From contig JAGBMJ010000128.1 of NCBI GenBank assembly GCA_017634975.1, positions 1 to 37,972 on the forward strand: DNA of 37,972 nucleotides, in the 5' to 3' direction. The notes beneath the pieces were generated by a model. That model was not told the DNA's origin and made no database searches. It saw nothing but the letters and a program-made list of their open reading frames with translations. Position numbers and translations under genes: made by a program. Shown here piece by piece: positions 1 through 37,972 of this stretch. The DNA is from Lachnospiraceae bacterium. GTDB taxonomy: Bacteria; Bacillota; Clostridia; Lachnospirales; Lachnospiraceae. The stretch's first letter is position 1, and each line of letters opens with the position of its first letter.

Positions 1-108
1 CTTTCCTAGAGTTTCGGCAATAGATGCCTTGGGCTCACAATTACTGATACCCTGCTCGATGATCTTTCTATCTTCGAGAGTTAAATGTGAATTTGGATTG
101 TTACCCAT
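1..108 (-). CDS. IS30-family transposase, N-terminal 36 residues (runs off left edge)
   Basis: Read on the minus strand from the ATG at 108-106, the frame stays open for 36 codons to the window edge. It begins MGNNPNSHLTLEDRKIIEQG and continues into a helix-turn-helix-like stretch (ISNCEPKASIAETLGK). The LTLEDRK.I...IS....K..IA...GK pattern is the N-terminal DNA-binding domain of IS30-family transposases, which cut and join the ends of their insertion sequence. Only the start is in the window, so the DDE catalytic core cannot be seen and intactness is unknown. The DNA to the right (about 109-255) should hold the IS end. An imperfect inverted pair (TAAATTCAACT near 159-170 against AGTGGAATTTA near 232-242) could belong to it, but I cannot fix the boundary. 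Confidence 0.75.
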   Translation of the reverse strand, partial: MGNNPNSHLTLEDRKIIEQGISNCEPKASIAETLGK

Positions 109-256
109 GATTATCACCAGTCCTTTCAAGGACGGTTGCCAAAATCACTATTGTAAGACTAAATTCAACTACATATAAGTGGAACTTAGGGGGAGATCCT
201 GTAAGAGTAAGATCTACTTAGAGGTATTAGAAGTGGAATTTAACTTTTCACTTCAC

Positions 257-281
257 ATAGGAGCCGCCGGCTCCTATTTTA
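257..281. terminator. Hairpin between the IS30 end and trmO
   Basis: ATAGGAGCCG (257-266) and CGGCTCCTAT (268-277) form a perfect 10-base inverted repeat around one base, followed on the plus strand by TTTTAATTT. It can act as an intrinsic terminator, although the T run is short. It would insulate trmO from transcription arriving from the left. It could also be part of the IS boundary. Confidence 0.4.
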
Positions 282-283
282 AT

Positions 284-312
284 TTGTCGAAACCGTTAAA
301 ATATGGTATGAT
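284..312 (+). promoter_or_regulatory. Sigma-70-type promoter for trmO
   Basis: TTGTCG (284-289), a 17-base spacer and TATGAT (307-312) lie just upstream of the trmO start at 333, giving a very short leader that contains the GGGGG ribosome-binding stretch. Confidence 0.6.
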
Positions 313-332
313 AAGCATCGGGGGTTATCGTT

Positions 333-1016
333 ATGGAGATCACACCGATCGCGTATATTCATACCGGTTTTTCTGAGAAATTCGGCATACCCAGGCAAAG
401 CGGCCTGGTGCCGGATGCGGTTGGTGTGATCGAGTTTGTGCCGGAGTACCGGCATCCCGATGCGCTGCGGGGAATCGAGGAATACTCGCATCTGTGGCTG
501 ATCTGGGATTTTTCCAAAAATCATCGTAAAGAATGGGCTGCTACCGTGACACCGCCGCGTCTTGGCGGGAAGGAGCGCAGAGGCGTATTTGCCACCCGCT
601 CTTCCTTTCGTCCCAATCCTCTGGGATTATCCTGTGTAAAATTAGAAAAAACTGAAGCAACGCAAGACCGGGGAAATCTTCTGTATGTATCCGGGGTGGA
701 CCTGCTGGACGGGACACCGATCTATGATATCAAGCCCTACCTGCCCTATGCGGATGCACATCCGGAGGCAAAAGGCAGCTTTGGGGAGCTGTATTCGGAT
801 CGGAAACTGATCGTGGAGTTTCCGGCGGAACTGGAGGTGCAGCTGCCGGAAGAACTGCGTGGTGCGGTACGGGATATTCTGGCCTGCGATCCGAGAACGG
901 CATATATCAATGATCCCGAACGGATCTGGGGCGTAGCGTATGGTGGCTATAATATCCGCTTTACCGTACGGGACGATATTTGCAGAGTCGTGGAAGTGCA
1001 GAAGACAGGGACATAA
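333..1016 (+). CDS. trmO: tRNA (N6-threonylcarbamoyladenosine(37)-N6)-methyltransferase TrmO
   Basis: The 227-residue protein belongs to the TsaA/TrmO (YaeB) family, which uses SAM to methylate N6 of t6A37 in certain threonine tRNAs and fine-tunes decoding. Visible signatures in order: an N-terminal PIAYIHTGFSEKFGIPRQSG strand region, HPDALRGIEEYSHLWLIW, the glycine/arginine-rich PPRLGGKERRGVFATRSSFR followed by PNPLGLS, and DLLDGTPIYDIKPYLPYAD. These are the conserved blocks of the SAM-binding beta-barrel. Length matches the bacterial family (about 235 residues). The start is the ATG at 333 with a CGGGGG-type ribosome binding site 8 bases upstream and a good promoter at 284-312. The next gene, psd, follows after 49 bases without an obvious terminator, so co-transcription is possible. 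The family assignment is firm; the exact tRNA target is inferred from E. coli. Confidence 0.93.
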   Translation: MEITPIAYIHTGFSEKFGIPRQSGLVPDAVGVIEFVPEYRHPDALRGIEEYSHLWLIWDFSKNHRKEWAATVTPPRLGGKERRGVFATRSSFRPNPLGLSCVKLEKTEATQDRGNLLYVSGVDLLDGTPIYDIKPYLPYADAHPEAKGSFGELYSDRKLIVEFPAELEVQLPEELRGAVRDILACDPRTAYINDPERIWGVAYGGYNIRFTVRDDICRVVEVQKTGT

Positions 1017-1065
1017 AATACGTCTTTCGATGATGGTGTAAAAACGGATGAGGTGAATCTTAAGA

Positions 1066-1959
1066 GTGGAGTATAAACGATCAGAGATTATGAGCAGTTT
1101 ATTATATGACCGGAAAAACCGGAAAATGACGAAGATCACGCAGTATGGCGGCAGGATGATGCAGGCAGCCTATCAGGGGAAATGCAGCCGTTTCCTGCTT
1201 CCTGTGGTGACGAGCCGGATCTATACACGGCTGTGGGGCGCATGGCAGTGCACACCGTTCAGCTGTAATAAGATCCCCGGGTTCGTTAAGCAGTATCATG
1301 TGGATATGGCAGAGTATGAACAGCAGGTATTCCGCAGTTTTGATGAGTTCTTTACCCGGCCCATCCGGGAGGAGACCCGGCCGATGGATATCGATCCTGA
1401 CCGGCTGGTTGCCCCGGCAGACAGCAAACTGCTGGTATATCCGGTGCGGGAAGATATGCATCTGAAGGTAAAAGGCCTGGACTACACACTGGATGAGCTG
1501 ACCGGCAGCCGGCGCTTTGCTCACGAGTTTGCCGGCGGGCAGTGCCTGGTGTTCCGGCTTACGATGGATGATTACCATCACTACTGTTTTCCGGCAGACG
1601 GATGGCAGAGACTGCGGCATACCGTTCCCGGACGTCTGCATACGGTGAGTCCGTACTCTTCGGAAAGGAAAGTCTATCAGGAAAACTATCGTGTGGTGAA
1701 CCTGCTGGAAACAAAGCATTTCGGAAAGATCCTGATGATCGAAGTGGGAGCGCTGTTTGCGGGACGCATCATCAACTATCCGGTACGGTGTTTCCGAAAG
1801 GGCGAAGAAAAGGGGTATTTCCGGCTGGGCGGTTCGACGATCCTGCTGCTGCTGCAGAAGGATGCGGTGCAGCTGGATGGAGATATACGGGAATACACGG
1901 ACCGGGGGATCGAAGTGAAACTGCGATATCGCGAAGATATCGGCACGGCATTGAACTAA
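1066..1959 (+). CDS. psd: Phosphatidylserine decarboxylase proenzyme
   Basis: The 297-residue protein decarboxylates phosphatidylserine to phosphatidylethanolamine at the membrane. Diagnostic motifs are DDYHHYCFPADG (the catalytic histidine region), IMIEVGALFAGRI-like residues (LMIEVGALFAGRI), and near the C-terminus GYFRLGGSTILLLL. There, self-cleavage before the serine encoded at 1834-1836 would create the pyruvoyl prosthetic group. The GGST form is that of the PSD-II branch common in Firmicutes. The start is uncertain: GTG at 1066 has a weak GAGGTG element 11 bases upstream, while ATG at 1090 would give 289 residues and has no clear ribosome binding site. No phosphatidylserine synthase lies next to it. 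It sits between trmO and the giant helicase-like gene, with 69 bases to the latter's ATG. Confidence 0.93.
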   Translation: MEYKRSEIMSSLLYDRKNRKMTKITQYGGRMMQAAYQGKCSRFLLPVVTSRIYTRLWGAWQCTPFSCNKIPGFVKQYHVDMAEYEQQVFRSFDEFFTRPIREETRPMDIDPDRLVAPADSKLLVYPVREDMHLKVKGLDYTLDELTGSRRFAHEFAGGQCLVFRLTMDDYHHYCFPADGWQRLRHTVPGRLHTVSPYSSERKVYQENYRVVNLLETKHFGKILMIEVGALFAGRIINYPVRCFRKGEEKGYFRLGGSTILLLLQKDAVQLDGDIREYTDRGIEVKLRYREDIGTALN

Positions 1960-2028
1960 AGGCCGGGATAAAGCAGGAACAGCACGGGATTGTAAAGGTA
2001 ATACGATAAATGATTGGGGGAGATCATC

Positions 2029-5000
2029 ATGGCAGAACAACGGATCACGATCAAAGCAGAGGGCATGCGGGCAGTCAATTTTTCCATGCAGCAGAATTAT
2101 GTACCTCTCTTGCGCAGCATACGTCTTACAAATGTATCGGATGAGACACAATATGATCTGAAGCTGCGGGTACGGTTTGATCCGGCCTTTGCGCAGGAAT
2201 ATACGGTGCTCCTCGATGCGATGGAGCCCGGCAGCAGTGTGGAGGTCAGCCCGGTTAAGATCCTGCTCTCGACAGAATACCTGTTTTCCGTTACGGAGAA
2301 GGTGATCGGAAATTATACGATCGAAGTATACCGGGAACTGCTGATCCCGAAAGCAGCGGAAGAAGAGAGTGTCATACCGCAGTTTGAAACCGAAGAGGAG
2401 ATCCTGTCGAGTGCATCCGGTGAAGTGGAACTGCTCGCCAAAGACCAGTGGAGCGGTCTGGGCATTATGCCGGAACTGGTATCGGCATTTGTAACACCCA
2501 ATCATCCGAAGATCGCGGAAACTCTGCGAAGCGCATCCGACCAGCTGCAAAAGTGGGGCAGGGATCCGGCTTTTACGGCCTATCAGACACAGAATACCAA
2601 CAATGTAAAACTGCAGATGGCGGCGATCTATGCGGCGATCCAGGCGCAGCAGATCGACTATGTGGTGCATCCGGCGACATTTGAACCGGCGGGACAGCGT
2701 ATCCGTCTGCCCCATACGGTACTGGAGCAGAAACAGGGGAACTGTCTGGATCTCTCGATCCTGTATGCCTCCTGTCTGGAAGCAGCGGGCCTAAACGGCC
2801 TGATCGTATTCACAAAAGGGCATGCCTTCGGCGGCTGCTGGCTGGAAGAGGAAAGCTTTGCCGACTGTGCCGTGGATGATGTATCGGCGCTCGAGAAACG
2901 TACCGCAGATGGTGCCGAAGAGATCCTGCTGGTCGAGATGACGGACGTGGTAAGGGGGAAGAATGTACCTTTTGATACGGCGATACAGCATGCAAGAGCC
3001 CATCTGGCAAGGATGGAGGAATTTGATTTTGTGATCGACCTGAGTCGCTGCCGCAACAGCAATATCCGCCCCATTCCGACAAGACTGGAAGAAGCACAGC
3101 AGGAAGCAGTGGATGCGGCAGGTGCAGACAGCTTTGCCGCAGCACCGAGTGTGCTCCGGCAGAACCTGAAAGGACGTGTGATCGAAGGAACTGTGGAGAT
3201 CGGACGTAAGGAGCTGTGGGAGCGTAAACTTCTGGATTTCAGTCTGCGAAATGCCCTGCTCAATTTCCGTGTGACCAGAAGTGCAGTGCAGCTATTGGTA
3301 GCGGATCCCGCCGAGCTGGAAGATGCGCTGGCGGACGGAAAGGATTTTACCCTTCAGGCATTGCCGCCGGAACTGAAAACGGATCTGCGCGATGATAAGA
3401 TGTTCTCCATGGAAAACGATAAGGCGCTGGTGGAGAGTATCTCTGCAAAGGAATTCTCACAGAAGCGTCTTCGTACCTGTTTATCCGAAACAGAATTGCA
3501 GAACAGTTTAAAGGGATTGCAGCGTGCGGCAAAGGTAAGCCTCGAGGAAAACGGCGCCAATACGCTTTTTGTTGCTGCCGGATTTCTGCGCTGGTATGAG
3601 ACGGAGCTGTCAGAGAAGGCACGCTATGCACCTCTGGTAATGATCCCGGTAGAGCTGGTGCGCAGCATCAAAAACAGCGGATACATTGTGCGCAGCCGTA
3701 ATGAGGAAACGCAGATCAACGTGACACTTTTGGAGTATCTGCGGCAGGATCACGGTGTGGCGATTGGCGGACTGGACCCGCTGCCGGAAGATGAGCATGG
3801 CATTGATCTGCCGCTTGTGTTCCAGACGATCCGGCAGGCCGTGATGGACAAGAAACGCTGGAATGTCGAGAGCTTCTGTTTTCTGGGACTTTTTTCCTTC
3901 GGGCAGTTTGTGATGTGGAACGACCTGCGCAACCGAACGGAGGACTTAAAGAGCAGCAAGGTCGTGCAAAGCCTGCTGGAAGGTCGTATGACCTGGGAAG
4001 CCGATGACCTTGGGATCGATGCGGGAAATATCGATGAGAAATTTGCGCCGTCCGATCTGGCGGTACCGCTGAGTGCCGATTCTTCACAGATGGTGGCGAT
4101 CGCAACGGCAGCCAAGGGACAGAGCTTTGTGCTGCATGGACCGCCCGGGACCGGCAAATCCCAGACCATTACGAATATGATCGCCAATGCGCTTTATCAG
4201 GGCAAATCCGTTCTGTTTGTTGCCGAAAAGATGGCGGCGCTCTCGGTCGTACAGCGCCGGCTGGCGGCGATCGGTCTGGATCCGTTCTGTCTGGAACTGC
4301 ACAGCAATAAAGCAAACAAGGCAGCCGTCTTAAAGCAGCTCGAAAAGACGCTCGAAGTGGGGCATATCAAAGAACCGGAGGAGTATGCGCATACGGCGGA
4401 ACAGCTGCATTCCCTGCGCAGAGAGTTAAATCATGTGATTGCAGCGATCCATGAAAAGAAAAATTTCGGCGGTTCACTGTACGATGCGATCGCCGTGTAT
4501 GAGCAGAACAAAGCCCTGAAGGGAAAAGTAGATCTGGCGGACAGCAGGGAGATGCCGTTTACGGTTGAGAGTGTTTCGGCAGAACTGCTTGCTGAATGGC
4601 AGGAGCTGCTGGGGGAATATGCGACCGCATCCTCGGTCGCGGGCGATCTGCAGTCCCACCCGCTCAAGGGTGTGTGCAAAACGGAGTATTCCATGGAACT
4701 GCGTGACAATGCGCAGCGTGTATGGAAGGAGACGGCAGATTCCTGCGAAGCCGCCCGGAAGGATGCCGATCTGCTGCGCAGTCAGGTCGGTACGGATCTG
4801 GTGGGCAGCCGGGACGGATTGGCTATGCTCTGCCGTATGGGCAGACTGATGCTGGAACAGGGACCGATGCTCGGAGCCCTGGTTTCTTTGCCAAACTATG
4901 ATACGATCATGGAGCGGGTACGCCTTCTGATCCAGAACGGAAGGAACTACCTGATGCAGATGGATCGGATCTCGCAGACCTTCCGGCCGCAGATCTTTAC

Positions 5001-8000
5001 GGGCTATAACGCCGGGGATGCGCTGGTACGTTTGCAGGCAGCACAGCAAAAATGGTTCCTGCCGAAAATGACAGGCACTTCTGCCATTGTAAAGGAAGTC
5101 AAAGCCTATGCCTTGAATCCGGCAGCCGTGACCAAAGACAACATCAAAGTCATACTGGAAGAGCTGTGGGCAGCGGAAACCTTAAAAGCGGAATTGAATG
5201 ACGTACCGCAGGAGATCACCTCCTTGCTGGGCGGTCTGTATATGGCCGAAAGGACCGATTTTGCGGCACTGGAACAGGCGTTACAAAAAGCGGACAAGGC
5301 AAGACAGCTGCGTACGGCGCTGCCGCAGAAGGAGTGGGAAGCTTATACCGCAAAGTGTGCCGGTCCGGTGGATCCTGTGGAACTGCCGCGGCGCATCGAA
5401 AATATCGAACGTTTTCTGGAGAAAGAAGCCGGCGTGCGGCAGGCAGATACGATCGATTTTTCTGATATCGAAATGGCACCCGATTATCTGCAGCAGGCGG
5501 AGAAGCGTTACCGGACCTATTCGGAACACACCGGGCTGCTGCGTGACTGGACCGGTTATCAGCGGGTGAAACAGGCTCTGGACAGTATGGGGCTCGACTG
5601 CGTGACCAAAGCCGTGGAGGGAGGCAGGGTATCTGCAAAGGATGCGAAGGCGGCGTTTCTGTGCAGCCTGCATTACCGTTTTGCTTCGGAACTGATCTCG
5701 TCGGATTCCCGGTTGAGTGAATTCCGCGGAGCACAATTTGAAGGCATGATCGATCGCTACAGGGATACTTTGGAAGTGTTCCGTGCACTGACCGTGCAGG
5801 AACTGGTGGCGAAGCTGTCGTCGGAGGTACCTGCGGGAGGCGGGGAGGCAGCCGCTTCTTCCGAACTGGGGATCTTAAAGAAAGCGATCAAATCAAACGG
5901 CCGTATGATGTCGATCCGCAAACTCTTTGATCAGATCCCGGCCCTGCTGCGCAGACTGTGTCCATGTATGCTGATGAGCCCGATCTCGGTGGCACAGTAT
6001 ATCGATCCGAAGTTTCCGAAGTTTGATCTGGTGGTCTTTGACGAAGCCAGTCAGCTGCCGACCAGTGAGGCGGTAGGAACCATAGCAAGAGGTGAAAACG
6101 TGATCGTCGTGGGCGATCCCAAGCAGCTGCCGCCCACCAGTTTCTTTAAGTCCAACCGTATCGACGAAGAACATGCGGAGCATGAGGATCTGGAGAGCCT
6201 TCTGGATGACTGTCTTGCGATCACGCTGCCGCAGGAATACCTGAAGTGGCATTACCGTTCCCGGCACGAGAGCCTGATCGCCTACAGCAATATGCAGTAC
6301 TATGATAACAAACTGTACACCTTCCCTTCGCCCAACGATCTGGTCTCCCAGGTGAAACTGGTGCAGCTCGATGGTGTGTATGATATGGGCAAGACCAAGC
6401 AGAACCGGGCAGAAGCCGAAGCTGTAGTGGCGGAGATCGTGCGGCGCTTATCCGATCCGGTACTTCGTAACGACTCCATCGGCGTGGTCACCTTCAGCGT
6501 GGTACAGCAGCATCTGATCGAGGATCTGCTGACGGAAGCTTTTACGGCGCATCCGAAACTGGAGGAGTGGGACCGGCAGTCGGCGGAACCGGTATTTATC
6601 AAGAATCTGGAAAACGTGCAGGGAGATGAGCGGGATGTGATCCTGTTCTCGATCTGTTACGGACCGGATAAAAATGGCAAGGTATCGATGAACTTCGGAC
6701 CGTTGAACCGTGACGGCGGATGGCGCCGGCTGAACGTGGCGATCTCCCGTGCCAGAAAAGAGATGATCGTGTATTCCGTACTGCGGCCGGAGCAGATCGA
6801 TATCAGCCGTACCAGAGCGGAAGGCGTGGCGGGACTCAAAGGATTTCTCGAGTTTGCAAAACACGGACAGGGCATGATCGTGGCAAAGAGTGGTACCGGC
6901 ACGGTGCACGAGGATGCAGTGGTCCGTGAGATCGCAGCGGAGGTGAGCCGGCTCGGGTACGAAGTGCGTACCAATGTGGGATGCTCGAAATACCGTCTGG
7001 ATATGGGGATTGTGGATCCCGAAAACAAGGAAGACTATCTGCTGGGCATCCTGCTGGATGGCGAGAATATGAGTGGTGACCAGACTGCGGCAGACCGTTT
7101 TGCGGTGCAGCCGTCCGTACTGAAGGGACTGGGCTGGCGGACAATGCGCATCTGGACCATCGAGTGGCTGGATGATGCACAGAAAGTCCTGCAGGAGATC
7201 GGCCGCAGGATTGAAGAAGCAAAGTTGCAGAAGGAAGAGGAAAAACGTCTGGCTGAACAGAGAGCAGCGGAAGCAAAGGAAGCTGCAGCAAGAGAAGCAG
7301 AAGAAGAAAACATCCCGGCAGAAACCAAAGATCCGGAAGCCGGACCGGCGGAAGAAGAGGATCCGGGAGCAGAAGAGACGGCGGATACGATCCAGCTCGG
7401 AAACTATACCTTTGAGCGTATGGAAAGTGCCGGTGTGAGTAAACGGCAGGAGATGTATGAGAGTGCGGCACCGGAAAAGGCCGGTACGGCGGAAGCTTAT
7501 GCGGATCACAGCCAGCTGACCAAAGTGCGTAAGACGGTCGTGCGTTATCTGATCGCGGAGGCACCCATCAGCCGCAGGGCGCTGATGAAAAAGACCTTTG
7601 CAGACTGGGGGGTGAGCCGTACCACTGTACGGATGGAAGATATTTTTGACCAGGCCGTACAGGGGATCTCCGGGATCAAGACGAAGGAAGGCGAAAGAGT
7701 ATTTTACTGGAGAGCCGATCAGGATCCGGATACGTACGATAAATACCGCGGAGCGGATCAAAACGGCGTATTTCGCAGTATCGAGGATGTGCCGTCGCAG
7801 GAGATCCGTGCAGCCATACGGGATATCCTGGAAGCTCAGGTCAGCTTAAGCCGCGAGGATCTGGTCAAAACAACGGCAAAATGTTTCGGCTGCCCGCGTA
7901 TGGGATCCACGATCGAAGCGGTGATCCGGTATGCACTGGATGAAGGTATCCGCCGGGGTATCTTTTCCGAAACGGATGGAGGAAAAATAATACTGGCATA

Positions 8001-8001
8001 A
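2029..8001 (+). CDS. Giant DUF4011/SF1 helicase with transglutaminase-like, MTES_1575-type nuclease-like and DUF3320 domains
   Basis: The protein has 1990 residues; the ATG at 2029 is preceded by GGGGGAG at good spacing. Order of parts: a beta-rich N-terminal domain (about 1-120); a transglutaminase-like core with GNC(239)LDLSILYASCLEAAGL and KGH(265)AFGGCWL as candidate Cys and His; the DUF4011 block around 390-600 (ELWERKLLDFSLRNALLNFR); the Walker A motif GPPGTGKS at 704-711; Walker B FDEASQLP near 1338 followed by VVGDPKQLPP; then WHYRSRHESLI, ENVQGDERDVILFS and LNVAISRARKEMIV, all SF1 (COG1112) helicase motifs. A PD-(D/E)XK-like domain follows with RLD1658 and GILLDGEN (1673-1680). A Glu/Ala-rich coiled linker and a C-terminal DUF3320 region complete it. 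In many relatives the nuclease segment reads IECDG; here it is ILLDG, so nuclease activity is uncertain. The role is unknown; relatives are often linked to DNA processing or defence. Probably cytoplasmic. Confidence 0.85.
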   Translation: MAEQRITIKAEGMRAVNFSMQQNYVPLLRSIRLTNVSDETQYDLKLRVRFDPAFAQEYTVLLDAMEPGSSVEVSPVKILLSTEYLFSVTEKVIGNYTIEVYRELLIPKAAEEESVIPQFETEEEILSSASGEVELLAKDQWSGLGIMPELVSAFVTPNHPKIAETLRSASDQLQKWGRDPAFTAYQTQNTNNVKLQMAAIYAAIQAQQIDYVVHPATFEPAGQRIRLPHTVLEQKQGNCLDLSILYASCLEAAGLNGLIVFTKGHAFGGCWLEEESFADCAVDDVSALEKRTADGAEEILLVEMTDVVRGKNVPFDTAIQHARAHLARMEEFDFVIDLSRCRNSNIRPIPTRLEEAQQEAVDAAGADSFAAAPSVLRQNLKGRVIEGTVEIGRKELWERKLLDFSLRNALLNFRVTRSAVQLLVADPAELEDALADGKDFTLQALPPELKTDLRDDKMFSMENDKALVESISAKEFSQKRLRTCLSETELQNSLKGLQRAAKVSLEENGANTLFVAAGFLRWYETELSEKARYAPLVMIPVELVRSIKNSGYIVRSRNEETQINVTLLEYLRQDHGVAIGGLDPLPEDEHGIDLPLVFQTIRQAVMDKKRWNVESFCFLGLFSFGQFVMWNDLRNRTEDLKSSKVVQSLLEGRMTWEADDLGIDAGNIDEKFAPSDLAVPLSADSSQMVAIATAAKGQSFVLHGPPGTGKSQTITNMIANALYQGKSVLFVAEKMAALSVVQRRLAAIGLDPFCLELHSNKANKAAVLKQLEKTLEVGHIKEPEEYAHTAEQLHSLRRELNHVIAAIHEKKNFGGSLYDAIAVYEQNKALKGKVDLADSREMPFTVESVSAELLAEWQELLGEYATASSVAGDLQSHPLKGVCKTEYSMELRDNAQRVWKETADSCEAARKDADLLRSQVGTDLVGSRDGLAMLCRMGRLMLEQGPMLGALVSLPNYDTIMERVRLLIQNGRNYLMQMDRISQTFRPQIFTGYNAGDALVRLQAAQQKWFLPKMTGTSAIVKEVKAYALNPAAVTKDNIKVILEELWAAETLKAELNDVPQEITSLLGGLYMAERTDFAALEQALQKADKARQLRTALPQKEWEAYTAKCAGPVDPVELPRRIENIERFLEKEAGVRQADTIDFSDIEMAPDYLQQAEKRYRTYSEHTGLLRDWTGYQRVKQALDSMGLDCVTKAVEGGRVSAKDAKAAFLCSLHYRFASELISSDSRLSEFRGAQFEGMIDRYRDTLEVFRALTVQELVAKLSSEVPAGGGEAAASSELGILKKAIKSNGRMMSIRKLFDQIPALLRRLCPCMLMSPISVAQYIDPKFPKFDLVVFDEASQLPTSEAVGTIARGENVIVVGDPKQLPPTSFFKSNRIDEEHAEHEDLESLLDDCLAITLPQEYLKWHYRSRHESLIAYSNMQYYDNKLYTFPSPNDLVSQVKLVQLDGVYDMGKTKQNRAEAEAVVAEIVRRLSDPVLRNDSIGVVTFSVVQQHLIEDLLTEAFTAHPKLEEWDRQSAEPVFIKNLENVQGDERDVILFSICYGPDKNGKVSMNFGPLNRDGGWRRLNVAISRARKEMIVYSVLRPEQIDISRTRAEGVAGLKGFLEFAKHGQGMIVAKSGTGTVHEDAVVREIAAEVSRLGYEVRTNVGCSKYRLDMGIVDPENKEDYLLGILLDGENMSGDQTAADRFAVQPSVLKGLGWRTMRIWTIEWLDDAQKVLQEIGRRIEEAKLQKEEEKRLAEQRAAEAKEAAAREAEEENIPAETKDPEAGPAEEEDPGAEETADTIQLGNYTFERMESAGVSKRQEMYESAAPEKAGTAEAYADHSQLTKVRKTVVRYLIAEAPISRRALMKKTFADWGVSRTTVRMEDIFDQAVQGISGIKTKEGERVFYWRADQDPDTYDKYRGADQNGVFRSIEDVPSQEIRAAIRDILEAQVSLSREDLVKTTAKCFGCPRMGSTIEAVIRYALDEGIRRGIFSETDGGKIILA

Positions 8002-8024
8002 AAAAAGGAATACGATCATCAGCA

Positions 8025-9239
8025 ATGAAAAAGTTACCCGGATACTTAAAAACAGTCATTATTTTATTTGCCTTGATCCTCGTTACAGGTCTGCCGGCGT
8101 TATCGCCCCGTCTGTGTGACTGGTATACGGATCACATCTACGGGATCCTTTGTGATGCGGTATCACATATTACAGGGCTCTTTCCGTTTGCGGTAGGTGA
8201 GATCATCATGTATCTGGGTATAGTTCTCTTAATGGCCGGCATTGTGCTCCTGTTGCTTTTGATTTTTTTACGAAAAAAGCCGGGCTACCGGAGAGTTGTT
8301 AAAAAATTTTTTCAGTCGTTTTCCATTGCATTGCTGGTCGTTGTCCTGATCTATATGCCCACCTGGTTTGTACCATTTTGCGGAACGGTGCTCGGACAGG
8401 GAAACCCGGAATTGCGTACGACCTTTACCTATGAAGAGATCAGTGAGCTGCTGAACTATGTCGTACAAGAAGGAAATGCAGCTGCAGAGGAGATTGCGGT
8501 AGGGGAAGACGGAAGCGTGACGTTTAGGAGTACGGAAGAAAACAGGGCGCTGGTCATCAAAGCGATGCAGGATCTTGGAGCGGAGTTTCCGAGACTGAAG
8601 GGTTATTATCCGCCGGTAAAAACGGCGCTCTGCTCGGATGTTCTGGATCGTATGGGGATCGGTGGTTACAATTATCCCTACACAATGGAGCCGACGCACA
8701 ACCGTTATATGTCGCCGATGTGGATGCCGGTACTGGAGGCGCATGAGTATTCGCATCACAAGGGGTATTATAAGGAAAATGAGGCAAATCTTTTAAGTGT
8801 GCTGGCGCTCAGCCGCAGTGGAGATCCGTATCTGCGCCTGGCGGCGTTTATGGAGATGTATGATTATCTGTACCAGGATTATATATGCGCTATGGATCAG
8901 ATCCTGGATCAGAAGATCGCGGCCGGAGAAATAACGGATTGGCCGGAACAGATCCAAACGAAGGAAGATATCGTGAAGAGAGCAAGGATATATTCCGAGA
9001 TCTTCGGGCCGGAACCGGAGTTTACGGATCGTGTATACCGGATCTATGCGGCGGCTGCGGAAGAGGAACAGGCCATCTATGAAGAGGATTCCCATCCGAT
9101 CGACAATATGCCTGCAGTAAACGAAGTGATCACCGAAACCGCGGATACCGGCTGGAAAGTACAGGGGGATATTTTGCAGGAGAATTCCTACGATGGTGTG
9201 ACATTGCTGCTGTTGCAGTATTTTTACGGTGAAGAATGA
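8025..9239 (+). CDS. DUF3810-type membrane protein with HExxH metalloprotease motif
   Basis: The 404-residue protein starts with three hydrophobic segments (about residues 8-25, 55-82 and 98-120), followed by a large extracytoplasmic or cytoplasmic domain. Residues 240-244 read HEYSH, an HExxH zinc motif, and ENEAN places a candidate third ligand (Glu253) nine residues further on. This HE..H..G....EANLL arrangement is characteristic of the DUF3810 family, a predicted gluzincin-like membrane peptidase of unknown substrate. Family recognition is from the motif; catalysis is inferred. The gene starts 23 bases after the helicase-like gene, with an AAAGGAA element somewhat far (about 15 bases) upstream of the ATG, so it may be translated from a shared transcript. 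A small protein gene follows after 18 bases. Confidence 0.75.
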   Translation: MKKLPGYLKTVIILFALILVTGLPALSPRLCDWYTDHIYGILCDAVSHITGLFPFAVGEIIMYLGIVLLMAGIVLLLLLIFLRKKPGYRRVVKKFFQSFSIALLVVVLIYMPTWFVPFCGTVLGQGNPELRTTFTYEEISELLNYVVQEGNAAAEEIAVGEDGSVTFRSTEENRALVIKAMQDLGAEFPRLKGYYPPVKTALCSDVLDRMGIGGYNYPYTMEPTHNRYMSPMWMPVLEAHEYSHHKGYYKENEANLLSVLALSRSGDPYLRLAAFMEMYDYLYQDYICAMDQILDQKIAAGEITDWPEQIQTKEDIVKRARIYSEIFGPEPEFTDRVYRIYAAAAEEEQAIYEEDSHPIDNMPAVNEVITETADTGWKVQGDILQENSYDGVTLLLLQYFYGEE

Positions 9240-9257
9240 GAAAATCGGGAGGTGCGT

Positions 9258-9458
9258 ATGAACGAAGTAGATGAACTGATCGATATGATCGATCAAAAAA
9301 TGAGCAGTGGTGTGAGCCGTCTGTCAATCGGTTTCAGTGAGGATCTGCAGACCGGTGTGAAAAGAGAAGTTTATCATCATGGCAGATGTGATGTGGGCAG
9401 TCCATGGGCGAAGGGAACGGTATCGAACTGTGATGTGACGGACCGCACGGAGGAATGA
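9258..9458 (+). CDS. Small conserved-looking protein of unknown function (66 residues)
   Basis: The ATG at 9258 has an excellent GGGAGG site 6 bases upstream, which makes this a real gene despite its size; the in-frame GTG six bases earlier would bury the ribosome binding site. The product is acidic at its start (MNEVDELIDMIDQKM), then SSGVSRLSIGFSED, then a His/Cys-bearing segment YHHGRCDVGSPWA and a second cysteine (SNCD). There is no signal peptide or membrane segment. Two cysteines and two adjacent histidines could bind a metal, but this is speculation. It follows the DUF3810 gene by 18 bases and precedes the rubrerythrin promoter. The MNE start and the G(V/M)xRLS(I/M) pattern also occur at the N-terminus of the 191-residue protein at 20642; the resemblance is short and may be chance. 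I do not recognise a family. Confidence 0.7.
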   Translation: MNEVDELIDMIDQKMSSGVSRLSIGFSEDLQTGVKREVYHHGRCDVGSPWAKGTVSNCDVTDRTEE

Positions 9459-9523
9459 CCGGATCAAGGGATTGGCAGGGTTTTCGGATGAAAAATAATC
9501 GCGGGTTTCGTAACAAATCTTAC

Positions 9524-9552
9524 TTGACCAAAGAAGTGGGGCATAATACAAT
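9524..9552 (+). promoter_or_regulatory. Promoter of the rubrerythrin gene
   Basis: TTGACC (9524-9529), a 17-base spacer and TACAAT (9547-9552) make a near-consensus vegetative promoter about 50 bases upstream of the rubrerythrin ATG. This suggests high expression and a single-gene transcript ending at the hairpin at 10164. Confidence 0.75.
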
Positions 9553-9600
9553 AAGAGAGTACAAAAGGTAACGAAAATTATGTATCAGGAGGTATTTATC

Positions 9601-10140
9601 ATGAAATTTGTATGTACTGTGTGTGGTTACGTTCACGAAGGCGACAATCCGCCGGCAGAGTGCCCGGTATGCAAGGCTCCGGCTGAGAAATTCAAAGAGC
9701 AGGCAGGCGAGAAGGTTTGGGCTTCCGAGCATGTTGTCGGTGTTGCAAAGGGTGTGCCGGAGGATATTCTTGCGGATCTTCGCTCCAATTTTGAAGGCGA
9801 GTGCTCCGAGGTAGGTATGTATCTGGCGATGGCCCGTGTGGCATACCGTGAGGGCTATCCGGAGGTAGGTATGTATTATGAGAAGGCCGCTTTTGAAGAG
9901 GCAGAGCATGCTGCAAAGTTTGCGGAGCTGCTGGGTGAAGTGGTGACCGACTCTACCAAGAAGAATCTGGAAATGCGTGTGGATGCCGAGAACGGTGCTA
10001 CTGCAGGCAAGACCGATCTGGCAAAGCGTGCGAAAGCGCTGAATCTGGATGCGATCCATGATACCGTTCATGAGATGGCACGCGATGAGGCAAGACATGG
10101 CAAGGCATTTGAAGGTCTGCTGAAGAGATACTTTGGCTAA
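9601..10140 (+). CDS. rbr: Reverse rubrerythrin (rubredoxin domain first)
   Basis: The 179-residue protein has an N-terminal rubredoxin-type iron site, CTVC (Cys5, Cys8) and CPVC (Cys21, Cys24), followed by a four-helix diiron domain with the expected carboxylate/histidine motifs: [19 protein letters not shown] and [13 protein letters not shown]. This domain order is the reverse of classical rubrerythrin and is typical of clostridial revRbr, which passes electrons from NAD(P)H-linked carriers to reduce hydrogen peroxide and oxygen in the cytoplasm. The ATG at 9601 is chosen because CAGGAGG lies 8 bases upstream; an in-frame ATG at 9580 lies before that site. It has its own strong promoter (9524) and terminator (10164), as expected for a heavily expressed oxidative-stress protein. 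The flavin reductase-rubredoxin at 19858 could belong to the same electron-transfer network, though it is 10 kb away. Confidence 0.95.
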
Positions 10141-10163
10141 ATCCGATCGTTTATCAAATCATT

Positions 10164-10204
10164 AAAAACTGTCGTATCCGAAGGGATGCGGCAGTTTTTC
10201 TTTT
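10164..10204 (+). terminator. Intrinsic terminator of the rubrerythrin gene
   Basis: AAAAACTGTCGTATCC pairs with GGATGCGGCAGTTTTT across a GAAG tetraloop-like turn, with two G-U pairs, and is followed by CTTTT. The hairpin begins about 24 bases after the stop codon. Confidence 0.85.
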
Positions 10205-10209
10205 ACCTT

Positions 10210-10328
10210 ATAGGAAATTGCTCTGCAATTTCCTATGGCAAAACCCTCCGGGGGATGCGCACTCGCGCGTAAGGAAGATGTTGCTATCGCAACCGCGCTC
10301 GGCGCGAGCGTTCTGCAAGCAGAACGCT
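10210..10328. repeat. Cluster of four stem-loops in non-coding DNA
   Basis: Four perfect inverted repeats follow one another: ATAGGAAATTGC/GCAATTTCCTAT (10210-10236), GTTGC/GCAAC (10280-10293), GCTCG/CGAGC (10297-10309) and AGCGTTCTGC/GCAGAACGCT (10307-10328). The last is followed by ATTTTT. The 339-base gap between rubrerythrin and the membrane protein holds no convincing gene; this cluster, the terminator before it and the promoter after it account for most of it. It resembles a dispersed palindromic repeat element or a structured small RNA ending in a terminator; which one cannot be decided from one copy. Confidence 0.6.
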
Positions 10329-10399
10329 ATTTTTACTATATTGCTCTTACATTTTATCCGACCATGACGCAGTTACGTCCGCCGGATTTTGCCTCGTAC

Positions 10400-10440
10400 A
10401 AAGCGTCCCCGTGTCCTCAAACTTGCACGGGAAGCGCTTT
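10400..10440. repeat. Degenerate GGGGACG-type hairpin (minus orientation)
   Basis: AAAGCG (10400-10405) and CCCGTG (10408-10413) pair with CACGGG (10426-10431) and CGCTTT (10435-10440). On the minus strand 10403-10422 reads GTTTGAGGACACGGGGACGC, nearly the same as the left half of the hairpin at 34823-34875 (GTTTGAGGACAAGGGGACGG). It is therefore probably an eroded member of the same family. Confidence 0.45.
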
Positions 10441-10451
10441 TGTGTTATTCT
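10423..10451 (+). promoter_or_regulatory. Probable promoter of the membrane protein gene
   Basis: TTGCAC (10423-10428), a 17-base spacer and TATTCT (10446-10451) lie 28 bases before the ATG at 10480. The -35 box overlaps the right arm of the hairpin at 10400-10440. Confidence 0.5.
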
Positions 10452-10479
10452 GTTTCCTCGGAAAAAAGGAGAGAGTAAC

Positions 10480-11421
10480 ATGACATTTGAGGCATACACA
10501 AATCCGGACTTTACCATACAACAAAAATTATTGTTTTTTGCGGCCGCGCTGGCAGGCGTTCTGATATGCAACCTTCTGATCATCGCAGGAGTGAAGATCT
10601 CTACCCTGCGGAAAGAGAAAGAAGAGCAGGCGCAACTGTTGTATGAAGGCGTGCATAACCGTATCCAGCGCTTTTATGAGATGATGATCTCCGGGTGTTC
10701 GGTACTTTCGTTTTCCTGTGCATACGTGATCCTAAACCATATCAACACGCTGTATAGGAGTGGAGCAAAAGGCGGGCCGACACTGGATTGGATCATGGAT
10801 GTATGGCAAAACGGCAGGGATTTCATCCTGCTTTTGCTGATCTGCTTATCCTGCGTGATCAATACGTTATTGGATAAACTCTTTATTCCGTTAAAAAGGA
10901 TCAGTCGTGCGGAGAAGGCCTGTATCCGTATGCTGGCGATGTTTTACGTGATCATCATTCTGGCTGGACTGAACAATGTGGGGGATGAGAGCGAGTACAA
11001 TCCGGTAATGATCTACTATCTCGGATTGATGATCGGGCGGTTTGTTTACTTTGATGCATCGTTTATTGATTTCATTCATGCCCTGATAGATATGTTTAAA
11101 AACATCTATCTGCTCATACTGGGGCTTCTGCTGACCGGTCTGCTCTGTCATTTCGGATTCGAGGCAGGCTATCTGCTGGAGCGCAATTATTATATTGTAG
11201 GCATTTTCTATACCCATTTGTTTATCCTTTTGGTGATCTTCCTTCTCAATAATACGGGGATCCTGAAGCTGATCTTCCGGGAGCCGTTTACGGAAGAGGT
11301 TGCAGAAGAAGATGATGCAGATGAAGAATACGCGGAAGAGGAATATGATGAATACGAAGAATACGAAGAAGAGACCGTTGTTTTGGCAGCGCCCGGACAT
11401 ACAGTCAAAAAGCGCCGATGA
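10480..11421 (+). CDS. Multi-pass membrane protein of unknown function with acidic tail
   Basis: The 313-residue protein starts at the ATG at 10480, seven bases after AAGGAGAG; upstream in-frame starts run through the promoter and hairpin DNA and are unlikely. Hydrophobic stretches suggest five or six membrane spans: near residues 16-38, 70-88, 112-130, 148-165, 203-225 and 235-252. Between spans 1 and 2 lies a charged segment (STLRKEKEEQAQLLYEGVHN). After the last span comes a strongly acidic tail rich in Glu, Asp and Tyr (EEDDADEEYAEEEYDEYEEY), then a basic end (HTVKKRR). The tail presumably lies in the cytoplasm and could bind cations or a partner protein; this is a guess. I do not recognise a family. 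It stands alone between its own promoter and the TetR promoter. Confidence 0.75.
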   Translation: MTFEAYTNPDFTIQQKLLFFAAALAGVLICNLLIIAGVKISTLRKEKEEQAQLLYEGVHNRIQRFYEMMISGCSVLSFSCAYVILNHINTLYRSGAKGGPTLDWIMDVWQNGRDFILLLLICLSCVINTLLDKLFIPLKRISRAEKACIRMLAMFYVIIILAGLNNVGDESEYNPVMIYYLGLMIGRFVYFDASFIDFIHALIDMFKNIYLLILGLLLTGLLCHFGFEAGYLLERNYYIVGIFYTHLFILLVIFLLNNTGILKLIFREPFTEEVAEEDDADEEYAEEEYDEYEEYEEETVVLAAPGHTVKKRR

Positions 11422-11509
11422 CCCCTTGTTTTTCACAGGGCTGTAGGCGCAAGAAGTTTGAAGGATTTGTTCGAACATTGTGTTTTTAGTGTGAAAAGTT
11501 GCATTCTCC

Positions 11510-11538
11510 TTGACTTATAATAAATATTATATTATTAT
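11510..11538 (+). promoter_or_regulatory. TetR-gene promoter with an overlapping palindromic operator
   Basis: TTGACT (11510-11515), a 17-base spacer and TATTAT (11533-11538). The spacer contains the perfect 16-base palindrome TATAATAAATATTATA (11516-11531). A palindrome between -35 and -10 is where a TetR-type repressor would block its own transcription. A second palindrome, TGTTCGAACA, lies at 11468-11477. Confidence 0.55.
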
Positions 11539-11650
11539 ATTAGATATATAATAAAAGTTAGTGTTGCGGCGAATGACGACGAAGCATCAGACCAGAGGAT
11601 ATGGTCGGGAGATCAACATTCGATATACCGGGCAGGACAGGAGAGAGCAT

Positions 11651-12250
11651 ATGAGTGTAGAATCTGTAAGAGATAAAGTATTGGAGGCGGCATTGGAACT
11701 GTTTTCCAGAAAGGGTTATGACGGTACGTCCATCGATGAGATCGCGGTAGCCTGTGGGATGAAAGCACCGAATATTTACAAATATTTCAAAGGAAAAAAA
11801 GAGATTTTTGATATCCTCCACGCAAAAGCATCGGAGAATTACAAGAGTAAGATGAATATGTCCGAGGAAAACCCGGTGTGGATCCATAATGCGGAAGAAC
11901 TGAAAAAATTCAGTATGCATCAGCTTACGTTTACGATCAAAGATGAAAAAGTAAGAAAAATCCGAAAAATGTTTACGATCGAACAGTTTCGCAATGAAGA
12001 ACTTCGGGATCAGGCATCGAATTGTCAGATGTATAATATCCAGAAACAGTTTGAAACGATATTCGCGGAACTGATGAAACAGGGAGTGATCGAGGAATGT
12101 GATCCGGAACTGCTTGCTATGGAATACTATGCGCCGGCTTCTCTTCTGATCCAGTTATGTGACAGAGATCCCGAACGCTATGACGAGGTCATCAAGAAGA
12201 TCGAAGCTTATATCGATTTCTTTATTGCTAAGAATTTTGTAAAGAAATAA
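11651..12250 (+). CDS. TetR/AcrR-family transcriptional regulator
   Basis: The 199-residue protein opens with the TetR helix-turn-helix domain: VRDKVLEAALELFSRKGYDG, TSIDEIAVACGMKAPNIYKY, FKGKKEIFDIL. The remaining, mostly helical part (about residues 60-199) would bind ligand and dimerise; the ligand is unknown. The ATG at 11651 follows an AGGAGAG site; the frame is open further upstream, but that stretch lies in the AT-rich leader. Autoregulation is likely from the palindrome in its promoter (11516-11531). The adjacent genes are a membrane protein on the left and the thiamine operon on the right. Since the latter has a TPP riboswitch and its own promoter, the regulator's target is more probably the membrane protein, itself, or something distant. 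Confidence 0.9.
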   Translation: MSVESVRDKVLEAALELFSRKGYDGTSIDEIAVACGMKAPNIYKYFKGKKEIFDILHAKASENYKSKMNMSEENPVWIHNAEELKKFSMHQLTFTIKDEKVRKIRKMFTIEQFRNEELRDQASNCQMYNIQKQFETIFAELMKQGVIEECDPELLAMEYYAPASLLIQLCDRDPERYDEVIKKIEAYIDFFIAKNFVKK

Positions 12251-12258
12251 AAAAAGAC

Positions 12259-12287
12259 TTGCTTTTTGGGCAGAATATGTTTACAAT
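12259..12287 (+). promoter_or_regulatory. Promoter of the thiamine salvage operon
   Basis: TTGCTT (12259-12264), a 17-base spacer and TACAAT (12282-12287) place the transcript start near 12294, about ten bases before the TPP aptamer, as expected for a riboswitch-led operon. Confidence 0.75.
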
Positions 12288-12303
12288 AAGTCGAAAATAA
12301 AAA

Positions 12304-12385
12304 ACACGGGAGCTTGTAGACAGGCTGAGAGGAAGGTGGGACCTTCGACCGATACCTGATTTGGATAATGCCAACGTAGGGATGT
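12304..12385 (+). ncRNA. TPP riboswitch (THI element) aptamer
   Basis: The conserved landmarks are all present in order: CGGGAGC, GGCTGAGAGGAAGG (the pyrimidine-sensing arm containing CTGAGA), ACCTTCGACCG, ACCTGAT, GGATAATGCCAACGTAGGGA, and closing ACA/TGT pairing at 12304-12306 with 12383-12385. TPP binding would stabilise the aptamer and favour the terminator at 12407-12433, switching off the thiW-thiM-thiE-thiD operon when thiamine is abundant. Confidence 0.95.
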
Positions 12386-12406
12386 AGAAATATTTACGAC
12401 GCGTAG

Positions 12407-12433
12407 AAGGAGGCCAAATCGGCTTCCTTTTTT
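12407..12433 (+). terminator. Riboswitch-controlled intrinsic terminator
   Basis: AAGGAGGCC (12407-12415) pairs with GGCTTCCTT (12421-12429) with one G-U pair, followed by a T run to 12433. It lies 21 bases after the TPP aptamer and is the likely expression platform. The 240 bases from here to thiW contain no clear gene or further motif. Confidence 0.85.
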
Positions 12434-12673
12434 ACTTTAGCAGGAAAGAGATCTGATCGCAGGAACCGTTTGGACAGAGCATTTTTGCGGATATGGAAGG
12501 AGTGTGAAGCGAAGGATCCGGATGAAACCGGACGGATGCAAGGGGAGCGCCTTGTATACGAAAAGAGCGATGGGAAGCCGTGTTTCGGCGTGAGAGGGGA
12601 AAAGGGATTCCCGACCGGACAAAGCAGAAGTTCTGTTTTGAAAAAAGTAAATCGAAAAAAAGAGGGAAAAGAA

Positions 12674-13408
12674 ATGAAGAATTCTCAAAGTTTACTGAAA
12701 CTGGTCGTACTCTCCATGCTGGTCGCACTCGGTGTCGTGATATCGCCGCTCCTTCGTGTGGAGGGAATGTGCCCGATGGCACACTTTATCAATATCGTAT
12801 GCTCGGTTCTGCTGGGACCCTGGTATTCGCTGCTCTGTGCGGCAGTGATCGGTATCCTTCGCATGACGCTGATGGGGATCCCACCATTAGCATTGACCGG
12901 AGCGGTGTTCGGAGCGTTTCTTTCCGGTGTGCTGTACCGCCTGTCCAAGGGGAAACTGGTCTGCGCGGTACTGGGTGAGGTGATCGGAACCGGCGTGATC
13001 GGGGCCATCGTCTCCTATCCGGTCATGACATACCTGATGGGAAGGGAAGGACTCAGCTGGCTGTTTTATGTGCCGTCCTTTACCTGCGGTACGCTGATCG
13101 GAGGAAGCATTGCTTTTTTCTTCCTTCGGAAACTGATCGATAACGGAATGCTGGCAAAGATGCAGCAGATGCTGGCATCCCCGGTATATGCGGATAAGGG
13201 AACGGTTTTTTCCAATGCGCTTACGATCACAGCGTTCGGCCCGATCCTGTTTGTGATCCTGCACATTGTACCCGGAGTGTTTGGTATGGGGGGGCAGATC
13301 TGGTCGCACCTTGCCTATGGAGCTTTGGCCGTATTTGTTGTTGCGGCGGTCGTTTATCTGATAGCAAAGTCCGGAAGGAGTAAGGCGTGTGATCAAAAAA
13401 CTGCGTGA
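12674..13408 (+). CDS. thiW: ThiW: predicted thiazole-precursor transporter, ECF S-component
   Basis: The 244-residue membrane protein starts at the ATG at 12674 behind AGAGGGAAAAG. Its first part (about residues 1-165) is ThiW-like: LLKLVVLSMLVALGVVISPL, MCPMAHFINIVCSVLLGPWY, ALTGAVFGAFLSGVLY, and later LIGGSIAFFF, forming five or six membrane spans. As an S-component it would bind hydroxyethylthiazole or a related thiazole and work with the shared ECF ATPases and EcfT, encoded elsewhere. The C-terminal part (about 190-236) adds two more hydrophobic spans, making it longer than the usual ThiW of roughly 160-170 residues. It is the first gene behind the TPP riboswitch and its last 20 bases overlap the thiM start. 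Family identity is supported by motif and by context; substrate is inferred. Confidence 0.85.
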   Translation: MKNSQSLLKLVVLSMLVALGVVISPLLRVEGMCPMAHFINIVCSVLLGPWYSLLCAAVIGILRMTLMGIPPLALTGAVFGAFLSGVLYRLSKGKLVCAVLGEVIGTGVIGAIVSYPVMTYLMGREGLSWLFYVPSFTCGTLIGGSIAFFFLRKLIDNGMLAKMQQMLASPVYADKGTVFSNALTITAFGPILFVILHIVPGVFGMGGQIWSHLAYGALAVFVVAAVVYLIAKSGRSKACDQKTA

Positions 13409-14213
13409 GACATTAAAAGAAAGACATCCACTGATCCATTGCATAACCAATCCGATCTCGATCAACCAGTGTGCCAATGCGATCCTGGCAGTCGGCGGAC
13501 GGCCGATGATGGCAGAGCATCCGCTGGAGGCTCCGGTGATAACGGCAAATGCCGGTGCGGTGCTTTTGAATCTCGGAAATATTACCGATGTGCGGATGGA
13601 ATCCATGCGGCTTTCCGCAGAGACGGCAAAGGAGAAGGAAATTCCGTTTGTGCTGGATGTGTGCGGTGTGGCCTGCCTTTCCAACCGGCGGGAGTATGCG
13701 CTTAGCATGCTGGAGGGATCAACGCCTTCCGTGATCAAAGGAAACTACTCGGAGATCCTGGCCCTTGCCGATCCGGATTATAATGCGAGCGGTGTGGACG
13801 CGGAAAAAGATATCGATGAACAAAGAGTCGCTGCAGCTGCAAAAGCGCTGGCACAAAGGTATGCGTCGGTGGTTTTGGCGAGCGGACAGACCGATCGGAT
13901 CACGGATGGAAAACGATTGCTCTGCTGCAGCAATGGCACACCGCAGCTGGCAGAGATCACGGGAACAGGCTGTATGCAGGGGGCTTTGTGTGCGGCGTAT
14001 CTTTCAGCCGCGGAAGATGCGTTTTCGGCAGCGGTGATGGCTGCGGTAATGCTCGGTGTATGCGGACAGCTGGCAGAGACGGATAAGGGCAGTGGAAGCT
14101 TCGGTGTAAATCTGCTGGACCGGCTCTCTACGGTGACGGACGAGCAGCTGGAAGAAATGAAGATGCTGAGGGCACAGGAAAGAGTGCCGGATGAGGGGAG
14201 GAAAATCTGGTGA
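13389..14213 (+). CDS. thiM: Hydroxyethylthiazole kinase
   Basis: The 274-residue enzyme phosphorylates 4-methyl-5-(2-hydroxyethyl)thiazole (HET), the salvage route to the thiazole half of thiamine. Recognisable motifs are PLIHCITNPISINQCAN, GGRPMMAEHP, NLGNITD, DVCGVACLSNRREY, IKGNYSEILAL and the ribokinase-fold catalytic segment ITGTGCMQGAL. The start is GTG at 13389, since GGAAGGAG lies 8 bases upstream and the first residues (MIKKLRETLKERHPLIHC) match the family. It overlaps thiW by 20 bases, which implies translational coupling between import and phosphorylation of HET. The HCITN and GTGC motifs are intact, so it should be active. Confidence 0.95.
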   Translation: MIKKLRETLKERHPLIHCITNPISINQCANAILAVGGRPMMAEHPLEAPVITANAGAVLLNLGNITDVRMESMRLSAETAKEKEIPFVLDVCGVACLSNRREYALSMLEGSTPSVIKGNYSEILALADPDYNASGVDAEKDIDEQRVAAAAKALAQRYASVVLASGQTDRITDGKRLLCCSNGTPQLAEITGTGCMQGALCAAYLSAAEDAFSAAVMAAVMLGVCGQLAETDKGSGSFGVNLLDRLSTVTDEQLEEMKMLRAQERVPDEGRKIW

Positions 14214-14848
14214 AGCAGAACATGGATACAACCCTGTATTTTATTACAGACAGTACAGGATTTGAAAAAGAGGAGTTTCTGCGCCGTGTGGAGGCGGCTC
14301 TTTGCGGAGGTGTTACCCTGGTACAGCTTCGCGAAAAAGAAAGAACGACAAGGGAATACCTTGCACTTGCGCGGGAAGTACACGCGCTGACCCAAAAATA
14401 TGATGTGCCGCTGATCATCGATGACCGGCTGGATGTGGCGCTGGCAGCGGAGACTGAGGGCGTACATCTGGGACAGAGTGATCTGCCGGTCGGGATCGCG
14501 CGAAAGATCCTGGGAAACGACCGTATCATCGGAGCTACCGCAAAGACGGTGGAACAGGCGACGGAAGCCTGTGAGCAGGGTGCGGATTATCTCGGCGTGG
14601 GTGCGATCTATCCGACGACGACCAAGGTAAAGACGATCCTGACCTCCACGGATATGCTGCGAAAGATCTGTGAAGCGGTACCGATCCCGGTAAATGCTAT
14701 CGGCGGTTTAAATAAAGACCGTCTGGAGGTGCTGGCAGGGATCCCGATCGCGGGGGTATGTGTTGTCTCTGCGATTATGAAGGCAGCAGATCCGAAGATC
14801 GCGGCGGAGGAATTGATGGAAGCGACGAAACAGATTCTGAAGAAATAA
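14210..14848 (+). CDS. thiE: Thiamine-phosphate synthase
   Basis: The 212-residue TIM-barrel enzyme joins HMP pyrophosphate and HET phosphate to make thiamine monophosphate. Motifs: [69 protein letters not shown], and VNAIGGLN for phosphate binding. The start is the GTG at 14210, whose last bases overlap the thiM stop (GTGA), with GAGGGGAGG about 8 bases upstream; an ATG at 14222 is a less likely alternative. The canonical GVGP is replaced by [11 protein letters not shown], as is common in Firmicutes. It is the joining step of the salvage pathway encoded by this operon. Confidence 0.95.
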
Positions 14849-14871
14849 AAAGGTAAAGGAAGGAAAGCGGT

Positions 14872-15654
14872 ATGAAGACAGCATTAACGATCGCAGGCAG
14901 TGATTCCGGCGGAGGCGCGGGGATCCAGGCAGATCTGAAAACCATGACGATGAACGGCGTATTCGGGATGAGTGCGATCACGGCACTCACGGCGCAGAAT
15001 ACGACCGGTGTGACCGGCATTATGGAGGTGACGCCGGAGTTTCTGGAACAGCAGCTGGATACGGTTTTTACGGACATTTATCCGGATGCCGTAAAGACCG
15101 GTATGGTTTCTTCCACAGAATTGATCAAAGTGATCGCACGGAAACTTAAGCAGTATGATGCAAAAAACATCGTAGTGGATCCGGTGATGGTAGCTACCAG
15201 CGGAGCAAAGCTGATCAGTGACGATGCGATCGATACGCTGAAAGAATATCTGCTTCCGCTGGCCACGGTGATCACACCAAACATTCCGGAGGCGGAAGTA
15301 TTGTCCGAAAAAAAGATCGCTTCGGAAGAAGATATGGTCATCGCTGCGAAAGATATCTATGAGAAATACGGCTGTGCAGTGCTCTGTAAGGGAGGGCATC
15401 AGATCAACGATGCCAACGATCTGTTGTATGACGAAAAAGGTCCGCAGTGGTTTTACGGAAAAAGGATCTGCAATCCGAATACGCATGGGACCGGATGTAC
15501 GCTATCCAGCGCGATTGCGTCCAATCTGGCAAAAGGGAAGACCATGGAGGAAGCAGTAAAAGATGCAAAGGACTATATTTCCGGGGCACTGGCTGCTATG
15601 CTCGACCTCGGAAAAGGCAGCGGGCCGCTTGCGCATAATTTTGCAATCTTGTAA
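14872..15654 (+). CDS. thiD: Hydroxymethylpyrimidine/phosphomethylpyrimidine kinase
   Basis: The 260-residue ribokinase-fold enzyme phosphorylates HMP and then HMP phosphate, supplying HMP pyrophosphate to ThiE. It opens with [20 protein letters not shown], the ThiD signature, followed by [47 protein letters not shown] and the catalytic/anion-hole motif [20 protein letters not shown]. Length is standard. It sits 23 bases after thiE behind AAGGAAGG. Together with ThiM and ThiE it makes thiamine monophosphate from salvaged HMP and HET; no thiC, thiG or thiL is in the window, so de novo synthesis or the last step must be elsewhere. Confidence 0.96.
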
Positions 15655-15671
15655 AAAAGGAGAAAAAGGGA

Positions 15672-16373
15672 ATGGAAACAAAACAGAAATTTGACGGGTA
15701 TGCAAGCCAGTATGACGAATGGTTTATGGTAAATGACAAGCTCTTTACCAGCGAACTGCGGTTATTTCAAAAGGTATTGGGGGATATCACGGGGAAGAGA
15801 CTCCTGTCGGTGGGCTGCGGCAGCGGGCTGTTTGAAAGCTATATCGACTGTTCCGGCGTGGAGGGGATCGAGCCGTCCGAAGATATGGGAAAGATCGCGG
15901 AAAAACGCGGTGTGAATGTGATCCGGTACGGCATGATCGAAGACGTGGATCTGCCGGAGGAAACCTACGATATCATCTACTTCAACGGAAGCTCCAGTTA
16001 TATGGAAAACCTGGCACCGGTTTATGAAAAATCATTAAAAGCCCTGAAGGCAGGCGGCAGACTGATCCTTTTGGATGTACCGAAGGAGAGTGCGTTTGGA
16101 TTTATGTATCTGCTCGGAAAGAGTCTGAATACCTATGATCACGAGTATTTAAAGGATGCCATGCCGGCACTTCCTTACCCTCTGGCGCTGGCTTCTTCCG
16201 GCGTATGGCATACGACAGAGGAAAAGATCCGGGTATTGAAAGATCTGGGGATCCATAAGTTTCAGTTTTATCAGACCCTGGTGAAGAATCCGCTTTACAC
16301 AAATGAGGAAGCGGAAGAGGTCATCGAAGGATACCAGAGCGGCGGATACGTAGCGATCATTGCGGAAAAATAA
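15672..16373 (+). CDS. Class I SAM-dependent methyltransferase within the thiamine operon
   Basis: The 233-residue protein has the Rossmann-type methyltransferase motifs: motif I LLSVGCGSG (residues about 44-52), an acidic end of strand 2 (VEGIEPSEDM), an aromatic motif around YDIIYFNGSS, and GGRLILLDVPKES after the characteristic LKALKAGGR. There is no membrane segment. It lies 17 bases after thiD behind AAAAGGAG and 6 bases before tenA, so it is clearly part of the riboswitch-controlled operon. Methyltransferases are not part of the textbook thiamine pathway; a role in processing a methylated or degraded thiamine-like compound is possible, but the substrate cannot be read from the sequence. 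Confidence 0.85.
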   Translation: METKQKFDGYASQYDEWFMVNDKLFTSELRLFQKVLGDITGKRLLSVGCGSGLFESYIDCSGVEGIEPSEDMGKIAEKRGVNVIRYGMIEDVDLPEETYDIIYFNGSSSYMENLAPVYEKSLKALKAGGRLILLDVPKESAFGFMYLLGKSLNTYDHEYLKDAMPALPYPLALASSGVWHTTEEKIRVLKDLGIHKFQFYQTLVKNPLYTNEEAEEVIEGYQSGGYVAIIAEK

Positions 16374-16379
16374 GACAGG

Positions 16380-17042
16380 ATGGGCAGACGTTTTTCGGAA
16401 ATGCTTTTTTCAGAGACGGAAGATCTTTGGAAAGAAGCAGTCAATAAACCTTTTGTGAAAAAGATGGCGGATGGCACACTGGAGACGGAGAAATACCGCC
16501 GCTATATGCTGCAGGACTATCTTTATCTGACGGATTACATCGAACTCTTGCGGGAGATTTCGGAGAGCACGGAAAAGAAATCACTGCGGTCATTTTTGGA
16601 AAAGATCCTTCGGGAAACGCAGGAAGAGGCCGAACGGGTGCACCTGCCGGCGATGCGAGAGCTGGGGATCACGGATACCGATATCCAAAATGCCGTAATG
16701 GCGCAGGTTCTGCAGGAGTATGTCGGATATATGAAGCAGCAGTTGCGGGAGGAAGGCTTCGTAGGGGGGCTGGTCGCTCTGCTGCAATGCTCATGGGCCT
16801 ACGCTTATATCGGGCAGACGGTCAGTGAACGCGAGGCGGAGCGTTTATCTGCGTCGCCCTATAAAAGCTGGTTTGTATCCTATACCTGCGCTTCCTACAT
16901 CGAAACGAATCAAAGCTGGATCGATGCCTCAGACCGGGAAACCGAGGATCTGGACGATACAAAAAAACTGCGGTTGTGCTCTGTTTTTCAGACCTGCGCA
17001 CGGTACGAAAACCTTTTTTGGGATGATCTTGATAACGCGTAA
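16380..17042 (+). CDS. tenA: TenA-family aminopyrimidine aminohydrolase (thiaminase II)
   Basis: The 220-residue helical protein matches TenA: FSEMLFSETEDLWKEA, NKPFVKKMADGTL, then YMLQDYLYL, the cysteine-bearing LVALLQC(137)SWAYAYIG, and a C-terminal RYENLFWDDL carrying the usual glutamate. TenA hydrolyses aminopyrimidine breakdown products of thiamine to HMP, which feeds ThiD. Compared with the common LLPCPW form, the segment here is LLQCSW, so it is slightly divergent while keeping the Cys. The start at 16380 is only six bases after the methyltransferase stop and lacks a good ribosome binding site, but the residues from it match the family, so translational coupling is likely. It is the last gene before the hairpin at 17041-17091. 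Confidence 0.88.
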   Translation: MGRRFSEMLFSETEDLWKEAVNKPFVKKMADGTLETEKYRRYMLQDYLYLTDYIELLREISESTEKKSLRSFLEKILRETQEEAERVHLPAMRELGITDTDIQNAVMAQVLQEYVGYMKQQLREEGFVGGLVALLQCSWAYAYIGQTVSEREAERLSASPYKSWFVSYTCASYIETNQSWIDASDRETEDLDDTKKLRLCSVFQTCARYENLFWDDLDNA

Positions 17043-17091
17043 AAGCTGTCTGTGGGGATAGTTTTGAACTGTCCCCGATGACGCTTTTTTT
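17041..17091 (+). terminator. Terminator of the thiamine operon
   Basis: AAAAGC (17041-17046) pairs with GCTTTT (17084-17089), enclosing GGGGATAGTT/AACTGTCCCC (17054-17076); the right side continues into a T run. The hairpin begins at the tenA stop codon. Read on the minus strand the inner stem contains GGGGACAGTT, similar to the GGGGACGG loop motif of other hairpins in this window. Confidence 0.6.
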
Positions 17092-17182
17092 GGTTCCTGT
17101 TTTTCACTTGCGGACTAAGCGGTTGAAGGGCGGATGAGATACGATTTGGGGAGGGAGAAACTATCATACTTGGGATAGATAA

Positions 17183-17212
17183 TTGATTCGAAATATGTTA
17201 TGATCGTATAAA
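17183..17212 (+). promoter_or_regulatory. Possible promoter of the GH127 gene
   Basis: TTGATT (17183-17188), an 18-base spacer and TATAAA (17207-17212) lie 110 bases upstream of the GH127 start. The leader between them includes a 12-codon open frame (17269-17307) preceded by GAGGG. Confidence 0.4.
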
Positions 17213-17321
17213 TGTTGTATGGCGGTAATTATTCAGAACAGCCCGAAACACTTTGCTGCTGAGGGTGTATGAAAGAGGAAAGCCGGCGTAGGGCTAAAAG
17301 ACAGTGATCGGAGGAAGAAAA

Positions 17322-19676
17322 ATGACCGCAGCGTACGGATTGGATCAGGTGTTAATGCACGATCCTTATTGTGTGAATGCTTTTAAAAAGGATGTGGCAT
17401 ATCTGGAGCAACTGGACGTGGATCGGCTGCTTGCCGGTTTTTATGAAAACGCAGGACTGGCTATGCCGAAGATGCGCTATGGCGGCTGGGAAAATATGCT
17501 GATCGGCGGGCATACCCTGGGACATTACCTGACCGCAGTGTCACAGGCTTATGCCAACGCGCAGTGTGCTCCGGAGCATAAGGAGATCCTGTTGGACCGG
17601 ATCCACAGGGCGATCGACGGATTGCTGGAGTGCCAGGCACATACCAAGGGCAAGCCGGGATTTGTTTTCGGCGCCGTGATCAAGGATCCGCAGAATGTGG
17701 AACTGCAGTTTGACCTGGTCGAGCAGAACAGGACCAATATCATTACCGAAGCCTGGGTTCCCTGGTATACGATGCATAAGCTGCTGGACGGTATTGTGAA
17801 TGTATACCGTTTCACCGGTTACGAACCGGCACTTACGCTGGGGAGCGGCATCGGTGACTGGACCTATGCACGTGCTTCCGCGTGGCCGGAGGAGACACAT
17901 CGTACCGTGCTGGGTATTGAATACGGCGGGATGAACGATGCACTTTACGACCTGTATCAATTTACCAAAAAGGAAGAGCATTTGAAGGCAGCGCATCTTT
18001 TTGATGATGAGCACCTGTTCCAAAAGATCACGTCCGGTGAGAAGAATACCGTGAACAATCGTCATGCCAACACGACGATCCCGAAGTTTCTGGGGGCATT
18101 AAACCGCTATCTGACGGTCGGTGATGCGAAGTATCTGGAATACGCGGAAAAATTCTGGACACTGGTCACGGAGCATCATACCTATGCAACCGGCGGTAAC
18201 AGTGAGTGGGAGCATTTCGGGGAAGATGATATCCTGGATACTGAGCGTACCAACTGCAATAACGAGACCTGTAACACTTTCAATATGCTGAAGATGACCC
18301 GCAAGCTCTTTATGATCACCGGGGATAAGAAGTATGCGAAGTATTATGAAAACACGCTGATCAACGCGATCCTCTCTTCGCAGAACCCCGAGACCGGTAT
18401 GACGATGTATTTCCAGCCGATGGCAAGCGGATACTATAAGGTGTACGGGACGCCGGAGGATAAATTCTGGTGCTGCACCGGTACCGGTATGGAAAACTTT
18501 ACCAAGCTGAACGACAGTATCTATTTCAAAGAAAAAGACGGGATCACGGTCAATCTGTTCCTTTCTTCTGAAGTAACGGATCCGGATCTGGGTATTCGTC
18601 TGGTACAGCAATCGAATATACCTGCAGAAGATACCGCGGTCTTTACAGTACATCCGCTGGAGGGAGACAGTGCTTCGGTAAAACTGCGGATCCGTATTCC
18701 GGAATGGGCAGCGGAAACGATGCTTTCCGCATACGGAAAAACCGTAACGGAAGAAAACGGTTATTATGTCGTGGATGGCATCTGGAAAGATGGCGAGAGT
18801 ATTTCCCTGAAATGCAAGTGCAAGGTGATGGCGAAGGGTCTGCCGGACTGCGATACCGTGTTTGCGTTTTCGTACGGACCGTTGCTGCTTTCCGCAGATC
18901 TGGGTACGGAAAATATGATCGACGGTATGACCGGTGTGGATGTGACGATCCCGACCAACAAGATCGCGGGTAATGAGTTTTTGACCATAGCCGACGGGAC
19001 GGTAGCAGATTTTATTGCAAATATTGATGCGCATATGGAACGGCAGGGCGAGCAGTTGCGCTTTCTTCTGCGCGGAACGGACCGCGAACTGACCTTCCGT
19101 CCGCATTATCGGAAGACCAGGGAACGCTACGGTATCTATTGGTATTTTATGGATCAGGATGCTGCGGCAGGAGATGCCGGGGATCTTCAGCAGAAGCGGG
19201 AACAGGAAGAGAAACGACGCAATGCGATCCTGGATACGGTACAGCCCGGATACGGACAGTATGAGAATGACGATTTCCATGCGATGGAAGAAAAAGATAC
19301 GGTAGGTACTACCGATCAGGGGACTTCGCGTTATGCGAAACCAAACGGATTTTTTGCATATCATATGAAAGCGGAAGAGAATGCAGAGCTGCTTCTGGAA
19401 CTGCATCTGCTGCGTGAAGATAACGGAAAGCTGCTGTGCGTATATCTGGACGATGAGGAGATCTTCCGCAAGAGACTGCATTACACCGGCAGCCTGGAAG
19501 AGTATGTGATCGAAGTGCCGGTTTCTGCAGAAACGGCGAAGAAACATCTGCAGATGCGTGCGCAGGAAGACGGAACGGAAGTGCCGAGCCTGTATGTGAA
19601 ATTCCGGGGATCCTGGGGCGAGCCTTCTGCGAGACTGTTCGGATTTATTTACCTGTTGCGGGAGTGGCACTTGTAA
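17322..19676 (+). CDS. GH127-type beta-L-arabinofuranosidase (DUF1680 family)
   Basis: The 784-residue protein has the DUF1680/GH127 (alpha/alpha)6 barrel: GGHTLGHYLTA, EAWVPWYTMHKLLDGIVNVY, YATGGNSEWEHFG, then NE(315)TC(317)NTFNMLKMTRKLF and FWC(384)C(385)TGTGMEN. Glu315, Cys317, Cys384 and Cys385 line up with the zinc ligands and nucleophilic cysteine of the Bifidobacterium enzyme HypBA1, so a cysteine-based retaining mechanism is expected. After the beta-sandwich part (about 440-600) is a Gln/Glu/Arg-rich linker and a C-terminal beta domain (about 640-784). No signal peptide is present, so it acts in the cytoplasm on imported beta-L-arabinofuranosyl oligosaccharides. The ATG at 17322 follows GGAGGA. 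It stands alone: no sugar transporter or regulator lies beside it. GH146 is the main alternative family. Confidence 0.85.
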   Translation: MTAAYGLDQVLMHDPYCVNAFKKDVAYLEQLDVDRLLAGFYENAGLAMPKMRYGGWENMLIGGHTLGHYLTAVSQAYANAQCAPEHKEILLDRIHRAIDGLLECQAHTKGKPGFVFGAVIKDPQNVELQFDLVEQNRTNIITEAWVPWYTMHKLLDGIVNVYRFTGYEPALTLGSGIGDWTYARASAWPEETHRTVLGIEYGGMNDALYDLYQFTKKEEHLKAAHLFDDEHLFQKITSGEKNTVNNRHANTTIPKFLGALNRYLTVGDAKYLEYAEKFWTLVTEHHTYATGGNSEWEHFGEDDILDTERTNCNNETCNTFNMLKMTRKLFMITGDKKYAKYYENTLINAILSSQNPETGMTMYFQPMASGYYKVYGTPEDKFWCCTGTGMENFTKLNDSIYFKEKDGITVNLFLSSEVTDPDLGIRLVQQSNIPAEDTAVFTVHPLEGDSASVKLRIRIPEWAAETMLSAYGKTVTEENGYYVVDGIWKDGESISLKCKCKVMAKGLPDCDTVFAFSYGPLLLSADLGTENMIDGMTGVDVTIPTNKIAGNEFLTIADGTVADFIANIDAHMERQGEQLRFLLRGTDRELTFRPHYRKTRERYGIYWYFMDQDAAAGDAGDLQQKREQEEKRRNAILDTVQPGYGQYENDDFHAMEEKDTVGTTDQGTSRYAKPNGFFAYHMKAEENAELLLELHLLREDNGKLLCVYLDDEEIFRKRLHYTGSLEEYVIEVPVSAETAKKHLQMRAQEDGTEVPSLYVKFRGSWGEPSARLFGFIYLLREWHL

Positions 19677-19857
19677 ATCATTACAGATATCGGAATGTAT
19701 TCATAGTTAGCGATGTTTTCCTTACCTTTCCCTTGAGGATCGACCGGAGCGGGGCATAGAACCGGCAGGCGAGACAGGTGGCCTAAGGTCGGATGAGGTG
19801 GAAAAGGCAGGGATACGAATAGCACATAAATATACCAAAAACAGGAGGGTTACCAAA

Positions 19858-20478
19858 ATGGACAAAAAAGCAATGTACAAGTTAAGTTACGGCCTGTTCG
19901 TATTGACAGCGCAGAAGGACGGGAAGGACAACGGCTGTATCATCAACACGGCGATCCAGGTGACGAGTGATCCCAATGTGATCAGTATCGCTGTGAACAA
20001 AAACAACTATACACATGATATGATCATGGAGACAAAGAAGTTTACGGTTTCTGTCATTGCGGAAGATGCCGAATTTTCTCTGTTTAAGAATTTCGGATTT
20101 CAGTCCGGCCGGGATGTTAATAAATTTGCATCTTTTACCGATTGCAAACGCGGAGCCAATGACTGCATGATCATCACCAAAGGCACCAATGCCTATATCG
20201 CAGCATGGGTAAAAGAAACCGTGGATATGGGAACGCACACGATCTTTCTGGCGCAGGTGACGGATATGGATGTACTTTCCGATGCGAAGTCGGCAACCTA
20301 TGAATACTATCAGGCCAACATCAAGCCGAAGCCGGAAGCGGTCGGCAAGACACAGGACGGCCAGACCATCTGGCGCTGCCGCATCTGCGGATACGAATAC
20401 ATCGGTGAGGAAGTGCCTGATGATTTCATCTGCTCCATCTGCAAACATGGCAAGCAGGACTTTGAAAAGGTAAGCTGA
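19858..20478 (+). CDS. Flavin reductase-like protein fused to C-terminal rubredoxin (high-molecular-weight rubredoxin)
   Basis: The 206-residue protein has an N-terminal FMN-binding flavin-reductase-like domain (about 1-155: YKLSYGLFVLTAQKDG, INTAIQVTSDPNVISIAVNK, FTVSVIAEDAEFSLFKNFGF, with the nucleotide-facing FLAQVTDMDVL) and a C-terminal rubredoxin of CRIC (174,177) and CSIC (192,195). This is the layout of Moorella Hrb, which passes electrons from NAD(P)H through FMN and iron to flavodiiron proteins for oxygen or NO reduction. Here the partner is not adjacent; the reverse rubrerythrin at 9601 is a possible acceptor. The ATG at 19858 follows AGGAGGG; the in-frame start upstream lacks a site. 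The 181 bases before it contain no convincing promoter. The gene ends just before the GGGGACGG hairpin at 20506. Confidence 0.88.
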   Translation: MDKKAMYKLSYGLFVLTAQKDGKDNGCIINTAIQVTSDPNVISIAVNKNNYTHDMIMETKKFTVSVIAEDAEFSLFKNFGFQSGRDVNKFASFTDCKRGANDCMIITKGTNAYIAAWVKETVDMGTHTIFLAQVTDMDVLSDAKSATYEYYQANIKPKPEAVGKTQDGQTIWRCRICGYEYIGEEVPDDFICSICKHGKQDFEKVS

Positions 20479-20505
20479 CTACACTGACTGACGAAGAACC
20501 ACGGG

Positions 20506-20540
20506 AAGAACCACGGGGACGGACCTTGTGGTTCTTTTTT
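20506..20540 (+). terminator. Terminator hairpin with GGGGACGGACCT loop
   Basis: AAGAACCAC (20506-20514) pairs perfectly with GTGGTTCTT (20528-20536) around the loop GGGGACGGACCTT, and is followed by TTTTTTATTTTTT. The left arm is duplicated just before (GAAGAACCACGG at 20493-20504). It should terminate the flavin-reductase transcript and is also the first clear member of the loop-motif hairpin family discussed in the findings. Confidence 0.8.
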
Positions 20541-20558
20541 ATTTTTTGAAAACATCTC

Positions 20559-20587
20559 TTGACATATTATCAAAAAGATTATATGAT
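20559..20587 (+). promoter_or_regulatory. Consensus promoter of the VWA/PurA-like cassette
   Basis: TTGACA (20559-20564), 17 bases and TATGAT (20582-20587): a near-perfect vegetative promoter, 55 bases before the 191-residue gene. Its spacer and downstream DNA are occupied by the repeats at 20566-20626, so repression at this site is expected. Confidence 0.8.
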
Positions 20588-20626
20588 AAAATCATCAAAA
20601 GAGATATAATCAAAAAGATAATATGA
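20566..20626. promoter_or_regulatory. Operator-like repeats (TATCAAAAAGATA type)
   Basis: Two 21-base copies, ATTATCAAAAAGATTATATGA (20566-20586) and ATAATCAAAAAGATAATATGA (20606-20626), differ at two positions and lie exactly 40 bases apart. A weaker copy (ATCATCAAAAGAGATATAAT, 20591-20610) sits between. Each is roughly palindromic, ATC-A5-GAT. The first covers the promoter spacer and -10 box, so a dimeric repressor bound to helically phased sites is the simplest reading. No regulator gene is adjacent. Confidence 0.55.
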
Positions 20627-20641
20627 AAGGAGATGATATCT

Positions 20642-21217
20642 ATGAATGAATTATTCAACGGGATGCTGGGAAAGATTGCACCGGGAATGTGCCGCTTGTC
20701 TATGGATGGAGGGATCGCGATCAAGACTTCAAACGGTTACCGAACCTACGACGGAAGGACCGGACGGCTGACCAACTGCAGCAGTTTCGTATTCGATATC
20801 GGAGAAGAATTCTTCTTCGTTATGCCGACCAACAAAGTAAAGACCGGCGATATCATCCTGGCAAACGGGAAGCCGAAATGTGTGGTGGAAGTAAAGGAAT
20901 ACCGGATCACCGCAGTCAACTATGAAGATTCTACCCTGGAGCAGATCATACCGGAGCGGTACATTTTTATGGGAAATACCTACTTCTACGGAAAAGTGGT
21001 ATCGATGTTTGGTAACGGGATGAAGAAAGGAAAGAAGCCCGGGAACATTATGAAATATATGATGCTCTCCCAGATGATGAAGGGAAAGGGTGGCGGACTC
21101 TCCGATGCGCTTCCGCTCCTGATGATGGGAGGCAGTTTTGGAGACGGGCTGTTTGAGGGACTGTTTGACGAAGAGGATCCGGAGGATGCTCCGGAAGCGG
21201 AGAAGGATTCGGAATAA
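20642..21217 (+). CDS. 191-residue protein of unknown function, first gene of the VWA/PurA-like cassette
   Basis: The ATG at 20642 lies 9 bases after AAGGAG; an in-frame ATG at 20633 would abut the ribosome binding site. The N-terminal 125 residues look beta-rich (KIAPGMCRLSMDGGIAIKTS, EEFFFVMPTNKVKTGDIILA, KCVVEVKEYRITAVNYED, IIPERYIFMGNTYFYGKVVS), suggesting one or two small barrels. From about 130 there is a basic, methionine-rich stretch (GMKKGKKPGNIMKYMMLSQM), a glycine/leucine/methionine segment (LPLLMMGGSFGDGLFEGLF) that could touch a membrane or assemble, and an acidic tail. No signal peptide. I do not recognise a family. Strong promoter and operator-like repeats lie upstream; the VWA gene follows after 118 bases with no terminator between. 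Confidence 0.8.
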   Translation: MNELFNGMLGKIAPGMCRLSMDGGIAIKTSNGYRTYDGRTGRLTNCSSFVFDIGEEFFFVMPTNKVKTGDIILANGKPKCVVEVKEYRITAVNYEDSTLEQIIPERYIFMGNTYFYGKVVSMFGNGMKKGKKPGNIMKYMMLSQMMKGKGGGLSDALPLLMMGGSFGDGLFEGLFDEEDPEDAPEAEKDSE

Positions 21218-21335
21218 AACATATGACCGATGATATGGTTCCCGGAGTCGACCGGTTTTGGAAAGAGCTTGTGTATCGATATCGCAGGGGACATTAGGAG
21301 CGGCAAGGGTAGAAGAACCCGGAAAGGAGGCAGTT

Positions 21336-22202
21336 ATGGGATGCGGAATATGGAGAGAGGATACCTTCCGGCAGTATTCCAGAAGAATGGGAAGAACCGT
21401 CGGTAAGAACGGCAGTCTGGCCGGAGATATGAGCAATCAGGAGATGTTTACCGCAAGAACGATCGATCCGATGCTGGATCCGAGAGACGTGATGCGGGAG
21501 TGCTGCGACAATGAAGAACATCCGGCAACCATCCCCGTGATCCTGGCGCTGGATGTGACAGGATCTATGGGACAGGCGGCAGTCGAAGTGGCGAAGCAGC
21601 TCAACATCATTATGACAAAGCTGTATGAAAAGGTGAAGGATGTGGAGTTTATGGTGATGGGCATCGGGGATCTCGCGTATGACAGATGCCCGCTGCAGGT
21701 ATCGCAGTTTGAATCCGACATCCGCATTGCAGAACAGCTGGATAAAGTATACTTTGAATTCGGCGGCGGAGGGAATGCCTTTGAATCCTATACCGCAGCC
21801 TGGTATTTCGGGGTAGAGCATGTACAGCTGGATGCCTGGAAACGGGGGAAAAAGGGCATTATCATCACCATGGGCGATGAAGGACTCAACCCGTACCTTC
21901 CGGGGGAGCGGCTGGCAGAGATCACCGGACGGCCGCAAAACGGCGATGTGGAGACCGTGCAGCTGTATCCGAAAGTGCTGGAAAAATACGATGTGTATCA
22001 TATCTATGTGGATCACAGAAACGGAAGAAATGAGAGCTTCATCCGTACCTGGAAGGAGCTGATGGATGATGAGCACTTCCGGGTGGTAAAGATCGATGCG
22101 ATCGCGGACATGATCATCCGTATCGTAACGGCCCGGGCAGCGGAAGATAAGAGAGCCGGAAAGGTAATGATCGCGGCGAAGCAGGAAGAGATCAGCTGGT
22201 AA
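21336..22202 (+). CDS. VWA-domain protein with intact MIDAS-type motif
   Basis: The 288-residue protein begins MGCGIWREDTFRQYSRRMGR, then AGDMSNQEMFTARTIDPMLD and a Cys-containing RECCDNEEHPATIP. The von Willebrand A domain follows, with VILALDVTGSMG (Asp73, Thr75, Ser77 as the metal-ion-dependent adhesion site), VMGIGDLAYD, and IIITMGDEGLNP. Intracellular VWA proteins usually act as scaffolds or substrate presenters, often beside AAA+ or enzyme partners. No signal peptide or membrane anchor. The ATG at 21336 follows AAAGGAGG. It sits between the 191-residue protein and the adenylosuccinate-synthetase homologue, 53 bases from the latter. It does not look like TerY closely enough to call it that. 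Partner and target are unknown. Confidence 0.85.
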   Translation: MGCGIWREDTFRQYSRRMGRTVGKNGSLAGDMSNQEMFTARTIDPMLDPRDVMRECCDNEEHPATIPVILALDVTGSMGQAAVEVAKQLNIIMTKLYEKVKDVEFMVMGIGDLAYDRCPLQVSQFESDIRIAEQLDKVYFEFGGGGNAFESYTAAWYFGVEHVQLDAWKRGKKGIIITMGDEGLNPYLPGERLAEITGRPQNGDVETVQLYPKVLEKYDVYHIYVDHRNGRNESFIRTWKELMDDEHFRVVKIDAIADMIIRIVTARAAEDKRAGKVMIAAKQEEISW

Positions 22203-22255
22203 ATTCTCATATATTTGGAAGATGTTGATACTGCTAAGGGAAAGAAGGTGACGGT

Positions 22256-23404
22256 ATGAAAGAGATCCGTATTGTGATCGGTGCCAATTACGGGGATGAA
22301 GGCAAGGGACTGATGACCGATTATTTCGCAGCCCGGTCTGTATCCGCAGGACGGAAAACCCTGGTGATCCCGGCAAACGGCGGTGCACAGCGAGGACATA
22401 CCGTCACCACGCCCGAGGGGGTACGGCATGTGTTTCATCATTTCGGCTCCGGTACCCTGGCCGGTGCGGATACGTATCTGCCGCGGTTCTTCATCGTCAA
22501 TCCGATGGTCTTTATGACGGAATGGGAAGAACTGCTCGGAAAAGGAGCAAAGGGATTTCGGATCTGTATGGATCCGGAATGCCCGGTCACCACGCCCTTT
22601 GATATGATCACGAATCAGATCCTGGAGGAGAGCCGGGGAAATGCAAGACATGGCAGCTGCGGTCTGGGGATCTGGGAGACACTATTGCGGCAGGGAAAGG
22701 AGCTCGGAGCACTGCTGGCGATGACGGAGGATGAGATCCGTGCGTATCTGAATACGGAATGCAAAGAGCAGATGCGGTATCGTCTCGCAGAGAATGGGAT
22801 CGCGCAGATTCCGCAGCATTGGCAGGAGGTCACGGAGGATCCCGGACTGGTCGAAAACTACATCTGTGATCTGCGCGATATGAGCCGGATAGCAACGCTT
22901 CGAACCGGTGAGCTCCTGCGGGAATACGATACGCTGATCTTTGAAAACGGACAGGGACTGTTGCTGGATCGTTCCCATAGAGAGCATTCGCAGCATACCA
23001 CGCCGAGCAATACCGGTCTGCGCAATCCGGCGGAGCTGATCCGGGAAAACCTGCGGGGGGTGGAAACAGAGGCGGAGTGCTGCTATGTAACAAGAACCTA
23101 TCTTACAAGACATGGTGCAGGACCTTTTGCGGAGGAATGTGCAAAGGAAGAGATCAATGTGGATATGGTGGATCGGACCAACGTGCCCAATCCGCACCAG
23201 GGAACCATCCGTTACGGACTGCTGGACGAAAAAGCATTGCTTAAGCGCATCCGGGAAGATTTTGACAGCGTACAGCTGCCGAGAAAATGCCGGATCCGAA
23301 GAACTCTGGCGGTAACGCATGAGAATGAATATCCGGGCCGTGTGATCGCTATGGGAGATTATGTCTCGGACGGCGAAAGCAGAGACAGCGTGAAGCCTCA
23401 ATAA
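22256..23404 (+). CDS. Divergent adenylosuccinate synthetase (PurA) homologue
   Basis: The 382-residue protein keeps the PurA fold. It has the P-loop GANYGD(14)EGKG with the catalytic Asp, GGAQRGH(48)TV with the catalytic His, HHFGSGTL, the ENGQGLLLD...H segment, TTPSNTG, and a YLTRHGAGPF block equivalent to the TRVG.GPFPTE region. Canonical PurA is about 425 residues and joins aspartate to IMP using GTP. Two specificity regions are altered: the aspartate-binding TTGRPRRCGWFD loop reads NVPNPHQGTIRYGLLD (309-324), and the guanine-recognising TKxD is THEN (354-357). The enzyme therefore probably ligates an amino acid to, or otherwise uses, a different nucleotide-like substrate, and perhaps not with GTP. 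It ends the cassette with a strong terminator nine bases after the stop. It is unlikely to be the housekeeping purA. Confidence 0.8.
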   Translation: MKEIRIVIGANYGDEGKGLMTDYFAARSVSAGRKTLVIPANGGAQRGHTVTTPEGVRHVFHHFGSGTLAGADTYLPRFFIVNPMVFMTEWEELLGKGAKGFRICMDPECPVTTPFDMITNQILEESRGNARHGSCGLGIWETLLRQGKELGALLAMTEDEIRAYLNTECKEQMRYRLAENGIAQIPQHWQEVTEDPGLVENYICDLRDMSRIATLRTGELLREYDTLIFENGQGLLLDRSHREHSQHTTPSNTGLRNPAELIRENLRGVETEAECCYVTRTYLTRHGAGPFAEECAKEEINVDMVDRTNVPNPHQGTIRYGLLDEKALLKRIREDFDSVQLPRKCRIRRTLAVTHENEYPGRVIAMGDYVSDGESRDSVKPQ

Positions 23405-23413
23405 ATGATCTTG

Positions 23414-23445
23414 AAAAAACAGCGTTGGTAAATACGCTGTTTTTT
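23414..23445 (+). terminator. Terminator of the VWA/PurA-like cassette
   Basis: AAAAAACAGCGT (23414-23425) and ACGCTGTTTTTT (23434-23445) are a perfect 12-base inverted repeat ending in a T run, nine bases after the PurA-like stop codon. Confidence 0.9.
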
Positions 23446-23460
23446 GTGAGGAATACAGAT

Positions 23461-23489
23461 TTGACAGAAAATGGATTATTACGTAAAAT
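23461..23489 (+). promoter_or_regulatory. Promoter of the GH25 lysozyme gene
   Basis: TTGACA (23461-23466), a 17-base spacer and TAAAAT (23484-23489), 41 bases before the GH25 ATG. Confidence 0.65.
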
Positions 23490-23530
23490 TTTCAGGATGG
23501 GATTCGGAAAGAATACTACGGGAGTAAGGC

Positions 23531-24229
23531 ATGAAAAAACGCATAGCTGTTATTTTCGGAATCATCCTGCTGGGAATGATCGGTATATGGCTTTTGTATG
23601 TTCAGATACCGACAAAACTGCTTGCCGGTGCGTATGAGGTTCAGGGTATTGATGTGTCACATTACCAGGGAGAGATCGACTGGGAAAAGATGTCTGCCCG
23701 GGGGATCCGTTTTGCATATATTAAAGCAACGGAAGGGAGTTCCTATACCGATGAATTTTATATGCGAAATCTGCAGGGGGCGCAGGCAGCCGGCATATCG
23801 GCGGGAGCGTATCACTTCTTTTCCTTTGACAGCTCCGGGAGCGGACAGGCAGCGCATTTTATCGAAGTGACCGGAGATGCTGCCGGAGATCTGATCCCCG
23901 TGGTCGATGTGGAATACTACGGAAACAAACGAAAGGATCCCCCTGATGCAGATGCGGTCAGGGCAGAATTGAAAGAGATGCTGCAGGTTCTGGAGGAATA
24001 TTATGGCTGCAAACCGATGATCTATTCAACGCAGCCGTTTTATCAAAGATTCCTGCAAGGGTACTTTGAGGAATACCCGCTGTGGATCCGGGCAGTGTAT
24101 TTACCGCCGCTGCAGGAATGGACCGTATGGCAGTATACGGATCTTTTGCGCCCGGATGGTGTATACGGCGAGGAAAGCTCTGTGGATGGAGATGTAGTAA
24201 AGGATCTTGAGACATTGCGTCTGCCGTAA
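23531..24229 (+). CDS. GH25 family lysozyme (muramidase), membrane-anchored or secreted
   Basis: The 232-residue protein starts with a basic-hydrophobic signal/anchor (MKKRIAVIFGIILLGMIGIW, roughly residues 1-25, no clear lipobox) and continues as a GH25 catalytic domain to the C-terminus. Catalytic landmarks are GID(41)VSHYQG at the first strand, FAYIKATEGS, GAYHFFSF, VVD(126)VE(128)YYG with the DxE pair, and the WQYTD strand near the end. GH25 enzymes cut the beta-1,4 bond between N-acetylmuramic acid and N-acetylglucosamine. No cell-wall-binding repeats are present, suggesting a cell-surface remodelling enzyme rather than a phage endolysin. It has its own promoter at 23461; the ATG at 23531 follows GGGAGTAAGG. 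Confidence 0.92.
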   Translation: MKKRIAVIFGIILLGMIGIWLLYVQIPTKLLAGAYEVQGIDVSHYQGEIDWEKMSARGIRFAYIKATEGSSYTDEFYMRNLQGAQAAGISAGAYHFFSFDSSGSGQAAHFIEVTGDAAGDLIPVVDVEYYGNKRKDPPDADAVRAELKEMLQVLEEYYGCKPMIYSTQPFYQRFLQGYFEEYPLWIRAVYLPPLQEWTVWQYTDLLRPDGVYGEESSVDGDVVKDLETLRLP

Positions 24230-24296
24230 CGGTTGATAAGGCGTATGTCTACATTTTTCGGAATGAATTACAAAATAAGTCGCAAGGAGAACATTT

Positions 24297-25106
24297 ATGA
24301 TACTTAAAGAACTGGATATTAAAAACAAAGACTCTCTGGAGTATGCACACGCAACCTTTTACGGGCAGGAATATTCGGAGGCACTGATGGTGAAGGAACG
24401 CCCTGTCGTAGTGATCAGCCCGGGCGGCGGGTATGCCTATACTTCCGACCGGGAGAGTGAGATCATTGCATTGCAGTTTCTGGCAAAAGGCTATCATGCG
24501 GTGGTGGTACGGTATTCCTGCCATCCGGCGGTTTATCCGACGGCCCTGCTGGAGTTTGCTGCAGCGGTCAAAGAAGTGCGTACCCATGCAGCAGAATGGC
24601 ATGTGGATACGGAGCGGCTCTTTGTTCTCGGTTTTTCGGCAGGAGCACATTTGGTGGCTTCTTTTTGTTCTTTTTGGGAAAAGCCGTTTCTGTCGGATGC
24701 ATTGGGCTGTGATAAGGAACTGCTGCGTCCCAACGGGCAGGTGCTGTGTTATCCGGTGATCACTTCCGGAGAGCATGCGCATCAAGGATCTTTCCACAGT
24801 CTTCTCGGAGATGCGTATGAGGAAAAGAAAGAAGAACTTTCTATGGAAACACAGGTGAACGATTCCGTGCCTCGCACCTTTGTATGGCATACCTTTGAGG
24901 ACGGATCGGTTCCGGTACAGAATTCGCTTTTGTATGTGAATGCGCTGGTGGAGCACGGTATCCACGCAGAGTACCATCTGTTTGAGCACGGCGGGCACGG
25001 ACTCGGACTGGGAGACCGGCGGACGCTGTCTCCGTCCGGGAAGGAAGATATACCGGTCGTAAGACCATGGATCGATCTGGTACACACATGGATGGGGAGT
25101 GTGTAA
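24297..25106 (+). CDS. Alpha/beta hydrolase (esterase-like, acetyl-xylan-esterase/BD-FAE type)
   Basis: The 269-residue cytoplasmic protein has the alpha/beta hydrolase pattern: an oxyanion-hole segment VVVISPGGGYAYTSDRESE, the nucleophile elbow GFS(114)AGAH, a later acidic position in HTFEDGSVPVQNSL, and the catalytic histidine in FEHGGHGLGLG. The PGGGY and FEHGGHG motifs are typical of small esterases acting on acetylated or feruloylated sugars, and related peptidases, but the substrate cannot be told. The ATG at 24297 has AAGGAG seven bases upstream. No terminator separates it clearly from the GH25 gene 67 bases before, so they may be read together. No signal peptide. Confidence 0.88.
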   Translation: MILKELDIKNKDSLEYAHATFYGQEYSEALMVKERPVVVISPGGGYAYTSDRESEIIALQFLAKGYHAVVVRYSCHPAVYPTALLEFAAAVKEVRTHAAEWHVDTERLFVLGFSAGAHLVASFCSFWEKPFLSDALGCDKELLRPNGQVLCYPVITSGEHAHQGSFHSLLGDAYEEKKEELSMETQVNDSVPRTFVWHTFEDGSVPVQNSLLYVNALVEHGIHAEYHLFEHGGHGLGLGDRRTLSPSGKEDIPVVRPWIDLVHTWMGSV

Positions 25107-25122
25107 CCGTTCCATAATTATC

Positions 25123-25151
25123 TTGCTATTTTGCAGCCTCCGGCATATTAT
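25123..25151 (+). promoter_or_regulatory. Promoter of the NrtR-like Nudix gene
   Basis: TTGCTA (25123-25128), a 17-base spacer and TATTAT (25146-25151), with the ATG at 25198. Two direct GATAAT copies (25158-25163, 25173-25178) lie in the leader; whether they are an operator is not known. Confidence 0.5.
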
Positions 25152-25197
25152 AGAATTGATAATATGAGAAACGATAATTGTTCCTAAGAGGGTGATC

Positions 25198-26106
25198 ATG
25201 AAAAATTATGAAATGAGCCGCGAGGAAAAGAAGTTCATAAAGGAATACGATATCACGCAATATGACCGGCCATCACTGACGGCGGATATGGCAGTGTTTG
25301 CGATCCTGACAGCGGAGGATGCGACGGAATACCGGAAGGATCCGAGGAAACAGCTGGGCGTTCTGATGATACGCAGAGGGACGTTTCCGTATAAAGACTG
25401 CTATGCGCTGCCCGGCGGATTTGCAAGGAAAGACGAGAGTATCGAAGAGACGGCGTTTCGCGAACTGAAGGAAGAAACGTCTCTGGAGAGTGCTTTTCTG
25501 GAGCCTTTCGGAATGTTCAGCAGACCCGGCAGGGATCCGCGCGGCTGGATTATCTCGCAGGGTTTCCTGGCACTGGTGGATGCAGAGAAGTATCAGATCC
25601 GTGCCGGTACGGATGCCTGGGAAGCCAAATGGTTTTATATCAATGTGGAACAGGATGAGATGAAAAAGCATGTCCGCAAAGACAGTGCAGAGATCTGTAC
25701 CCGCTATCGTCTGCAGCTGGAGCGGGACGGAGAGCGGCTGTCGGCGCTGGTGGATGAGAAACGCACATTCCAAAGTCACCATGAAACGGTGGAATATGAG
25801 ATTGTTGAAGACGATGGATTTGCATTTGACCATGCAGAGATCATTTTACGGGCATATCTTTCACTGAAAGCGAGAACGGCGCAGTCCGGACGCATTGTCT
25901 TTGACCTGATGCCGGAACTCTTCACCTTAAATACCCTGCAGGAAGCGCACGAGATCATTTTGGGAGAGAAGCTGCTGACTCCGAATTTCCGCAGGAAGAT
26001 GGCACCGTTTGTGATCGAGACGGATGAACTGGTGACGGGACCGGGGCATCGGCCTGCAAAGCTGTTCCGTAGGAATCTGGAAGCGTTTTATGCTATGGAG
26101 GGGTGA
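25198..26106 (+). CDS. Nudix hydrolase with C-terminal winged-helix-like domain (NrtR-like)
   Basis: The 302-residue protein carries an N-terminal Nudix domain: PGGFARKDESIEETAFREL followed by KEETSL is the GX5EX7REUXEE box at about residues 74-96, with Ser in place of the usual final Gly. The C-terminal third (about 210-302: LRAYLSLKARTAQSGRIVFD, LMPELFTLNTLQEAHEIILG, RKMAPFVIETDEL) looks like the winged helix found in NrtR-type proteins, which use the Nudix fold to sense ADP-ribose and repress NAD-metabolism genes. The catalytic glutamates are retained, so it could also be an active hydrolase. The ATG at 25198 follows GAGGGTG. The next gene is NudC, another NAD-related Nudix enzyme, which fits an NAD theme. 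Confidence 0.82.
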   Translation: MKNYEMSREEKKFIKEYDITQYDRPSLTADMAVFAILTAEDATEYRKDPRKQLGVLMIRRGTFPYKDCYALPGGFARKDESIEETAFRELKEETSLESAFLEPFGMFSRPGRDPRGWIISQGFLALVDAEKYQIRAGTDAWEAKWFYINVEQDEMKKHVRKDSAEICTRYRLQLERDGERLSALVDEKRTFQSHHETVEYEIVEDDGFAFDHAEIILRAYLSLKARTAQSGRIVFDLMPELFTLNTLQEAHEIILGEKLLTPNFRRKMAPFVIETDELVTGPGHRPAKLFRRNLEAFYAMEG

Positions 26107-26120
26107 AATATTCATACGAT

Positions 26121-26169
26121 GGCCCCTCATCCGCCCTTCGGGCACCTTCCCCCCAAAAAGGGGGAAGGC
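26121..26169. repeat. Short dispersed palindromic repeat (two hairpins)
   Basis: GCCCTTCGGGC (26133-26143) is followed by CCTTCCCCCC-AAAAA-GGGGGAAGG (26145-26168). The whole CCCTCATCCGCC..TTCGG..CACCTTCCCCCC..GGGGGAAGG unit looks like a dispersed intergenic element that I associate with Clostridia genomes from memory. It fills the gap between the two Nudix genes. Confidence 0.6.
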
Positions 26170-26210
26170 AAGAATGACTTTGTATTGATGATTACGGAAG
26201 GAAAAATCCA

Positions 26211-27032
26211 ATGATACAGGATATTGGCCTGAGCAAGCTGCATAATGAATATAAGATCTGTGAGATGCGGGAGGAGGATACGGCATTCTATTTTGATGCG
26301 ACCGGGCGACTGATGACGTGGGAAGAAAACGGAACCCTTACGTTTCTGTCGAAAAAGGAGATCGGAGGGCAGCCGGTGATCTATCTGTTTGCAATTGATG
26401 AGAAACGGTATTTTCTGGTGACGGAAGAACCGGCGGATCCGAGGGATGGGTACACCTGCCGCAGCATACGGGAGGTCCGGGATTTTGGCGTGACCGGTAA
26501 GGATATATTTGCGGTATTTACAGCGTATCATCTGTGGCGGTGGTATGCGGACAACCGGTACTGCGGCAGATGTGCGGAAGCACTGGTTCCGAGTACGCAG
26601 GAGAGAGCGCTTTGCTGTCCGAAATGCAAAAACACGGTGTATCCGCGGATCAATCCGGCGGTGATCGTGGGCGTGACCAACGGGGATAAGCTGCTGCTGA
26701 CGAAGTATCGCACCGGTTACGGGCACAATGCACTGGTTGCCGGGTTTACAGAGATCGGCGAAACCCTCGAAGAGACCGTGGCCAGGGAGGTTATGGAAGA
26801 GACCGGCGTGAAGGTAAAGAATATACGCTACTACAAATCCCAGCCCTGGGGAATGGCGCAGGATATCCTGGTCGGGTATTATTGTGATGCCGATGGGGAC
26901 AGTACCATCCATATGGATGAAGGGGAGCTGAAATATGCCGAATGGGTGCAGCGCGAAGAGATCGAACTGCAGCCCAACAATCTGAGCCTCACCAACGAGA
27001 TGATGCGTATGTTTAAAGAAAATCGAATATAA
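26211..27032 (+). CDS. nudC: NAD+ diphosphatase (NADH pyrophosphatase / mRNA decapping), NudC
   Basis: The 273-residue protein has the three-part NudC plan. An N-terminal domain spans about 1-110. A zinc ribbon follows with CGRC and CPKC around YCGRCAEAL and ALCCPKCKNTVYPRINPAVI. The Nudix domain holds the box GFTEIGETLEETVAREVMEETG and the NudC-specific SQPW motif (SQPWGMAQDILVGYY, where the usual form is SQPWPFPxS). It hydrolyses NAD(H) to AMP and NMN(H) and removes NAD caps from RNA. The altered residues after SQPW may affect substrate preference. The ATG at 26211 has AAGGAAAA upstream. It follows the NrtR-like gene after about 100 bases containing a palindromic repeat and ends at a strong hairpin. 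Confidence 0.93.
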   Translation: MIQDIGLSKLHNEYKICEMREEDTAFYFDATGRLMTWEENGTLTFLSKKEIGGQPVIYLFAIDEKRYFLVTEEPADPRDGYTCRSIREVRDFGVTGKDIFAVFTAYHLWRWYADNRYCGRCAEALVPSTQERALCCPKCKNTVYPRINPAVIVGVTNGDKLLLTKYRTGYGHNALVAGFTEIGETLEETVAREVMEETGVKVKNIRYYKSQPWGMAQDILVGYYCDADGDSTIHMDEGELKYAEWVQREEIELQPNNLSLTNEMMRMFKENRI

Positions 27033-27051
27033 TGATTCCCGTTATTAGGAT

Positions 27052-27092
27052 AACCGCAACAGCCCGCCTTTACGGCGGGCTGTTGCGGTTTA
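27052..27092. terminator. Bidirectional hairpin between convergent nudC and the citrate-synthase-like gene
   Basis: AACCGCAACAGCCCGCC (27052-27068) and GGCGGGCTGTTGCGGTT (27074-27090) form a perfect 17-base stem with a TTTAC loop. T runs on either side are short, but the position between two convergent stop codons fits a shared terminator. Confidence 0.75.
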
Positions 27093-27113
27093 TAGGAGTC
27101 GAAATGGGTTGGA

Positions 27114-28481
27114 TTACTGCGCTGCGTATTCGTTATAGCGGTCGATCAGTTCACCGTCACTGATCACGGTGATGCGGCCGGCGTCATATTCGGACGTTAC
27201 CCAGTCATAGATCTTCTGCACCAGGGTATCTTTTTTGGACAGTTCCGCTTCGCCGCGTTTTGCGCGGTATTCGTTTACCCAGTAGGCTACGCCTGCCAGA
27301 CCGGAAGCGTTGTTGATCGATACCTTGGGCGGACGTCCCAGGATCGTTTCCGTATCAAAAATATTGTAGATCTCCGGATTCTTCATCATACCGTCTGCGT
27401 GGATCCCCGCTCTGGTCAGGTTGAAGTTTTCACCGACAAACGGTGTCATCGGCGGGATGTCATAGCCGGTCTCGTTCTGGATGTATTCCGCGATCTCGGT
27501 GATCTTATGGGTATTCATCCCGTTCAGATGTCCGCGTAAGGAAGCGTATTCAAATACCATTGCCTCCAGAGGAACATTGCCGGTACGCTCGCCGATGCCG
27601 AGGAGCGAACAGTTCACGGCGCTGCATCCGTACATCCATGCGGTGGTCGCATTGACCACACCCTTGTAAAAATCATTGTGTCCATGCCACTCGATCATTT
27701 CGGAAGGAACATCGGCGTAATGCTGCAGTCCGTAAATGATACCGGATACGCTTCTGGGGAGTGCGGCGCCCGGATAAGGCACACCGTATCCCATGGTATC
27801 GCATGCACGGATCTTTACCGGTACACCGCTTTCTCTCGACAGGTCCATCAGGCTGCATGCAAACGGAACGACAAAGCCGTAGAAATCCGCTCGGGTGATA
27901 TCTTCAAAATGGCATCTCGGGCGAAGACCGGCTTCGATGCATTCCTTTACGATGCCGAGATACTTATCGAGTGCCTGCTTTCTTGTCAGCCCCATCTTAT
28001 GGAAGATATGATAATCCGAGCAGCTGACCAGGATACCCGTTTCCTGAATGCCGATGGATCTGACCAGTTCAAAGTCCTGCTTGTTGGCGCGGATCCAGGT
28101 CGTGATCTCCGGGAACTGATAACCGAGCGCCATACATTCTTCCAGCGCTCTGCGGTCTTTCTCCGAATAAACAAAGAACTCAGTCTGGCGGATCATACCG
28201 TTTGGACCACCCAGCTCATGCAGCAGCTTGTAGATATGCACCATCTGCTCGGTGGTATAAGGTGTTCTGGACTGCTGGCCGTCACGGAAGGTCGTATCTG
28301 TGATGAAAATATCTTCCGGCATGTTTTCCGGTACACGTCTGTAGTTAAATGCGATCTTGGGTGTCTCCGTATACGGAAACATCTCACGGAACAGTTCCGG
28401 TTCGGCGGTATCCTGCAACTGATAGCTGTACGGATCTTGCTCCAGTTTGAATGTTTTGTTGCTTAATGTGATATCGCGCAT
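27114..28481 (-). CDS. HMGL-like/homocitrate-synthase-family enzyme, probably Re-type citrate synthase
   Basis: The 455-residue minus-strand protein starts at the ATG at 28481-28479 with GGGAGG upstream; an in-frame start further out lies beyond that site. It contains the DTTFRDGQQS version of the DTTLRDGEQ catalytic motif, an Arg/Glu region (RQTEFFVYSEKDR), CHFEDITRADFYGFV, the metal-binding IEWHGHNDFYKGVVNATTAW and LLGIGERTGNVPLE. These are the marks of the isopropylmalate/homocitrate/citramalate synthase family. The size and the N-terminal KTFKLEQDPYSYQL stretch remind me of clostridial Re-citrate synthases, which start glutamate synthesis in anaerobes lacking the usual enzyme. The LeuA regulatory domain is not apparent. 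A LysR regulator is divergent and NfnAB and GDH lie close by, consistent with a glutamate/redox role. Isopropylmalate synthase-like activity is the alternative. Confidence 0.72.
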   Translation of the reverse strand: MRDITLSNKTFKLEQDPYSYQLQDTAEPELFREMFPYTETPKIAFNYRRVPENMPEDIFITDTTFRDGQQSRTPYTTEQMVHIYKLLHELGGPNGMIRQTEFFVYSEKDRRALEECMALGYQFPEITTWIRANKQDFELVRSIGIQETGILVSCSDYHIFHKMGLTRKQALDKYLGIVKECIEAGLRPRCHFEDITRADFYGFVVPFACSLMDLSRESGVPVKIRACDTMGYGVPYPGAALPRSVSGIIYGLQHYADVPSEMIEWHGHNDFYKGVVNATTAWMYGCSAVNCSLLGIGERTGNVPLEAMVFEYASLRGHLNGMNTHKITEIAEYIQNETGYDIPPMTPFVGENFNLTRAGIHADGMMKNPEIYNIFDTETILGRPPKVSINNASGLAGVAYWVNEYRAKRGEAELSKKDTLVQKIYDWVTSEYDAGRITVISDGELIDRYNEYAAQ

Positions 28482-28522
28482 TGTATTACCTCCCGGAATA
28501 AAAAAATTACCAAATTTGTTAT

Positions 28523-28598
28523 TTACAAGTTGTAACATATATACTATTATTTGTAAAATGAATAAAATAAATTATAATTATTCGATTATCGAATAATT
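28523..28598. promoter_or_regulatory. Divergent regulatory region with LysR-type palindromes
   Basis: The AT-rich 139-base gap between the divergent genes contains AATTATTCGAT-T-ATCGAATAATT (28576-28598, perfect 11-base arms, with a T-N11-A core) close to the lysR start, and TTACAA-G-TTGTAA (28523-28535) closer to the citrate-synthase-like gene. These are good candidates for LysR binding sites controlling both directions. Confidence 0.6.
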
Positions 28599-28620
28599 GA
28601 TTTTTGAGAGGAAAGATCTT

Positions 28621-29472
28621 ATGGATATCGAATCGATCAAAACCTTTATGGTTCTTGCACATACAAAGAATTACACACGTGCGGCCAACCAGCTTTTTGT
28701 GGCGCAATCCACCGTGACCAACCGCATCCATGAACTGGAACGGGAGCTTGGTTTTTCGCTGTTTAAACGTACCAACCGGAGTGTGGAACTCACACCGGAA
28801 GGTGAAAAATTCCGGCTCTATGGCGAGAAGGTGATCGAACTGACGGATACTTCCCTGGCGGAGCTGTCCTCGGTGCAGAAGTATGATCACTATCTGCGGA
28901 TCGGCTGTGCGGACTCGATTTACGAGGGACATCTGGCCAATCTGATCCTGAAACACCGGAAAAGTCATCCGAGGGATTATCTGAAGATCTCCATCGGACT
29001 GACCGATCACCTGCTGGAACAGATCCAGAATGACATGCTGGATGTGGTGTTTACCTATCTGCCGCTTCGGAAAAATTCCGTACACTGTGAACTGTACAAG
29101 CAGGATACGCTGGTGCTGGTGACCGACATCGAGAACCGGAAATACAAGAAGGGGATCACGGTGGAACAGCTTCTGGAGGAAAAATACCTGATGTGCAACT
29201 TTGCGCTGCAGGATGTCGGACAGTATATCCGTAAGCTGTTTCCGAAATACCATCAGTTTGAGCTGGAGATCGATGACTGTATGAAGATCGTTCCCTATCT
29301 GCTCCACCAGGACAATTATACATTCCTGCCGAAGGATATGGCGGATCATTATGTTAAGGAAAAACAGCTGCGGCGTGTACCGCTGATCGATTTTAACACA
29401 CCGGTGATCAACAGTTATATTATATATAAGAAATCTCTGGAAAAGATCTGCGCGGACATCTTTAAGATCTGA
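28621..29472 (+). CDS. LysR-family transcriptional regulator
   Basis: The 283-residue protein has the LysR winged helix at residues 1-60: SIKTFMVLAHTKNYTRAANQ, then LFVAQSTVTNRIHELERELG and LFKRTNRSVELTPEG. An effector-binding domain follows (about 90-283: LRIGCADSIYEGHLANLILK, DVVFTYLPL, PLIDFNTPVINSYIIYKK). The ATG at 28621 has GAGAGGAAAG upstream. It is divergent from the citrate-synthase-like gene with palindromic sites between, the classical arrangement for a LysR activator and its target. The effector is unknown; a metabolite of citrate or glutamate metabolism is a reasonable guess from context only. Confidence 0.92.
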   Translation: MDIESIKTFMVLAHTKNYTRAANQLFVAQSTVTNRIHELERELGFSLFKRTNRSVELTPEGEKFRLYGEKVIELTDTSLAELSSVQKYDHYLRIGCADSIYEGHLANLILKHRKSHPRDYLKISIGLTDHLLEQIQNDMLDVVFTYLPLRKNSVHCELYKQDTLVLVTDIENRKYKKGITVEQLLEEKYLMCNFALQDVGQYIRKLFPKYHQFELEIDDCMKIVPYLLHQDNYTFLPKDMADHYVKEKQLRRVPLIDFNTPVINSYIIYKKSLEKICADIFKI

Positions 29473-29519
29473 TCCCGGGAAGACACGGAAAAGTTAGCAT
29501 TTACTAACCCAAATATTCC

Positions 29520-29549
29520 TTGTATTTAGCAAAAAAGATATGATATAGT
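29520..29549 (+). promoter_or_regulatory. Promoter of nfnAB
   Basis: TTGTAT (29520-29525), 18 bases and TATAGT (29544-29549), 84 bases before nfnA. An inverted repeat GTTAG/CTAAC lies just upstream (29493-29508). Confidence 0.5.
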
Positions 29550-29632
29550 GTAACAGGTAGTTTTTAAAAAAGAAGCTGTTTGGGGAAGAAACAGCAGGCA
29601 TTAACAACAGTATCTAAAGGAAGGAAGAAACC

Positions 29633-30481
29633 ATGTTCAAGATCTTATCAATGAAGCATCTCAATGAAACTATCTTTGAAATGGTCGTAGAGGCACCTAT
29701 GGTAGCCAGAAGCTGCCAGCCGGGACAGTTCATCATCGTTCGTTCGGACGAAGAGGGCGAGCGTATTCCGCTGACCATCTGCGATTACGACAGAGAGAAG
29801 GGCAGCGTCACCATCGTAGTGCAGGTTATCGGAGCCGGCACTATGAAGATGAGCAAAATGAAGGAAGGGGATTTCCTGGCAGACTTTGTAGGCCCTCTGG
29901 GACAGCCTTCGGATCTGGTAACTGACGATATTGAAGAAGTGAAGAAAAAGAAGATCGTGTTTGTAGCCGGCGGTCTGGGTACTGCTCCGGTATATCCGCA
30001 GGTAAAGTGGCTGCATGAGCACGGCATTTCCGCCGATGTGATCATCGGCGCAAAGACCAAAGACATCCTTATCATGGAAGAGCAGTTCAAGGAAGTAGCC
30101 GGCAACCTCTACATCACAACGGATGACGGTTCCTACGGCCGTACCGGTATGGTGACCAAGTGTCTGGAGGATCTGGTAACCAAGGAGGGCAAGGTTTACG
30201 ATCACTGCGTGACCATCGGACCGATGATCATGATGAAATTTGTATGCCAGCTGACCGAGAAACTGGGTATCCACACCATTGTTTCCATGAACCCGATCAT
30301 GGTAGACGGTACCGGTATGTGCGGCGCATGCCGCTGCTCCGTAGACGGCAAGACCAAGTTTGCCTGCGTGGACGGACCGGAATTTGACGGACATAAGGTG
30401 AACTTTGACGAAGCAATGCGCCGCAGCGCAATGTATCGTGACCTGGAAGCAAAAGCAAAAGAAGCGCTTACAAACGGCTGA
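29633..30481 (+). CDS. nfnA: NfnA: FAD/[2Fe-2S] subunit of NADH-dependent ferredoxin:NADP+ oxidoreductase
   Basis: The 282-residue protein belongs to the ferredoxin-NADP reductase/dihydroorotate dehydrogenase electron-transfer family: GQFIIVRSDEEGERIPLTIC (FAD binding), VFVAGGLGTAPVYPQVKWLH (nucleotide binding) and a C-terminal [2Fe-2S] region DGTGMC(230)GAC(233)RC with Cys245 in FACVDGPEFD. The next gene is the partner subunit, so the pair is best read as NfnAB, which bifurcates electrons between NADPH, NAD+ and ferredoxin in the cytoplasm. Alone the sequence could also be called sulfide dehydrogenase subunit or DHOD electron-transfer-like. The ATG at 29633 has AAGGAAGG upstream. The pair is transcribed from the promoter at 29520 and terminates at 31922-31952. 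Confidence 0.9.
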   Translation: MFKILSMKHLNETIFEMVVEAPMVARSCQPGQFIIVRSDEEGERIPLTICDYDREKGSVTIVVQVIGAGTMKMSKMKEGDFLADFVGPLGQPSDLVTDDIEEVKKKKIVFVAGGLGTAPVYPQVKWLHEHGISADVIIGAKTKDILIMEEQFKEVAGNLYITTDDGSYGRTGMVTKCLEDLVTKEGKVYDHCVTIGPMIMMKFVCQLTEKLGIHTIVSMNPIMVDGTGMCGACRCSVDGKTKFACVDGPEFDGHKVNFDEAMRRSAMYRDLEAKAKEALTNG

Positions 30482-30501
30482 ACTGGGGGAGGATATCAAT
30501 C

Positions 30502-31896
30502 ATGGCGATCGAAGTAGATGTAATGAAGAAAGTACCCGTAAGGGAGCAGGAGCCTGCAGTCCGCGCAAAGAACTTTGCCGAGGTCTGCAAGGGATATGAT
30601 CAGGAAGAGGCAATGGCGGAAGCGACCAGATGCCTGAACTGTAAGAATGCACGCTGTGTGCAGGGGTGCCCGGTATCCATCAATATTCCGGCATTCATTC
30701 AGGAAGTAAAGGAAGGCAAGATCGCGGAAGCATACAGGATCATCAGCGAATCTTCCGCCCTGCCGGCAGTCTGCGGACGTGTGTGCCCGCAGGAGAGCCA
30801 GTGCGAGGGACAGTGCGTACGCGGTATCAAGGGCGAATCCGTATCCATCGGTAAGCTGGAGCGTTTCGTAGCTGACTGGGCAAGAGAGAACGGCATCAAA
30901 CCGGAAGCAGCAAAGGAAAAGAACGGCAAGAAGGTGGCAGTCATCGGTTCCGGCCCGGCAGGTCTGACCTGCGCCGGCGATCTGGCAAAGATGGGCTACG
31001 ATGTGACCATCTTTGAGGCACTGCACAAAGCCGGTGGTGTGCTGGTATACGGTATCCCGGAATTCCGTCTTCCGAAGGAAGCAGTCGTAGAAAAAGAGAT
31101 CGAGAACGTAAAATCTCTGGGTGTAAAGATCAACACCGACGTGATCATTGGCAAGTCCATCACCATTGATGAACTGTTCGAAGAAGAAGGCTTTAACGCT
31201 GTATTCATCGGATCCGGTGCGGGTCTGCCGAAGTTTATGGGCATCCCGGGTGAGAATGCAAACGGCGTATTCTCCGCAAACGAATACCTGACCAGAAGCA
31301 ACCTGATGAAGGCATTTGATGAAAAGTCCACGACACCGATCATGAAGAGCAAAAAGGTAGCTGTTGTCGGTGGTGGCAACGTGGCGATGGATGCAGCACG
31401 TACGGCGCTTCGTCTGGGCGCGGAAGTACATATCATTTATCGCCGCAGCGAAGAAGAGCTTCCGGCACGTGTGGAAGAAGTACATCACGCAAAGGAAGAG
31501 GGTATCATCTTTGATCTGCTTACCAATCCGACCGAGATCCTGGAGGATGAGAAGGGCTGGGTTTCCGGCATCAAATGCATCCGTATGGAACTGGGCGAGC
31601 CGGATGAGAGCGGCAGACGCCGTCCGGTGGAAGTGGCAGGTTCCGAGTTTGTGATCGATGTGGATACCGTGATCATGGCCCTCGGTACTTCCCCGAACCC
31701 GCTGATCTCCTCTACCACCAAGGGGCTGGAGATCGACAAGCGCCGCTGCATCGTAGCACAGGAAGCAAACGGCCAGACTTCCAAGGAAGGCGTTTATGCC
31801 GGCGGTGATGCTGTGACCGGCGCTGCAACCGTGATCCTGGCTATGGGCGCAGGCAAGGCAGCCGCTAAGGGTATCCACGAGTACCTGAGCAAGTAA
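30502..31896 (+). CDS. nfnB: NfnB: FAD/4Fe-4S subunit of NADH-dependent ferredoxin:NADP+ oxidoreductase (GltA-like)
   Basis: The 464-residue protein is homologous to the glutamate synthase small subunit. The N-terminal iron-sulfur domain carries RCLNCKNARCVQGCPVSINI and CGRVCPQESQCEGQCVRG for two [4Fe-4S] clusters, followed by VAVIGSGPAGLTCAGDLAKM (FAD), a second dinucleotide fold VAVVGGGNVAMDAARTALRL (NADPH) and the C-terminal GVYAGGDAVTGAATVILAMG FAD-contact motif. Preceded by nfnA after 20 bases, it forms the NfnAB complex, which couples endergonic ferredoxin reduction with NADH formation from NADPH or the reverse. Databases often label it glutamate synthase (NADPH); no large glutamate synthase subunit is adjacent, which favours the Nfn reading. 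The NADPH it supplies could serve the glutamate dehydrogenase encoded 1.4 kb downstream. Confidence 0.92.
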   Translation: MAIEVDVMKKVPVREQEPAVRAKNFAEVCKGYDQEEAMAEATRCLNCKNARCVQGCPVSINIPAFIQEVKEGKIAEAYRIISESSALPAVCGRVCPQESQCEGQCVRGIKGESVSIGKLERFVADWARENGIKPEAAKEKNGKKVAVIGSGPAGLTCAGDLAKMGYDVTIFEALHKAGGVLVYGIPEFRLPKEAVVEKEIENVKSLGVKINTDVIIGKSITIDELFEEEGFNAVFIGSGAGLPKFMGIPGENANGVFSANEYLTRSNLMKAFDEKSTTPIMKSKKVAVVGGGNVAMDAARTALRLGAEVHIIYRRSEEELPARVEEVHHAKEEGIIFDLLTNPTEILEDEKGWVSGIKCIRMELGEPDESGRRRPVEVAGSEFVIDVDTVIMALGTSPNPLISSTTKGLEIDKRRCIVAQEANGQTSKEGVYAGGDAVTGAATVILAMGAGKAAAKGIHEYLSK

Positions 31897-31921
31897 TTTA
31901 CAGCGTATATATGATCTTTCA

Positions 31922-31952
31922 GGGCAGTCGCTTTCGGGCGGCTGCTCTTTTT
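31922..31952 (+). terminator. Terminator of nfnAB
   Basis: GGGCAGTCGC (31922-31931) pairs with GCGGCTGCTC (31938-31947) with two G-U pairs, followed by TTTTT. Confidence 0.8.
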
Positions 31953-31960
31953 GGTGGGGG

Positions 31961-32030
31961 AAAACCATGGGGACGGACCTCATGGTTTTTTCAAGCCGAA
32001 AAAACCATGAGGTCCGTCCCCCCGGTTTTC
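31961..32030. repeat. Long inverted repeat carrying two GGGGACGGACCT loops
   Basis: AAAACCATG-GGGACGGACCT-CATGGTTTT (31961-31989) is itself a hairpin. The segment 31969-31991 is then repeated in perfect inverse orientation at 31999-32021, separated by 7 bases, and the match continues imperfectly to 32030. The result is a nested palindrome of about 70 bases. It shares its loop motif with the hairpins at 20506 and 34823. Confidence 0.8.
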
Positions 32031-32042
32031 GGAATCCGAGCA

Positions 32043-32070
32043 TTGACAAGCCTTGAATCCATGGTAACAT
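32043..32070 (+). promoter_or_regulatory. Promoter of the diguanylate cyclase gene
   Basis: TTGACA (32043-32048), a 16-base spacer and TAACAT (32065-32070), 32 bases before the ATG at 32102. Confidence 0.6.
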
Positions 32071-32101
32071 GAAAAAGTAAGGTATTTTCGGAGGTTACTG
32101 T

Positions 32102-33112
32102 ATGACAGAGCAGGGGGCGCAGAAACTGACCTATGGGATCAATACCGTGATCTTATGCATGGTACTTGGTCTGATGCTGTTTTTTAAGATCATCGAGATC
32201 CCGTTTCTGTTTTATTACAGTATTCCGACGGCCGGGGTCTATCTGTTCGGATACTACCTGATCTCTCAGAAAAAACTGGATATTTATGTCTGGATGGTCT
32301 ATCTGTGGCTGACCACCTATATGGGGATCACCACGGTCTGTGTCGGGCATGATTTTGGCTTTCATCTGTATTGTATGTCTATGATCCCGGTCATGTTTGT
32401 CACGGAGTACATTTCCTATAAGCTGGAACATAAGAGCCTGAAAGCTATGCCGGTATGTGTCGGGGTTGTGATCTTTTATCTGATCTGTACCGGATATGTT
32501 CTGTATAACGGACCGGTCTACGTGCGGGATAACGCGATCGCCGGTGTCTTCTGGTTTTCAAATTCCCTGATCGTGTTTGGCTTTCTGATCTTTTACACAA
32601 ACTGGCTGATCCGTACGATCGTTGCGTCTGAGGACAGGCTGACACAGATGGCGCATATCGATAAACTGACCGGGCTGTACAATCGCCATTATATGATGGA
32701 GTTGCTGGAAAAGCTGACATCCGATGCAGATGGCAGTGTTCTGGCCATCGCCGATATCGATTTCTTCAAAAAGATCAACGATACTTACGGGCACAATGCC
32801 GGAGACTATGTCCTGCAGAGGATGGCGGAACTGCTGAAGGAAGCCGGTAAGGATGCCTATGTCTGCCGCTGGGGCGGAGAGGAATTTCTGATCCTGCTGT
32901 CGGGGCATCTGGTGAAGGATGACATATTTGAAGAGATCCGGAAGAAGGTCGGCAGATCGGAATTCTCCTTTGAAGGGAGGGAGATCCATGTGACCATCAC
33001 CATCGGTGTGGCGTATCGTAAGAAGGATGAGACGATCGACCGGTGGATCCAGCGTGCGGATGAGAAGCTGTATTATGGAAAAGAGCACGGCCGGAATCAG
33101 GTGGCGGAGTGA
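32102..33112 (+). CDS. Membrane-bound diguanylate cyclase (GGDEF domain)
   Basis: The 336-residue protein has about five or six hydrophobic spans in its first 180 residues, a short linker (ASEDRLTQMAHIDKLTGLYN) and a C-terminal GGDEF domain, residues about 185-336. DKLTGLYNRHYM, IADIDFFKKINDTYGHNAGD and the signature WGGEEF (258-262) are intact, so it should make cyclic di-GMP from two GTP. At the position of the product-inhibition RxxD I-site the sequence is AGKD, so feedback inhibition by the usual site is absent. The N-terminal region is not a recognised sensor and might detect a membrane or small-molecule signal. The ATG at 32102 follows CGGAGG. It lies alone between the nfnAB repeat region and gdhA. 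Confidence 0.92.
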   Translation: MTEQGAQKLTYGINTVILCMVLGLMLFFKIIEIPFLFYYSIPTAGVYLFGYYLISQKKLDIYVWMVYLWLTTYMGITTVCVGHDFGFHLYCMSMIPVMFVTEYISYKLEHKSLKAMPVCVGVVIFYLICTGYVLYNGPVYVRDNAIAGVFWFSNSLIVFGFLIFYTNWLIRTIVASEDRLTQMAHIDKLTGLYNRHYMMELLEKLTSDADGSVLAIADIDFFKKINDTYGHNAGDYVLQRMAELLKEAGKDAYVCRWGGEEFLILLSGHLVKDDIFEEIRKKVGRSEFSFEGREIHVTITIGVAYRKKDETIDRWIQRADEKLYYGKEHGRNQVAE

Positions 33113-33138
33113 CCGGTAGGTATTATGAAAAAAAGTGC

Positions 33139-33167
33139 TTGCATTTTGTCTGCACATCTGCTAGGAT
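33139..33167 (+). promoter_or_regulatory. Promoter of gdhA
   Basis: TTGCAT (33139-33144), 17 bases and TAGGAT (33162-33167), giving a leader of about 145 bases before the gdhA ATG. Confidence 0.6.
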
Positions 33168-33211
33168 AACAATTGTGTTTGAACAGAAGAATGATTTATG
33201 GATCAAAGATG

Positions 33212-33262
33212 ATACCAAAGGCGGTATTTCTGGCATTGCTATTGCCTGAATATCGTTTTTTT
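33212..33262 (+). promoter_or_regulatory. Attenuator-like terminator with competing hairpin in the gdhA leader
   Basis: CGGTATT (33222-33228) plus GGCA (33232-33235) pair with TGCC (33243-33246) plus AATATCG (33249-33255), and seven T follow (33256-33262): an intrinsic terminator inside the leader. The strand GGTAT (33223-33227) can instead pair with ATACC just upstream (33212-33216), which would break the terminator. This two-state arrangement suggests premature termination control of gdhA. Confidence 0.5.
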
Positions 33263-33292
33263 ATATCACAAACACAAATAAGCACATTTTAA

Positions 33293-34666
<1,374 letters not shown>

Positions 34667-34668
34667 TC

Positions 34669-34752
34669 ATCCTAAGGAGGGGCCCGCGAAGCGGGAGGAT
34701 CCTTTAGGATATTCGCAAGGGGGGACCCACGAATGTGGAGAGATTCCTTGCG
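34669..34752 (+). repeat. Two tandem nested hairpins after gdhA
   Basis: Hairpin 1 (34669-34710): outer ATCCTAAGGA/TCCTTTAGGAT, inner CCCGC-GAA-GCGGG. Hairpin 2 (34714-34752): outer CGCAAGG/CCTTGCG, inner CCAC-GAAT-GTGG. The two share the layout AAGG-GGG-stem-GAA-stem-GAG-CCTT and much of their sequence, so they look like diverged tandem copies. They lie just downstream of the gdhA stop and before its terminator. Confidence 0.6.
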
Positions 34753-34784
34753 ATCCCCGCAAGAGACAATCTTGGTAATGCTTC

Positions 34785-34818
34785 AAAGCCCCGCAGGTTT
34801 TACCTGCGGGGCTTTTTT
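34785..34818 (+). terminator. Terminator of gdhA
   Basis: AAAGCCCCGCAGGT (34785-34798) and ACCTGCGGGGCTTT (34802-34815) form a perfect 14-base stem with a TTT loop and a T run. Confidence 0.9.
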
Positions 34819-34822
34819 AGCT

Positions 34823-34875
34823 AAATTCATGTTTGAGGACAAGGGGACGGTCCTGTTGTCCTCAAACATGAATTT
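34823..34875. repeat. Perfect 19-base-pair hairpin with AGGGGACGGTCCTGT loop
   Basis: AAATTCATGTTTGAGGACA (34823-34841) is the exact reverse complement of 34857-34875; the 15-base loop is AGGGGACGGTCCTGT. It is directly downstream of the gdhA terminator and just upstream of the promoter at 34880. It belongs with the hairpins at 20506 and 31961. Confidence 0.85.
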
Positions 34876-34879
34876 ACGC

Positions 34880-34909
34880 TTGACGGAGTATAGGGCAGCG
34901 GGGTAGAGT
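34880..34909 (+). promoter_or_regulatory. Possible promoter of the SPOUT methyltransferase gene
   Basis: TTGACG (34880-34885), an 18-base spacer and TAGAGT (34904-34909), 33 bases before the ATG at 34942. Confidence 0.5.
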
Positions 34910-34941
34910 GAAATAGAATTATATGCAGAAAAGGATCGCGT

Positions 34942-35889
34942 ATGAACAAAATATTTGTAACAGATTTAGACCATTTGGAATTATCAATCTATGCCAGCAG
35001 CTCTGAGACGCAGCTGCTGCATTATTATGAGCCGGATCTCGGCATCTTTATCGCGGAGAGTCTGCGGGTGATCGGACGGGCGCTGGATGCCGGATATGAA
35101 CCGATGTCATTGCTGGTGGAACCGTCTGTATTGGAAGAGACCGAGGGAAATGTATTCGCCCGGATCGGGGATGCACCTGTGTATGTTGCAGAGGCAAAGG
35201 TGCTGTCACAACTGGCGGGCTATAAACTGACCGGCGGGGCATTGTGTGCCATGCGGCGTAAGGTGCTGCCGGCGGTGGAGAGCGTATGCGGGAAAGCAAA
35301 GAGGATCGCGGTGCTGGAAGGTGTGACCAATCCGACCAACGTGGGAGCGATCTTCCGATCGGCAGCAGCACTTGGTGTAGAGGCAGTACTGCTGACACAG
35401 GATTGCAGTGATCCGCTGTACCGCAGGGCGGCCAGAGTGAGTATGGGAACCGTGTTTCAGGTGCCGTGGGGATTTTTGCCGGACAAAAAGAATGCCGGAG
35501 ATGTGCTGCACCGGAATCTGCAGGAGAGATCCGGGATCAGGGAGGAGTTTGCGGCAGAATGGCCCGGTTTGGAAAAGAGAGAAGACGCGGATCCGAAACG
35601 CAAACCGGAAAAGTACCGTGTCGATGTGCCTTTGTTAAAACAACTGGGATTTACCACAGTTGCGATGGCTTTGACGGATCGTTCGGTCGGTATTGCGGAT
35701 GAGCGCCTGCACCGGGCAGAGAAGCTGGCACTCCTTTTGGGAAATGAAAATTTTGGACTGGCCGAGGAAACGATCCGCCAATGTGACTATACAGCGAAGA
35801 TACCGATGCAGAACGGTGTGGATTCCCTGAATGTGGCAGCGGCCAGCGCTGTCGCTTTTTGGGAACTGTGCGGACGAGGATGTATCTAA
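34942..35889 (+). CDS. TrmH/SpoU-family (SPOUT) RNA 2'-O-methyltransferase
   Basis: The 315-residue protein has an N-terminal substrate-binding region (about 1-110, MSLLVEPSVLEE, SQLAGYKLTGGALCAMRRK) and a C-terminal SPOUT domain. The domain carries the three knot motifs: LEGVTNPTNVGAIFRSAAAL (motif 1), LLLGNENFGLAEETI (motif 2) and IPMQNGVDSLNVAAASAVAF (motif 3). The family methylates ribose 2'-OH in rRNA or tRNA; the exact target cannot be told. A charged insertion (EEFAAEWPGLEKREDADPKR and following, about 203-228) lies between motifs 1 and 2. The ATG at 34942 has AAAGGA upstream. It is the last apparently core gene before the mobile region to the right. Confidence 0.92.
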   Translation: MNKIFVTDLDHLELSIYASSSETQLLHYYEPDLGIFIAESLRVIGRALDAGYEPMSLLVEPSVLEETEGNVFARIGDAPVYVAEAKVLSQLAGYKLTGGALCAMRRKVLPAVESVCGKAKRIAVLEGVTNPTNVGAIFRSAAALGVEAVLLTQDCSDPLYRRAARVSMGTVFQVPWGFLPDKKNAGDVLHRNLQERSGIREEFAAEWPGLEKREDADPKRKPEKYRVDVPLLKQLGFTTVAMALTDRSVGIADERLHRAEKLALLLGNENFGLAEETIRQCDYTAKIPMQNGVDSLNVAAASAVAFWELCGRGCI

Positions 35890-35949
35890 AGAGCGATGTG
35901 ACCAAAGAAGAAATATGTTCTGGAGTATCTTGCAAGCTTTTTTCTTGGT

Positions 35950-36168
35950 GTGGGCGACAGGCCGCAGTATTTTGTGGAAGACGATCACGACCCCATCGTG
36001 CCGAAGGCGGTATTCTATCAGGTGCCGGAGGGGGTGCTTACCGAGGACGGGCAGATGGAGAGCTTCAACAACGATCTGGTCATCCGATACCTGGACAGGG
36101 TGGTCGTGAGGGAGGATTGCTACGAGGTGATCTTCAAGGCAGGAGTGACCGTGGAGGTTGAGATTTGA
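35950..36168 (+). pseudogene. Remnant of a site-specific serine recombinase (C-terminal part)
   Basis: The frame reads GDRPQYFVEDDHDPIVPKAV, then FYQVPEG, then NNDLVIRYLDRVVVRED and CYEVIFKAGVTVEVEI to a stop at 36168. The PQYFVEDDHDPIVPKAVFYQV segment matches the recombinase domain junction of large serine recombinases (usually ...YYVE..HP.II....F..VQ), and the ending matches their C-terminal (D/N)xxLV...(I/V)..V.V....V.FK.G...V pattern. The zinc-ribbon and coiled region that normally lies between is missing, and so are the N-terminal catalytic resolvase domain and any clear start. The in-frame codons before 35950 do not look like the family. It overlaps nothing and begins shortly after the SPOUT gene. 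It marks the old edge of an integrated element. Confidence 0.65.
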
Positions 36169-36385
36169 GGTGTAAATCCACACCTGTGATACACTCTTTG
36201 TAGGCGAAGCGATGGTTCTCGCCTGTTTCTCGTTGTTGTAAAACTCATGAGAATTTCGTTGATTTTGGACTGCATTTTTGCTAAGCTTTACTTGTAACAT
36301 TGTGTCTTCTCGGAGGTTAATTTTTCTGGGATTGTGTCGATATAAGTATGAGGGGCATAGGCACTTGGAAAGGGAGGTGAGCAAA

Positions 36386-36577
36386 ATGGCTACGTCGAGT
36401 ATCACGAAGAACTTTGTAATATCCGGTAAGGAGCGAGTGGAAGCGTTTGCTGATGCGATTGAGGCTGCAGCCAATGATAAGACTCCTATCCACAAGGTCA
36501 GTGCCAGGGTTCTGACCGACCCGAAGGATATTGCAAAGTTTATGCAGAAGAGGAAGAAAGCGAATGAAGCAAGATGA
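36386..36577 (+). CDS. Small protein upstream of a GNAT gene, antitoxin-like (63 residues)
   Basis: The ATG at 36386 lies behind AAGGGAGGTGAG, an excellent ribosome binding site; longer in-frame starts lack one. The product, beginning MATSSITKNFVISGKERVEA and containing FADAIEAAANDKTPIHKVS then TDPKDIAKFMQKRKKANEAR, is a short charged protein with a beta-strand start and helical end. Its last 14 bases overlap the next gene, a GNAT acetyltransferase, the tight coupling seen in type II toxin-antitoxin pairs. From memory, MATSSITKNFVI proteins commonly precede such genes in Lachnospiraceae. The antitoxin role is an inference from size, order and overlap. The 217 bases before it, after the recombinase remnant, hold no clear gene. 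Confidence 0.7.
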   Translation: MATSSITKNFVISGKERVEAFADAIEAAANDKTPIHKVSARVLTDPKDIAKFMQKRKKANEAR

Positions 36578-37184
36578 CAAATTTACTGTCATCAATATTC
36601 GTGAGTATTTGAAGAAGAATGTGGATGACGAGGAGCAATTCGGAGAGGATGCCCTGAGACAGTTACTCTCCGAGTTTTCCTGCGAAAAAAATCAGGATGT
36701 TGAAGACTTCTTGAAACGGCAGGCAATAGATTTTACCAACAAGAATCAGTCCGTGACTTACCTTGTGTTTGCCACGGATGATGCACAATTGCTTGGGTAC
36801 TTTGCGCTAACTATCAAGCCAATCACTGTGAGCGGAGAACCGTTCAGTAATACGGTGAGAAAGAAACTGTCGAGAGTCAGTACGCTGAATGAAGAGGAAC
36901 ATACATACAGCCTTGCAGCTTATCTGATCGCTCAGCTTGGCAAAAACTGTGCCGATGGAGCAAACGAGAGGATAACAGGGGCAGAATTGCTTGGCCTGGC
37001 TGTGAACCAGATAGAATTGTTGCAATATCAGGCTGGTGGTATGGTTATTTTCCTTGAAGCAAACAATGAGGATAAACTCCTCTCGTTTTATGGAAATAAC
37101 AGGTTTCAGCCTTTTGACAGAAGGACTGCCGAGAAAAAAGACAAAGAACCTCATGAGTTGATTCAGCTTTTGAGGTTACTGTAG
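36564..37184 (+). CDS. GNAT-family acetyltransferase, possible toxin of a toxin-antitoxin pair
   Basis: The 206-residue protein starts at the ATG at 36564 inside the end of the small upstream gene. The GNAT fold is visible in the order VTYLVFATDDAQLLGYFALT (strands 2-4), LAAYLIAQLGKNCADGANER with ITGAELLGLAVNQI (the acetyl-CoA pyrophosphate region, normally RxxGxG/A), GGMVIFLEANNEDKLLSFYG and NNRFQPFDRR near the end. Relatives with a small upstream partner acetylate aminoacyl-tRNA and arrest translation (TacT/AtaT type), but those usually have a shorter N-terminus; here about 70 residues precede the core. A non-toxic GNAT is the alternative. AT-richer codon use than the genes left of 35900 suggests horizontal origin with its partner. 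Confidence 0.75.
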   Translation: MKQDDKFTVINIREYLKKNVDDEEQFGEDALRQLLSEFSCEKNQDVEDFLKRQAIDFTNKNQSVTYLVFATDDAQLLGYFALTIKPITVSGEPFSNTVRKKLSRVSTLNEEEHTYSLAAYLIAQLGKNCADGANERITGAELLGLAVNQIELLQYQAGGMVIFLEANNEDKLLSFYGNNRFQPFDRRTAEKKDKEPHELIQLLRLL

Positions 37185-37235
37185 AGCAGTGCTGTTTCCG
37201 CTGAGACACAGGAAAAATCATCAAAGAATTCTGAA

Positions 37236-37255
37236 GAAAGGGGTTGACAGCCATG
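37236..37255 (+). other. Orphan ribosome binding site and ATG of an interrupted gene
   Basis: GAAAGGGGTTGACA (37236-37249) is followed by GCC and an ATG at 37253 that meets TAA at once. The same GAAAGGGGTTGACA lies at 37909-37922 before the ATG at 37926. This looks like the translation start of a gene cut off by the IS3-type sequence beginning at about 37256. Confidence 0.45.
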
Positions 37256-37400
37256 TAAAGTGTACCCCTTGTCAAGGACACTTTTCAAACCAGTACAGTA
37301 AAATGTCGAAGACTATATGTTGGGGTGTTCTTTCTTGGTATCCGACCTCTGTATGAAGTTGTTTATGATAAATCGGCAGGAGCGAGGAAAGCTGCTGTTA
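37256..37400 (-). mobile_element. End region of an IS3-family element
   Basis: This non-coding stretch begins with AAAGTGTACCCCTTG-TCAAGGACACTTTT, a partly palindromic sequence resembling the terminal repeats of IS3/IS150-type elements. It runs to the stop codon of the transposase remnant at 37398. The position, just beyond the C-terminus of a minus-strand transposase, is where an IS end belongs. The other end was not identified. Most of the 339-base gap between 37185 and 37523 is accounted for by this and the remnant. Confidence 0.5.
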
Positions 37401-37514
37401 GTCCGGATTGTATTTTGGTAAAGGGTATATACCCGTAATACAGTATTCGTTGGGAGTAAGTTTGGCAAGCTCCCAGATGCCGTTGTCATTATTATAGAAG
37501 TCCATATAATATCC
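37398..37514 (-). pseudogene. IS3-family transposase OrfB, C-terminal remnant
   Basis: Translated on the minus strand from 37514 to the TAA at 37400-37398 the frame reads GYYMDFYNNDNGIWELAKLT followed by PNEYCITGIYPLPKYNPD. YMDFYNN.....L..LTPNEY is the C-terminal signature of IS3 (IS150-like) integrase/transposase OrfB. Everything upstream of this, including the DDE core, is missing: the frame beyond 37514 belongs to the plus-strand gene fragment starting near 37500. It is a decayed insertion that appears to have replaced the 5' part of that gene. Confidence 0.65.
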
Positions 37515-37523
37515 CCTGCGGAT

Positions 37524-37886
37524 ATGGATGAGGATGAGTTCGTAAAGTTCCATACGGAATTGGGGTTTGCAATGAAGCTTTTAAAACATCAGGCGGCAGA
37601 TGCAGACGAGTTGATTGTAAGGGAAGGACATAGAAAGGTCAGTTCAGAGACAGCGTATTTTTTGAATGCGGTAATGAAGTTGAATCTTGAGCTTGAAGAG
37701 GAACCGGGAGGTGTCGATATGTGTAAAGCGATGGAGAAACGTGATCAGAGAAAAGAAGTTACAGAAGCGATAAAAGCTTACAGGCTTGATGGTGCGTCGG
37801 ATGAAGATATTATTGCGAAGGTGATGAAACTTTACAATGTCACCAGAGAGTATGTGCTTGCTCTTCTCGCACCAAAGCAGGCGTAA
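37524..37886 (+). pseudogene. 5'-truncated gene resembling the C-terminal part of Rpn-family (PD-(D/E)XK) nucleases
   Basis: The open frame gives MDEDEFVKFHTELGFAMKLL, then RKVSSETAYFLNAVMKLNLE, DMCKAMEKRDQRKEVTEAIK and SDEDIIAKVMKLYNVTREYV, ending LLAPKQA. The FHTEL........K.......ISxETA..I......... (D)VC/MCKA pattern is the C-terminal half of Rpn/transposase-31-type proteins, which promote RecA-independent recombination; their PD-(D/E)XK core is N-terminal and absent here. In-frame codons just upstream (VHIISPADM at 37500-37526) also fit the family, and homology stops where the IS3 remnant begins. No ribosome binding site precedes 37524. The gene is probably dead unless internal starts are used. 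The match is from memory of the family pattern. Confidence 0.6.
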
Positions 37887-37925
37887 AATAATCATAGAGA
37901 TATTTACAGAAAGGGGTTGACAAGT

Positions 37926-37972
37926 ATGCCGAGATTCGCTACGCTCAAGCAAGCAAGCAAGCAAGCAAGCAA
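37926..37972 (+). CDS. Start of an open frame containing CAAG repeats (runs off right edge)
   Basis: The ATG at 37926 lies 9 bases after AAAGGGG. The first codons read MPRFATLKQASKQAS, where the KQAS unit comes from a tetranucleotide array read in frame (four CAAG units encode KQAS repeatedly). Only 15 codons and part of the next are visible. The repeat of GAAAGGGGTTGACA before both this ATG and the one at 37253 suggests a duplicated or recombined 5' end. A function cannot be given. A spurious frame through a microsatellite is possible. Confidence 0.4.
   Translation, partial: MPRFATLKQASKQAS
37946..37972 (+). repeat. CAAG tetranucleotide tandem repeat at the right edge
   Basis: Six complete CAAG units plus CAA (37946-37972) run to the end of the window and probably continue. 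Gain or loss of one unit shifts the frame of the ATG at 37926, the classical layout of slipped-strand phase variation. Confidence 0.85.

Follow-up and report, generated by a model that had tools for sequence, protein, structure and literature searches.

A VWA and PurA-like gene trio of bacteria and phages as a candidate NAD-salvage accessory under an NrtR-type repressor

Within a window of 37,972 nucleotides from a Lachnospiraceae bacterium (the whole stretch of DNA analysed), three neighboring genes encode a 191-residue protein (termed U191), a VWA protein and a PurA-like enzyme, which raises the question of whether they form one system and what it might do. The sequence-only reading had described a promoter, tandem operators, three same-strand genes and a terminator, all of which are present (Table 1); the genes lie on the forward strand with intergenic gaps of 118 and 53 bases. 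A scan of positions 20400-27200 gave 10 promoter-like sites, compared to 7.9 (SD 2.6) in shuffled sequences, and a second site in this stretch also matches the consensus at 11 of 12 positions; thus the evidence for the trio promoter lies in where it stands and in its conservation, not in the scan. The trio terminator is absent from the list of the consensus terminator scan, probably because its T run sits within the stem.

Table 1. Features of the trio and of the adjacent nrtR region in the window
Feature	Position	Strand	Evidence
Terminator ending the flavin reductase gene upstream, which isolates the cassette	20503-20539	+	Consensus scan; fold z -4.5
Sigma-70-type promoter TTGACA-17-TATGAT	20559-20587	+	11/12 consensus matches; close relatives share the layout, judged by eye
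Operator 1 TATTATCAAAAAGATTATA, palindrome TATTATC-N5-GATTATA, overlapping the promoter	20565-20583	+	Exact genome match; layout kept in relatives
Operator 2 TATAATCAAAAAGATAATA, 40 bp downstream of operator 1	20605-20623	+	Exact genome match; layout kept in relatives
U191 gene (191 aa)	20642-21217	+	ORF
VWA protein gene (288 aa)	21336-22202	+	ORF
PurA-like enzyme gene (382 aa)	22256-23404	+	ORF
Trio terminator	23414-23445	+	Fold -16.6 kcal/mol, z -5.4, 0/200 shuffles as low
One-mismatch copy of the operator, 33 bases upstream of the nrtR start	25146-25164	+	Genome operator scan
NrtR-type regulator (Nudix and winged helix)	25198-26106	+	64.4 bits, cut-off 27; sole PF21906 gene found in the genome
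NAD(+) diphosphatase (NudC-type), adjoining nrtR; tied to the trio by position only	26211-27032	+	NCBIfam 177.1 bits, cut-off 158

The trio recurs as a unit well beyond this genome. Among the best 80 bacterial loci found by VWA alignment alone, the PurA-like gene directly follows the VWA gene in 78, the other two ending at a contig edge, and the U191 gene precedes the VWA gene in 61. A search with the PurA-like protein yielded 26 viral loci, and each of them has the VWA gene too. Rarity of this neighborhood elsewhere would have refuted the idea of a system; the genes are regular neighbors in other genomes, and the 78 of 80 loci bear out the trio as a real multi-gene system. In 21 of the 37 loci without U191, a J-domain/kinase-like protein stands before the VWA gene instead; U191 was not found in seven loci (L102, L103, L104, L107, L111, L117 and L126) despite DNA upstream. 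No paper describing the trio was found in the open-access literature searched; for Vi01-like phages, PMC10892097 lists a VWA protein along with a putative adenylosuccinate synthase, not as a system.

The VWA protein matches phrog_2971 (E 3.7e-61) and retains an intact MIDAS motif, D73-x-T75-x-S77 (DxTxS), which is invariant in 25 of 25 sequences and confirms the earlier identification. Its score against the DUF444 VWA family (13.9 bits) is below the Pfam cut-off of 27, and its profile retrieved nothing among solved structures at E 1. U191 matches nothing in Pfam or PHROGs at E 1, and its best NCBIfam match reaches only E 0.12. U191 is predicted to form a small β-barrel, which may resemble the SH3-like domain I of EF-P/eIF5A at residues 58-121, followed by a Met- and acid-rich tail predicted at low confidence. 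A sequence search against solved structures ranked Bloom syndrome protein best (E 0.34), with EF-P, eIF5A and HEX-1 types at 0.67-0.94.

The genomic setting points to NAD salvage, which the sequence-only reading had not anticipated, nor had it anticipated the phage copies and the J-domain/kinase-like alternative. A gene for an NrtR-type regulator occurs in 51 of the 80 bacterial loci, and lies within 3 kb in 21 of the 40 loci whose two flanks each reach 3 kb or more. Four loci share the gene order nrtR-pncA-nadE-pncB-trio, and pnc genes occur in 10 of the 80 within the DNA available. Neither pncA nor pncB was found in the 26 viral loci, and the single viral member of the Nudix cluster is a nucleotidyltransferase-Nudix protein, not NrtR. 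The viral neighborhood comprises 217 same-strand neighbors within 7 kb, of which 140 were listed and 108 scanned after near-copies and short ones had been dropped by hand; among the 25 of 65 families listed, NADAR (2), NadA (1) and PARP (1) appear in no clear excess. In the 4.36 Mb genome, the exact palindrome TATWATC-N5-GATWATA has just two matches, both at the trio promoter, and copies with one mismatch precede nrtR and, on another contig, pncA-pncB. The proposal that the cassette is self-contained is therefore doubtful in the regulatory sense. One-mismatch sites number 22 genome-wide, so that the copy before pncA-pncB could be a chance occurrence. Altogether, on balance we favor the trio as an NAD-salvage accessory module under an NrtR-type repressor.

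Operators were examinable in 57 of the 61 U191 loci, 15 of which have at least two sites with at most one mismatch upstream of the trio; in random windows of the same loci, from which the promoter itself was not excluded, at least one site occurs in 50 of 1600. The genomes of 15 relatives were also scanned, and 14 contain an exact site, compared to none in the backward control of any genome. Exact sites are abundant in some of them (20 in G207 and 6 in G209), where the scan is of little use as a regulon finder. The site stretches inspected in 12 relatives comprise trio promoters in two (L179 and L185) and the nrtR upstream region in one (L182); in the remaining stretches no NAD gene was seen by eye. 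Of 16 genomes, only the one under study has a site with no more than one mismatch in the available DNA around pncB, the 15 relatives having none; sites with two mismatches occur within pncB (G205) and ahead of nrtR-pncB (G207).

A different reading of the same layout is that the trio serves phage-host conflict, as a response to ADP-ribosylation or to an attack on NAD. Its design would follow the ARG-centred systems that Iyer et al. 2022 describe, with a Nudix-HTH protein as sensor, a vWA protein as chaperone and an enzyme that processes nucleotides, the phage copies countering or using the same chemistry. Besides this arrangement, the distribution speaks for such a role. The PurA-like protein is encoded in 224 of 50,697 phage records (Mycobacterium phages account for 189), and copies occur in large phages. 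In bacteria the spread is patchy: matches at E < 1e-20 are found in 13 of 200 genomes of the family, its own included, and a VWA-based search of the phylum retrieved one of 398, its own. In a Vibrio phage, NADAR lies two genes before the VWA gene. Against a role in conflict, PADLOC protein models gave no match for the three proteins, no ADP-ribosylglycohydrolase or macro domain is present among 18 window proteins scanned, and the NAD-salvage operons around the trio suit housekeeping equally. We thus regard this reading as rather unlikely. The PADLOC result speaks against a known defence system and agrees with the earlier statement that the trio matches no named system.

The PurA-like enzyme has the adenylosuccinate synthetase fold, and one might suppose that it is a second PurA isozyme making AMP for NAD. 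The catalytic residues Asp13, Lys16, His41 and Gln224 are each kept in 83 of 83 PurA-like proteins, as an isozyme would have them. However, the N38 place is Gln and the V273 place is His in all 83. In the sequence alignment, the aspartate loop (TTGRxR with R303) is four residues shorter than in the product of the genome's own purA, and the whole protein is 49 residues shorter; position 316 is occupied by G (66), D (9), Q (6) or R (2). The scores against two NCBIfam PurA equivalog models (80.1 versus 402 bits and 73 versus 395.55 bits) are far below the cut-offs. The alignment of the PurA-like proteins began from 104 PurA-like loci, 102 of them with a usable start (L121 and L132 having none); near-copy removal left 92, and after ten were dropped by hand (L035, L066, L073, L075, L081, L092, L103, L109, L110 and L115), 82 rows and the window's own were kept. 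A midpoint-rooted tree of these 83 rows with three phage and nine canonical rows places canonical PurA in a group of its own (100/100 support), though the phage Pleione copy joins that group at 98/98, a join flagged as long branches meeting. An isozyme would also leave the VWA protein and U191 unexplained, and is in our view quite improbable. A distinct, ordinary purA is located on contig C67 (G000), so that the gene of the trio is not the only purA of the genome; together with the scores this excludes a plain purA gene, and the description as a divergent PurA homologue holds.

Most improbable is a PurZ-like enzyme of nucleotide-pool or DNA-base modification, of phage origin and carried along in bacteria: the midpoint-rooted tree does place the phage rows basally in the family, PHROGs names the family “2-aminooxy adenylosuccinate synthetase” and nucleotide genes are among the viral neighbors, but the Asp kept in 83 of 83 proteins, where PurZ has Ser or Gly (PMC12884076), rules out a PurZ/Z-DNA enzyme proper, and the NCBIfam amino_Aden_PurZ model gives only 26 bits against a cut-off of 300. 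Given the kept Asp, Lys, His and Gln and the shortened aspartate loop, the enzyme is probably neither PurA nor PurZ.

Returning to NAD salvage, NrtR elsewhere is a repressor that ADP-ribose releases, which raises its targets. The trio is likely an ADP-ribose-induced accessory whose reaction links a purine nucleotide with an amine different from aspartate. NrtR bound to the two palindromes across the core promoter would keep the trio off; ADP-ribose rising from NAD breakdown would release it, and the trio would then increase together with nicotinamidase and nicotinate phosphoribosyltransferase. Judged from its residues and setting, the PurA-like enzyme would, like PurA, spend an NTP on phosphorylating a purine nucleotide at its 6-oxo group and couple the activated nucleotide to such an amine, candidate substrates being deaminated (hypoxanthine) NAD-type nucleotides or IMP. 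The VWA protein and U191, or the J-domain/kinase-like protein in other branches, may hold or present the partner in a Mg-dependent complex. Shared regulation leaves the chemistry of the enzyme unfixed. A bolder and doubtful proposal is a third PurA-fold chemistry, in which the 6-oxo group of a purine nucleotide, possibly within deaminated NAD or ADP-ribose, is activated and coupled to a new amine. This amine might sit on a protein that VWA presents together with U191 or the J-kinase, and the reaction would form a branch of NAD salvage for damage repair or tagging, taken up or invented by large phages. The ties to NAD salvage, the VWA protein and the J-domain/kinase-like protein give a large, so far unassigned branch of the PurA superfamily a directly testable function. 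In the rows listed, its phage copies are annotated as adenylosuccinate synthetase or under the PHROGs name, and the VWA gene as hypothetical. If borne out, the function would be an undescribed step around NAD metabolism common to gut bacteria and large phages.

Compared to known systems, the enzyme departs from PurA (PF00709) in the Gln and His substitutions, the R303 loop, the length and the scores, and from PurZ/PurZ0, the 2-amino-adenylosuccinate synthetases of Z-DNA phages, in the catalytic Asp and a score far below the PurZ cut-off. The ARG-centred ADP-ribose countermeasure systems (PMC9503650) likewise combine a Nudix-HTH regulator, a vWA chaperone and a nucleotide enzyme; however, they employ an ADP-ribosylglycohydrolase with a phosphatase, compared to the PurA-like enzyme here, and a text search of that paper for PurA, adenylosuccin- and DnaJ came back empty. 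Members of the NrtR family may also govern sugar genes (PMC6800001), BtAraR being an example. In the open-access papers surveyed on NrtR regulons, the trio does not appear among the targets. The trio loci resemble these regulons in the Nudix and winged-helix regulator, the palindromic sites, one of them before the regulator's own gene, and, in some loci, the adjacent pncA, nadE and pncB, and differ in having the trio as a putative target.

The three open reading frames of the cassette, together with its promoter, operators and terminator, lie where the sequence-only reading had placed them. The terminator was seen by folding and is absent from the output of the consensus terminator scan. Searches of Pfam, PHROGs and PADLOC at E 1 gave no hit for the first protein (U191), whose best NCBIfam match reaches only E 0.12. 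The VWA protein matches phrog_2971 (E 3.7e-61; phrog function unknown), and the PurA-like enzyme matches PF00709 (105.6 bits) and phrog_1211 (E 3.6e-58). A separate, canonical purA resides on contig C67 of the genome (540.5 bits). In the VWA proteins, residue 2 after the start Met is a nearly invariant Gly, and the C-terminal end is hydrophobic, mostly W in loci with U191 and often F in loci where a J-domain/kinase-like protein precedes VWA (J type).

Features of the trio locus and other window genes
Feature	Position	Strand	Remark
1995-residue protein	2014-7998		DUF4011, AAA helicase, MTES_1575 endonuclease-like, DUF3320 domains
Trio promoter	20559-20587		
Operator	20565-20583		
Operator	20605-20623		
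U191	20642-21217	+	191 aa
VWA protein	21336-22202	+	288 aa
PurA-like enzyme	22256-23404	+	382 aa
Trio terminator	23414-23445		
nrtR	25198-26106		Nudix + winged helix
Dispersed repeat	26122-26174		between nrtR and NAD(+) diphosphatase gene
NAD(+) diphosphatase gene	26211-27032		directly after nrtR

The trio is a real, conserved module. Bacterial loci were retrieved by VWA alignment alone as the best 80 of at least 426 relatives among at least 586 matching stretches, a set biased to near relatives and mostly metagenome-assembled, with bin names as host names. Profile search of these best 80 found the PurA-like gene directly after VWA on the same strand in 78, and the other two (L082 and L130) stop at a contig edge; the genes are regular neighbours elsewhere. 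U191 precedes VWA in 61 of the same best 80. One of the 78, L132, has only a PurA-like fragment at the contig end (L132:4938-5122), which reads GDCGKG where GDEGKG is expected. A PurA-like search of viral contigs yielded 26 loci (a few are near-copies of each other), all with a VWA gene, which lies close upstream of the PurA-like gene in 18 and 0.5-6 kb away in the remaining eight (downstream in one); eight of the 26 have U191. Among 50,697 phage records, the PurA-like protein is encoded in 224 and the VWA protein in 207; most are Mycobacterium phages, followed by Rhizobium and Vibrio phages. A PurA-like match at E < 1e-20 occurs in 13 (its own included) of 200 genomes from the window's family, with VWA beside it (within short flanks) in 11, and a VWA search of 398 genomes across the phylum found the window's own genome only. 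The module is therefore accessory and patchy, occurring in Lachnospiraceae, Oscillospiraceae and Bacteroidales bins, among others, and in large phages. No description of the trio was found in the openly accessible literature, and it is undescribed as far as that shows.

U191 is absent from 37 loci (18 viral and 19 bacterial), several of which are truncated at a contig end. A J-domain protein is encoded 1.0-2.8 kb before the VWA frame in 21 loci (16 viral and five bacterial), none of which has U191. Four examples match Pfam DnaJ at E 3e-8 to 1e-4, one passing the Pfam cut-off and three falling short of it. The second half of the protein is weakly kinase-like: one of these four matches PK_Tyr_Ser-Thr at 0.005, and three examples match phrog_3043 ‘kinase’ (3e-4 to 5.6e-9); in phage Pleione, the gene just before VWA matches Pkinase (E 8.7e-9) and, weakly, DnaJ (0.013). 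On the PurA-like tree (95 rows, IQ-TREE, midpoint root), phage and bacterial rows are interleaved, and the U191 rows, which require two changes, fall within the J-type and phage rows. The base is uncertain owing to the long branches L060, L061 and L062; L060 groups with canonical rows (98/98), which was flagged as long branches meeting. The exception to the nesting of the U191 rows is viral locus L040, with U191 but a J-side PurA-like gene, which is likely a recombinant. We read the tree as suggesting that U191 replaced the J-domain/kinase-like protein once, with transfers between phages and bacteria. On the L040 contig, the J-branch PurA-like gene has U191 and a close VWA relative as neighbours.

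The setting of the trio in NAD salvage is well supported, and the chemistry proposed for it is a reasoned guess. Neighbour clustering revealed an NrtR-type gene in 51 of the 80 bacterial loci, all 51 encoding the NrtR winged helix, as does the window's own; in 38, it is on the same strand and no more than 600 bases away. A looser search raised the count to 61. Where at least 3 kb of sequence is present on each side (40 loci), the gene lies within 3 kb in 21. This proximity is far above chance, because the genomes looked at have only one or two NrtR-type genes (19 in 15 relatives, one in the window's genome), and shared descent of gene order accounts for part of it. The five J-type bacterial loci (L137 and L139-L142) also have an NrtR-type gene. 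pncA and/or pncB lie on the trio strand in 10 of the 80, among them loci with the orders nrtR-pncA-nadE-pncB-U191-VWA-PurA-like (L089, L094, L098 and L100), nrtR-pncA-pncB-VWA-PurA-like (L104) and nrtR-pncA-U191-VWA-PurA-like (L092 and L093), and in two relatives' genomes (G207 and G208) adjacent nrtR and pncB sit beside the trio. The window's NAD(+) diphosphatase gene fits this theme. The adjacent repeat has 24 further partial copies in the window's genome and 37 matches in that of relative G200.

NrtR proteins elsewhere repress NAD genes and their own genes and are released by ADP-ribose, according to PMC6800001. The 4.36 Mb genome contains just two perfect copies of the operator pattern TATWATC-N5-GATWATA, which lie 40 bp apart in the trio promoter. 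Allowing up to one mismatch gave 24 sites genome-wide, compared to one for the backward-read control; the 22 one-mismatch sites include one located 33 bases ahead of nrtR and one that precedes a gene pair of nicotinamidase-type/nicotinate phosphoribosyltransferase by 66 bases. At least two sites occur in 15 of 57 relatives' trio upstream regions, and no site at up to one mismatch was found on the pncB side in relatives. The trio is likely regulated by NrtR. Some more distant relatives have, by eye, another palindrome type upstream; in L083, L085, L086, L096 and L099, also by eye, an AGTAG...CTACT-like palindrome replaces the TATTATC type upstream of U191.

Phage neighbour genes are in line with an NAD/ADP-ribose theme, but such genes occur in large phages in any case. 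A NADAR gene lies two genes before VWA in a Vibrio phage, phosphoribosyltransferase, HAD and Nudix genes lie upstream in a Rhizobium phage, and viral L051 has a nucleotidyltransferase-Nudix gene. Among the families listed (25 of 65) for 108 viral neighbours, NADAR occurs twice, and NadA and PARP once each; pncA and pncB were not found in any of the 26 viral loci.

The domain make-up of the window's 1995-residue protein is frequent in defence islands. Among published ideas, the ARG-centred ADP-ribose countermeasure system outlined in PMC9503650 (section 3.8) comes closest to the trio. Both have a Nudix-HTH regulator and a vWA protein; however, they differ in the enzyme.
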